This document shows positions 1 through 36,370 of a stretch of DNA of 36,370 bases, in pieces (the stretch's first letter is position 1; every line of letters begins with the position of its first letter). Source of the stretch: a virus. Below the pieces are notes generated by a model. That model saw nothing but the letters and a program-made list of their open reading frames with translations, made no database searches and was not told where the DNA came from. The position numbers and the translations under genes are program-made. The stretch lies in the IMG/VR virus record IMGVR_UViG_3300030116_001208, positions 1 through 36,370 of that record. One strand, 5' to 3'.

Positions 1-37
1 TAGAAATAATTGTGAGAAAGAAAAGAAAAATGACTAA
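1..37 (+). CDS. 3' end of a small gene, same as the tail of the gene at 35801-35995
   Basis: Read in the frame that ends at the TAA in 35-37, these bases encode the tail RNNCEKEKKND. This is base-for-base the end of the gene at 35801-35995. The rest of the gene lies outside the left edge. Its stop overlaps the next start by eight bases (ATGACTAA), as at the right end. The fragment shows that the left edge continues the operon seen at the right edge. No function is known. Confidence 0.75.
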   Translation, partial: RNNCEKEKKND

Positions 38-412
38 AATACCAGAACGATTAATAGATTTAATTAAAAAAGTTGGTTTAACAGAAAGTAAAGCCACTTG
101 GAACTGCCACGGTACGCCTGTGGTATTACACAAAGCATTAGAAAAAATAGCTAGTGAAGAAAATATAGTTTTTGATGCACCAACGATTATAGAAAGCAAT
201 ATAAAAGAAAAACACGTTGCTATCTGTGTAACAGGCCATAAAGGCGATGCAACAGCTTGGTCGATAGGCGAGGCCGCACCCTACAACACAACAAATAAAT
301 ATCCCTACGCTATGGCAGAAAAAAGAGCCAAAGACAGGGTAATATTAAAGTTGCTTGAATTAAGTGGTGATGTTTACAGCGAAGAAGAGGCTGACGAGTT
401 TAAAAACGAAAA
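1..412. repeat. Imperfect terminal direct repeat (left copy)
   Basis: This end aligns without gaps to 35959-36370. The first 55 bases are identical and the last 110 or so differ at only a few positions. Most of about 68 mismatches fall between 150 and 300. The repeat covers the last codons of one gene and the first two thirds of the next. This suggests one circular or redundant locus whose two ends come from different alleles, or a genuine diverged duplication. Confidence 0.9.
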
Positions 413-620
413 GCCAAAAAACAACGAACCTAATCTAAGTATAAACCTAGAGGAACGTATCGAGGCAATGTTAGAGTTTTACGAAGATTGCAACATGGAG
501 CGTTTTTTAGCGGCAGAGAAAAGATATGAAAAAATGCTTAATACTGTTGGTTTAGGTGAGCCAGAATATAATAAAATTGTTGAGGCGCACGACAAAAGAA
601 AAGCGGAGTTGCAGCAATGA
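30..620 (+). CDS. Conserved phage protein of the recombination module, possible single-strand annealing protein
   Basis: A 196-residue protein. The ATG at 30 is preferred to the GTG at 12 because both copies of the locus keep it with the same 8-base overlap of the previous stop. It has a conserved middle (NCHGTPVVLHKALEKIA) and a conserved helix (YPYAMAEKRAKDRVILKLL followed by SGDVYSEEEADEF). Proteins with this AMAEKRAKDRVILKL signature are common in alphaproteobacterial phages near ssb genes. The helix loosely recalls the C-terminal helix of Rad52/Sak-type annealing proteins; that link is inference from context and weak similarity. It overlaps ssb by four bases. A diverged second copy, cut by the window edge, lies at 35988-36370. 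Confidence 0.6.
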   Translation: MTKIPERLIDLIKKVGLTESKATWNCHGTPVVLHKALEKIASEENIVFDAPTIIESNIKEKHVAICVTGHKGDATAWSIGEAAPYNTTNKYPYAMAEKRAKDRVILKLLELSGDVYSEEEADEFKNEKPKNNEPNLSINLEERIEAMLEFYEDCNMERFLAAEKRYEKMLNTVGLGEPEYNKIVEAHDKRKAELQQ

Positions 621-982
621 AAAACATTACGGCAGTAGGCTATTTAACAAAAGACTGTGAAGTTGTTGATGGCGATAAAAGCTCCTTTGTAAAATTTTCT
701 ATAGCTGTTGATGATGGCTATGGAGAAAACAAAAGCACTATATTTTTCGGCGCACGATACTTTAGAACAAACATATCACCGTATCTTTTAAAAGGTAAAC
801 TTGTAGCCATAACAGGTGATTTAAAAAGAAACGAATACGAAGGAAAAACGTATTTATCTATAAACGCAACAGAAGTTAAATTATTAGGAGGTAAAAGTAA
901 CGAAAATAAAAGACTAGCCGAAGGGCAAAAAATAGAAAGCAATAATAACGTCGAAGATTTTGACGATGAAATACCATTTTAA
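617..982 (+). CDS. ssb: Single-stranded DNA-binding protein
   Basis: A 121-residue OB-fold SSB. The fold spans roughly residues 1-90, with the typical sequence 'VGYLTKDCEV', a FSIAV strand and a GKLVAITGDL strand. A short linker leads to an acidic tail ending DFDDEIPF, the form by which bacterial SSBs dock partner proteins. It should coat single-stranded phage DNA during replication and recombination. The start overlaps the stop of the upstream gene (ATGA), so the two are probably translationally coupled. Its neighbours (possible annealing protein, HNH protein, RusA nearby) make this a recombination and replication module. Confidence 0.9.
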   Translation: MKNITAVGYLTKDCEVVDGDKSSFVKFSIAVDDGYGENKSTIFFGARYFRTNISPYLLKGKLVAITGDLKRNEYEGKTYLSINATEVKLLGGKSNENKRLAEGQKIESNNNVEDFDDEIPF

Positions 983-996
983 GAAGGAGTAAACTT

Positions 997-1227
997 ATGG
1001 AAGATATTACAACACAAGATGGCAACGTTTTACAGTTGCTTAAATCAGGCCAAACAATAACGCCTATAGAAGCTTTAAATAAATTTGGTTGCTTTCGACT
1101 AGCCGCAGTAATTCATAGGCTTAAACGAGAGCGGGGGTGGCCTATAGATAAAGTTATGGTTGGCGATGGTAAAAAAAGTTGGGCGCAGTACTCATTAGAC
1201 CAGAACAAAGATTCATGGCCAGAGTAA
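997..1227 (+). CDS. Small helix-turn-helix protein
   Basis: A 76-residue protein with a strong ribosome site (AAGGAG) eight bases before the ATG. Residues 10-60 contain 'ITPIEALNKFGCFRLAAVIH', which resembles the phage helix-turn-helix family HTH_39 (winged helix, 'TP.EAL..FGC.RLA..I..L'). These are usually small DNA-binding proteins of unknown target in recombination or replication modules. The basic helix RLKRERGWPI fits a DNA-contacting segment. It lies 14 bases after ssb and its end overlaps the next gene by 13 bases. The family assignment is from memory of the motif; its role here is not known. Confidence 0.7.
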   Translation: MEDITTQDGNVLQLLKSGQTITPIEALNKFGCFRLAAVIHRLKRERGWPIDKVMVGDGKKSWAQYSLDQNKDSWPE

Positions 1228-1610
1228 AGCTACAAGTAATAAAAAGTGGGGGGCAGTTAATGCCCTCTACTGAGTATGATGCTGTCAAAATAGAAGAATA
1301 CAAAGAAGGTCAGGTTTTCGATTTACAGCCAACAGGCAAACGGTCTAACCCACATCACAATTTATATTGGGCTACACTAAAAAATGTTTGCGAGGCTACT
1401 AACCGATGGCCTACAGAACAACACTTACATAGTGAATTAAAGTGGGCGTGTGGTTACGTTAAGATGCGTTGGAATAGTTTAGCAAGCGCACATATGCGTA
1501 TTATGGACAGCATTTCTTTTGATGATATGAGCCAAAAAGAGTTTAATGATTACTTTGAAATGGCTATGGAAAAACTAGCGGAGGCAATAGGTTATGACCC
1601 ATTACACTGA
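1215..1610 (+). CDS. Phage recombination-module protein, DUF1367/NinB-like
   Basis: A 131-residue protein. The start at 1215 is chosen over an upstream in-frame start because it begins MARVKLQVIKSGGQLMP and overlaps the previous gene only slightly. Visible motifs are 'NPHHNLYWATLKNVCEAT' in the middle and 'SISFDDMSQKEFNDYFEMAM' near the end. The second recalls the C-terminal part of DUF1367, and the first recalls NinB-like alphaproteobacterial phage proteins. Both types occur in phage recombination clusters, but the biochemical role of this form is not known. The stop overlaps the next start by 17 bases. Confidence 0.6.
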   Translation: MARVKLQVIKSGGQLMPSTEYDAVKIEEYKEGQVFDLQPTGKRSNPHHNLYWATLKNVCEATNRWPTEQHLHSELKWACGYVKMRWNSLASAHMRIMDSISFDDMSQKEFNDYFEMAMEKLAEAIGYDPLH

Positions 1611-1857
1611 TGAACAAATAATGATTAGGGCAATGCCCTGTCCGAAGTGTTTTGCAAAACCAAGACAGTTATGTAAAAGAAAACCAAATAAAAATGGTAT
1701 CATAAGAAACCACGAAGAACGAATGCTTTTATTCCACGACCATGTTAAGGAATGTTCTTTTGGTAGTATGTATTTTGAAACACACTCTGTTGCTACTACA
1801 CAAAAAAGTTTTGATGAAATACAAGAATATGAAAGTTTACTTGAACCATATGAGTAA
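1594..1857 (+). CDS. Small zinc-finger-like phage protein
   Basis: An 87-residue protein. Residues 15-45 have a CPKC...C...H arrangement: CPKCFAKPRQLCKR, then NHEERMLLFHDHVK. This matches the small phage 'zinc finger' proteins with a C-x2-C-x7-C pattern followed by a His-x3-R helix. Such a knuckle usually binds nucleic acid. The C-terminal 35 residues have no recognisable motif. It is embedded in the recombination operon with overlaps on both sides (17 bases upstream, 8 bases downstream). Metal binding is inferred from the cysteine and histidine spacing only. Confidence 0.6.
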   Translation: MTHYTDEQIMIRAMPCPKCFAKPRQLCKRKPNKNGIIRNHEERMLLFHDHVKECSFGSMYFETHSVATTQKSFDEIQEYESLLEPYE

Positions 1858-2179
1858 TCTAACCAACAGACCGCCGCTTGGATTAAAAGCAGATAAAACA
1901 AAACGCAACGCAAAGTATTTAGACAAAATTAGAGAAATGCCATGCTGCGTTTGTAAAAAGTTTGGCGAGGTACAGTACAGCCCAACAACAGCACACCATC
2001 CTATACACGACAGATACGGCACGACTAAAGCAAGCGACTTAGAAGCAATACCTCTCTGCGAAGGGCATCATCAAGGTTTATGGGATAAGTCTAAATTAGC
2101 GATTCACGACGATAAAAAGAAATGGAGAGAAAAGTATGGCGCTGACTGGTCTTACACAGTCCATGAGACGGACATATAA
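1850..2179 (+). CDS. HNH/Ref-like nuclease
   Basis: A 109-residue protein beginning MSNLTNRPPLGLKADK. This start overlaps the previous stop as ATGAGTAA, the overlap form used elsewhere here; the longer in-frame extension upstream is unlikely. A zinc-binding pair CCVCKK lies near residue 30, followed by TAHHPIHDRYGTTKASDLE and IPLCEGHHQGL. This C-x2-C ... HH ... C-x2-HH pattern is that of the DUF968/Ref group of HNH nucleases in phage recombination modules. It probably nicks or cuts branched or RecA-bound DNA, but the substrate is inferred. Its last 28 bases overlap the convergent rusA gene. Confidence 0.75.
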   Translation: MSNLTNRPPLGLKADKTKRNAKYLDKIREMPCCVCKKFGEVQYSPTTAHHPIHDRYGTTKASDLEAIPLCEGHHQGLWDKSKLAIHDDKKKWREKYGADWSYTVHETDI

Positions 2180-2586
2180 AGCACTGGCCCACGGTCTGGG
2201 TGGCAGTACACCTTTTTAGCGTTTATGCTCGTTACCTGTGTATCTGAGAAATAAATAACACCTTCGGCTCCGTCTAATGCAGCTTTAATAATGTTATCTA
2301 AATCTGGTTTGCTAGTCGGCAGTATAGCACCATATTCTGCTTCTAATCTTTTTACTTTAGTCCACGACTTCGGTATTTCCATAAAAGCAATAATCTCAAC
2401 GTGACAAAATTTTTCTATTGTGTCTAATTTTAACTCACGCATTTTATGCCAAGCAGAAGCATGGATACGCTTTTCATACTCCCTTGTTTTCTCAGGAGTG
2501 TATGCATATCCGTTACGAGTAAAACGGGGTCGACCTTTACCTTGAGGCTGACCTGACACTTCAAACTCTACTTTAATCAATTCCAT
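2152..2586 (-). CDS. rusA: RusA-family Holliday junction resolvase
   Basis: A 144-residue protein of normal RusA length. Residues 12-22 hold 'GQPQGKGRPRF', the family's substrate-binding start, then YAYTPEKTREYE. The catalytic core is PDLDNIIKAALDG (94-106), with D95, D97 and K101 spaced as in Escherichia coli RusA (D70, D72, K76), and a later acidic residue D115 in YFSDTQV. It should resolve four-way junctions made by recombination or stalled replication before packaging. Unlike the other recombination genes it is on the minus strand, convergent with the HNH gene and downstream of the unknown gene at 2633-3004. Confidence 0.93.
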   Translation of the reverse strand: MELIKVEFEVSGQPQGKGRPRFTRNGYAYTPEKTREYEKRIHASAWHKMRELKLDTIEKFCHVEIIAFMEIPKSWTKVKRLEAEYGAILPTSKPDLDNIIKAALDGAEGVIYFSDTQVTSINAKKVYCHPDRGPVLYMSVSWTV

Positions 2587-2605
2587 AAAGACACTTTATA
2601 TCAGA

Positions 2606-2623
2606 TAGCCCCCAAAGGGGCTA
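2606..2623 (+). terminator. GC-rich hairpin followed by a short T run
   Basis: TAGCCCC and GGGGCTA form a perfect 7-bp stem with a four-base loop. On the plus strand it is followed by CCTTTTAATTT, so it could stop rightward transcripts that run through rusA. On the minus strand it lies between the 2633-3004 gene and rusA but has no T run. It could instead separate expression of those two genes or act as a stability hairpin. Confidence 0.5.
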
Positions 2624-2632
2624 CCTTTTAAT

Positions 2633-3004
2633 TTATAAGCTTAACTGGTCAATTGCACCTCGCAGTTTATTTTCATAAGTTCTGCTCCATATACTTCCAT
2701 TTTTTCTTAATTTTGGTAATTTTAATTCTACCTCTGGAAGTTTTAACCCTGCTTCATACAAATCTTCTTTATTATTTTTATCTGCGTCACACCCCCAAAC
2801 TCCAACGGGTGACCAAGTAAAATTTTCATGTTTTGAAGCATCATACAAATTAATAGTTATCCAAGCATCATCTAAATTGTATAAGCCACTCCATGCAAAT
2901 CTTACCTCTTGTAAAACTGCCATAATAGCGGCCTCTTTAGTTTCTCTGATAGCGTGTGAATTACCACCACCAATAAAAACCAACGCGAGATAATGTTGTT
3001 TCAT
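2633..3004 (-). CDS. Unknown early protein under a strong promoter
   Basis: A 123-residue protein with an AAAGGAG ribosome site before the ATG. It starts MKQHYLALVFIGGGNSHAIR, which looks like a beta strand followed by a glycine turn and helix. The middle is rich in aromatic residues (FAWSGLYNLDDAW) and the C-terminal part is lysine-rich (ELKLPKLRKNG). No known family, signal peptide or membrane segment is recognised. It is the first gene of the short leftward island and lies directly behind the operator-like palindrome and the consensus -35 promoter. A regulated early role is therefore likely, but its function is unknown. Confidence 0.65.
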   Translation of the reverse strand: MKQHYLALVFIGGGNSHAIRETKEAAIMAVLQEVRFAWSGLYNLDDAWITINLYDASKHENFTWSPVGVWGCDADKNNKEDLYEAGLKLPEVELKLPKLRKNGSIWSRTYENKLRGAIDQLSL

Positions 3005-3045
3005 GACAAAACTCCTTTACTGCTTTTTTAAATTGTCAAATAACG

Positions 3046-3073
3046 TACAAGTAAAAATTTACTTGTAAGTAAA
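3046..3073. promoter_or_regulatory. Operator-like pair of overlapping perfect palindromes
   Basis: Bases 3046-3067 are a perfect palindrome with 10-base arms (TACAAGTAAA, two bases, TTTACTTGTA). Its right arm also forms a second palindrome at 3058-3073 (TTTACTT, GT, AAGTAAA). Three alternating half-sites therefore lie side by side. They cover the expected start point of the leftward promoter at 3073-3101, a classic repressor position. The binding protein is unknown; the XRE protein at 35313-35492 is a candidate. Confidence 0.7.
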
Positions 3074-3101
3074 CGATAACACACTTTTTTGTAAATGTCA
3101 A
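3073..3101 (-). promoter_or_regulatory. Strong leftward promoter for the 2633-3004/rusA island
   Basis: Read on the minus strand, TTGACA (3101-3096, a perfect -35) is followed by a 17-base spacer and TATCGT (3078-3073). A TGT just before the -10 makes it an extended -10. Spacing is ideal for the main sigma factor. Transcription should start near 3066, inside the palindromes. Confidence 0.7.
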
Positions 3102-3147
3102 ATACAGAAATTGTAAAGTGACCTAACGTAATTTACGAAAATATCAT

Positions 3148-3176
3148 TTGAAGTTTACAGAATCATGTGGTAATGT
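3148..3176 (+). promoter_or_regulatory. Rightward promoter of the 3203 gene
   Basis: TTGAAG (3148-3153), a 17-base spacer, then TAATGT (3171-3176) preceded by TGG, an extended -10. The same ATGTGGTA core recurs before the gene at 4561, where the -10 is a better TATAAA. TTTAC half-sites flank and overlap the promoter. Confidence 0.5.
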
Positions 3177-3205
3177 TTACATATAAGCAAAGGAGAATCA
3201 CTATG
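3155..3205 (+). repeat. Repeated promoter-leader element, copy 1
   Basis: This 51-base block matches 4513-4563 in the same register. TTACA, ATGTGGTA and the last 29 bases (3177-3205, including the AAAGGAG ribosome site and start codon) are identical; only nine or so positions differ. Two separate genes thus share one leader and translation start signal. Confidence 0.85.
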
Positions 3206-3472
3206 TTAGAAGTAAATACAAAAGTTATGATTAAAAGTAGTAGGTTTCATAGAGGAGCGCATAACGGACAAATAGGTACAATCGTACAAATTTCTCCTAA
3301 CAAAGGTAAAAATATTTTTGTTCGTATCAACTATGAATTAGGAGATGACATAGCTTGGTTGTTCGATGATGAAGTTGTAGCGGTAAGCGACTTAGAAATG
3401 CCAATAGAACCAGTTGACCCAGAGCAAATGAAAAAATGGGTAGCAGAAGCAAAAAAAAGAGCAGGGGCGTAA
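3203..3472 (+). CDS. Small SH3/KOW-like protein
   Basis: An 89-residue protein. The ATG at 3203 has an AAAGGAG ribosome site eight bases upstream, so the longer in-frame extension is rejected. Residues 5-60 read as a small beta barrel: KVMIKSSRFHRGAHNGQIGT, then IVQISPN and a IFVRINYELGDDIAWLFDDEV run, similar in style to KOW/SH3-like domains. The acidic C-terminus (DPEQMKKWVAEAKKRAGA) is helical. No family was identified for certain. It shares its whole leader with the gene at 4561, so the two are probably expressed together. Confidence 0.7.
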   Translation: MLEVNTKVMIKSSRFHRGAHNGQIGTIVQISPNKGKNIFVRINYELGDDIAWLFDDEVVAVSDLEMPIEPVDPEQMKKWVAEAKKRAGA

Positions 3473-3478
3473 GCCCCT
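3463..3478 (+). other. Hairpin over a stop codon with GUAA tetraloop
   Basis: AGGGGC and GCCCCT form a 6-bp stem with loop GTAA, a GNRA-type tetraloop that contains the TAA stop of the 3203 gene. No T run follows, so it is not a standard terminator. It could stabilise the upstream mRNA or modulate translation of the next gene, whose ribosome site (AGGGAG) starts a few bases later. Confidence 0.5.
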
Positions 3479-3496
3479 CCGAAAGGGAGAAATATT

Positions 3497-4489
3497 ATGG
3501 AAATGATGGAATTTATAAATAATTTTTATAATGAAAGTAAAAGACTTGGAAATGCAGAAGACTTAGAAATGCGTCTTAAAATGGACATACCAAGTGCTTT
3601 ACAAGAGCGTGGTAAGGTTCAGGAAATTTATAATTTTAGATTGCAAGATTGTCATTTAGTCGACGTAACGGATATTTGGGATTTTGCCGTGGAACACGTT
3701 GCCCCTAATATGTTTAATTATGACGCAGGGGTGGAAAAAGGAGACTTCGATGAAACGGCAAACCATCCAGTAGAATTTGAGGGCAAAGTTCCAAATGATG
3801 TAAGATTACCTTTTGACAGGCCAACGCTACTTTTTACATCTAAAAGCAATTTAATGAACCACGGTACTTCTGGAGGGTGGAGTGCTTTTGTTTTATTCCA
3901 CAGAAAAAACGCGCCAGTAGAAGGCCAGTTTGTTGTGTTCTGCATCAGCGTTGATAAGGATTTTAAATATAAAGGCCAAGACGGTTATACGCTTACTGAA
4001 ACTCAATTAGGTATGTTTGCACCTAATGGCAAATTTGTTTCAACTTGGAAAAACAGAGGAGCCAAAACAGACCCAAAATATTCATATTTTTTTAATATGA
4101 TTACCTATTGGGCGGGGGCTTCACTAGCAATATTAAACAATCCTAGGAACGTTACTTTTACCCCTGCGGCTAACAGGGCAAAACGTAAACTAGCGCACCG
4201 TGGAATGGGTGTAGCGATGGACGCCATGCATAGAGTCGCTTGGGATGTAGATAAACCTGTTAAAGCTAAAACACCCCACGACGAAACATTTCATAAAATG
4301 CCATACCACTACAGACGGGGCTACTGGCGTAAATGCGACAAAGATAATCCACGCGCCGAGCGTAGGCTGCAAGCACCTAAATACCAAGACCGTTTTTTAT
4401 GGTGGATGTGGATAGAAGGTTACTGGGCAGGCCACCCTGCATTTGGTTATAAAAAACAATACTGGAAACCTCGTAAAAAAAGTGGCTAG
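3497..4489 (+). CDS. Conserved hypothetical phage protein, His/Trp/Tyr-rich C-terminus
   Basis: A 330-residue protein, the largest of the accessory block. The N-terminal 80 residues look helical; the middle (90-210) alternates strands and turns (LPFDRPTLLFTSKSNLMNHG, FVVFCISVDKDF). Residues 260-330 are basic and aromatic: FHKMPYHYRRGYWRKC, then WWMWIEGYWAGHPAFGYK. Similar 'MP.H.RRGHWR ... W..G.WAGHPAFG' tails occur in uncharacterised proteins of alphaproteobacterial phages and prophages. No catalytic motif is recognised. The ribosome site is GAAAGGGAG. It probably shares a transcript with the 3203 gene. Confidence 0.7.
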   Translation: MEMMEFINNFYNESKRLGNAEDLEMRLKMDIPSALQERGKVQEIYNFRLQDCHLVDVTDIWDFAVEHVAPNMFNYDAGVEKGDFDETANHPVEFEGKVPNDVRLPFDRPTLLFTSKSNLMNHGTSGGWSAFVLFHRKNAPVEGQFVVFCISVDKDFKYKGQDGYTLTETQLGMFAPNGKFVSTWKNRGAKTDPKYSYFFNMITYWAGASLAILNNPRNVTFTPAANRAKRKLAHRGMGVAMDAMHRVAWDVDKPVKAKTPHDETFHKMPYHYRRGYWRKCDKDNPRAERRLQAPKYQDRFLWWMWIEGYWAGHPAFGYKKQYWKPRKKSG

Positions 4490-4504
4490 TTTACAAAATA
4501 ATAC

Positions 4505-4534
4505 TTTACACCTTACAAATTTATGTGGTATAAA
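4505..4534 (+). promoter_or_regulatory. Rightward promoter of the 4561 operon
   Basis: TTTACA (4505-4510), an 18-base spacer and TATAAA (4529-4534), preceded by TGG (extended -10). It is followed by the leader shared with the 3203 gene (repeat at 4513-4563). The short gap 4490-4560 is otherwise empty. Confidence 0.6.
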
Positions 4535-4563
4535 TTACATATAAGCAAAGGAGAATCACTATG
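4513..4563 (+). repeat. Repeated promoter-leader element, copy 2
   Basis: Matches 3155-3205. The identical 29-base part (4535-4563) contains the AAAGGAG ribosome site and the ATG of the 4561 gene. This copy has the better -10 (TATAAA). Confidence 0.85.
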
Positions 4564-4827
4564 AATTACTCAGTAAGCACAGAGTTAGAAATAGAAGTTA
4601 GAGGCCAAGAGTTTGTTATAGACATTTACGCAGACGTAGATGGTGACAGAGTACCAGACAACATAGAATTAGCTTGGCACAGTAAAAAAGGTATTATGAA
4701 AGATTTACCGCCTCGCATGAAAGCATACGTTAAAAAGCATTTTGACGACGCAATAAACGAAGCAATATGTTCAGCACCGCTAGATTACGATGACTCTCAA
4801 TACGATTCATATAAGGAGAGCTTCTAA
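4561..4827 (+). CDS. Small unknown protein heading the accessory operon
   Basis: An 88-residue acidic protein with a strong ribosome site (AAAGGAG, eight bases). It starts with beta-rich sequence (STELEIEVRGQEFVIDIYAD), followed by DVDGDRVPDNIELAW, and ends with a helix and the acidic DYDDSQYDSYKESF. The family is not recognised. Its stop overlaps the next start (TAATG), starting a chain of six coupled small genes to 5769. Such clusters just after a promoter often hold host-takeover proteins, but there is no direct evidence here. Confidence 0.7.
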   Translation: MNYSVSTELEIEVRGQEFVIDIYADVDGDRVPDNIELAWHSKKGIMKDLPPRMKAYVKKHFDDAINEAICSAPLDYDDSQYDSYKESF

Positions 4828-4922
4828 TGCTAGATTGGCAAGATAAAATTATATTAGTGGGGATGGTTATTTTTATGACCATCCTAGCCCTCAACATCGA
4901 CAGCTTTATGGTGATGCAATGA
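4827..4922 (+). CDS. 31-residue single-span membrane microprotein
   Basis: A very short gene held between its neighbours: the start overlaps the upstream stop by one base (TAATG) and its stop overlaps the next start (ATGA). A good AAGGAG site lies 10 bases upstream, inside the previous gene. The product has one hydrophobic segment, IILVGMVIFMTILALNI (residues 8-24), with short polar ends. It is probably an inner-membrane peptide; holin-like, superinfection-exclusion or regulatory roles are all possible. No known family is recognised. Confidence 0.65.
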   Translation: MLDWQDKIILVGMVIFMTILALNIDSFMVMQ

Positions 4923-5104
4923 GTAAAAAGATTAAAATCGAACTAACTGAACGTCAGTATATGTTTATGACACAAGCTTTAGATGCTCATTGCGTGGATA
5001 TAATGGCGGCAGAATTTATTGATAAACTAACAGCACTAGAAAATAGAGTAATTGAGAATGGTGTTGAAGCAATGCGAAAAGGATATGAACAATGGAAAAA
5101 CTAA
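4919..5104 (+). CDS. Small helical unknown protein
   Basis: A 61-residue protein, almost wholly helical by composition, with a basic start (MSKKIKIELTERQYMFMTQA) and conserved-looking TERQY segment. No signal peptide or membrane span. It overlaps its neighbours: ATGA with the membrane microprotein upstream and 13 bases with the gene at 5092. No family is recognised. Size and position fit an early phage accessory protein. Confidence 0.6.
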   Translation: MSKKIKIELTERQYMFMTQALDAHCVDIMAAEFIDKLTALENRVIENGVEAMRKGYEQWKN

Positions 5105-5340
5105 CTAAACCACCTATGAACGCTATAGACTTAGAAAATTTTGTTTTGCAACATATAGCTGCTTGGGTAGAAGAGGCCGTTGAACGTAAAGACGGGAAAC
5201 CAAAAAACTTTTATGAATACCCAGAACTTTTTAGGGATAAAATGGACAGATTTACCAACTCGACGCGTAATAAGTGGTTTGCTTATGAAAAGCGTTACAA
5301 ATTAAGAGAGGCAGAAAATGGAAATAAAACCAGAGGATAG
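5092..5340 (+). CDS. Small unknown accessory protein
   Basis: An 82-residue protein, charged and helical, with aromatic residues in its middle (PKNFYEYPELFRDKMDRF) and a basic end. No domain is recognised. It begins inside the previous gene, with AAAAGGAT about 13 bases before the start, and its end overlaps the next gene by 23 bases. Co-translation with both neighbours is therefore likely. Confidence 0.6.
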   Translation: MEKLTKPPMNAIDLENFVLQHIAAWVEEAVERKDGKPKNFYEYPELFRDKMDRFTNSTRNKWFAYEKRYKLREAENGNKTRG

Positions 5341-5497
5341 GGACACTCGGGACAGTATTAAAAGAGAAATAGATAGGCTAGAACCACTAGCCTTACTACC
5401 CAACGCACCGCCATCGGTTAAACAAGATTATCGAGATGCGAAAGAAGCAATGGCGGTATTAGTCAAAAAACTAAGGGAGGAAGGAGTTAAAATATGA
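5318..5497 (+). CDS. 59-residue unknown protein
   Basis: A short gene found in the gap between larger ones. It starts MEIKPEDRDTRDSIKREIDR and ends KKLREEGVKI; the product is highly charged and mostly helical. The ribosome site is AAGAGAGG before the ATG, and the stop overlaps the next start as ATGA. The run AGGGAGGA at 5474-5481, in its last codons, is the exact complement of a loop in the RNA at 33984-34057. The family is unknown. Confidence 0.65.
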   Translation: MEIKPEDRDTRDSIKREIDRLEPLALLPNAPPSVKQDYRDAKEAMAVLVKKLREEGVKI

Positions 5498-5769
5498 AAC
5501 CTTGGGAGGAGTTAAGAAAAAAGCAATCCATAGAAGTAAAAGAACTTTTAGAAATGTTCAGCCATCTAACAATAGTTGAAGCTTCGAGAGCTATGGGAAT
5601 AGATAGCCACGCACTTCGAACACACGCATTTAGATTCGGTGTTGAGTTTGCTAAACAGTACGGTGGTAAAACATCGATAGAAACCGATAAAAAGAAAATT
5701 AACAATCATCGAATAAGTTTACCTAAAGTTCCTTGGGATTTTGATAACGACAAAATAAAACGACACTAA
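5494..5769 (+). CDS. Small protein with a helix-turn-helix-like segment
   Basis: A 91-residue protein. Residues 22-50 (FSHLTIVEASRAMGIDSHAL, then RTHAFRFGV) read like a helix-turn-helix: an 'IVEASRAMGI' helix, a short turn, then an 'SHALRTHAFRFG' recognition helix. The rest is lysine-rich and unstructured-looking. It may be a DNA-binding regulator. The ribosome site AAGGAG lies seven bases before the ATG, inside a longer AGGGAGGAAGGAG purine run. The call rests on the pattern alone. Confidence 0.55.
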   Translation: MKPWEELRKKQSIEVKELLEMFSHLTIVEASRAMGIDSHALRTHAFRFGVEFAKQYGGKTSIETDKKKINNHRISLPKVPWDFDNDKIKRH

Positions 5770-5775
5770 TAAACA

Positions 5776-6441
5776 ATGTTTTTCAAAAATAAATTAAAAC
5801 CAATTAATTTAGACGTTTACTTACCTGAGGAACTTGAGGGCTACGATATTGTCTGCAAGACAGGCAACGATAAAAAACCCTTTATGAAACCTAATAAAAA
5901 CAAGTTTGGTGATATATCGTCGTGTTTTGGATTAGTCGAAATGCAAAAAAGGTCGCTAACCATAAAAGCATGGCAACAAATAGACGTTATACAAGACGAT
6001 AAACAAATAAGTTTTGTGCCTGTTGATGATAAATACTTTGGTAGTGAGCTACATACGCATCAAACTTGTGGGTTTGCAGAAAAAGAAAACATTGAGGTTA
6101 TTAAGATAGCGCCGCCCATAGCTATAACGTGTAATGAAAGTATGAACTTTTTATATACGGCAAGCCCTTTTGCGTATCATCCGCTCAACATCATTAGCGG
6201 CATCAATAATCTAAAATATAACTGCCAGACAAATCTTTTTATTTATTTTGAAAAAGGCACAAAACTTAATTACACAATTAAGCCTTTGTCACCTCTCATG
6301 CATATAGTACCACTAAGCGACAGACCAATAAAGCTAAACTATATTTATGATTGGCAGAAGACTGTGAAAATGTTGAGCGTTAAAAAATATCAAATGTTTA
6401 AGAAAAACAAAATGTATAGAAGAATGAAACTGTTAGGATAG
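5776..6441 (+). CDS. Unknown protein resembling uncharacterised marine phage family
   Basis: A 221-residue protein, beta-rich by composition. The central part reads FLYTASPFAYHPLNIISGIN, followed by an FEKGTKLNY turn and LSPLMHIVPLSDRPI. That layout resembles a group of uncharacterised marine phage proteins (possibly DUF6065-like) that end in 'P.GTP...IIP'. The family link is weak and the function is unknown. The C-terminus is strongly basic (KKYQMFKKNKMYRRMK). No clear ribosome site precedes the ATG; the gene starts six bases after the previous stop, so translation may depend on coupling. Confidence 0.6.
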   Translation: MFFKNKLKPINLDVYLPEELEGYDIVCKTGNDKKPFMKPNKNKFGDISSCFGLVEMQKRSLTIKAWQQIDVIQDDKQISFVPVDDKYFGSELHTHQTCGFAEKENIEVIKIAPPIAITCNESMNFLYTASPFAYHPLNIISGINNLKYNCQTNLFIYFEKGTKLNYTIKPLSPLMHIVPLSDRPIKLNYIYDWQKTVKMLSVKKYQMFKKNKMYRRMKLLG

Positions 6442-6445
6442 TAAC

Positions 6446-6649
6446 ATGGATTATTATACCCTATTGACCATATTCTACACAGTCGCTGAACATGAAGTAC
6501 ATTTGAGAATTTGGTTTCCGAGTGAGGCCGATTGTTGGCGTGTTCTGTTAGAGAGCGGACTGTACGAAGAAATAAAAGCAACATCAGGTCATTGTGACGT
6601 GAGCGAGGTCGTGTCACGAATAGTAAAACCTAAATTACGACCTTGGTAA
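6446..6649 (+). CDS. Small unknown protein at the end of the accessory block
   Basis: A 67-residue protein starting MDYYTLLTIFYTVAEHEVHL. The first part is mildly hydrophobic; the rest is soluble-looking (FPSEADCWRVLLESGLYEEI). No family is recognised. It begins four bases after the 5776 gene and ends at 6649, immediately next to the stop of the convergent endolysin gene at 6650. No terminator is visible between them. Confidence 0.55.
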   Translation: MDYYTLLTIFYTVAEHEVHLRIWFPSEADCWRVLLESGLYEEIKATSGHCDVSEVVSRIVKPKLRPW

Positions 6650-7078
6650 TTAGAGCCAAGCACGAACAGAAAAACAGGGGCAAGCTTTTGAAGCATACTC
6701 GTTGTGACCAGACACTTTATTAATGCTAGGAAACTGTTTTTTATAATCCTCGATTAGCTGACGTAAGGATGCTTCTTGCTCTGGCGTAAAGTTATCCGAA
6801 AATTCTCCATCTGCAATGCCACCTCTGCCACCTACTAGGCTCACCCCTATCGTGGTCTTGTTTCGGCCCCCTACGTGCGCTCCTGTGCGCTCTACGGGGC
6901 GTCCGTAGCCTATTGCCCCATCTCTATGTATAACGGCATGATAGCCTATGTCAGACCACTTGCGCTCTTCAACGTGCCAACGCCTGATTTCCGCAACTAC
7001 ATCGTCAACAGGTTTATCTGCCATCCAACTGGGATTCGTAGCAGTAGCGTGGATAATTATTTCGTCTATTTCTCGCAT
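6650..7078 (-). CDS. Endolysin: N-acetylmuramoyl-L-alanine amidase, T7 lysozyme type
   Basis: A 142-residue amidase_2 domain protein, a single domain of T7 lysozyme size. The zinc ligands expected from T7 lysozyme are visible as H10 (IIIHATAT), H125 (SGHNEY) and C133 (KACPCF). The catalytic tyrosine and lysine equivalents are Y46 (DIGYHAVI) and K131. It cleaves the bond between MurNAc and L-alanine in peptidoglycan for host lysis. There is no signal peptide, so it needs the holin encoded just upstream, whose stop overlaps this start by one base. It is the last gene of the long late operon. Confidence 0.92.
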   Translation of the reverse strand: MREIDEIIIHATATNPSWMADKPVDDVVAEIRRWHVEERKWSDIGYHAVIHRDGAIGYGRPVERTGAHVGGRNKTTIGVSLVGGRGGIADGEFSDNFTPEQEASLRQLIEDYKKQFPSINKVSGHNEYASKACPCFSVRAWL

Positions 7079-7461
7079 TATTTTCTCCTAATAAACTGTT
7101 TATAGCCTTTCACACCGAAAGAGGCTGATATTGCTATACCTAAACTATAAAAATACCAGTCAGGCGCTTTATCCAGTTGTTCAAAACCTCTAGCCACCCA
7201 TCCTTCGGCTGCAGGTATCCAACATAAAATTAATGGCAAACTTAAAATTATTACAAACCACTCATCCTTCCAAGATGACCCACTATTTTCTGCCATGATG
7301 CGCTCCCAATCAGCAACGCTCGTTTTCTCTGACAATAATATTTTTGCTTTCGCTTCAGCTTCTGTTAATTTTAACTTTGCTTCTGCTGCTTGCTTTGTAG
7401 TCTTTGCGTCAAGCCAAGACCCTGCTAGGCTTGCAATCGGTCCTAAAAACTGTCCTATCAA
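7078..7461 (-). CDS. Holin, GTA_holin_3TM-like
   Basis: A 127-residue protein. The N-terminal helix (MIGQFLGPIASLAGSWLDAK) is amphipathic; a charged helix follows (KQAAEAKLKLTEAEAKAKIL), and then two membrane spans at about 68-88 and 103-118. The layout and the 'WKDEWFVIILSLPLILCWIP' segment match the holin family known from gene transfer agents and marine phages. It should form the inner-membrane lesion that releases the amidase. It sits between the EF-hand membrane protein (ATGA overlap) and the endolysin (TAATG overlap). Confidence 0.85.
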   Translation of the reverse strand: MIGQFLGPIASLAGSWLDAKTTKQAAEAKLKLTEAEAKAKILLSEKTSVADWERIMAENSGSSWKDEWFVIILSLPLILCWIPAAEGWVARGFEQLDKAPDWYFYSLGIAISASFGVKGYKQFIRRK

Positions 7462-7766
7462 TTTTCTTTACCACCCATGTTTGTAAAACCATAATAACTA
7501 GCAACTATGGCAGCAATACTGACATAATAAATATTACTCATGCTAGAAAGCATAACTGAAGCCTGTGGCAACTCCATCCACTCAGTAAAAACAACGCCGA
7601 AAGGAAACAGCAACATTCCAAACAGGCTGAACCAACACATCCTACGTTGCGCGTCACGACGTGCATCTTGGTCAATCATGATGCGGCGTCGATCTTCCAA
7701 CATTATTTCACGTTCTTCGGGGTCTATCTTACCGTTATCATTTAAATCATATTGCTTTTTAGGCAT
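7458..7766 (-). CDS. Two-span membrane protein with an EF-hand loop, lysis-associated
   Basis: A 102-residue protein. Residues 7-18 (DLNDNGKIDPEE) are a canonical 12-residue EF-hand calcium loop: D, N and N at positions 1, 3 and 5, then G6, I8, D9 and E12. A basic, charged helix follows, then spans at about 44-61 and 78-94. Similar EF-hand plus membrane proteins occur in marine phage lysis cassettes. It may be a second holin or an antiholin; a calcium link is inference. Overlaps: ATGA with the holin, eight bases with the 36-residue gene upstream. Confidence 0.7.
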   Translation of the reverse strand: MPKKQYDLNDNGKIDPEEREIMLEDRRRIMIDQDARRDAQRRMCWFSLFGMLLFPFGVVFTEWMELPQASVMLSSMSNIYYVSIAAIVASYYGFTNMGGKEN

Positions 7767-7869
7767 TCAAAAATCCTCTCGCAACTTTTAAGTCACTAGT
7801 TTGTATTACAACCTTACCATTTTTTGCATATACCACAAACCTATTTCTTTTAACCTCGACAAGTATCAC
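7759..7869 (-). CDS. 36-residue gene with GTG start in the lysis cassette
   Basis: This tiny gene fills what would otherwise be a gap of 99 bases. Its GTG start overlaps the upstream stop as GTGA, and its TAA lies inside the next start (ATGCCTAA). The product is a small basic, beta-rich peptide: VEVKRNRFVVYAKNGKVVI, then a short helix. No membrane span or known family is recognised. The paired overlaps on both sides, in the style of the rest of this genome, are the main evidence that it is real. Confidence 0.65.
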   Translation of the reverse strand: MILVEVKRNRFVVYAKNGKVVIQTSDLKVARGFLNA

Positions 7870-8321
7870 CTAAACCAGTCTCGAACGTCAATCCAATCCA
7901 TATAATGCAGATAGGCCGCAGCGCCCACAGCCGAGAACAGGAGTAGCACAACTATTCCGACTATGGTAATCATCATTTCTTGCCGTTCTATAGCCTCACG
8001 CCTCGCCTGAGCCTCTGCCTCGCGTTTTTCTTGCAATACTTCGCGCCGTATTTTCAATAGCTCTAACCATTTTGAGCGTCCATACGTTTGCGTAATCCAC
8101 TCCTGAAGCTCGCGTTCACTATCTGCGGCGGCTCTCAAAGAAGCCCATCTGTCCATTGCCGTAGCATTTACGCTTTTTTCTGATATGCCTTTTTTTTGTA
8201 ATTGTTTTTTTGCTGCATCCGTTGCGTCAAAAAACTGACCAATTTCTTTACTTAAACCTGCTATGGTTTTTCCTGCAGAAATTCCTAATTTTATGGAACT
8301 TAACAAACTTATAGGGTCCAT
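7866..8321 (-). CDS. Membrane-anchored helical protein of the lysis region
   Basis: A 151-residue protein with a hydrophobic start (MDPISLLSSIKLGISAGKTI), a long charged helix (residues 60-115, with the repetitive KREAEAQARREAIERQE), and one membrane span near 117-138. It may be a tail-anchored membrane protein whose cytoplasmic part is a coiled coil, as in some phage spanin- or holin-like proteins. No lipobox is seen. The family is not recognised. It lies 2 bases after the coiled-coil gene at 8324 and overlaps the 36-residue gene. Confidence 0.6.
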   Translation of the reverse strand: MDPISLLSSIKLGISAGKTIAGLSKEIGQFFDATDAAKKQLQKKGISEKSVNATAMDRWASLRAAADSERELQEWITQTYGRSKWLELLKIRREVLQEKREAEAQARREAIERQEMMITIVGIVVLLLFSAVGAAAYLHYMDWIDVRDWFR

Positions 8322-8323
8322 CG

Positions 8324-8725
8324 CTACATTCCATCGTTTTTAGTAAACTGTAAGGTTTTTTCTATTACAGCTATGCGCGATTGAAGCTTTATTATTTCCA
8401 TATAATGCGCTGCCATGCTCCCAACATCTTCGTGGAGTATATCTATTTCCTCCCATATTTCGTTGTCAGCATCTTCCATATCTTCATACACTTCAGATAA
8501 TATGTCGATAATTTCTTGTAAATCTTCTTGGTTTTTCTGCACATCCCTAATTAAATTAGTTCTGTCAGTTGCATTATTTTCTATAGTAAGAACATTTACC
8601 TGCTCTGTTAGGCTTTCAATAACAGAAGCTTGCTGAGAAGCATACCAGATACCACCGCCCACTGTAGACACTATGGCCACAACTGCCGAAGCAGCTACAG
8701 CAATGTTTACTTTGGGCAAATCCAT
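8324..8725 (-). CDS. Inner-membrane coiled-coil protein, spanin-like architecture
   Basis: A 133-residue protein. The ATG at 8725 (MDLPKVNIAVAAS) is chosen over a GTG at 8761, which would overlap the upstream gene by 35 bases; 8725 lies one base after that gene's stop. One N-terminal membrane span (about residues 7-29) is followed by a periplasm-length coiled coil rich in E, D and I. This is the architecture of an i-spanin such as Rz, although an o-spanin partner with a lipobox was not found. Membrane disruption during lysis is a reasonable but unproven role. Confidence 0.6.
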   Translation of the reverse strand: MDLPKVNIAVAASAVVAIVSTVGGGIWYASQQASVIESLTEQVNVLTIENNATDRTNLIRDVQKNQEDLQEIIDILSEVYEDMEDADNEIWEEIDILHEDVGSMAAHYMEIIKLQSRIAVIEKTLQFTKNDGM

Positions 8726-8726
8726 G

Positions 8727-9002
8727 TTAGTAACCGTTAGCCACCAACTTACTAAACTCACCAGACATCAGTTTTTTCTTGATGTATTCGTTTAGCTCTT
8801 GGCTACCTAGTTTTGCGCCGCACTCTTTCATCCACATCTCAATAACAACAAAAGGTATAGACCCTGCAAGCCGCATGTCAGACTTACGGTTATGGCCATC
8901 TATGTTGCGCTCTTTGTTGAAATCTAAAATGCGTTGAATATCCTGACTGCGGTTAATTACTATTTTACCGTCTTCGTCAAAATATTTTGTTTGTACGCTC
9001 AT
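8727..9002 (-). CDS. Conserved small protein between head and lysis genes
   Basis: A 91-residue soluble protein (MSVQTKYFDEDGKIVINRSQ, then DIQRILDFNKERNI). The C-terminal half holds 'AGSIPFVVIEMWMKECGAK' and 'LNEYIKKKLMSGEFSKL'. Similar proteins sit next to capsid genes in marine podovirus-like contigs, possibly as head completion or minor virion proteins. The role is inferred from position only. The start overlaps the stop of the 43-residue gene as ATGA. Confidence 0.6.
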   Translation of the reverse strand: MSVQTKYFDEDGKIVINRSQDIQRILDFNKERNIDGHNRKSDMRLAGSIPFVVIEMWMKECGAKLGSQELNEYIKKKLMSGEFSKLVANGY

Positions 9003-9130
9003 TTTATTTTACCATACCCCATTTTTTCCATTTCTTTTTCTAAAGCCTTTCCGCCTTTGGCTATCTCTTTTGCTTTTAACATTTTTTTTAGTAATTCAAG
9101 CATTTCATCTCTGGTTATATTACCGACCAT
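8999..9130 (-). CDS. 43-residue lysine-rich helical protein
   Basis: A short gene linking its neighbours: its ATG overlaps the upstream stop (TAATG) and its TGA overlaps the downstream start (ATGA). The product is a single amphipathic, basic helix (RDEMLELLKKMLKAKEIAKG, then GKALEKEMEKMGYGKIK). No family is recognised. The overlaps and the intact helix support it as a coding gene. Confidence 0.65.
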   Translation of the reverse strand: MVGNITRDEMLELLKKMLKAKEIAKGGKALEKEMEKMGYGKIK

Positions 9131-9387
9131 TATTTTTTACCTTTTTTTTTCTTAGGTGGTTTGCCACCCTCCCAAGCTTCATTTACATCTGGCGTTGTGG
9201 GGTCGTCTGCTTTGAGTTTACCCGTTGCAGTTCTGGCACGTTTTGGCTTTGATGCACCTAACTCTAAAGCCATGCCTGCTTCGACCATAGCCTTACCTGT
9301 TTCATCATCGACATCTATTTCTTGACCCTTCGCGCAAGGACTACCGTTAGCCCAAGGATTTCTATCTGACGTTATCTTAATTTTCAT
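9130..9387 (-). CDS. Small protein following the capsid gene, lysine tail
   Basis: An 85-residue protein with a folded-looking start (MKIKITSDRNPWANGSPCAK, then GQEIDVDDETGKAMVEAGMA) and a long basic tail ending PPKKKKGKK. Small proteins with this 'G...V.D..A..M...G.A' start are common just after phage capsid genes and are often taken as head-tail connector or head-decoration candidates. The assignment is by position. The ribosome site AGGAG lies eight bases upstream, 43 bases after the capsid stop. Confidence 0.65.
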   Translation of the reverse strand: MKIKITSDRNPWANGSPCAKGQEIDVDDETGKAMVEAGMALELGASKPKRARTATGKLKADDPTTPDVNEAWEGGKPPKKKKGKK

Positions 9388-9404
9388 ATCGGTCTCCTAA
9401 TGGA

Positions 9405-9422
9405 TGGGGCATTGCTGCCCCA
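9405..9422 (-). other. Hairpin after the capsid gene with GCAA tetraloop
   Basis: On the minus strand TGGGGCA and TGCCCCA form a 7-bp stem with a GCAA (GNRA) loop, eight bases after the capsid stop. No T run follows, so it is probably not a strong terminator. A 3' stability hairpin protecting capsid mRNA is more likely. Confidence 0.55.
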
Positions 9423-9429
9423 CCTAATT

Positions 9430-10422
9430 TTATGATGCGTTGATATCTGCCACGATACCGTGTGCTTTCTGCGAAGTAACTTGTAAGCCGTACTCGCAGG
9501 AAATTAATCTGCGCTCTGACAGACCAGTTTTTGCCAATGGCTCTTGCTTTGCAGTCTGCAAGTAAGCAACCTCTGCATAAGATGGGTCAAGCACTAATAC
9601 GTCTGGTGTATAATCTACACTAGACACTGTTCTCACACGCATATGACGGTTTGGAACAATTTGAACCTCTCCGAAGTCGCTGACATATACGTCAATCGCT
9701 GCATTGAGCTTGCTGTCCTCGGCCTCTTTGAAACGTGTTGCGTTACCAGTAAAGGTTGAGATTTTTTGCTTTTGCGCTGAACCACACATAACAATCTTTG
9801 GTGTGGCTCCTGCGTTCCAACAATCAGCTATCACTCCTTTCAAAAGTGCCTCAGTGATAGGGCGAAGGGTTCCGTCTGTTGCCGCAGCATTTACAAAACC
9901 CGCTTCGCCTGTGCCTGAGGTTGTGCCGTTAGCACCACCAGTACCACGTGAAACGTTTGAAGTTAGGTAAGCAGGTAAACCTGCAGTTACTCTAGCAGTA
10001 CCAGAAGCACCTGCGTTTGCGGCTACATTGTCTAGCAACATGGCCTCCATGTCACGTTTTAGCTCGCTTAGTTTATAAGCAACTTGCTTTGCTACTGTTT
10101 GTGCGTTTGCAACACCATTAACAGCTTGGTTTGTAGAAGAAACTTCAACAACTTTAGCTGAGATTTGTGTGTAGCCACCTTTACGAACAGCGTTAGTTGG
10201 CGCTGTGTTGGAAAGACCAACGTCGCCCTCTATCTGTCTGTTTGCGCCAGTTGCCGCAAGGTCAACCTCACTCCACTCAAAATAAGTGTTGTCAACATTG
10301 CGTGACCCAATAGTAGACATCAGTAATGTCTCCGTTGGGGTGATAGAGGCCATTGCCTCCGATAAATCCTCTCGGATTGTTGAGACGTCGTATGTCTCGT
10401 TTGTATTAGCCGTAACAGCCAT
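9430..10422 (-). CDS. Major capsid protein, DUF5309/SU10 type
   Basis: A 330-residue HK97-fold capsid protein of the DUF5309 family, known from phage SU10 and many marine podoviruses. The characteristic start is visible: DVSTIREDLSEAMASITPTE, then TLLMSTIGSRNV and 'YFEWSEVDLA', followed by NAVRKGGYTQISAKVVEVSS. The conserved 'QVAYKLSELKRDMEAMLLDN' helix follows, and near the end QEPLAKTGLSERRLIS and an 'EYGLQV' strand. Its product forms the icosahedral head. It directly follows the scaffold gene and has its own AAAGGA site, and a 3' hairpin suggests high mRNA stability. Confidence 0.9.
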   Translation of the reverse strand: MAVTANTNETYDVSTIREDLSEAMASITPTETLLMSTIGSRNVDNTYFEWSEVDLAATGANRQIEGDVGLSNTAPTNAVRKGGYTQISAKVVEVSSTNQAVNGVANAQTVAKQVAYKLSELKRDMEAMLLDNVAANAGASGTARVTAGLPAYLTSNVSRGTGGANGTTSGTGEAGFVNAAATDGTLRPITEALLKGVIADCWNAGATPKIVMCGSAQKQKISTFTGNATRFKEAEDSKLNAAIDVYVSDFGEVQIVPNRHMRVRTVSSVDYTPDVLVLDPSYAEVAYLQTAKQEPLAKTGLSERRLISCEYGLQVTSQKAHGIVADINAS

Positions 10423-10437
10423 GATATTGTCCTTTCA

Positions 10438-11439
10438 CTATGACAAGAGATATTTAGTCACATCATCGAGTGACCCTGATTGCTGCATACGAGATCGTGC
10501 TTCTTTTTGCTTCATAGCTTTTGTAGAACTTGCTGTTTTCTTCGCACCTGCTTTAACCATTGGCCTTGCGCCTTTAGTCTTCTCAACAATTTTTGTTTTT
10601 GAAGTTTGCAGTTTGCGATAGGCTACGGCATCACGCATGATTTTAAATTCCCAAGTATGTTGCAAAGTGCCTAATATGTGCGGGGGAACCTGATAATAAT
10701 CAACAGCCACCGTTTGTATGTCTTCTAAAAGTTGTTTACTTTTTTGAGGGTCATTTAACTCTGGCATTTCCTTCCGCAGTATATCAGCCTGTTCTGCTGC
10801 ATACCTTTGACTTTCTTCATACGCCATTCTCTCGTTAAGCTTAACTTGCTCATCAGCTTCTGCTTTAAATTTATCAAACTCAACGAGGTCCTGCCGATAT
10901 TGCTCCATAGCTTCCAAGTATCCTAAAGGGTCACTATTTTGTAGTTCCTTCGATGGCATAATTGGTTTCTGTGGCGCATCACCATTTTCAAAAGCTTGTA
11001 AAAAACTATTAAGCTTTTCACGATCTTGCTGCATTGTTTGGGTAAGTTGCTCTAGCTCTTTTTTAACTTTAGCATTTTGTTCCATACCCTTTTGGATGTA
11101 ATCTTGTCCAGCGGCGCTACGCTTTAGCTCCCCAATGGTTGCCTTCTTAATTTCGCCATCGCTTTTATACTCTAGCTCCATATCGTCAGAAAGTTCAAAG
11201 GGAACGGCTGCATCCTCTTCTAGCCCATCCTCATCCACGATTTCTTCTATGTCATCGCTTTCGTGGTTAGCGACATCTTCACTTTCTGCTACCTCTACAG
11301 TTTCTTCAGTCTCAGTGTCCTGAGGTTCCTCCATAACGGCTTCAGCAACGTCGTTCAGATTATCTTCTAATTTTTGCGGCGGTTCTGATATTAAATTTGC
11401 AATATCATTTATACTGCCTGTGTTAGGTTCAGTGCTCAT
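10438..11439 (-). CDS. Scaffolding protein
   Basis: A 333-residue protein placed just upstream of the capsid gene. The N-terminal third is extremely acidic (runs such as PQDTETEETVEVAESEDVAN). A long helical part follows (KKELEQLTQTMQQDREKLNS) and the C-terminus is basic (VKAGAKKTASSTKAMKQKEA). This acid-helix-basic layout is typical of phage scaffolds, whose basic end binds the capsid protein. It guides capsid assembly and leaves before or during packaging. It overlaps the 82-residue gene upstream by 11 bases. Confidence 0.8.
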   Translation of the reverse strand: MSTEPNTGSINDIANLISEPPQKLEDNLNDVAEAVMEEPQDTETEETVEVAESEDVANHESDDIEEIVDEDGLEEDAAVPFELSDDMELEYKSDGEIKKATIGELKRSAAGQDYIQKGMEQNAKVKKELEQLTQTMQQDREKLNSFLQAFENGDAPQKPIMPSKELQNSDPLGYLEAMEQYRQDLVEFDKFKAEADEQVKLNERMAYEESQRYAAEQADILRKEMPELNDPQKSKQLLEDIQTVAVDYYQVPPHILGTLQHTWEFKIMRDAVAYRKLQTSKTKIVEKTKGARPMVKAGAKKTASSTKAMKQKEARSRMQQSGSLDDVTKYLLS

Positions 11440-11677
11440 GAGCGTCCCTTGCCTTTCGTTCTATGAGTTTTTCAGCGTCTACATCCGCCCTTAATAAAAA
11501 CTCTATTTCATTTAACGCCCGATAAATGGCGTGAGCATCCTCACGTTTCTCCACCTCTGACGCACTTGTATTCGCAATCAGACGCAACTGGTCTTCTCGC
11601 AAATCCTTCATAATGCCTAGAAATTCTTCGTTTCTTAATAAATTTCTGGCTCTAATAGCTCGTTTCTTGTAATCCAT
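11429..11677 (-). CDS. Small helical protein between portal and scaffold
   Basis: An 82-residue, fully helical and charged protein (KKRAIRARNLLRNEEFLGIM, then KDLREDQLRLIANTSASEVE). Small proteins of this kind regularly lie between portal and scaffold genes in podovirus-like head modules; their role is not established. It overlaps portal by 26 bases and scaffold by 11 bases. No specific family can be named. Confidence 0.6.
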   Translation of the reverse strand: MDYKKRAIRARNLLRNEEFLGIMKDLREDQLRLIANTSASEVEKREDAHAIYRALNEIEFLLRADVDAEKLIERKARDAHEH

Positions 11678-13796
11678 CCATCATTTCTTTGTTGTGTGGT
11701 CTTACTCTATCTTGTTCAGCCTTAATTGCTGTCGTGTCAACTGCCGTTTCATATTTACCTAATATCTCCGCTACCTTGACCGCAAGGTCCTGAACCATAT
11801 TATCACGCTGTAAATCATCTTTCATAGCTAATTCGTGCATTTTGAAATCTCTATCGCTTGCAGCTTTTTGTGCTTCTAACTGCAGTTTAGCCATATCAAC
11901 TTGTGCTTTTGTAGAGGCTTTCATTTGCTCCGTAGCCATAAACGCTTGTTGTGGGTCTGTCTGCTGCTGACCTTGCGCCATCATTTGCGCCTGCTGTGCA
12001 GCTTGTTGTTGTTTTGCAGCTATTAATTCTTGTTCTTTTTCAAAAGTTACTGGCAAGTAATATCTGTCAGTATTTTTCAACCCAACTGTCCCAAGTAAAT
12101 CAGCCAACGTATTTCGCACATTAGTCATAGTAACTAAACCATTCTGCGGTCCATACTGCTGCCATACGGACATTTGCATCTGTAAAGTTTCTCTTAACAC
12201 TGCAGATTTTTCTGCCTCTCGGCCTGTGCCAATACCAACATTAACTATCATATCTGCGTCCGCATCCCAACTTCTGGGGTCTACCGCCACAAATTCATTG
12301 TTTAATCTTATAATTTCTTCCTTATCAGCATTATTTATGATACAATGCGCTATTAGTTTAAATAACCTACGCATACCACCTTCAGCTAAATTTCTGGCCA
12401 CAACCTCGGCCTGACCTGCCGCACCCTGCATTGTCGCTGCGATGGCAGTAGCACTAGCCGACTGTAACACATCTGCGTTTAAACCTTGCGATGCTTTACT
12501 TACACCAGTTTTGTTTTCCACTAGAGAGTCAAAATATTGCAAAGCAGGTAGAGTAGAGCCTGCGGTAAAAGGAACAACTTGCTCACGAATGGAACCAGAC
12601 TGTTTTACTCTTACGATTCGGCCTATTTCGTTGTTTAATAAGTCATCTACTGAAACCTGACCGTCGACTATTTCTAGCGCAGGGTTGTTCGTCAAAGCTA
12701 CATTATCTAATACACCTCTAAGCATAGAGGTTGCCGCATCTTGGTCGTCCATAACTAAATCAACCAAGCTACTACCAAAAAACGCATGGGGTTCAGGGTC
12801 AACTTCAAATACCGCAAAAGGTACTTCATCAGCCAACTCACAAGATAACATCTTATAGCTAGAACCGCCTAATATAAACCGATACATCGAAGGCTTGCCT
12901 GTTCCTTCTTTGTCTATTTTCATATAAGCTTCAGTTACAACAACCTTTCGACTAGTCGGGTCAGCACTTTCGTCTTCGTCTTCGTCTACTGCATAATTTC
13001 TTCTTTCGAACTCACTTTCTGCTTCGAAAGTAGCCATGTTGCCTTGTAAATTATGAACTTCGTCGTGGTCGAAACCCATTGCAAGCAAATCACCTATAGT
13101 CATATCTGTTCTATGACCTATAACGAAAAAGTCATCTATACTTCTTGCGTTCCTATCAACAAAGAACTCTTCAGGAGGTATAGAGGTTATTGTTATGTCT
13201 CCTGATGTTTGTTCAACACTTAATTTGACATCGTGTATAACCGTTTCGATTTCTATGCCTTCTTCGTCCATAGAGCCGTTTGTGTTTTTTGTATGCTCTA
13301 GAATAGTTACGTTGTCAGGCTCGGTTAAAAATGTAAATTCATCGTCGGTGAGGTTATGCGCTTCATGTATTTCACTTTTAGAAATATCTTCGTACATAAC
13401 TTTTGCTATACCAGTTTTCTTCACCATAGCGTCTTGGAAAACATCGTTAAGCAACCTATAGCCGTTGTTTTGCATAAATTTATAATTTGCAAATTTAGTC
13501 ATTTGTTCGCACATTTCGACATCTTCTGGCATCCTAGGAACAAATTCGACTACGTTTTCAGTGCTTAGAAAAACACGCTGTATTGATGGCTTTAGACTTT
13601 TTACTACTTCACGACACTTAGTTGCTACAACTCTAGAACGACCCTCTTCATATCCTATGTCTACCTCGCCATCGTAGTAGCGTTGAGATTTGAGTCTAGG
13701 CTCTGTTATTTCAGCTTCTATGAAGTCCACTGCATCCTCTACGGCCTTTTGTATGATGCCTTCAACTGTTTTGTCGTCCATCGCCTCAAGTTTCAT
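11652..13796 (-). CDS. Portal protein, P22/SU10-like
   Basis: A 714-residue portal protein, a length typical of P22-like portals. It starts with an acidic helix and 'SQRYYDGEVDIGYEEGRSRV', then VATKCREVVKSLKPSIQRVF, as in many podovirus portals. Its middle holds 'SITSIPPEEFFVDR'-type strand segments (ITSIPPEEFFVDRNARSIDD) and, at about 450-490, GVSKASQGLNADVLQSASAT before an alanine-rich helix. The C-terminal part is a glutamine-rich coiled coil (AAKQQQAAQQAQMMAQGQQQ) likely to form the internal barrel. The dodecameric ring is the DNA gate and motor docking site. Here portal is transcribed after the tail and ejection genes. Confidence 0.88.
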   Translation of the reverse strand: MKLEAMDDKTVEGIIQKAVEDAVDFIEAEITEPRLKSQRYYDGEVDIGYEEGRSRVVATKCREVVKSLKPSIQRVFLSTENVVEFVPRMPEDVEMCEQMTKFANYKFMQNNGYRLLNDVFQDAMVKKTGIAKVMYEDISKSEIHEAHNLTDDEFTFLTEPDNVTILEHTKNTNGSMDEEGIEIETVIHDVKLSVEQTSGDITITSIPPEEFFVDRNARSIDDFFVIGHRTDMTIGDLLAMGFDHDEVHNLQGNMATFEAESEFERRNYAVDEDEDESADPTSRKVVVTEAYMKIDKEGTGKPSMYRFILGGSSYKMLSCELADEVPFAVFEVDPEPHAFFGSSLVDLVMDDQDAATSMLRGVLDNVALTNNPALEIVDGQVSVDDLLNNEIGRIVRVKQSGSIREQVVPFTAGSTLPALQYFDSLVENKTGVSKASQGLNADVLQSASATAIAATMQGAAGQAEVVARNLAEGGMRRLFKLIAHCIINNADKEEIIRLNNEFVAVDPRSWDADADMIVNVGIGTGREAEKSAVLRETLQMQMSVWQQYGPQNGLVTMTNVRNTLADLLGTVGLKNTDRYYLPVTFEKEQELIAAKQQQAAQQAQMMAQGQQQTDPQQAFMATEQMKASTKAQVDMAKLQLEAQKAASDRDFKMHELAMKDDLQRDNMVQDLAVKVAEILGKYETAVDTTAIKAEQDRVRPHNKEMMDGLQETSY

Positions 13797-13806
13797 TGTA
13801 TATTCC

Positions 13807-15648
13807 TTATTCGACCGTTATTTCTTGGTTTCCCGTGGAAGCACCTAATACTCTTAATATTTCTTTAGCCTCTGCAGAACCTAATTTGCCTTCGCCTGCC
13901 GCAATTTTTTGGAGTGGTCCTAAATCTTTTTTGGCCGCTCTGTTTACCGCCCTTAAAAACGGTTTGCTCGTCAGTAGATAGCTTGACCCTGCCAATACAG
14001 TAGCCAACCCTCCCGCTAGTGCTAAATCTTGTACGGCTAGACCACCGAGAGCTAAAGTTGAAACTACATTACCAGTTCCAGAAAAGTTTTTCTCCAAACC
14101 CGCTAAATTAGCACGTTTCAAAATATTATTTAATTCTTCCAAGTCTGCGGCTTTATCACCAAATAATACTTTTTTAGCGGCGGGTTGAATTTTTTCTAAG
14201 TTTCTAGAGAAAGTCTGGATAGAAAAGTCTGTCCCTGCCGCCCTTTGCGCCGCCGTTGCAGTACCAAGTTCATTTATCATGGTTGCTGTAAAATTATTAA
14301 ACTCATCTGCAGGAAGTGCCTTTTTAATCTGCGCTAATTTAGCTGTACTTTGCTTCTGTCCACCTTCTATTAAAGTTCGTTTTACTGCGTTATACGCTGC
14401 TTGGTTATCACTTGCGTTAAAAATGTCTTTTAAAGTGTCATCCATTATATCCATTTTTTTACGAGTATAATCGTTAGCTATTTTCCATGCTTTAAGCGCA
14501 CCTTCCCCTTTTGAAGCTGCCGCCGCTTTCATATCTTGGGTTAAAGCTTTATAAATTTTATTAACATTTTGTTGACCTATAGTTCGAGAAATTTCGCCTG
14601 CAGGATTTTTTAAACTTTCTCCAAACCGTGTTCTCAGTTCTTTTAATGTTCTGTAATCCACACCTTTTTGTAAATCTTTAAGAATAGAATTAAAATCACT
14701 ATAACCCATAAAATTTTGTATAGCTTTACTCCCAGAACCTGCCGCTGAAAGTTCTGCGAAAAGCTCGTTTGTTTTTTCTGTTACAACAGGAGTTTCTGGT
14801 GGTATTAATCTATCTACTTTTTTATAAAGTGCTTCTTGTGTAGTGCGGAATTTTGTTTTAAACAGTTCAGCCCCTTGTCTTAAATCACCACCCGCTTCTT
14901 CCATTGTTTTGATAGTGCCTGTTTTGTTTGCAATATCCGTGGCTAATTCCTGCGCTCTATCAACTATTTTTTCTTTTGATTTTGTTATTATGCCACCACT
15001 AATAGGGTTAGCCTCTAAACCCGCTTCCAACAATGCTTGTGGCCTGCCCATCATTCCAAGATTTGGATATAAATCTAAATTTTCTGCCGCCTCTGCCGCT
15101 TCCATTCGTTTTGTTACTTCGCCTACTTGTCTGGGTTTTACCGCGCCACCCGTAACTGTTTTTACAGTTGGGGCATACGCTGTTTGCCTGCCGAGACTAG
15201 CCACACCACTAGAAACACCTGTTGGCAAAACTGGCATTTCAAACATCATTCCCATATCTCTGGCTAATTTTCTTTCTTGCGTTTTATTGCCACCTAGTTC
15301 CCCTATCAAACCCGCGAGTGTATTCGGAACCATCGCCAAAGCAGATAATGCAGTCATACCCGCATCGCTTGCTCTTTCACCAATGCTTCTATCAGGAGCA
15401 ACCATGCGCCCACCGTAACCGAAAAAAGCTTCCCTTGGGTTTCTTGTGGCGTATTCAACAGTGTCACCAAACCGTTCATTATATTCTGGGTTTGGCCTTC
15501 CACTATCAAAGGCAGAAGGTGTCATGTCTCCGCTTTCAATTTTTTGCTTCGCCAGATAGTTTTCAAGTTTTATTCTTGCCTGTTTTTCATTAACCACATT
15601 TTTAATTCTATATGGTCGCCCTGCGTGTTGGATTACATATTCAGCCAT
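13807..15648 (-). CDS. Putative internal virion / DNA ejection protein
   Basis: A 613-residue protein between the transglycosylase-bearing protein and portal. The start (MAEYVIQHAGRPYRIKNVVN) looks like a short folded segment. Long helical stretches follow, plus a glycine- and alanine-rich hydrophobic segment near 530-570 (VVSTLALGGLAVQDLALAGG, then LATVLAGSSYLLTS) that could cross a membrane. Large helical proteins next to a virion transglycosylase are usually ejected with the DNA and help form the trans-envelope channel. No catalytic motif is seen. The 1-base overlap with 15648 suggests coupled production with that protein. Confidence 0.65.
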   Translation of the reverse strand: MAEYVIQHAGRPYRIKNVVNEKQARIKLENYLAKQKIESGDMTPSAFDSGRPNPEYNERFGDTVEYATRNPREAFFGYGGRMVAPDRSIGERASDAGMTALSALAMVPNTLAGLIGELGGNKTQERKLARDMGMMFEMPVLPTGVSSGVASLGRQTAYAPTVKTVTGGAVKPRQVGEVTKRMEAAEAAENLDLYPNLGMMGRPQALLEAGLEANPISGGIITKSKEKIVDRAQELATDIANKTGTIKTMEEAGGDLRQGAELFKTKFRTTQEALYKKVDRLIPPETPVVTEKTNELFAELSAAGSGSKAIQNFMGYSDFNSILKDLQKGVDYRTLKELRTRFGESLKNPAGEISRTIGQQNVNKIYKALTQDMKAAAASKGEGALKAWKIANDYTRKKMDIMDDTLKDIFNASDNQAAYNAVKRTLIEGGQKQSTAKLAQIKKALPADEFNNFTATMINELGTATAAQRAAGTDFSIQTFSRNLEKIQPAAKKVLFGDKAADLEELNNILKRANLAGLEKNFSGTGNVVSTLALGGLAVQDLALAGGLATVLAGSSYLLTSKPFLRAVNRAAKKDLGPLQKIAAGEGKLGSAEAKEILRVLGASTGNQEITVE

Positions 15649-17123
15649 TACTCTAAAACCGTTTCTGTTACGTTTTGCGTTGTATCGGGATTCTGCGGAG
15701 AAATTACGTTTGATGTACCCGCTATTTCAGCTTTTAATGCTTCTACATCTATTGGTGGGACAGGCTCATAATTTTCTGTGTTACCTTGTAATAGCTCACT
15801 TAATCTTTGTGCTTTCTTTTCTGCAATCGCAAAACCATCTGATAAATACTGTTTTATTTCGTTCATCTGGCTAATAAATTGTCCTGTTGATTGTGTTCTG
15901 TTTAAATCTATAAGTGCTTTTGTAGCCATTTCTAATTCTGGTCCAGTGATAGCACCCGCACCCCTTAATGAATCAAACGCTTGAACGCCTAATGTATCTC
16001 GGAATTGACTTATCAAAATAACAAGGTCATTGTTATCTTCCGTATAAAATGGTAAAGCGCCGTTTACCCTGCCCGTCACGTTTTCTAAGTTTGGATTGTC
16101 TATTATAGCCTGCGCCCTGTTAATAGCCGTACTAGCTTTCAATGACGCTGTATCCAATTTACTTTGTGATTCTCTAGCCTCATCTATTTCATCTTTACCT
16201 AATGACTTCGCGCCTGCGGTTCTTCTATCTATATCAGCTTTTCTAGCTGTTGAAGCCGCTAAGTAACGTCTTGCAAGTTCTCCTGTTAATACAGTGTTAT
16301 CTATTAACCTTACCCCTACACTTCCGTCAGCCATTAAAAAGGAATAACCACTTCCATCTGGCAACTGCTTACCTTGCTGCACTCTAGAAGTGTTGCCCAT
16401 TTGACCTATAAAACTATTGTACACCGCTTTAGGGTCCATACCTGCTTCGATTGCTCTAGCGTAAGGCTCGCCACCCTCTTGCGTTCTTAAATATTGCGCC
16501 GTTCTGTTTGCAACCTGTCGTGTTTGTTGCGTTGCCATATCTGCTTGTGCGATTTGATTCAGTTTAGCACCAGTATTTGTTCTGCTTAAAGCAGACATGA
16601 CGTTTCTCGTTCTTGGGTCTCTTAAAAAACCCATCAAACCGCCTTGTGTGGGCATTTGCATCATCTGCATTGGGTTATTTGGATTAAAAGCGTTTAATGG
16701 AGTCTGCGCCATCGTTTTAGTTCCTTTTTCAGTTTGCGGAGGTACTCTTGTTCCTTTGTACCCCACCCATGCATCTGTGCCTTGTGTTTTTAAAATCCAT
16801 TTAGCTATTTTGTCTTGCGTTTCTTTCGTAAATTTTGTGTCACCGCTTAGATTAAGTGCTTCTTTTGCATCCCTTAATGTTTTACCGACTATTTGATATG
16901 CGCCCATCGGTGTAGAAATTTCACCATCGTTATTATAACTAACATAACTAGCATACTCGCCCCTCGGGTCTGCAAAACTTAACGCCTCGTCTATCGTCAT
17001 GTCAGTTAATTTTATATCGCTAAATAACCCCTCTGGTCTGTTTTGGTATCCAAAAAGTGCATTATAATCTCCACCACTTTCTCCACTAAAAATACCTTTT
17101 TGTACGTCCTGCCATGTTATCAT
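15648..17123 (-). CDS. Internal virion protein with N-terminal lytic transglycosylase domain
   Basis: A 491-residue protein. Residues 1-125 carry a lysozyme-like transglycosylase domain. The likely catalytic glutamate is E15 in FSGESGGDYNALFGY; the substrate segment TPMGAYQIVG (71-80) and the closing DAWVGYKG (117-124) match related phage virion transglycosylases. The rest is helical and glutamine/alanine-rich with no recognised domain. By analogy with T7 gp16, it may open a small hole in peptidoglycan during DNA entry. It is flanked by the likely ejection proteins at 13807 and 17131. Confidence 0.8.
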   Translation of the reverse strand: MITWQDVQKGIFSGESGGDYNALFGYQNRPEGLFSDIKLTDMTIDEALSFADPRGEYASYVSYNNDGEISTPMGAYQIVGKTLRDAKEALNLSGDTKFTKETQDKIAKWILKTQGTDAWVGYKGTRVPPQTEKGTKTMAQTPLNAFNPNNPMQMMQMPTQGGLMGFLRDPRTRNVMSALSRTNTGAKLNQIAQADMATQQTRQVANRTAQYLRTQEGGEPYARAIEAGMDPKAVYNSFIGQMGNTSRVQQGKQLPDGSGYSFLMADGSVGVRLIDNTVLTGELARRYLAASTARKADIDRRTAGAKSLGKDEIDEARESQSKLDTASLKASTAINRAQAIIDNPNLENVTGRVNGALPFYTEDNNDLVILISQFRDTLGVQAFDSLRGAGAITGPELEMATKALIDLNRTQSTGQFISQMNEIKQYLSDGFAIAEKKAQRLSELLQGNTENYEPVPPIDVEALKAEIAGTSNVISPQNPDTTQNVTETVLE

Positions 17124-17130
17124 TTATTTC

Positions 17131-17784
17131 TTACCCAAAAGGCAATGGCGGCAAACTGCCCACCGCTGTTAATATATCAAATAAACCCACTTTTTCTGGT
17201 GTTGTTTGCGACATACTTGGCAAGCCACCAAATATAGAAGAATAATATGATAAGTTTTCTCGAGGATAACCCAAATTAGAAAGTGTTTGGTTTCTAGCTG
17301 CATCTAATAACATTTGTTGCTGCCTCTGAGATAGTTCTGAGGCTCGTTGCTGTTGTTGTATGCCAACTTGTCCTTGCCCAAACATCTGCCGACCTAAACC
17401 AGACAACCCAGAAGCACCTTGCTGCCGTATGCCTATATCTCTATTAGCTAAATTTTGCGCTGCATTGAAACCTGCCAGTCTCTGTTGCGCGGCTAAGTCA
17501 CCCCCCATCCGAGCAAACTCGCCGCCTAATAATCCTCTAGCTATACCATGCCTAGAACCACCGTATGCGTTTGCAGCATCTGCTTGTGCGTCTAGCGTGT
17601 TGTACGCCATTTGCTGTTGGCGCATCAAATCTTGCTGACTTCTATTTATAACGTCATCTACATAGGGGTTCATAAACTGTTGATAAGCATTTGGGTCTAA
17701 ACCCTGCGTTGCCATCTGGTTATAAGTGTCTGCTGCAGTCCGCTGTGCATTCTGCGATTGCTGAAATATGTTGTCGCCTATCAT
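17131..17784 (-). CDS. Internal virion/ejection-associated protein (FMNPY-GGSRHG family)
   Basis: A 217-residue glutamine-rich helical protein. FMNPYVDDVI (37-46) and YGGSRHGIARGLLGGEFARM (from residue 74) are the hallmark of a group of marine and alphaproteobacterial phage proteins encoded among the ejection genes. The remaining sequence is helical with frequent Gln runs (QVGIQQQQRASELSQRQQQM). An internal head or DNA ejection role is inferred from neighbours. It overlaps the 277-residue gene upstream by four bases. Confidence 0.7.
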   Translation of the reverse strand: MIGDNIFQQSQNAQRTAADTYNQMATQGLDPNAYQQFMNPYVDDVINRSQQDLMRQQQMAYNTLDAQADAANAYGGSRHGIARGLLGGEFARMGGDLAAQQRLAGFNAAQNLANRDIGIRQQGASGLSGLGRQMFGQGQVGIQQQQRASELSQRQQQMLLDAARNQTLSNLGYPRENLSYYSSIFGGLPSMSQTTPEKVGLFDILTAVGSLPPLPFG

Positions 17785-18614
17785 CTGCCGCCTCCAAATA
17801 TTCTACCAATCAAAGTTTTATTTTTAATATCGCTTCCTATCTTGTTAGCCATATTTTTCAAATCCTGCCCAAAAGATGAGGGGGGCTGAGAGTAACCGCC
17901 GCCTACGTTTCTTATTCCAGACGCAAGCATTGTAGCGGCACCCATAGCATTTGCCGATGCATTACTATCAAGAGGGTTGCCTCTGTTATTCATCACAACA
18001 GCCCCTCTAGCATCATCGCTTGTTATGTCTTTAGCTCTTTTTGTTACTGTCTGACCGCTACTATTAACAAAAGTTACTGGTTTATTTGCATTGGCTATAG
18101 CTATTTCAGCGTTGTAAGATGGGTTAGCATACTTATCAACCATGTCAGTAGCGCCAAATCTGTCAAACGCTTGTGCCACACGATACCTAGGAGCTTCGTC
18201 CATTTCTGAAGAACCACCGCCGCCTGACGTTGGTTGTAACGAAGCTGTTAAAGCTGCTTGCTGTTGTGCATTTACTCTATCAATTAGTTGATTATAAAGT
18301 GATGGATATTTTTCCGCAAAATCAGCTTCTATTTGTGCCTGCAGGGGTTCGCTAGAATAAGCACTTATGCCGCCGACGTCTACTGTATCTATGTCTGGGG
18401 TTGCTACAGTATCTAAGCCTAGAGCCGCTAATAAATTGTTTGCTCCGCTAAACTGCGTTTCAGGTACTTCTGCAAAGTATTTTGGGACGTTTATCGGCCC
18501 CATGCCGTATAACCTATTTAGCTCGTCGAGTATAAAATTACGCGACTCCATTGTTCTAGGGTCCATTACGGTCTGTTCTGGCCTTCCCATTAAAAAATCT
18601 GAAATACCCATCAC
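17781..18614 (-). CDS. Unknown virion-module protein
   Basis: A 277-residue protein placed between a fibre-like protein and the ejection proteins. It starts MMGISDFLMGRPEQTVMDPR and contains a low-complexity linker (SLQPTSGGGGSSEMDEAPRY). The C-terminus is glycine-rich and basic (IKNKTLIGRIFGGGR). No family is recognised. The position suggests a minor virion or tail component; that is an inference. The stop overlaps the next start by four bases. About 50 bases with no recognised feature separate it from the gene upstream. Confidence 0.6.
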   Translation of the reverse strand: MMGISDFLMGRPEQTVMDPRTMESRNFILDELNRLYGMGPINVPKYFAEVPETQFSGANNLLAALGLDTVATPDIDTVDVGGISAYSSEPLQAQIEADFAEKYPSLYNQLIDRVNAQQQAALTASLQPTSGGGGSSEMDEAPRYRVAQAFDRFGATDMVDKYANPSYNAEIAIANANKPVTFVNSSGQTVTKRAKDITSDDARGAVVMNNRGNPLDSNASANAMGAATMLASGIRNVGGGYSQPPSSFGQDLKNMANKIGSDIKNKTLIGRIFGGGR

Positions 18615-18664
18615 TCTACTCCGATTTATTTTTTCTATAGCACATTTTTAATTACTTTACACCC

Positions 18665-19015
18665 CTACCAAGTTGCCAAAGCTACTCTTTTCCAAATTGC
18701 ACTAGTACCATCGTGGTCAGCAACACAAATATAAATATAATTAGTATCCCAACTTATCATTCCAGTTACATCGCCCGCGCTACCAGTGTTTGCACTAGGA
18801 GTAGGCTGTTTTGTTGCAAGCTGTCGAAAAGCATTGTCGCTAGATACAACCGCATATTTTTTTGTTTCATCCCATAATATAACGCCATTTTCCGATGGGT
18901 TATCGTCTGCAGATTTGAAATACAATTTACCTAAATTACGCTGCAAATAGTTTGTAAGCTGTCGGCCCCACTGCTGTAAATCTTGGCTTATAACTGGCAA
19001 AATAGGAGCAGGCAT
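18665..19015 (-). CDS. Small fibre-like virion protein
   Basis: A 116-residue protein. The N-terminal half is helical (QDLQQWGRQLTNYLQRNLGK) and the C-terminal half is beta-rich, with 'GDVTGMISWDTNYIYICVAD' followed by SAIWKRVALATW. This 'G...G....D..YIY.C.A......WKR..L.TW' end is common in marine phage tail or fibre proteins and may be a trimer tip or chaperone-like cap. It overlaps the stop of the large propeller-like protein by one base, so it may be part of the same tail complex. Confidence 0.6.
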   Translation of the reverse strand: MPAPILPVISQDLQQWGRQLTNYLQRNLGKLYFKSADDNPSENGVILWDETKKYAVVSSDNAFRQLATKQPTPSANTGSAGDVTGMISWDTNYIYICVADHDGTSAIWKRVALATW

Positions 19016-20904
19016 TATCTAGTGCCTCCCGCTGTTGCTTCAAGCCTCATAATACCAACACGCCAATCAGCAGGCCGCACACCTGTTACCCTCATGCGAA
19101 CTTGCCTACCACTGAACCTAGCATCCGTTGGATTGGCAGGTGTAAATGGGCCATGAGAAGTTTCAACGTCGTTAGGGTGAAAACGTGTTTTAAACGTCAT
19201 GTTTACGTCACCCTGCGTTACTTCATCTGGTATAACGCCAGTAACCTTCATAATATTTTCACCAGTGCCTATAGAAACTGGCCCTGTTTCAGCAAAGATT
19301 GCACCATTATCTACGTTATAGCCAACCTCATGCTCTTTTATATTAGCGTGTGTTGTATCCCAATCAGCCATCATAGGATATCTGAACACGCCTCGCTCTA
19401 CGCCAGACGTTCTTGATAACTCACCAATCATCCAGTGGTTTTCGTTGTAATCGTAAGCCACATAACGGTCTATTTCTATGCTGTTAGCGGATGGATAAAA
19501 CCACCACACTTCGCCATATTGCGGTATGCCCATCGCCCATATTTTAGTTTGCTGAGAAGTATTAATATCTCCAAAGATATAATCATGCACATCGCATTTT
19601 ATGGTTTGTACTGTGTTACCATTAAACAAAAAGAAGTTTTCTTGCCCAATAAAAAACACACCTCGATCTGTGTCTACCGCTCCACGGCTTGTCACAGTAC
19701 CGCAGGATGTACCAACACGCTCAAAGCCATAAACGTAGGGTGGCCCTTGATAACGCGCTGTGTGGGCGTCTACGTCAGTCAGAATAAGCGTTTGGCCTCT
19801 AGTTCTGACCGCCTGCATAATCTGCCCTGCGGTTTGTAACTCTATATCGCCTGCCTCGTTTGTTGCCGCAGGCGTCCATTGGTTTCTATTCTCTCGGTCA
19901 CACCAAGATATTTTACGGCTATTACCACCAGAACCTAATGCAAAGATAAAACGTTCTTCAGTCACAACTAAGCCTAGATTAGATAGTGGTGCGTTTGTTA
20001 TTGGTGTAGCTACTACAGCTAATTTAAGAGATGTTTCTGTGACATTAACATTTTGCTCTGCATTTGTGGCAGGGTAAATTTGTATTGTGACACCAGTATC
20101 GTCTGTGTCAAATCTAAAAAAGCTATTGCCAATAGGTAGTGTCTTATCAAGTAAAACAGTCGTTGTTGTTGTTCCAATAATCTTAACTTTTAGTGACGGT
20201 ATGGTTGTGGCGTCTGCATCTGCGTCAGGGTCAGTTACACTTATAGTAAAGTGATATTTCTTTCCGCTTGTTAAGCCTGTTATAGCTTGTTCTAAGTTTG
20301 CAGCTGTTGTGCCTGTCCACTTAGCTTCACCGCCACTTATAGCCCAACCAGTGCCTAGCGTCCAATCTGTGCCTGCGCTAAAGCTGTTGTTTGTTATTAG
20401 CTCTGAGCCGCTAACAATATTCAAATCCCACTCAATCAGTCTACCGTCATCATAATGGCAACCCACCAATAACTCGCCAAAGTTATCTAAACTCCAAAAC
20501 GTAGCAGGGTCAGGAATAGCGTTAGAAAGTTGCTGTCTTGGTGTACCCCAAAAACCTACACCGTAGGCACCTTTACCAAACCCTGTACTTACAGCCGCAT
20601 CTATACGTCCAGTTGCTAAGTTTTCTGGCGTAATGTCGTAGCATAATCCACCACCTGTCATCGCCACCAATGAATTATGTGAGCCGCCTGCTAACCATGT
20701 GCTTTGGTTCAGAGCTTCCCAAGCATGCATACCTCTTATTGGCTGCAGTGCAAAATCTTCTTTTCTATTTTGCCAACCACCAATAGGGCGCAATGAACCG
20801 TCTAGCCATCTAACTAAACTACCTTCACGCCATCTGCCAGATTGCTCGTAGTCTGTGCCTATTCGGTAAAATCCAGATGGTATATCAAGTGGTACTAAAG
20901 TCAT
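19015..20904 (-). CDS. Propeller-like tail/stabilisation protein with inserted carbohydrate-binding-like domain
   Basis: A 629-residue structural protein. The N-terminal part (RREG-type turns such as SGRWREGSLVRWLDG) and the part from 310 on (LGLVVTEERFIFALGSGG, then SWCDRENRNQWTPAATNEAG) match marine podovirus proteins thought to be P22 gp10-like tail or DNA-stabilisation proteins. Between EWD (about 160) and NAPLSNLG (about 304) lies an extra module with the CBM_4_9-like start 'SELITNNSFSAGTDWTLGTG', ending about residue 298. It probably forms part of the tail hub. The propeller call is by similarity of short motifs. Confidence 0.6.
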   Translation of the reverse strand: MTLVPLDIPSGFYRIGTDYEQSGRWREGSLVRWLDGSLRPIGGWQNRKEDFALQPIRGMHAWEALNQSTWLAGGSHNSLVAMTGGGLCYDITPENLATGRIDAAVSTGFGKGAYGVGFWGTPRQQLSNAIPDPATFWSLDNFGELLVGCHYDDGRLIEWDLNIVSGSELITNNSFSAGTDWTLGTGWAISGGEAKWTGTTAANLEQAITGLTSGKKYHFTISVTDPDADADATTIPSLKVKIIGTTTTTVLLDKTLPIGNSFFRFDTDDTGVTIQIYPATNAEQNVNVTETSLKLAVVATPITNAPLSNLGLVVTEERFIFALGSGGNSRKISWCDRENRNQWTPAATNEAGDIELQTAGQIMQAVRTRGQTLILTDVDAHTARYQGPPYVYGFERVGTSCGTVTSRGAVDTDRGVFFIGQENFFLFNGNTVQTIKCDVHDYIFGDINTSQQTKIWAMGIPQYGEVWWFYPSANSIEIDRYVAYDYNENHWMIGELSRTSGVERGVFRYPMMADWDTTHANIKEHEVGYNVDNGAIFAETGPVSIGTGENIMKVTGVIPDEVTQGDVNMTFKTRFHPNDVETSHGPFTPANPTDARFSGRQVRMRVTGVRPADWRVGIMRLEATAGGTR

Positions 20905-20906
20905 AT

Positions 20907-21560
20907 TTACGTTTTCATAATATAAGCGAGTGCATAAAAAGGTGGTCTGTTTTCGTGTGCGCCGCCACCGCCTGCATTATCGACAGACAATGTGTGAGTA
21001 TGTGCGCCGCCACTAGCAATGGTTACGGTGTGAGAGTGTGACCCTGCCGAACCTGTTGTTTTGCTTTGTGACCCGTTTGGGTTCCAAGTTGTAGAGTTGA
21101 AATCTATATCAATGCCCGGAATGAGAGCGCTTTGCAAAACATAACTATCTGTGTAGCTGTGCGTGTGCGCTCCGTCACTACTTGTCGTTCCAGTATGCGT
21201 GTGGTTACCACCGCTTGCCGCCGTACCTGTGTGGCTGTGAGCAGGCAATTCGCTAGTCGCTAGTGTCACATCATTTGCACCGCCTGTCGCGCCTACATTG
21301 TACGTTCCGCTACTGTCTGCGTCTGCGTGGACAATAAACTTACCTGTTAAGTTAGGTGTGCCGTTTGTGCCATCACATAATGCCCATCCTGTCGGTATCG
21401 TTGCAACCGTACCAGACCACATAATAATGCCACCAGTAGGCATTGCCGTGTTGATAGCTGTGTCGAGTAAATCAAAATTAGAATTGAGCGTATTTCCCCA
21501 TGTTGAGTCGCTACCCCCCACTGTCGGCTTCGTTAAACCTAAATTTGCTGTCGTAGACAT
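20907..21560 (-). CDS. Tail collar-domain fibre protein
   Basis: A 217-residue protein with a phage collar domain at about residues 38-90: AMPTGGIIMWSGTVATIPTG, then WALCDGTNGTPNLTGKFI. A His-rich part follows (SHTGTAASGGNHTHTGTTSS), with repeated HSHT and HTHT pairs that often bind metal in fibre trimers, and the end is ENRPPFYALAYIMKT. It should form a trimeric fibre or a collar/receptor-binding structure of the short tail. It starts with STTANLGLTKPTVGGSDSTW, a common attachment peptide in fibres with collar tips. Confidence 0.9.
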   Translation of the reverse strand: MSTTANLGLTKPTVGGSDSTWGNTLNSNFDLLDTAINTAMPTGGIIMWSGTVATIPTGWALCDGTNGTPNLTGKFIVHADADSSGTYNVGATGGANDVTLATSELPAHSHTGTAASGGNHTHTGTTSSDGAHTHSYTDSYVLQSALIPGIDIDFNSTTWNPNGSQSKTTGSAGSHSHTVTIASGGAHTHTLSVDNAGGGGAHENRPPFYALAYIMKT

Positions 21561-21597
21561 ATTAAATTCCTTTTCTTAAACCCAACGTACCATTTTT

Positions 21598-21813
21598 CTA
21601 AGCATCCGTCCACGTTCCTGACGCTGCACTGTCATCCACCCAAATACCTGTCGCCGCACTGTCATTTGTCCATGTGCCTTGGTCTTGTGCGTCATCGCTC
21701 CAAATACCATCACCCTCGCAATATCCCACTAGCCAGTAACGCTTTCCTGCAAATACAACATTTGCCCCTATCGCATTTGGGTCACGCTCGACATATGGGT
21801 TTAGTGCAGTCAT
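21598..21813 (-). CDS. Small protein with tryptophan-containing 10-residue repeats
   Basis: A 71-residue protein. From residue 36 it consists of four copies of a 10-residue unit (the last one cut short): GIWSDDAQDQ, GTWTNDSAAT, GIWVDDSAAS, GTWTDA. The first 35 residues (RDPNAIGANVVFAGKRYWLV) are not repeated. The repeats may form a short beta solenoid or fibre shaft. It follows the 58-residue fibre-associated gene with an ATGA overlap. Its role is unknown but placement suggests a fibre accessory. Confidence 0.65.
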   Translation of the reverse strand: MTALNPYVERDPNAIGANVVFAGKRYWLVGYCEGDGIWSDDAQDQGTWTNDSAATGIWVDDSAASGTWTDA

Positions 21814-21986
21814 TCGGCCTCTGCTATAGTTAAAGAACCTTCATCAACTTGACGCATAATCTCGGCATAATGACGGTTAGCAGTATCTATAGGAACTCCC
21901 ATAGTCACACCGTCTATAACCGCGATAATACCAGTGTTACCTTCTTTAATTTCATCTGTTTCATATTGTGCTGATGTAATATTCAT
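21810..21986 (-). CDS. 58-residue fibre-associated protein, paralogue of 26960-27130
   Basis: Encoded right after the 345-residue fibre gene, with a 4-base ATGA overlap into the repeat protein. The C-terminal half (VPIDTANRHYAEIMRQVDEG, then SLTIAEAE) matches the 56-residue protein at 26960-27130 (VPLDTENRHYAAILEWVADG, then NTIAEAD). Both copies follow a fibre gene, so they may assist folding or assembly of that fibre; this is inferred from position. Similar short proteins occur beside phage fibres. Confidence 0.7.
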   Translation of the reverse strand: MNITSAQYETDEIKEGNTGIIAVIDGVTMGVPIDTANRHYAEIMRQVDEGSLTIAEAE

Positions 21987-21989
21987 TTT

Positions 21990-23027
21990 TTACAACTCCG
22001 CATCCGCTGTCCATGCATCTAATTCTCCTAAAGCCCTAGTGTCAGTGGAGCCACCAGTAGCATTTTTAATTCCTATATGGTTAAGGCCAGTTGCACTAGG
22101 ATGAACAGAAAGCGTTAAATTATCATCGAATGATTGGGTAATAGTACAAGTTGGTTTTACTCTTTTTGTTGTTCTTAAATCAATAGCCCAATAATAACTA
22201 GCACCAGTAGAACCTTTATTTAGACTTATTCTATAAGTGTCGCCGCCTATATCTGCAATTTCATAATATCTCTGACACCGAGCAAGCTCATCATCATAGC
22301 TTCGATGCTCAAAATCTGAAACTTTATCTCCTACTTCTAACTGAACGCCTGTTATTTCCCAAGTGTTTGACGTACTGTCAGCAAGATTAACTTGCCCAAC
22401 ACAACGATTAGCATTTGTAAGCGCACCCCAACTTTCTTGCAGTGTTCCACCTGTCAAATTAGCTCCTGCCGCTAAAAACCACTGAACAATCAAACAATTA
22501 CCATTTGTGTTTGCAAAAGGTGACGAGGTATCGCCATCAAAAATAATTTTTTTATGCTCCCAAGTGTTAGCTGTATCTACCGTATAACTTTTGTTAACAT
22601 GACGATTGTTATTATTATCAAACAATTCAACAATATATGTGCCAGTTTTAGATGCTTTAACATAAAAACTCATAGCCCATTTTTTTGCACTTGCAGTGCC
22701 TTTTTGAAATTGCTGTATGTCAAACCCTTCAAGTCTCGTATTCATTTGTAAACTACTGCCTGCACTAAGAGAGGTATTAGCAGTAGTACAAGCCATTTTT
22801 AATGAGTATCTAAAGCCTGCTAAATCTGTTACTGCATTTTGAGTTTGCGTCCATGTGCCTGCCGAACCTATACTGGTTCTAAAACGGTCAACAGTTTTAT
22901 AGCCACTAGAAGTAATGCCTGTTACACTTGTGGCGCGTTGTGAAATTTTCATTGCACCATTAATTATGACATTAGATGCGCTACCACCTTGGCCTGCGTT
23001 GTCTGCTATGTCTCTGGCTTTAGTCAT
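21990..23027 (-). CDS. Tail fibre protein with carbohydrate-binding-like domain (copy B)
   Basis: A 345-residue protein paralogous to 27133-28026. The start (ARDIADNAGQGGSASNVIIN, then GAMKISQR) is a fibre attachment-type segment. A jelly-roll carbohydrate-binding-like region follows (to about 240), with the linker EVGDKVSDFEHRSYDDELAR leading to CQRYYEI, and it ends TADAEL. Similar fibres in cyanophages and other marine phages bind host surface glycans; the ligand here is unknown. It directly precedes the 58-residue accessory gene. Confidence 0.75.
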   Translation of the reverse strand: MTKARDIADNAGQGGSASNVIINGAMKISQRATSVTGITSSGYKTVDRFRTSIGSAGTWTQTQNAVTDLAGFRYSLKMACTTANTSLSAGSSLQMNTRLEGFDIQQFQKGTASAKKWAMSFYVKASKTGTYIVELFDNNNNRHVNKSYTVDTANTWEHKKIIFDGDTSSPFANTNGNCLIVQWFLAAGANLTGGTLQESWGALTNANRCVGQVNLADSTSNTWEITGVQLEVGDKVSDFEHRSYDDELARCQRYYEIADIGGDTYRISLNKGSTGASYYWAIDLRTTKRVKPTCTITQSFDDNLTLSVHPSATGLNHIGIKNATGGSTDTRALGELDAWTADAEL

Positions 23028-23040
23028 TTAGTTACCTCAA

Positions 23041-23427
23041 TTAAGATGGTTTAGTAGGCCACGTTACATCGTCTAAGCTAGTTGCGCTGTCTGTTATGTC
23101 TCTGAGAGCCTGACGGTAGGTTGTACGCTCAGAACTCATGGTCAGGTCACTCGACGCCCACCAATCTGTCTCGGCTAATCTACGGTTACGCTCCTCGCGC
23201 AGTAAGCGCATTGGCTCTGCATTGACTAGCTCAGTTTTTTTAGCTGATACCGCCGCCCAAGTTGTGCCAAAGTCGCTAGGGTTACTACTTTCTATGGCAG
23301 AACCGTTTTCGTCTGCGCCTGTCACTTTGCGAAACATTTCGTTAAACTCTGTTTCAGAAGTAGGTTCGCCACGCAGAACCCACTCCGTTACACCTAATTC
23401 TGTTAATGCTGTTGATATATTTGTCAC
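23041..23427 (-). CDS. Tail assembly chaperone-like protein (copy B)
   Basis: A 128-residue protein whose C-terminal 65 residues match the phage tail assembly chaperone family (Phage_tail_APC): LREERNRRLAETDWWASSD, then YRQALRDITDSATSLDDVTW. The N-terminal half differs from copy A at 25467-25829, which has the same tail (RQALRDITDGS). Such proteins are often encoded behind fibre genes and help trimerise them. It overlaps the gene upstream by four bases. Confidence 0.75.
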   Translation of the reverse strand: MTNISTALTELGVTEWVLRGEPTSETEFNEMFRKVTGADENGSAIESSNPSDFGTTWAAVSAKKTELVNAEPMRLLREERNRRLAETDWWASSDLTMSSERTTYRQALRDITDSATSLDDVTWPTKPS

Positions 23428-23939
23428 TGTGCTATCTCCATTGCTGTCATTGTAAGTTTGCTTTCAAAATACCAGTCATAATAAATAAGATTGACTTCAT
23501 TTGCGGTACTATTTGCTTTTTGCACTTGCGTTTTAAAAGTTAGCTGATTTGTGTTTGAGCATTGGAAAGTACCGCTACCACTCATGTTTCTTTGTGTGTT
23601 TGTTACAACTTGGTCATTGCCGTGATAGTCCATTCTGTACACTTCTGTACTACTATTTGCCTCTATACATCTAAAATCACATCTTGTATTTGCTGTGCCA
23701 CCTAAAACAGCCGCCACTTGGTGAACCATTACAAATATTTTAGACGTAGCAAACTTAGGAGTTATAGTAAGAGATAAGCCAGTATCAACAAAACTGGTTG
23801 AAGATGTGGAGTTGGATGCCCCATTACGAGCAACAGTTTGAAACTGAACAACTGACCCTGCCGCAAAACCCAAATCCTTAGTCGTAGGAGCCGCCCCTGC
23901 GGTGGTCTGTATCTGGTCAACTTTTAAGATAGAAGTCAT
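23424..23939 (-). CDS. Short fibre-like protein, ILKVD family (copy 3)
   Basis: A 171-residue protein, one of three tandem paralogues. It starts with the family's leading peptide (MTSILKVDQIQTTAGAAPTT), followed by a jelly-roll-like domain marked TGLSLTITPKFATSKIFVMV, and ends TAMEIAQ. Similar short proteins end in many marine phage fibres. It probably forms small trimeric spikes or fibre tips, or exchanges with its two neighbours. It overlaps both neighbours by four bases. Confidence 0.7.
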   Translation of the reverse strand: MTSILKVDQIQTTAGAAPTTKDLGFAAGSVVQFQTVARNGASNSTSSTSFVDTGLSLTITPKFATSKIFVMVHQVAAVLGGTANTRCDFRCIEANSSTEVYRMDYHGNDQVVTNTQRNMSGSGTFQCSNTNQLTFKTQVQKANSTANEVNLIYYDWYFESKLTMTAMEIAQ

Positions 23940-24439
23940 TGGGCTATCTCCTGAAGTAACATAAAACCTTGCCTACCATATACACCGTTGTTAACTTGTA
24001 TGCCTGTTACGTTTGTGTCTCTTTTATTATATTGAATAGAATATGTTACGGAACTAGTAGTACTTGGAGTGTCTACAAATTGCATTACATCACTTTGCAT
24101 AAATCTATCAGGACCATCTGTGGCAAACGCACCAACACCATATCCTGTCGCATTGTCTTGTAATATTGCTGTACTATCTCTAAGAAGTTTTGCGTTTGCG
24201 ACTTTCCATTGAGCGGCAGTACCAGACTGAACATAAACGTGATTTACAGTACTTATAAATATTTTACTGTTTGAAAATTTGGGTGTAATAGAAAGACTGC
24301 CGATGGTAGTAAAACTTGTACTGGCGATTATAAAAAGAGTATTAAATCTTGTAGATACTGTTTGAACAACATGACCAGCAATATGCACCCCATTGCCAGT
24401 AGTTTTTTCGTTTATAGTGTCTACTTTAAGAATGCTCAC
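23936..24439 (-). CDS. Short fibre-like protein, ILKVD family (copy 2)
   Basis: A 167-residue paralogue. The start is MSILKVDTINEKTTGNGVHI, then AGHVVQTVSTRF; the domain core is GSLSITPKFSNSKIFISTVN and the end is FMLLQEIAQ. The ITPKF.....IF core matches copy 3 (23424) and the leading peptide matches copy 1 (24436), so the family has clearly diverged in its middle. Four-base overlaps on both sides suggest coupled production of all three. Confidence 0.7.
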   Translation of the reverse strand: MSILKVDTINEKTTGNGVHIAGHVVQTVSTRFNTLFIIASTSFTTIGSLSITPKFSNSKIFISTVNHVYVQSGTAAQWKVANAKLLRDSTAILQDNATGYGVGAFATDGPDRFMQSDVMQFVDTPSTTSSVTYSIQYNKRDTNVTGIQVNNGVYGRQGFMLLQEIAQ

Positions 24440-25002
24440 GGTGCTATCTCCATTAAAGTTAAGTTGTTGTGGGTAGTTCCACCACCATCAGCATATTTAA
24501 AAAAATGAGTACCAGATCCTACTCGTGAAGCTTGTAATTTATAAATTATTGTTGTTCCTGCAGCTACACTTGGGCTGTGTAACTGGGTCATGGTGTGCGG
24601 TTGCATAGAAACTGTGTCAGCATACCAAGCGTAAGGGTCTCTATATATTTCATAAAAGTTTGTACCACCGTTTGTAGAATAAAGTATTCTAGCTTGCGCT
24701 CTTAAAGTAGAAGTATTTGCGTAAGCTATACAAATTCCTGAAACGTGTATTATAGAATTTGCTAATTCTGTTGTTATGTTTTGGCTATAAATATCTGTAA
24801 AACCACTAGTACTAATGTCAATTCTACCTAAATTGCCAGTGCTAGTTGCGGCGTGTAAATGTTGAACAGCCTGCACAATATGACCAGAAGGTGGCGTAAA
24901 ACCCTCACTAGCATTTAGCGTCTGCCCAGACGGTATTGTAATTGTATTAGCGTTAGCGCCTGTTGTTGGCCCCTTTAGGTTTTCTACTATTAACGTACTC
25001 AT
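24436..25002 (-). CDS. Short fibre-like protein, ILKVD family (copy 1)
   Basis: A 188-residue paralogue that starts MSTLIVENLKGPTTGANANT, followed by ITIPSGQTLNASEGFTPPSG, typical of the shaft start in marine phage fibres. The jelly-roll-like core follows (IDISTSGFTDIYSQNITTEL) and the end is LTLMEIAP. It is the longest and most diverged of the three. It overlaps the 151-residue gene upstream by four bases. Confidence 0.7.
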   Translation of the reverse strand: MSTLIVENLKGPTTGANANTITIPSGQTLNASEGFTPPSGHIVQAVQHLHAATSTGNLGRIDISTSGFTDIYSQNITTELANSIIHVSGICIAYANTSTLRAQARILYSTNGGTNFYEIYRDPYAWYADTVSMQPHTMTQLHSPSVAAGTTIIYKLQASRVGSGTHFFKYADGGGTTHNNLTLMEIAP

Positions 25003-25454
25003 ATAATCACCAAGTTTCCATTAACTGTGAGCGTTGTACCAGAGGCTACAGTCAATGGCCCTGTCGCACTAGCATTTTCTGTAGCTGTAATTTCTACGTC
25101 CGTGTTTAGCTCTTGCTCGTTTACCCTAAATATATCGCCTGCACTGCTTCCAGATATTCCGTTATCACCCTTGAACAATCCACCGCCTGCCGCGCCGCCA
25201 ACTTCAAATGTCTTATACGCTATAACTTCTACAATATCAGAGGCCGCTACAGCCGTTGCAAAAACCACATCAGAACCATTAGTTGCCGTTACGTCCACAC
25301 CTACTTGCATTTTTATGCCATTTAAAAATACGTCAACATAGTTGGGGCTGTAACCACCTGTTGCGAAGGAAGTCTCACCGCCAGTACAAGTAAATACATC
25401 TCGCGTCTGAGTAGCTCTGGGCGTTTCGCCTGTTGTTCCAATATAGCCTGCCAT
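24999..25454 (-). CDS. Small fibre protein, MAGYIG family (copy B)
   Basis: A 151-residue protein whose start (MAGYIGTTGETPRATQTRDV) matches that of the 147-residue protein at 26517. The first 80 residues carry the beta-rich motif 'YVDVFLNGIKMQVGVDVTAT', common at the start of phage fibres. The end (GPLTVASGTTLTVNGNLVII) is a short beta-helix turn. It probably serves as a fibre adaptor or shaft base. It overlaps the gene downstream by four bases. Confidence 0.7.
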   Translation of the reverse strand: MAGYIGTTGETPRATQTRDVFTCTGGETSFATGGYSPNYVDVFLNGIKMQVGVDVTATNGSDVVFATAVAASDIVEVIAYKTFEVGGAAGGGLFKGDNGISGSSAGDIFRVNEQELNTDVEITATENASATGPLTVASGTTLTVNGNLVII

Positions 25455-25466
25455 ACCTATTTAACC

Positions 25467-25829
25467 TCAAGATGGCGGTGTAGGCCAAGTGACATCATCT
25501 TCACTTGTGTAAGAGCCATCTGTAATATCTCGCAATGCTTGACGATATGTTGCCCAAGATGCTTTGTCTGTGTCTGATAAAGGACTATCTGGGCTTTGCG
25601 TCCAATCAGAAGCAGTTAGTAACTTTCTACGGTCACTGCGTATTTTAGCCATAAGGTCAGCTTGCTTTTGATCGTTAGTGCGTTGGTCATTATCAACAAT
25701 AGAACCATCTTGAACGATATAACCTACTTTACATCCGTCAGGAGCATCCATCCATGTCATTGATGAATGAACCTCAAATTCTGCTTCAACAAGGTCTACA
25801 ACTACGTTGTCTAAAATAAGAGCTTTCAT
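25467..25829 (-). CDS. Tail assembly chaperone-like protein (copy A)
   Basis: A 120-residue protein. The C-terminal half (RSDRRKLLTASDWTQSPDSP, then YRQALRDITDGSYTSEDDVT) matches the phage tail assembly chaperone family and copy B at 23041. The N-terminal half begins MKALILDNVVVDLVEAEFEV, a common start of fibre assembly proteins. Its ATG overlaps the stop of the glycine-rich gene by one base. It may help fold that glycine-rich fibre tip. Confidence 0.75.
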   Translation of the reverse strand: MKALILDNVVVDLVEAEFEVHSSMTWMDAPDGCKVGYIVQDGSIVDNDQRTNDQKQADLMAKIRSDRRKLLTASDWTQSPDSPLSDTDKASWATYRQALRDITDGSYTSEDDVTWPTPPS

Positions 25830-26503
25830 TAGCTATACTCCTCTATGACTACAATTCCTAATTTTCCTGCACCGCCACCGCCATGATTAGAGGCTCCATT
25901 GTGGTCACCAGAACCACCGCCAGAACCGTATGCTCGACCTTGTTGACCATTGTGAGAACCCCCACTATCGCCTGCCATACCGCCGCCACCCCAATAAGAC
26001 GCACCGCCTATAGAGCCGCCTGCGTAGTCAGTGCTAACATCACCACCTTGATAACCTTGGGATGAGCCACCAGTCATATTTATGTCGCCACCAGAGCCAA
26101 CTCCAGAAGTAAATTGAGCAGGATTAACATGACCATCCCCTCCAAAACCACCTGTTGCTGAACAATGCGAACCAAATGATGAAGTTCCACCAGTATTACC
26201 AACTGTACCACTGCTTCCTGCCGCCCCTCCTGCGCCGCCAGAGCCAACAGTTACACTTACAGTTGTGATTGATGTTGCATCTATTAACTTAATAGCAGTA
26301 CCGCCCGCGCCACCGCCTGCGTATGAATTATAATTGTTGTTGCCGCCGCCACCACCGCCGCCACCGCCTGTTACAATTACTTTAATTGTGTTAATGCCAG
26401 AAGGCTTGGTGTAAGTGCCGCTAGAAGTAAAAATTTGTTGGCTAACCAGACCACCAGTTGACAAACCTGTTAATGTGCCATTTCCGTTTATCGTTACAGT
26501 CAT
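25829..26503 (-). CDS. Glycine-rich receptor-binding-like protein
   Basis: A 224-residue protein. The first 40 residues (LVSQQIFTSSGTYTKPSGIN, then TIKVIVTGG) are the usual entry to phage glycine-rich tips. Most of the rest is polyglycine with short inserts (GGGGGGGGNNNYNSYAGGGA, QGYQGGDVSTDYAGGS), forming stacked polyglycine helices as in T4-like gp38/gp37 tips. The variable inserts between glycine runs would contact the host receptor. The codons are GC-rich and repetitive here, so slippage could change insert spacing. It is followed by a chaperone-like gene. Confidence 0.75.
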   Translation of the reverse strand: MTVTINGNGTLTGLSTGGLVSQQIFTSSGTYTKPSGINTIKVIVTGGGGGGGGGNNNYNSYAGGGAGGTAIKLIDATSITTVSVTVGSGGAGGAAGSSGTVGNTGGTSSFGSHCSATGGFGGDGHVNPAQFTSGVGSGGDINMTGGSSQGYQGGDVSTDYAGGSIGGASYWGGGGMAGDSGGSHNGQQGRAYGSGGGSGDHNGASNHGGGGAGKLGIVVIEEYS

Positions 26504-26516
26504 TTTATATTTTCCT

Positions 26517-26960
26517 TTACGCTACTATTGTCCACGAAGAAGTTGTTGGTATTGTTACACTTACGCCAGATGCTATTGTAATTGCTCCAAATGAGCCTGC
26601 ATTTTTATTTGCTGTTATAGTGTAACTTGTTGTTAATGTATTTGAGTTTTCAAAAAAAACGTCTTCAATAGCTCCACCACTACCGCTAGACGCAGGGTCT
26701 TGAGCAAACGTAATAGCTACTACTTCATCGCCTGCTTGTGCAGCGTTTACAAGGGTTACGCTCTTGCCATCGGAAGCCTCGGTGTAATCTGTCGTCCTAA
26801 CCAACCTAATTCCGTTGTGGAATATGTGTATTTTCTGAGGCGCAAAATTTAAACCAGATAGCACAGTCGTATTAGCTGTAAACGTAAACTTCTTTCTACG
26901 TTCAGCCGCATTTTGGTTGTTAGTAACTGAGCTAGTGTTTGCACCTATATAGCCTGCCAT
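26517..26960 (-). CDS. Small fibre protein, MAGYIG family (copy A)
   Basis: A 147-residue protein whose start (MAGYIGANTSSVTNNQNAAE) matches that at 24999. The HIFHNGIRLVRTTDYTEASD segment corresponds to VFLNGIKMQVGVDVTATNGS in copy B. The end (GAITIASGVSVTIPTTSSWT) is a short beta-helical cap. It overlaps the 56-residue gene upstream by one base (TGATG). Likely a fibre base or adaptor. Confidence 0.7.
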   Translation of the reverse strand: MAGYIGANTSSVTNNQNAAERRKKFTFTANTTVLSGLNFAPQKIHIFHNGIRLVRTTDYTEASDGKSVTLVNAAQAGDEVVAITFAQDPASSGSGGAIEDVFFENSNTLTTSYTITANKNAGSFGAITIASGVSVTIPTTSSWTIVA

Positions 26961-27130
26961 CAGTCAGCCTCCGCTATGGTATTACCGTCTGCAACCCATT
27001 CGAGGATAGCGGCATAGTGGCGGTTTTCGGTGTCAAGGGGTACGTCACATAATGTGCCATCTATTTCTACGGATATTGCGTAATTTTCTCCTGCATCAGT
27101 TGATAAATATTTAGGATTAACAATTTGCAT
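26960..27130 (-). CDS. 56-residue fibre-associated protein, paralogue of 21810-21986
   Basis: Encoded two bases after the 297-residue fibre gene. It starts MQIVNPKYLSTDAGENYAIS and ends with the shared part VPLDTENRHYAAILEWVADG, then NTIAEAD. Its paralogue also follows a fibre gene, suggesting that fibre gene and accessory were duplicated together. Fibre folding or assembly is an inferred role. Confidence 0.7.
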   Translation of the reverse strand: MQIVNPKYLSTDAGENYAISVEIDGTLCDVPLDTENRHYAAILEWVADGNTIAEAD

Positions 27131-27132
27131 TA

Positions 27133-28026
27133 TTATAACTCCGCATCGGCTTGAAAAAAATGATTACTACTACCGCTGCCTGCTTCAAATCTATATGGTG
27201 AAGATTTAAAAAAACCTGTGCATTCTTTGCTTATATAATCTGTTGTTACAGAACTAACGTCAAAAGATGCGGTTATAGTTGGATTTGCCCTCATAGTAAC
27301 AGGATGCTCAATAGTCAGCCTATGATTACTAGTATTGTATTCACCTGATGCGTAAACAGCGTTACCAGTACCATTATTACGAGTAAATTTATAAAAATAC
27401 CTTTGGCACAAAGCAAGCTCATCAGGAAATGAGCGGTGTTGAAAATTTGTAGCTTTTTCGCCTAACTCCATTTTAACTTCTTTAACTTCAAAATAGTCTC
27501 CAGAAGTAATAGAGACATTTCCACTATTTACTCCATCAATACCAATGATAACGCTAAACTCTGTTGAAATTGTAGAGGGTGTTGTAAAAGTAGCGGTAAG
27601 AGTTTCGAAACTTCCACCTCCACTATGTGCGGTTGTTCCTGTTACAGTGAGATAACCTCCTGCATATACGTTTATTCTAGCATTTGCAGAATTAGACTTT
27701 ACTTTTGCAGAAACAGTAAAAGTTTTGTTGTCATATTGTCGAGGAGCTAAAGAATATTCAAACTTTTGACGCAGCCTAGCACTTCCAGTTACCGAAGCTC
27801 CTGCTGTAATTTTTACACTACCATCAGTATTATGTATCAAAGTAGAATTAGGCGAACCATCATCAACGTATGCCCACCTATCTAAATAATAAGTGCCATC
27901 ACTAACACTAGTTGAACTAGTATAATCACCTCTTTGGCTTATAATAAAATTACCGTTAGTTATAATGTTTGCGTTGCCTGATGCACCACTTCTTGCAAGA
28001 TTAACTAACTCATTCTGTTTGCTCAT
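27133..28026 (-). CDS. Tail fibre protein with carbohydrate-binding-like domain (copy A)
   Basis: A 297-residue paralogue of 21990-23027. The start (NLARSGASGNANIITNGNFI, then ISQRGDY) leads into a jelly-roll-like domain with WAYVDD near residue 50. The linker (ELGEKATNFQHRSFPDELAL, then CQRYFYKF) and the last residues (FQADAEL) match copy B. The two copies share ends but differ widely in their middle, as expected for receptor specificity change. It is immediately followed by its 56-residue accessory gene. Confidence 0.75.
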   Translation of the reverse strand: MSKQNELVNLARSGASGNANIITNGNFIISQRGDYTSSTSVSDGTYYLDRWAYVDDGSPNSTLIHNTDGSVKITAGASVTGSARLRQKFEYSLAPRQYDNKTFTVSAKVKSNSANARINVYAGGYLTVTGTTAHSGGGSFETLTATFTTPSTISTEFSVIIGIDGVNSGNVSITSGDYFEVKEVKMELGEKATNFQHRSFPDELALCQRYFYKFTRNNGTGNAVYASGEYNTSNHRLTIEHPVTMRANPTITASFDVSSVTTDYISKECTGFFKSSPYRFEAGSGSSNHFFQADAEL

Positions 28027-28331
28027 GTTTGCTCCAGAACACTCAAAATTACGTCTACGGATTTATCCGTGTCACTCTCGACAGTCACCGCATGACCTTG
28101 CTCAAGAATAACCTTACCATCTAAAACAGACAAGGCCGCACCGCTAGGCAAAGGAACATCCTTTACCAAAAATACGTTTGCAGCCTTGACCGATACTTTT
28201 ACTTGAGCGGTATGCACATTGGCTAAGTTACAACCAATGACCACTGACGTAGTTGCCGATGGAACATTGTACACAGTTTCCTCGGTAGTACCTACAGAAG
28301 ATGCCGTGTAATTTTTGAATACATTAGCCAT
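28023..28331 (-). CDS. Small beta-rich virion protein
   Basis: A 102-residue beta-rich protein (MANVFKNYTASSVGTTEETV, then YNVPSATTSVVIGCNLANVH). Similar small proteins that start 'NV..NY.....G......Y..P......I....AN' are common next to marine phage fibres. It may be a fibre adaptor or decoration. The end overlaps the 297-residue fibre by four bases. Confidence 0.65.
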   Translation of the reverse strand: MANVFKNYTASSVGTTEETVYNVPSATTSVVIGCNLANVHTAQVKVSVKAANVFLVKDVPLPSGAALSVLDGKVILEQGHAVTVESDTDKSVDVILSVLEQT

Positions 28332-28348
28332 GTGCTATACCTCTACTA

Positions 28349-28801
28349 TTAAGCTACGTCGTCGAGCAATGCACACACGATAACTTCTACTGTACCAGTT
28401 GAAGAAATCGCATTTATGTCTGCGACTGTAGCATTTGGATAACGTCCACAGTGGCTTTCGTTAGGGCCAATAACAACAGCCGAAGTATTTGTCGCTGTTG
28501 CGGCAGTACCGTCAAAAGTCACATAAACAGAACCATTGTTACCATCTACGTTTTTAATAAACACAAACTTAGCTTTATCCGCGACGTCAACACTAGTCGG
28601 AGCAGTCGAACTGTCTACTGCGGTATAGTCTACAAAAGACCCTGCAATAAGGTCAGAGCTTGTGTTGTTGACTGAAGATAGCTTGTAATACCACTTATCG
28701 TTTACATCTTCAGGTGTGACAGTCATAGTCGCTGAGAATGTTTTTGCAATCTCATCTGGAAGGACTGTAACTTCCATTGTAGCTTTCGCTGCGTCAGCCA
28801 T
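28349..28801 (-). CDS. Small structural protein of the fibre region
   Basis: A 150-residue beta-rich protein (MADAAKATMEVTVLPDEIAK, then TFSATMTVTPEDVNDKWYYK). A mid-segment NGSVYVTFDGTAATATNTSA precedes VVIGPNESHCGRYPNATVAD. No family can be named. Position between the repeated-turn fibre and the small beta protein suggests a fibre or decoration component. Ribosome site AGGAG lies before the ATG. Confidence 0.55.
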   Translation of the reverse strand: MADAAKATMEVTVLPDEIAKTFSATMTVTPEDVNDKWYYKLSSVNNTSSDLIAGSFVDYTAVDSSTAPTSVDVADKAKFVFIKNVDGNNGSVYVTFDGTAATATNTSAVVIGPNESHCGRYPNATVADINAISSTGTVEVIVCALLDDVA

Positions 28802-28818
28802 GATTTTCTCCTTTTCGT

Positions 28819-29703
28819 TTAACCCAAGGCTATAGCAAAGGCCAATGCTTCCCCTGCCCTATCGACATCGAGGTTGACCCTAGTTTGTTCTGCATCTGTT
28901 ACGCTTAACGCACCAGTTACAGTTACATCGCCAACAGAATTAATACCGCCACCTGACGTTATCGCACCTGTTGAACTTATAGCCCCACCAGAGATGGAAC
29001 CATTTGCTGCTATGCTATCAGAAGTAATACTTCCAGTAGCAATAACATTACTTCCAGACGTAATATCGCCTGTTGTTGTCACCGTCGTGGCATTTACCGC
29101 ACCTGTAAAAGTGCCAGTAATATTGCCAGAAACATCTAAATTACCATTAACATCTACATCACCATTTGACGTAAGACCTGTCGTTGTAATAACTCCGCTT
29201 GCTGTGATTATTCCTGTTATAACAGAGCCAGATGTTAAAGCACTTGTAGCTGTTAAATTATTCGCATCAAGATTGCCAGAAACACTTAAACTACCAGTTG
29301 TAAAACCACCTGTCACCACCAATGAACCATTAACAGTTACGCCATTTGTCGTTGTCTCTAGTTTTTTGCTATTGTTAAAATATAACTCAACAGCGCCATC
29401 TTCATCCATTGTAATAAATGTTGGGCTTGTTGGGTCTACAGAACCCAGCGTAATATTATCGCCACGAATGTATAACTCGCCAGTGTTGTTTAGTATGTAA
29501 GCGTCACTCGCCGTAGCGTTGTGATAAATTTGTAAATCGCTACCATTGCCAAAGTTAATGATGTTATCATCATCTACTGTGCCGCCTGCACTTAAACCTG
29601 TTAATTTAGTGGCAAGCTCTGTGTTTAGGTTTTCAAAGTTGGCGTCAACTTCATCGTGTGTTAGCGGAGCGCCCTTTACTGCACGTTTTACAATAGTCGC
29701 CAT
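28819..29703 (-). CDS. Beta-helical fibre or spike protein
   Basis: A 294-residue protein. The start MATIVKRAVKGAPLTHDEVD leads to ANFENLNTELA, a frequent marine phage fibre entry. Next comes SDLQIYHNATASDAYILNNT followed by GELYIRGDNI and LYFNNSKKLETTTNGVTVNG, a signature of cyanophage-like fibres. The remaining 150 residues are short turns such as GNLDVSGNITGTFTGAVNAT, which form a left-handed beta helix. It is probably a fibre shaft. Its start overlaps the adaptor stop by one base. Confidence 0.75.
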   Translation of the reverse strand: MATIVKRAVKGAPLTHDEVDANFENLNTELATKLTGLSAGGTVDDDNIINFGNGSDLQIYHNATASDAYILNNTGELYIRGDNITLGSVDPTSPTFITMDEDGAVELYFNNSKKLETTTNGVTVNGSLVVTGGFTTGSLSVSGNLDANNLTATSALTSGSVITGIITASGVITTTGLTSNGDVDVNGNLDVSGNITGTFTGAVNATTVTTTGDITSGSNVIATGSITSDSIAANGSISGGAISSTGAITSGGGINSVGDVTVTGALSVTDAEQTRVNLDVDRAGEALAFAIALG

Positions 29704-30320
29704 TAATAACTCCTAATTTTAATTCTTCTGCCGCTAGAATTAGTTTTAGCACCGTCACTTGCGTTATTAATTACCGCTATTGCACTTTGGTATAAAGAAG
29801 CCCAAGTTTGCGTTCGAGCGTCTTCACCTAAAAATGGTGCTGCGTGTAACAACGAACCATATAAATAAACATTAGGAAAATTTGTTAGTATTGCATTTGT
29901 AGTTTGTGAAGATGACAACGATGGTATTTTAGCATAATAATAAAGTTCTAAATTATAAGAAGCGTCAGGCTTAGGAAATAATTCTATTTCACCTTGCACA
30001 ATAGCATAGTTTTTTGGCTCGCCACTTATATCGGCATTTGCTTGTCTAAGTCTTTGTATTTCATTAACTGAAACAAGTTCTATAGCTCTTTGGTCAGTTT
30101 CTAAATGTAACCTTATAGGCTCTAAAAAGTCTGTCGGTATTGCTGTAAACTGTGAATTTGCAACGGCTGTAGCTCTATTTTCCATTCGCCAGTGCCTAAT
30201 TTTATCGTTCATATCAGCTTCAGCTAATCTTATAAAGTCTGGAATAATATTCGTTAAGTCACTTCTGTTAAGCCATTCTGCTATGGAAGCTTGTAAATCA
30301 GTATAGTTAGAAAAAGCCAT
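29703..30320 (-). CDS. Head-tail adaptor protein, SU10-like
   Basis: A 205-residue protein. It begins MAFSNYTDLQASIAEWLNRS and DLTNIIPDFIRLAEADMNDK, the start of the phage adaptor family known from SU10 and P22 gp4-like connectors. The middle holds IPTDFLEPIRLHLE, VQGEIELFPKPDASYNLELY and YYAKIPSLSS, and 'YLYGSLLHAAPFLGEDARTQ' comes late. The product should sit under the portal and link it to the tail. It is distant from the portal gene here (18 kb away). Confidence 0.8.
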   Translation of the reverse strand: MAFSNYTDLQASIAEWLNRSDLTNIIPDFIRLAEADMNDKIRHWRMENRATAVANSQFTAIPTDFLEPIRLHLETDQRAIELVSVNEIQRLRQANADISGEPKNYAIVQGEIELFPKPDASYNLELYYYAKIPSLSSSQTTNAILTNFPNVYLYGSLLHAAPFLGEDARTQTWASLYQSAIAVINNASDGAKTNSSGRRIKIRSY

Positions 30321-30325
30321 TTACC

Positions 30326-30586
30326 TTACCATTTAACTTTGTTTGCCCAATAAGCCGCCGACATTTTGCCTTTAGCAATGTTTTTAGCGTGTCTTGCCTT
30401 GAATGACTTAGCTCGTTTAGTCATGGTTTTATCACCAGTTTTGCCTTGTTGACCAAAGCGGATAGTTTTTATTTTACTACCTTCTTTTGCAACAACAATG
30501 TGGGATTTTTTAGGGTGGCTAGGGGTACGTTTTGGCTTATTGTATCCGCTAACTCCTGCTCGTTTTAGTCGTGGGTCTTTAGCCAC
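30326..30586 (-). CDS. Small basic conserved protein ending KARHAKNIAKGKMSAAYWANKVKW
   Basis: An 86-residue, very basic protein with a GTG start (TAGTG overlap with the 12-residue reading frame upstream). The start MAKDPRLKRAGVSGYNKPKR is followed by KIKTIRFGQQGKTGDKTMTK. Its C-terminus, FKARHAKNIAKGKMSAAYW and NKVKW, belongs to a conserved group found in podovirus-like phages, and a related sequence occurs in giant viruses (DUF5872-like). It is expected to bind DNA or the head interior. Function is unproven. Confidence 0.75.
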   Translation of the reverse strand: MAKDPRLKRAGVSGYNKPKRTPSHPKKSHIVVAKEGSKIKTIRFGQQGKTGDKTMTKRAKSFKARHAKNIAKGKMSAAYWANKVKW

Positions 30587-30624
30587 TATTTTTTCTTGCC
30601 TTTTCGCTTCTTACCGTAGGGCAT
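30586..30624 (-). CDS. 12-residue lysine-rich reading frame MPYGKKRKGKKK
   Basis: A tiny frame that exactly bridges two lysine-rich genes. Its ATG overlaps the upstream TGA (TGATG) and its TAG overlaps the downstream GTG (TAGTG). AGGAAAAAG lies just before. Similar MPYGKK peptides appear in marine phage genomes. It may be a coupling device or a real peptide; the sequence alone cannot decide. Confidence 0.45.
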   Translation of the reverse strand: MPYGKKRKGKKK

Positions 30625-30806
30625 CACTTTTTCCTTTTATTTTTCTTCATTGCGCGAAGATTGTCAACCATATTAGGGTAGGGTCGGCCTGCTGCTTTAG
30701 CTGTTTTTTTAGCTTTTGCCTTTTGCGCGGCGGTCATTTTGCCACGTTTATTCTTAGGTTTTGGGTTTTTAGTTTCCCAAACAGGTTTTTTCTTCGGCTT
30801 TTTCAC
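30624..30806 (-). CDS. Small lysine-rich protein
   Basis: A 60-residue protein made largely of lysine, proline and alanine (MKKPKKKPVWETKNPKPKNK, then MTAAQKAKAKKTAKAAGRPY). It ends NLRAMKKNKRKK. The start is GTG with a strong AGGAGG site. Such proteins lie between terminase and adaptor genes in marine podovirus-like contigs and may condense DNA. No fold is recognised. Confidence 0.65.
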   Translation of the reverse strand: MKKPKKKPVWETKNPKPKNKRGKMTAAQKAKAKKTAKAAGRPYPNMVDNLRAMKKNKRKK

Positions 30807-30849
30807 GGCAACCCTCCTATTTAAAGCCTCTATAACACATTATTTTGCG

Positions 30850-32109
30850 TTACGCTATCCCTTTTAAATTACGTTTTATAGGTTCACCCCAATCTATAGT
30901 CGGCCTATACCCAACAGATAAATATCTAAAGCTGTCTGCGCCGTGAGATGTCCAATCATGCAAAGGTCTACCACGCCACGATTTGAGCTTTTCATCAAAC
31001 TCTCTTCTATACTGCAGTAAAGCTTCTATGCCTCTTTCACACTTTTTAGCATCAAACCAACATCTATTTAACATTGACCGTGAAGCTTGTATGCCATCAT
31101 CTACACTAAGCCTTGGTGCTATTTCTATATTTCGTATGCCTAAATTATCTAAAGTTTCTAAACGGCTTTTGCCTGTTCCTAATTCTTTTACTTTTACATC
31201 GTGTGGTAAAATATGTGCCTCATAATGATAACCTTTTTCATGTAAAACTTTAGCATAGTGGTCTAAACCTACCCCACTATTTTCGTAATAATCAATCAAA
31301 TGTATTTCTTGTCCTACAAATTGTGCAAACCAAATAGCGGTACTATCGCCTATACCTAAATCGAAACTTGTTATCACTGACGCCGCAGGGTCGTAGGGTA
31401 CACTAGTTATTCTTTCTTCTTCTTTAGCTGTTTTCATTTCTTGAGCGTAGTAAGCGCCTTGTATAGCTGCCTCAAAACTGCACAGAAACTCTTGAGCAAA
31501 CCTATCCTCGCCCATTGTTAATTTAGCTTCCTCTAATTCTTCTTTCTCAAGTATGTCCGTTTCGTCAGCTTTATACATAGCACAGAACCATTTATCATTG
31601 TTTTGCGCGTTGTTATATATTTCCCAAAATTCATTTTTACCTTTCGGAGTGCCGATAAAAGTCGCTTTACCTTTTCGGTCAGCTAACGAAGGTCTAATAA
31701 CAGTAGGCCAAGCATTTGCAGGAAAGTCAGCAGGTTCATCTAATACAACAGAATCAAAATATAACCCTCGCATGGCGTCGTAGTTATCTGCACCGAATAA
31801 TCTAAACCTAGCACCGTTAGGAAAGTCAGCCCTTAATTCAGCCACGTTATAAGAAACGCCCTCTATATCCTGCGTGTATTCTAATAAATAATCCCACGCT
31901 ATCGCTTTAGCTTGACGGTAATATGGTGCGATATAAGCAACGCGAACTTTACTACGCTCTGTGGTTAATGCCGTTCTAATTAAATCATTTATGGCTGCAA
32001 CCGTTTTACCGAACCTACGGTGAGCGACGATAACGGCAAATCTTTCTTTACGTTTATGAAAACTTTTAACAAGCTTTCTCGGCCTATAATTAATCGTCCT
32101 CGTCGTCAT
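30850..32109 (-). CDS. terL: Terminase large subunit
   Basis: A 419-residue motor protein. The Walker A equivalent is AHRRFGKT (29-36), and VVLDEPAD (121-128) is the Walker B with its catalytic glutamate. FIGTPKGKNEFWEIY is the coupling motif. The RNase H-like nuclease begins with TSFDLGIGDSTAIWFAQ (D250) and contains HLIDYYENSG (D273) and a late HGADSFRYLSVGY. It cuts and pumps DNA into the head through the portal. It overlaps terS by 20 bases. The gap 30807-30849 has no feature beyond a ribosome site. Confidence 0.93.
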   Translation of the reverse strand: MTTRTINYRPRKLVKSFHKRKERFAVIVAHRRFGKTVAAINDLIRTALTTERSKVRVAYIAPYYRQAKAIAWDYLLEYTQDIEGVSYNVAELRADFPNGARFRLFGADNYDAMRGLYFDSVVLDEPADFPANAWPTVIRPSLADRKGKATFIGTPKGKNEFWEIYNNAQNNDKWFCAMYKADETDILEKEELEEAKLTMGEDRFAQEFLCSFEAAIQGAYYAQEMKTAKEEERITSVPYDPAASVITSFDLGIGDSTAIWFAQFVGQEIHLIDYYENSGVGLDHYAKVLHEKGYHYEAHILPHDVKVKELGTGKSRLETLDNLGIRNIEIAPRLSVDDGIQASRSMLNRCWFDAKKCERGIEALLQYRREFDEKLKSWRGRPLHDWTSHGADSFRYLSVGYRPTIDWGEPIKRNLKGIA

Positions 32110-32467
32110 CGTCTAACCATTTATAGGCAACTATATGCTCTCCTACGTTCCCCGCACCCTCAACTCTTTGCGTTTCTTTCCACCCTGCCTGTGTTTTTAG
32201 GTAAAATATCTGTGCGCCTAAATCACCAGACCTAGCTTTTTGAATTAAATTTTGTGCAACAAAACCAACAGCTTTAGCTTTACCCTTTTTATATAGTGCA
32301 GAAACCTCTTCATCTCTGTCTATAATATCAAAGAATACACGCCTGCTTATACCAAAGTAATCTGCTATTTGTTCTGTACTAAGCACAGCGGCAAGCGTTT
32401 CAAGTTCTTTGCGTTGTTCTTCTGATAAAACTATTTTTGGCCTGCCGCCTTTGTTTTTTTCAGACAT
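32090..32467 (-). CDS. terS: Terminase small subunit
   Basis: A 125-residue protein. The N-terminal part (KNKGGRPKIVLSEEQRKEL, then AAVLSTEQIADYFGISRRVF) holds a helix-turn-helix as in phage terminase small subunits. The body KAKAVGFVAQNLIQKARSGD leads to LGAQIFYLKTQAGWKETQ, the usual ring-forming segment, and an acidic tail (DDDDEDD). It recognises phage DNA and hands it to TerL. It follows the two-span protein with a 1-base gap. Confidence 0.85.
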   Translation of the reverse strand: MSEKNKGGRPKIVLSEEQRKELETLAAVLSTEQIADYFGISRRVFFDIIDRDEEVSALYKKGKAKAVGFVAQNLIQKARSGDLGAQIFYLKTQAGWKETQRVEGAGNVGEHIVAYKWLDDDDEDD

Positions 32468-32468
32468 T

Positions 32469-32678
32469 TTATAACCTATTAAAAAACCTTCTTAATATAT
32501 AAGATCGTGCTAACGATATAAAAGTAAAAGCTAATGAAATAGACAGCGCATCATAAGTAGTTACTTTATAACCGTGTAAAGGAAGTATAACATAAGTTGC
32601 CGCCGTAGCTATAATATATCCTACAGCTACATTAGTAGTTGCTTCCACCATACTCATAAACTTAGTCTGACTCTGCAT
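32469..32678 (-). CDS. Small two-span membrane protein (DUF7220-like)
   Basis: A 69-residue membrane protein. The start TKFMSMVEATTNVAVGYIIA leads to the first span (about 16-33) and a second follows (about 43-60), with a basic end (RSYILRRFFNRL). The 'E..TN...GY..A......LP..G' pattern resembles the DUF7220 phage family. It overlaps the methyltransferase by 17 bases. The role is unknown; a phage-exclusion or lysis function is only a possibility. Confidence 0.65.
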   Translation of the reverse strand: MQSQTKFMSMVEATTNVAVGYIIATAATYVILPLHGYKVTTYDALSISLAFTFISLARSYILRRFFNRL

Positions 32679-33915
32679 AAGTTTTACCTGTTTCTTCGTT
32701 AACCGCCTCCTGCCCCGTGAAGTCCTGCCAACGTTTAATTATTACATCGCAGTATTTAGGCTCCAACTCCATCACCCTACATTCTCTATTAACTTTTTCA
32801 CACGCTATGAGTGTTGACCCTGAACCACCAAACAAATCTAAAACTAAACCATTTACCTGAGAACCGTCGTTAATAGCTTTTATACATAAGTCCACTGGTT
32901 TCATTGTCGGGTGTAAGTCATTTTTTTTAGTACGGTCTATTCGCCAAATATCCATACCGTTTTTGCCACCGTAAAATTTGTGATTATTCACCCACCCATA
33001 AAATATAGGTTCATACATACTCATATAATCACTGTTGCTTAGAGTATGGTTTCCTTTATCCCATATAATTAAAGACCTACACCGTAGACCAACTCTATCT
33101 AAACTAGCATAATAACCGTCTATACCCAGTCTATAAAAGGTTATATAAAAAGCACCGTCCACATATTCTTTAATAACAGTGTTAATCGAGTCTAAAAAAA
33201 CCTCGCCATCTTTTTTTGACATTTTGTCATTTTTTATACTGCCATGAGAAGCGTTAAATGATTTACTTCCGTCAGCGTGAATACCACCAGTAAAGTCCAT
33301 CAAGTAGGGTGGGTCTGTAAAACACATATTAGCTTTTTTATTTTGCAGTAACTTTTCAACCGAATCAAAGTCGGTGCTATCGCCACATATAAGTCTATGA
33401 TTACCTAAAACCCAAACGTCACCCTCCACAGTAATAGGTTTTTCAGGAGCTTCAGGTACGTCGTCTGCGTCAGTAAGTCCTTCTTTCTCAGGCTCTTGTA
33501 GTAATTTAGCTAACTCGTCTGCATCAAAGCCTGTTAAACCTAAATCAAAATCTAAATCTTTAAGCTCTGAAAACTCTATCGATAACATATCTATGTCCCA
33601 TCCTGCATTGAGGGCTAATTTATTATCTGCTATCACATAAGCTTTTTTCTGTGCTTCGGACCAACCGTCGGCTAAAATACACGGAACCTCTTGTAAATTA
33701 AGCTTTTTTGCCGCTAAGAGCCTGCCGTGTCCTGCTATTATTTCGTTGTCGGTATCAACCAAAATAGGATTAGTAAAACCCCACTCTTTTATACTAGCTG
33801 CTATTTGTGTTATTTGCTCATCGCTATGGGTGCGACTGTTCCGTGCATAAGGTATTAGCGTTTTAATGTCTCTTCGCTCTACCTTATCAGCAGGCCAAGA
33901 CCGTCCATTACTCAT
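32662..33915 (-). CDS. ParB-like nuclease domain fused to a DNA methyltransferase (N4/N6 class)
   Basis: A 417-residue fusion. The start at 33915 (MSNGRSWPADKVERRD) has GAAAGGG upstream and lies after the promoter; the in-frame ATG at 33939 is upstream of the expected transcript start. Residues 16-105 are a ParB/sulfiredoxin-like domain (YARNSRTHSDEQITQIAASI, GHGRLLAAKKL). The methyltransferase has the catalytic DPPY at 201-204, HPTMKP at 335-340 and the SAM motif DLFGGSGST at 360-368, the catalytic-first order of beta-class enzymes. It probably methylates phage DNA, for host-restriction defence or packaging marking. Confidence 0.9.
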   Translation of the reverse strand: MSNGRSWPADKVERRDIKTLIPYARNSRTHSDEQITQIAASIKEWGFTNPILVDTDNEIIAGHGRLLAAKKLNLQEVPCILADGWSEAQKKAYVIADNKLALNAGWDIDMLSIEFSELKDLDFDLGLTGFDADELAKLLQEPEKEGLTDADDVPEAPEKPITVEGDVWVLGNHRLICGDSTDFDSVEKLLQNKKANMCFTDPPYLMDFTGGIHADGSKSFNASHGSIKNDKMSKKDGEVFLDSINTVIKEYVDGAFYITFYRLGIDGYYASLDRVGLRCRSLIIWDKGNHTLSNSDYMSMYEPIFYGWVNNHKFYGGKNGMDIWRIDRTKKNDLHPTMKPVDLCIKAINDGSQVNGLVLDLFGGSGSTLIACEKVNRECRVMELEPKYCDVIIKRWQDFTGQEAVNEETGKTYAESD

Positions 33916-33941
33916 GGGTGCGCCCTTTCGGTTATTCATTT

Positions 33942-33969
33942 ATTATAGCAAAAAAAATCCCCCGCGCAA
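33942..33969 (-). promoter_or_regulatory. Likely late-operon promoter with consensus extended -10
   Basis: On the minus strand TGCTATAAT (33950-33942) is a perfect extended -10. A fair -35 (TTGCGC, 33969-33964) lies 16 bases upstream within the terminator stem-loop. Transcription would start near 33935 and give a short leader before the methyltransferase start at 33915. No other strong promoter was seen in the 27 kb below it. Confidence 0.65.
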
Positions 33970-33977
33970 GGCGAGGG
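33950..33977 (-). terminator. Intrinsic terminator after the structured RNA
   Basis: On the minus strand CCCTCGC (33977-33971), a three-base loop and GCGCGGG (33967-33961) form a stem with one internal mismatch, followed by GGA and eight Ts (33957-33950). It ends the leftward initiator transcript and the structured RNA, and overlaps the next promoter. Confidence 0.8.
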
Positions 33978-33983
33978 AAGTTG

Positions 33984-34057
33984 GTGAGGTTTATTAGTTC
34001 GTAAAAAAGCAGTAATAAGCGAACCTAATTCAAACAGGGAGGAGTTTGAAACCTCAC
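33984..34057 (-). ncRNA. Three-way-junction structured RNA, possible small RNA or 3'-UTR element
   Basis: On the minus strand the 74 bases fold with only one unpaired junction base. P1 is GTGAGGTTT/AAACCTCAC (9 bp). P2 is CAAAC/GTTTG with loop TCCTCCCT. P3 is ATTAGGTTCG/CGAACTAAT (9 bp, one bulged G) with an 18-base loop. It lies 17 bases after the stop of the 34075 gene and six bases before the terminator, so it is at the 3' end of the initiator transcript. It does not match tRNA and no known RNA family is recognised. A DNA-level role (origin or cruciform) is not excluded. Confidence 0.65.
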
Positions 34058-34074
34058 GACCTGTGTAACATAAT

Positions 34075-34536
34075 TTAATCATTTTTCATACGTTTCAAGT
34101 ATTCTTTGTACGGCTCTAGTTGTTTTTCTGCAACAAGCCCCGCCCTTACCATCTGCTCCGCCATCGCTCCCATTATATAATTTTCTCCCACTGGCTCGCC
34201 GTGATTGATTCTATCGGCATTTATTTTTAATTCGTTAGGTTGATATTTTTCAGGTGTAAGCTCCCTAAATTCAGGACGTTTAGGTGCTATTTCTTTTGCT
34301 GATTTACTTATTTCTTTCGCAGTTGGCCACGTTCTAGTTTCTAAGTTTGACAGTAAATTATGCTCAAAATCCTCAAACCATTGACTATAATTTTTGCTAG
34401 GAGCTAATTTTATAACTTGATTACATAAAAATTCTGCTTCGCTTTTCATATTTTCGTCATTGTTTTGAACGGCTCTCGGCGCATTAAGCCGACCTAACAT
34501 CTTTAGTGTTCTTTCTTTTAAATCGTTATTTCGCAT
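34075..34536 (-). CDS. Partner protein of the replication initiator, function unknown
   Basis: A 153-residue helical protein starting MRNNDLKERTLKMLGRLNAP. The middle has NLETRTWPTAKEISKSAKEI, a pattern seen in uncharacterised alphaproteobacterial phage proteins that follow initiator genes. The end is helical and charged (EPYKEYLKRMKND). By position it may load a helicase or assist replication, but no ATPase motif is visible. It overlaps the initiator gene by 11 bases. Confidence 0.6.
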   Translation of the reverse strand: MRNNDLKERTLKMLGRLNAPRAVQNNDENMKSEAEFLCNQVIKLAPSKNYSQWFEDFEHNLLSNLETRTWPTAKEISKSAKEIAPKRPEFRELTPEKYQPNELKINADRINHGEPVGENYIMGAMAEQMVRAGLVAEKQLEPYKEYLKRMKND

Positions 34537-35224
34537 TCAACATCTCACTTAATACTGTTTTTTGTAAATCAAAATTTTCTTGTGGTTCATATACATCATG
34601 CCATCGTTCTTGATTTAACCATGTACTGGCGTGGGGTAAAAATTGTTTTTTTGTATGTTTATGAACATCTATAAAATAGTCTAATTTTTCCATAAGCTCT
34701 TCAAAACTTATTTTCAGTAACGCTCTTGGAAATGCTCGCCTTGCAGGTACTTTTGCTGTTTTTCTCGGATATTTTTCCCAAAACTTATCAAACTGCTCTA
34801 CAACCACATCAATAGAGCGTACTAATATAATAGGTTCATTGGATGGTTCGTTGGATGGTTTAGGTGAACCATGTGCAGGGGTAGGGCTGAATGTCATTCC
34901 GTGGTAGGGGTGAACGTCGTTCAGGGGTGGTCTTGTAGAAGGTAGTTTACTAACAATTTCTAAATTAATTTGGTAATCTATAGTATAACCGTGGCGACAC
35001 TCCTTTTGCCCCGAAACCTTTAAAATACCTAAAGCAAGCATATCTTTTATATGTATTCTAACAGCGCGACTAGACATCTCTAAGTCTGCTGCCATATTGC
35101 CTTTACTTACCCAGATACCACTACCGTCGTCACTGGCTTTATCCGCCATATACATCAAAATAGCTTTTTTTGTAGGCGACCCGACTAATTTTGTTTGTAT
35201 TACGTTCGAAACTAGGTTACTCAT
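34526..35224 (-). CDS. Replication initiator-like protein with winged helix-turn-helix
   Basis: A 232-residue protein. The N-terminal 80 residues (VGSPTKKAILMYMADKASDD, SKGNMAADLEMSSRAVRIHI) match the HTH_36-type winged helix of phage replisome initiators. A flexible linker follows (PSTRPPLNDVHPYHGMTFSP, then SNEPSNEP). The C-terminal part (QFDKFWEKYPRKTAKVPARR, then LPHASTWLNQERWHDVYE) is typical of the same proteins. It probably binds the origin and recruits host replication proteins, since no phage polymerase or helicase was seen. A possible ribosome site AAGGAG is 12 bases upstream. Confidence 0.8.
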   Translation of the reverse strand: MSNLVSNVIQTKLVGSPTKKAILMYMADKASDDGSGIWVSKGNMAADLEMSSRAVRIHIKDMLALGILKVSGQKECRHGYTIDYQINLEIVSKLPSTRPPLNDVHPYHGMTFSPTPAHGSPKPSNEPSNEPIILVRSIDVVVEQFDKFWEKYPRKTAKVPARRAFPRALLKISFEELMEKLDYFIDVHKHTKKQFLPHASTWLNQERWHDVYEPQENFDLQKTVLSEMLNAK

Positions 35225-35286
35225 AACTTATGGTTACTCCTTGTAATCTATGAGTATTCAAAAATACTTCTTCTTTATTGCTTATG

Positions 35287-35312
35287 ACCCTCGGAGTTTT
35301 TGCTTCGAGGGT
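35287..35312. other. Hairpin between the XRE and initiator genes
   Basis: ACCCTCG and CGAGGGT form a perfect 7-bp stem with a 12-base loop, directly after the XRE stop. Neither strand has a proper T run, so it may be an attenuator, an mRNA-processing site or a weak terminator that limits read-through into the initiator gene. The remaining gap, 35225-35286, holds only a small imperfect dyad (GTATT...AATAC). Confidence 0.45.
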
Positions 35313-35492
35313 TTATTCTTGTAAGTAATCAGACAGCCTTTCTACTGTCGAAAACTTTGGGTCAGTTTCATTATTAATAATCTGATATAAAACTGGTCTA
35401 GACACGTTAGCATTTTTTGCCACCGCTGTTAAGTTCCTATCTCTAAGTTTATAACGTATCTCATCTAAACTTAATATAATCTTATTGTCCAT
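35313..35492 (-). CDS. XRE/Cro-CI-like helix-turn-helix repressor
   Basis: A 59-residue single-domain DNA-binding protein. Helices 2 and 3 are LTAVAKNANV (21-30) and SRPVLYQIIN (31-40), followed by NNETDPKFSTVERLSDYLQE, the classic XRE layout. It is too short for a CI-type C-terminal dimerisation domain, so it is closer to Cro-like or antitoxin-type regulators. A good AGAGG site precedes the ATG. It diverges from the rightward operon at 35584, the standard place for an early-switch regulator. Its likely targets are the TTTAC-rich gaps here and at 3005-3202. Confidence 0.85.
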   Translation of the reverse strand: MDNKIILSLDEIRYKLRDRNLTAVAKNANVSRPVLYQIINNETDPKFSTVERLSDYLQE

Positions 35493-35583
35493 TTTAACCT
35501 CTTCTATTTACGTTTCATTAATTTAACCTTTACACCGCCAAAAATAATAAGTAAAGTCAGAATCAGCAAAAAGGAGAAATAAT
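35493..35583. promoter_or_regulatory. Divergent control region between XRE gene and rightward early operon
   Basis: A 91-base AT-rich gap with promoters expected in both directions. It holds TTTAC at 35507 and 35529 and GTAAA at 35551, the same half-site found nine times at 3016-3180. No convincing -35/-10 pair could be fixed by eye. The AAAAGGAG ribosome site of the 35584 gene is at its right end. Confidence 0.5.
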
Positions 35584-35814
35584 ATGACAAAGCTAAGACC
35601 ACCAGCGGTTGCTGTAAAAGTTGCTATCTCTGATGCAATTCTAAAGCATATGCTCAAAAAAACTGAAGAAGGCGCACCATTGCAAGAAATGTTTCCAATG
35701 GATGCTAATAATGTAATCTCTCAGGCTATAAATGAATGCTACGACAATTATGCCGAAAGCCATATGGGTAACTTAGACAAAGAATTAGAAAGGTTAGAAA
35801 ATGCCTTTAAGTAA
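35584..35814 (+). CDS. First gene of the rightward early operon, unknown
   Basis: A 76-residue protein with a strong AAAAGGAG site. It starts MTKLRPPAVAVKVAISDAIL and is helical throughout, ending HMGNLDKELERLENAFK. No family is recognised. It lies directly opposite the XRE gene and leads the operon that continues into the left end of the window. It may be an early regulator, by position only. Confidence 0.65.
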   Translation: MTKLRPPAVAVKVAISDAILKHMLKKTEEGAPLQEMFPMDANNVISQAINECYDNYAESHMGNLDKELERLENAFK

Positions 35815-35995
35815 CAAAGAAAAGGAGACTATTTGGAAAGTATTTAAAACTTTAAGAAGTACATCAAACCAAATTGCTGATTGCCACGATTTATGGCTGT
35901 CAGATGTAAGGGATATAGAGTCCGCTTTTTGGGGTTTATATCATGAATTTGAATTTATTAGAAATAATTGTGAGAAAGAAAAGAAAAATGACTAA
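35801..35995 (+). CDS. Second gene of the rightward early operon, unknown
   Basis: A 64-residue protein (MPLSNKEKETIWKVFKTLRS, then IADCHDLWLSDVRDIESAFW), helical with a charged tail RNNCEKEKKND. It overlaps the 35584 gene by 14 bases and the next gene by eight. The same tail is found at 1-37, which marks the continuity of the locus across the window ends. The family is unknown. Confidence 0.65.
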   Translation: MPLSNKEKETIWKVFKTLRSTSNQIADCHDLWLSDVRDIESAFWGLYHEFEFIRNNCEKEKKND

Positions 35996-36370
35996 AATAC
36001 CAGAACGATTAATTGATTTAATTAAAGAAGTTGGCTTAACGGAAAGACAAGCAACATGGAACTGCCACGGTACGCCAGTGGTATTACACAAAGCATTAGA
36101 AAAAATAGCAATAAATAAAGGTATAACCTTTGACGATATGAAGGTAATAGAAAGCTCCGTCAAAGATAAACACGCAGTAATAAGTGTTAGAGGCCATTAT
36201 AAAGATGCAACCGAAGAATCTATCGGTGAGGCAGCGCCTTATAACACCACAAATAAGTATCCTTTTGCTATGGCAGAAAAAAGAGCCAAAGACAGGGTAA
36301 TATTAAAGTTGCTTGAATTGAGTGGTGATGTTTACAGCGAAGAAGAGGCTGACGAATTTAAAAACGAAAA
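35959..36370. repeat. Imperfect terminal direct repeat (right copy)
   Basis: Counterpart of 1-412 with no gaps in the alignment. The last 37 bases of the 35801 gene and the start of the possible annealing gene are shared. See the left copy for the pattern of mismatches. Confidence 0.9.
35988..36370 (+). CDS. Partial second allele of the possible annealing protein
   Basis: The reading frame is open to the window edge (about 127 residues). It is the same gene as 30-620. The conserved parts agree (NCHGTPVVLHKALEKIA and AMAEKRAKDRVILKLLELSG), but the segment between (KGITFDDMKVIESSVKDKHA versus ENIVFDAPTIIESNIKEKHV) is strongly diverged. The 3' part is outside the window. Confidence 0.8.
   Translation, partial: MTKIPERLIDLIKEVGLTERQATWNCHGTPVVLHKALEKIAINKGITFDDMKVIESSVKDKHAVISVRGHYKDATEESIGEAAPYNTTNKYPFAMAEKRAKDRVILKLLELSGDVYSEEEADEFKNE

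Follow-up and report, generated by a model that had tools for sequence, protein, structure and literature searches.

The c4 RNA of phages P1 and P7 is a phage regulatory RNA that acts on messages, and the alphaproteobacterial sRNA ar14 carries a CU-rich unpaired motif. Phage-encoded RNAs that act on messages also include sar of P22, OOP and PreS of lambda, and VpdS of VP882 (PMC12197685). The CU-rich unpaired stretches of Burkholderia double-hairpin sRNAs are predicted to pair with ribosome-binding sites, and overexpression of ncS27 slows growth (PMC5688073). Uncultured marine phages have so far yielded few known phage small RNAs. The element described here lies on the minus strand of a 36,370-nt virus record (IMG/VR IMGVR_UViG_3300030116_001208, analyzed at full length and referred to as the window). 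Judging from its sequence and that of its relatives, it is probably a phage-encoded, trans-acting sRNA that ends in a terminator and pairs with ribosome-binding sites. This RNA offers a structural alignment backed by covariation, fixed seeds, and a predicted target, and it would link a phage replication operon to translation control.

Neither the window nor six relatives matched an Rfam family at the gathering threshold, and ARAGORN found no tRNA or tmRNA in the window, in keeping with an earlier note on this DNA, which had recognized no known RNA family and nothing tRNA-like. The best Rfam neighbor is anti-hemB (RF02837; ncS04 of Burkholderia), with 24.0 bits against a gathering threshold of 49.5 (E 7e-4 in a 181-base search). 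Anti-hemB likewise has a first hairpin with the loop CUCCUCCCUG, followed by a GC-rich terminator, and a hairpin presenting CUCCUCCCUG is invariant in 20 versions of the phage RNA. However, anti-hemB lacks the enclosing P1 stem of the three-way junction and is bacterial rather than phage-borne. Two unpaired CU-rich stretches are likewise found in betaproteobacterial double-hairpin sRNAs (RF02278; ncS27 group) and in Neisseria NmsR, but these consist of two hairpins in a row without a closing stem, and the RF02278 model gives 14.8 bits against a curated 50. The model of ar14 (RF02344), which resembles the phage RNA in its CU-rich unpaired motif and terminator, gives 11.1 bits against a curated 58.8. 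The c4 antisense RNA (RF01695) had no match in a permissive scan up to E 10. Unlike c4, sar, OOP, PreS, and VpdS, the phage RNA is not antisense to an overlapping gene, and its position and architecture differ from theirs. By analogy, the phage RNA may act like the Burkholderia double-hairpin sRNAs, yet by these scores it is a member of none of the families. It combines features of bacterial-type trans-acting sRNAs, namely a fold with compensatory changes, a 3′ intrinsic terminator, and a beyond-chance seed match to a translation start.

BLAST searches with the element found nothing in named phages; the one plasmid match, in Duffyella, was 33 nt long and resembled a terminator. The sole match of a DNA-pattern search in bacterial genomes, in Fusicatenibacter (L205), was judged unrelated because its reverse strand is an ordinary Shine-Dalgarno sequence plus start. 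The covariance model R1 gave no convincing new match in Venkman, P26218, HTVC106P, or MTase-only loci, and its 26-bit matches in L196, L198, and L199 were driven by the terminator. No description of the RNA element was found in the literature searched, which covered few subscription journals.

The compact three-way junction at 33984-34057 (minus strand), which the earlier note had considered unlikely to arise by chance, has a minimum free energy of −18.9 kcal/mol. Dinucleotide shuffles reach −8.4 ± 2.3 kcal/mol (z −4.68), and 0 of 200 are as good. The wider stretch 33940-34075 (minus), proposed earlier for comparison with shuffled sequence, also folds better than shuffles (z −3.30), and the z-scores of six relatives range from −2.2 to −4.0. 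P1 pairs GUGAGGU (34051-34057) with ACCUCAC (33984-33990), a helix seen both in the fold and in covariation. It encloses the P2 hairpin CAAAC-UCCUCCCU-GUUUG (34031-34048), whose loop 1 (34036-34043) is the anti-Shine-Dalgarno sequence UCCUCCCU, and the P3 hairpin (33994-34028), which has a single bulged G and opens into the 18-nt loop 2, CUUAUUACUGCUUUUUUA (34002-34019). The stem lengths of 9, 5, and 9 bp given earlier hold in part. The thermodynamic fold has a P1 of about 8 bp, a P2 of 6 bp with an 8-nt loop, and a P3 of 6 bp, but it can accommodate the longer P3 with its single bulged G (UUA-G-GUUCG/CGAAC-UAA), which forms a continuous 10-bp helix in the relatives L023 and L031. The RNA probably starts 3-8 nt ahead of P1, at the segment ACAGGU (34064-34059), which is the same in 20 distinct homologues and whose GGU can pair with ACU (33979-33981), lengthening P1 in the minimum-energy fold. 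Just beyond the junction, as previously noted, lies a strong intrinsic terminator with an 8-bp stem and an 8-nt T-run (33978-33950, minus); it is kept in 20/20 versions, with U-G/C-G and G-C/A-U exchanges.

The element ends a replication operon. An O-like replication initiator (34526-35224, minus; PHROG 270, E 2e-30) is followed by a 153-aa gene (34075-34536, minus), which stops 10 nt short of the RNA. Close relatives of this gene, which was not found in named phages, are encoded at thirty IMG/VR loci, and nearly all of these loci carry the element and its terminator directly behind it. Several of their contigs look like marine metagenome sequences, judging by the contig names. With a DNA-pattern scan and further loci, 20 distinct versions were collected in total, two of which are diverged (L025 and L043/L065/L069).

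On a plain MAFFT alignment of these versions, each of P1, P2, P3, and the terminator has pairs in which both partners have changed (5 pairs, 27 cells), and the covariation score is reached by 0 of 500 shuffles. Paired cells amount to 93%, compared with 33-56% when the partners are slid. The second pair of P1 is C-G in 10 versions and U-A in 9, and one P2 pair is G-C, A-U, or C-G. P3, which MAFFT misaligned in some rows, shows two-sided changes in 2 of 7 pairs on the unfitted alignment and in 6 of 7 on one fitted to the covariance model. The structure-fitted alignment, which leans toward the structure by design, contains 9 covarying pairs (35 cells). All these counts are inflated because the sequences are related. 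The two P1 states require about three changes on the gene tree, which means few independent events in P1 and P2 and more in P3. The absence of compensatory changes in P1-P3, which the earlier note had named as grounds for discarding the structure, was thus not observed, since every helix has double changes.

The loops behave differently from the stems. Across the 20 distinct versions, loop 1 (CUCCUCCCU) is unchanged, and so are the loop-2 core, UACUGC with its following U-run, ACAGGU at the 5′ end, GAGG of P1, and AACUCCUCCCUGUU around loop 1. Varying stems with fixed loops are the pattern of a base-pairing RNA. The earlier note had overlooked the loops as likely carriers of information, loop 1 as an anti-Shine-Dalgarno sequence and loop 2 as a match to a phage leader. 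Stem-rich 3′ ends protect mRNAs, and the position between stop codon and terminator would suit a passive element, with no pairing target, whose junction protects the end of the replication-operon mRNA from exonucleases and aids termination. This explanation is unlikely. Protection needs stems, not fixed loops, whereas here the loop cores are fixed and the stem pairs change, and CCUCCC recurs in differently built 3′ UTRs, as described below.

For the pairing sRNA, both loops were scored against all phage gene starts. Loop complementarity predicts a target in the leader and ribosome-binding site (3009-3030, minus) of a 123-aa gene (2633-3004, minus), where the leader reads UAAAAAAGCAGUAA-AGGAGUUU-UGUC-AUG. 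UAAAAAAGCAGUAA forms a perfect 14-nt complement of loop 2; AGGAGUUU, adjoining it and in the right order, is complementary over 8 nt to AAACUCCU of P2/loop 1. Outside the element, the genome contains no complement longer than this 14-nt site. Matches of at least 14 nt over gene starts are reached by 8 of 2000 shuffled RNAs, and the two-segment match of 14 + 8 nt (score 22) by 0 of 3000 over all gene starts. Nearly the same leader ranks first in G004 and G007 (scores 18 and 20).

The target site is not conserved wherever the RNA and the gene co-occur. Present in the window, G004, and G007, it is absent from the diverged homologue of the 123-aa gene in G008, which has a similar upstream promoter region and unchanged RNA loops. 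G005 and G006 contain no exact complement of loop 2 besides the element itself. Because these three relatives lack the site, the leader of the 123-aa gene is not the sole target and cannot explain the invariance of the loops. Therefore, the loops are also held fixed by something else, perhaps host messages. Scanning for the loop-2 target motif by DNA pattern lacked the specificity to be informative. Upstream of the 123-aa gene, the window contains a strong-looking promoter (TTGACA-17-TATCGT; 3004-3110, minus), then the palindrome TTTACTTACAAGTAAA with a partial repeat, which resembles a repressor operator. This promoter and palindrome region is largely kept in G008.

A second target, predicted from its loop-1 match, comprises the ribosome-binding site and first codons (5474-5513, plus; AGGGAGGAAGGAGUU ... 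GGGAGGAGUU) of a 91-aa gene (5494-5769). The start of this gene (5494) is the best or a near-best partner of loop 1 among gene starts in seven genomes. Its sites drift in relatives, and the site at codons 4-7 was demoted as a conserved target for that reason. The AAAC of the loop-1 seed sits inside the P2 stem, and P2 must therefore open partly for pairing. At the end of the 91-aa gene, some relatives carry an anti-Shine-Dalgarno-like GGGGAGG...CCTCCCC (L034, about 3260-3360). Elsewhere in the window, two different genes (3203 and 4561, plus) have the nearly identical leader ACATATAAGCAAAGGAGAATCACTATG.

In the proposed mechanism, an RNA of about 110 nt would be made from the end of the replication-operon transcript, either from its own promoter or by 3′-UTR processing, with the intrinsic terminator forming its end. 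A consensus promoter just upstream of the RNA is convincing in L069 only and weak in the window. P1 would join two hairpins, each displaying a fixed single-stranded seed. Purine-rich ribosome-binding sites would be the pairing partners of loop 1 (UCCUCCCU); specificity would come from loop 2 (UUACUGCUUUUUUA), which may also be a U-rich Hfq site. With both loops on the start region of a message, such as that of the 123-aa gene (a predicted target located ahead of the RusA resolvase gene), ribosome entry would be blocked. We infer that the RNA accumulates, pairs in vivo, and represses its targets.

The CCUCCC motif is not confined to this fold. L028 encodes a 153-aa protein 78% identical to that of the window, and its 3′ UTR has CCUCCC between the complementary arms GGUAGUA/UACUACC, although different pairs are favored in its computed minimum-energy fold. 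The more distant L162/L164, L163, and L191 likewise carry the motif, after the stop codon of the gene and ahead of the terminator; it is absent from the 3′ UTRs of the L196 and L200 groups. Shuffled 3′ UTRs contain CCTCCC with a probability of 0.003 to 0.10, so that its presence in 5 of 7 lineages exceeds chance, for a motif that was picked after seeing the window. L191 is counted as a weak case because its motif lies outside any hairpin loop and the motif's complement is followed by ATG. An improbable extension of these observations is that several marine podovirus-like lineages end the replication operon with an anti-Shine-Dalgarno RNA on unrelated scaffolds, hidden or exposed in alternate hairpins. 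Translation or processing of the replication mRNA would then arm the RNA, silencing selected phage or host messages. If the recurrence of the motif in the same 3′ UTR on differing scaffolds holds, it would indicate selection for function rather than for one fold.

An alternative hairpin can also be drawn for the window itself, in which pairing of ACAGG and GAGG with CCUC-CCUGU buries the anti-Shine-Dalgarno sequence. In such a bistable cis element, ribosomes ending the 153-aa gene, or 5′ processing, would mask ACAGG and free the anti-Shine-Dalgarno sequence, which would act on its own operon or influence termination; this reading as a whole is unlikely. The alternative hairpin would explain the invariance of ACAGG and GAGG, and in transcribed prefixes it or a close variant forms before other structures (about −9 to −11 kcal/mol). 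Candidate complements, chosen by eye, occur at the same place in L028 (ACUGG/CCAGU), L162 (AUGUAGGG/CCCUGCAU), and L163 (GUGUGG/CUACAC); no equivalent was seen in L191. In the full RNA, however, the three-way junction has an advantage of 4-7 kcal/mol in 5 of 6 versions, with the two equal in L025 only, and the invariant pairs of the alternative hairpin yield no covariation within the main family. A switch between the two structures is possible.

A structure at the DNA level that is extruded from a single strand and serves as an origin or as a packaging or recombination site is highly improbable. The inverted repeats lie beside replication genes and the plus strand of the element folds as well (z −3.95), but G-U pairs are found in the minus-strand reading only (in the terminator of 11/20 versions and also in P3), where the opposite strand would have A-C mismatches. 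This indicates minus as the transcribed strand. A DNA structure would also leave the attached intrinsic terminator and the fixed pyrimidine loops unexplained. The earlier note had left open a phage small RNA, a 3′-UTR regulator, or a DNA-level origin structure. The first two are favored by the G-U pairs, terminator, fixed loops, covariation, and retention of an RNA behind the replication gene in relatives without the downstream methyltransferase gene, whereas an origin is not supported because the fold is kept through G-U pairs and the loops are fixed like base-pairing seeds.

A small protein, read from an ATGA that overlaps the stop of the 153-aa gene (MIKLCYTGREVSNSSLFELGSLITAFL...), is likewise very improbable and was rejected. 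Its frame is open in the window and most variants, and its NSSLF and TAFL correspond to the fixed loops, but synonymous changes make up only 19% of its codon differences, compared with 66% for the final 50 codons of the gene upstream; loop 1 falls in a different frame in L017, indels in L017, L018, L019, and L025 shift the frame, the frame ends after seven codons in L028, and it would run through the terminator. This unconserved frame crosses a stretch that the earlier note had called non-coding. Small ORFs on the opposite strand, behind the Shine-Dalgarno-like complement, are not conserved between versions (compared by eye).

Beyond the element lies a ParB-methyltransferase fusion gene (32662-33939, minus) with its own TATAAT. 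Control of this gene in cis was rejected because the RNA persists where the gene is missing; L017 and L028 keep an RNA behind the replication gene without the ParB-methyltransferase directly downstream. The TATAAT (33939-33957, minus) directly follows the terminator T-run in most versions; the methyltransferase promoter appears to begin there and to overlap the terminator. Some relatives carry the fusion gene at 99% identity and others, with similar neighbors, at 66%; the gene is absent directly downstream in L017 and seems to be swapped as a module. The nearest named matches of the terminase, at 45-49% identity, are in a Methylophilales phage (49%), Rhodoferax phage P26218, and pelagiphages, which relates the genome, by this gene, to pelagiphage- and Methylophilales-phage-like podoviruses. 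The ends of the record (1-412 and 35959-36370) are 84% identical over 412 nt, as diverged copies of the 5′ part of one gene, and represent either tandem paralogues or the closure of a circular genome from two strains.
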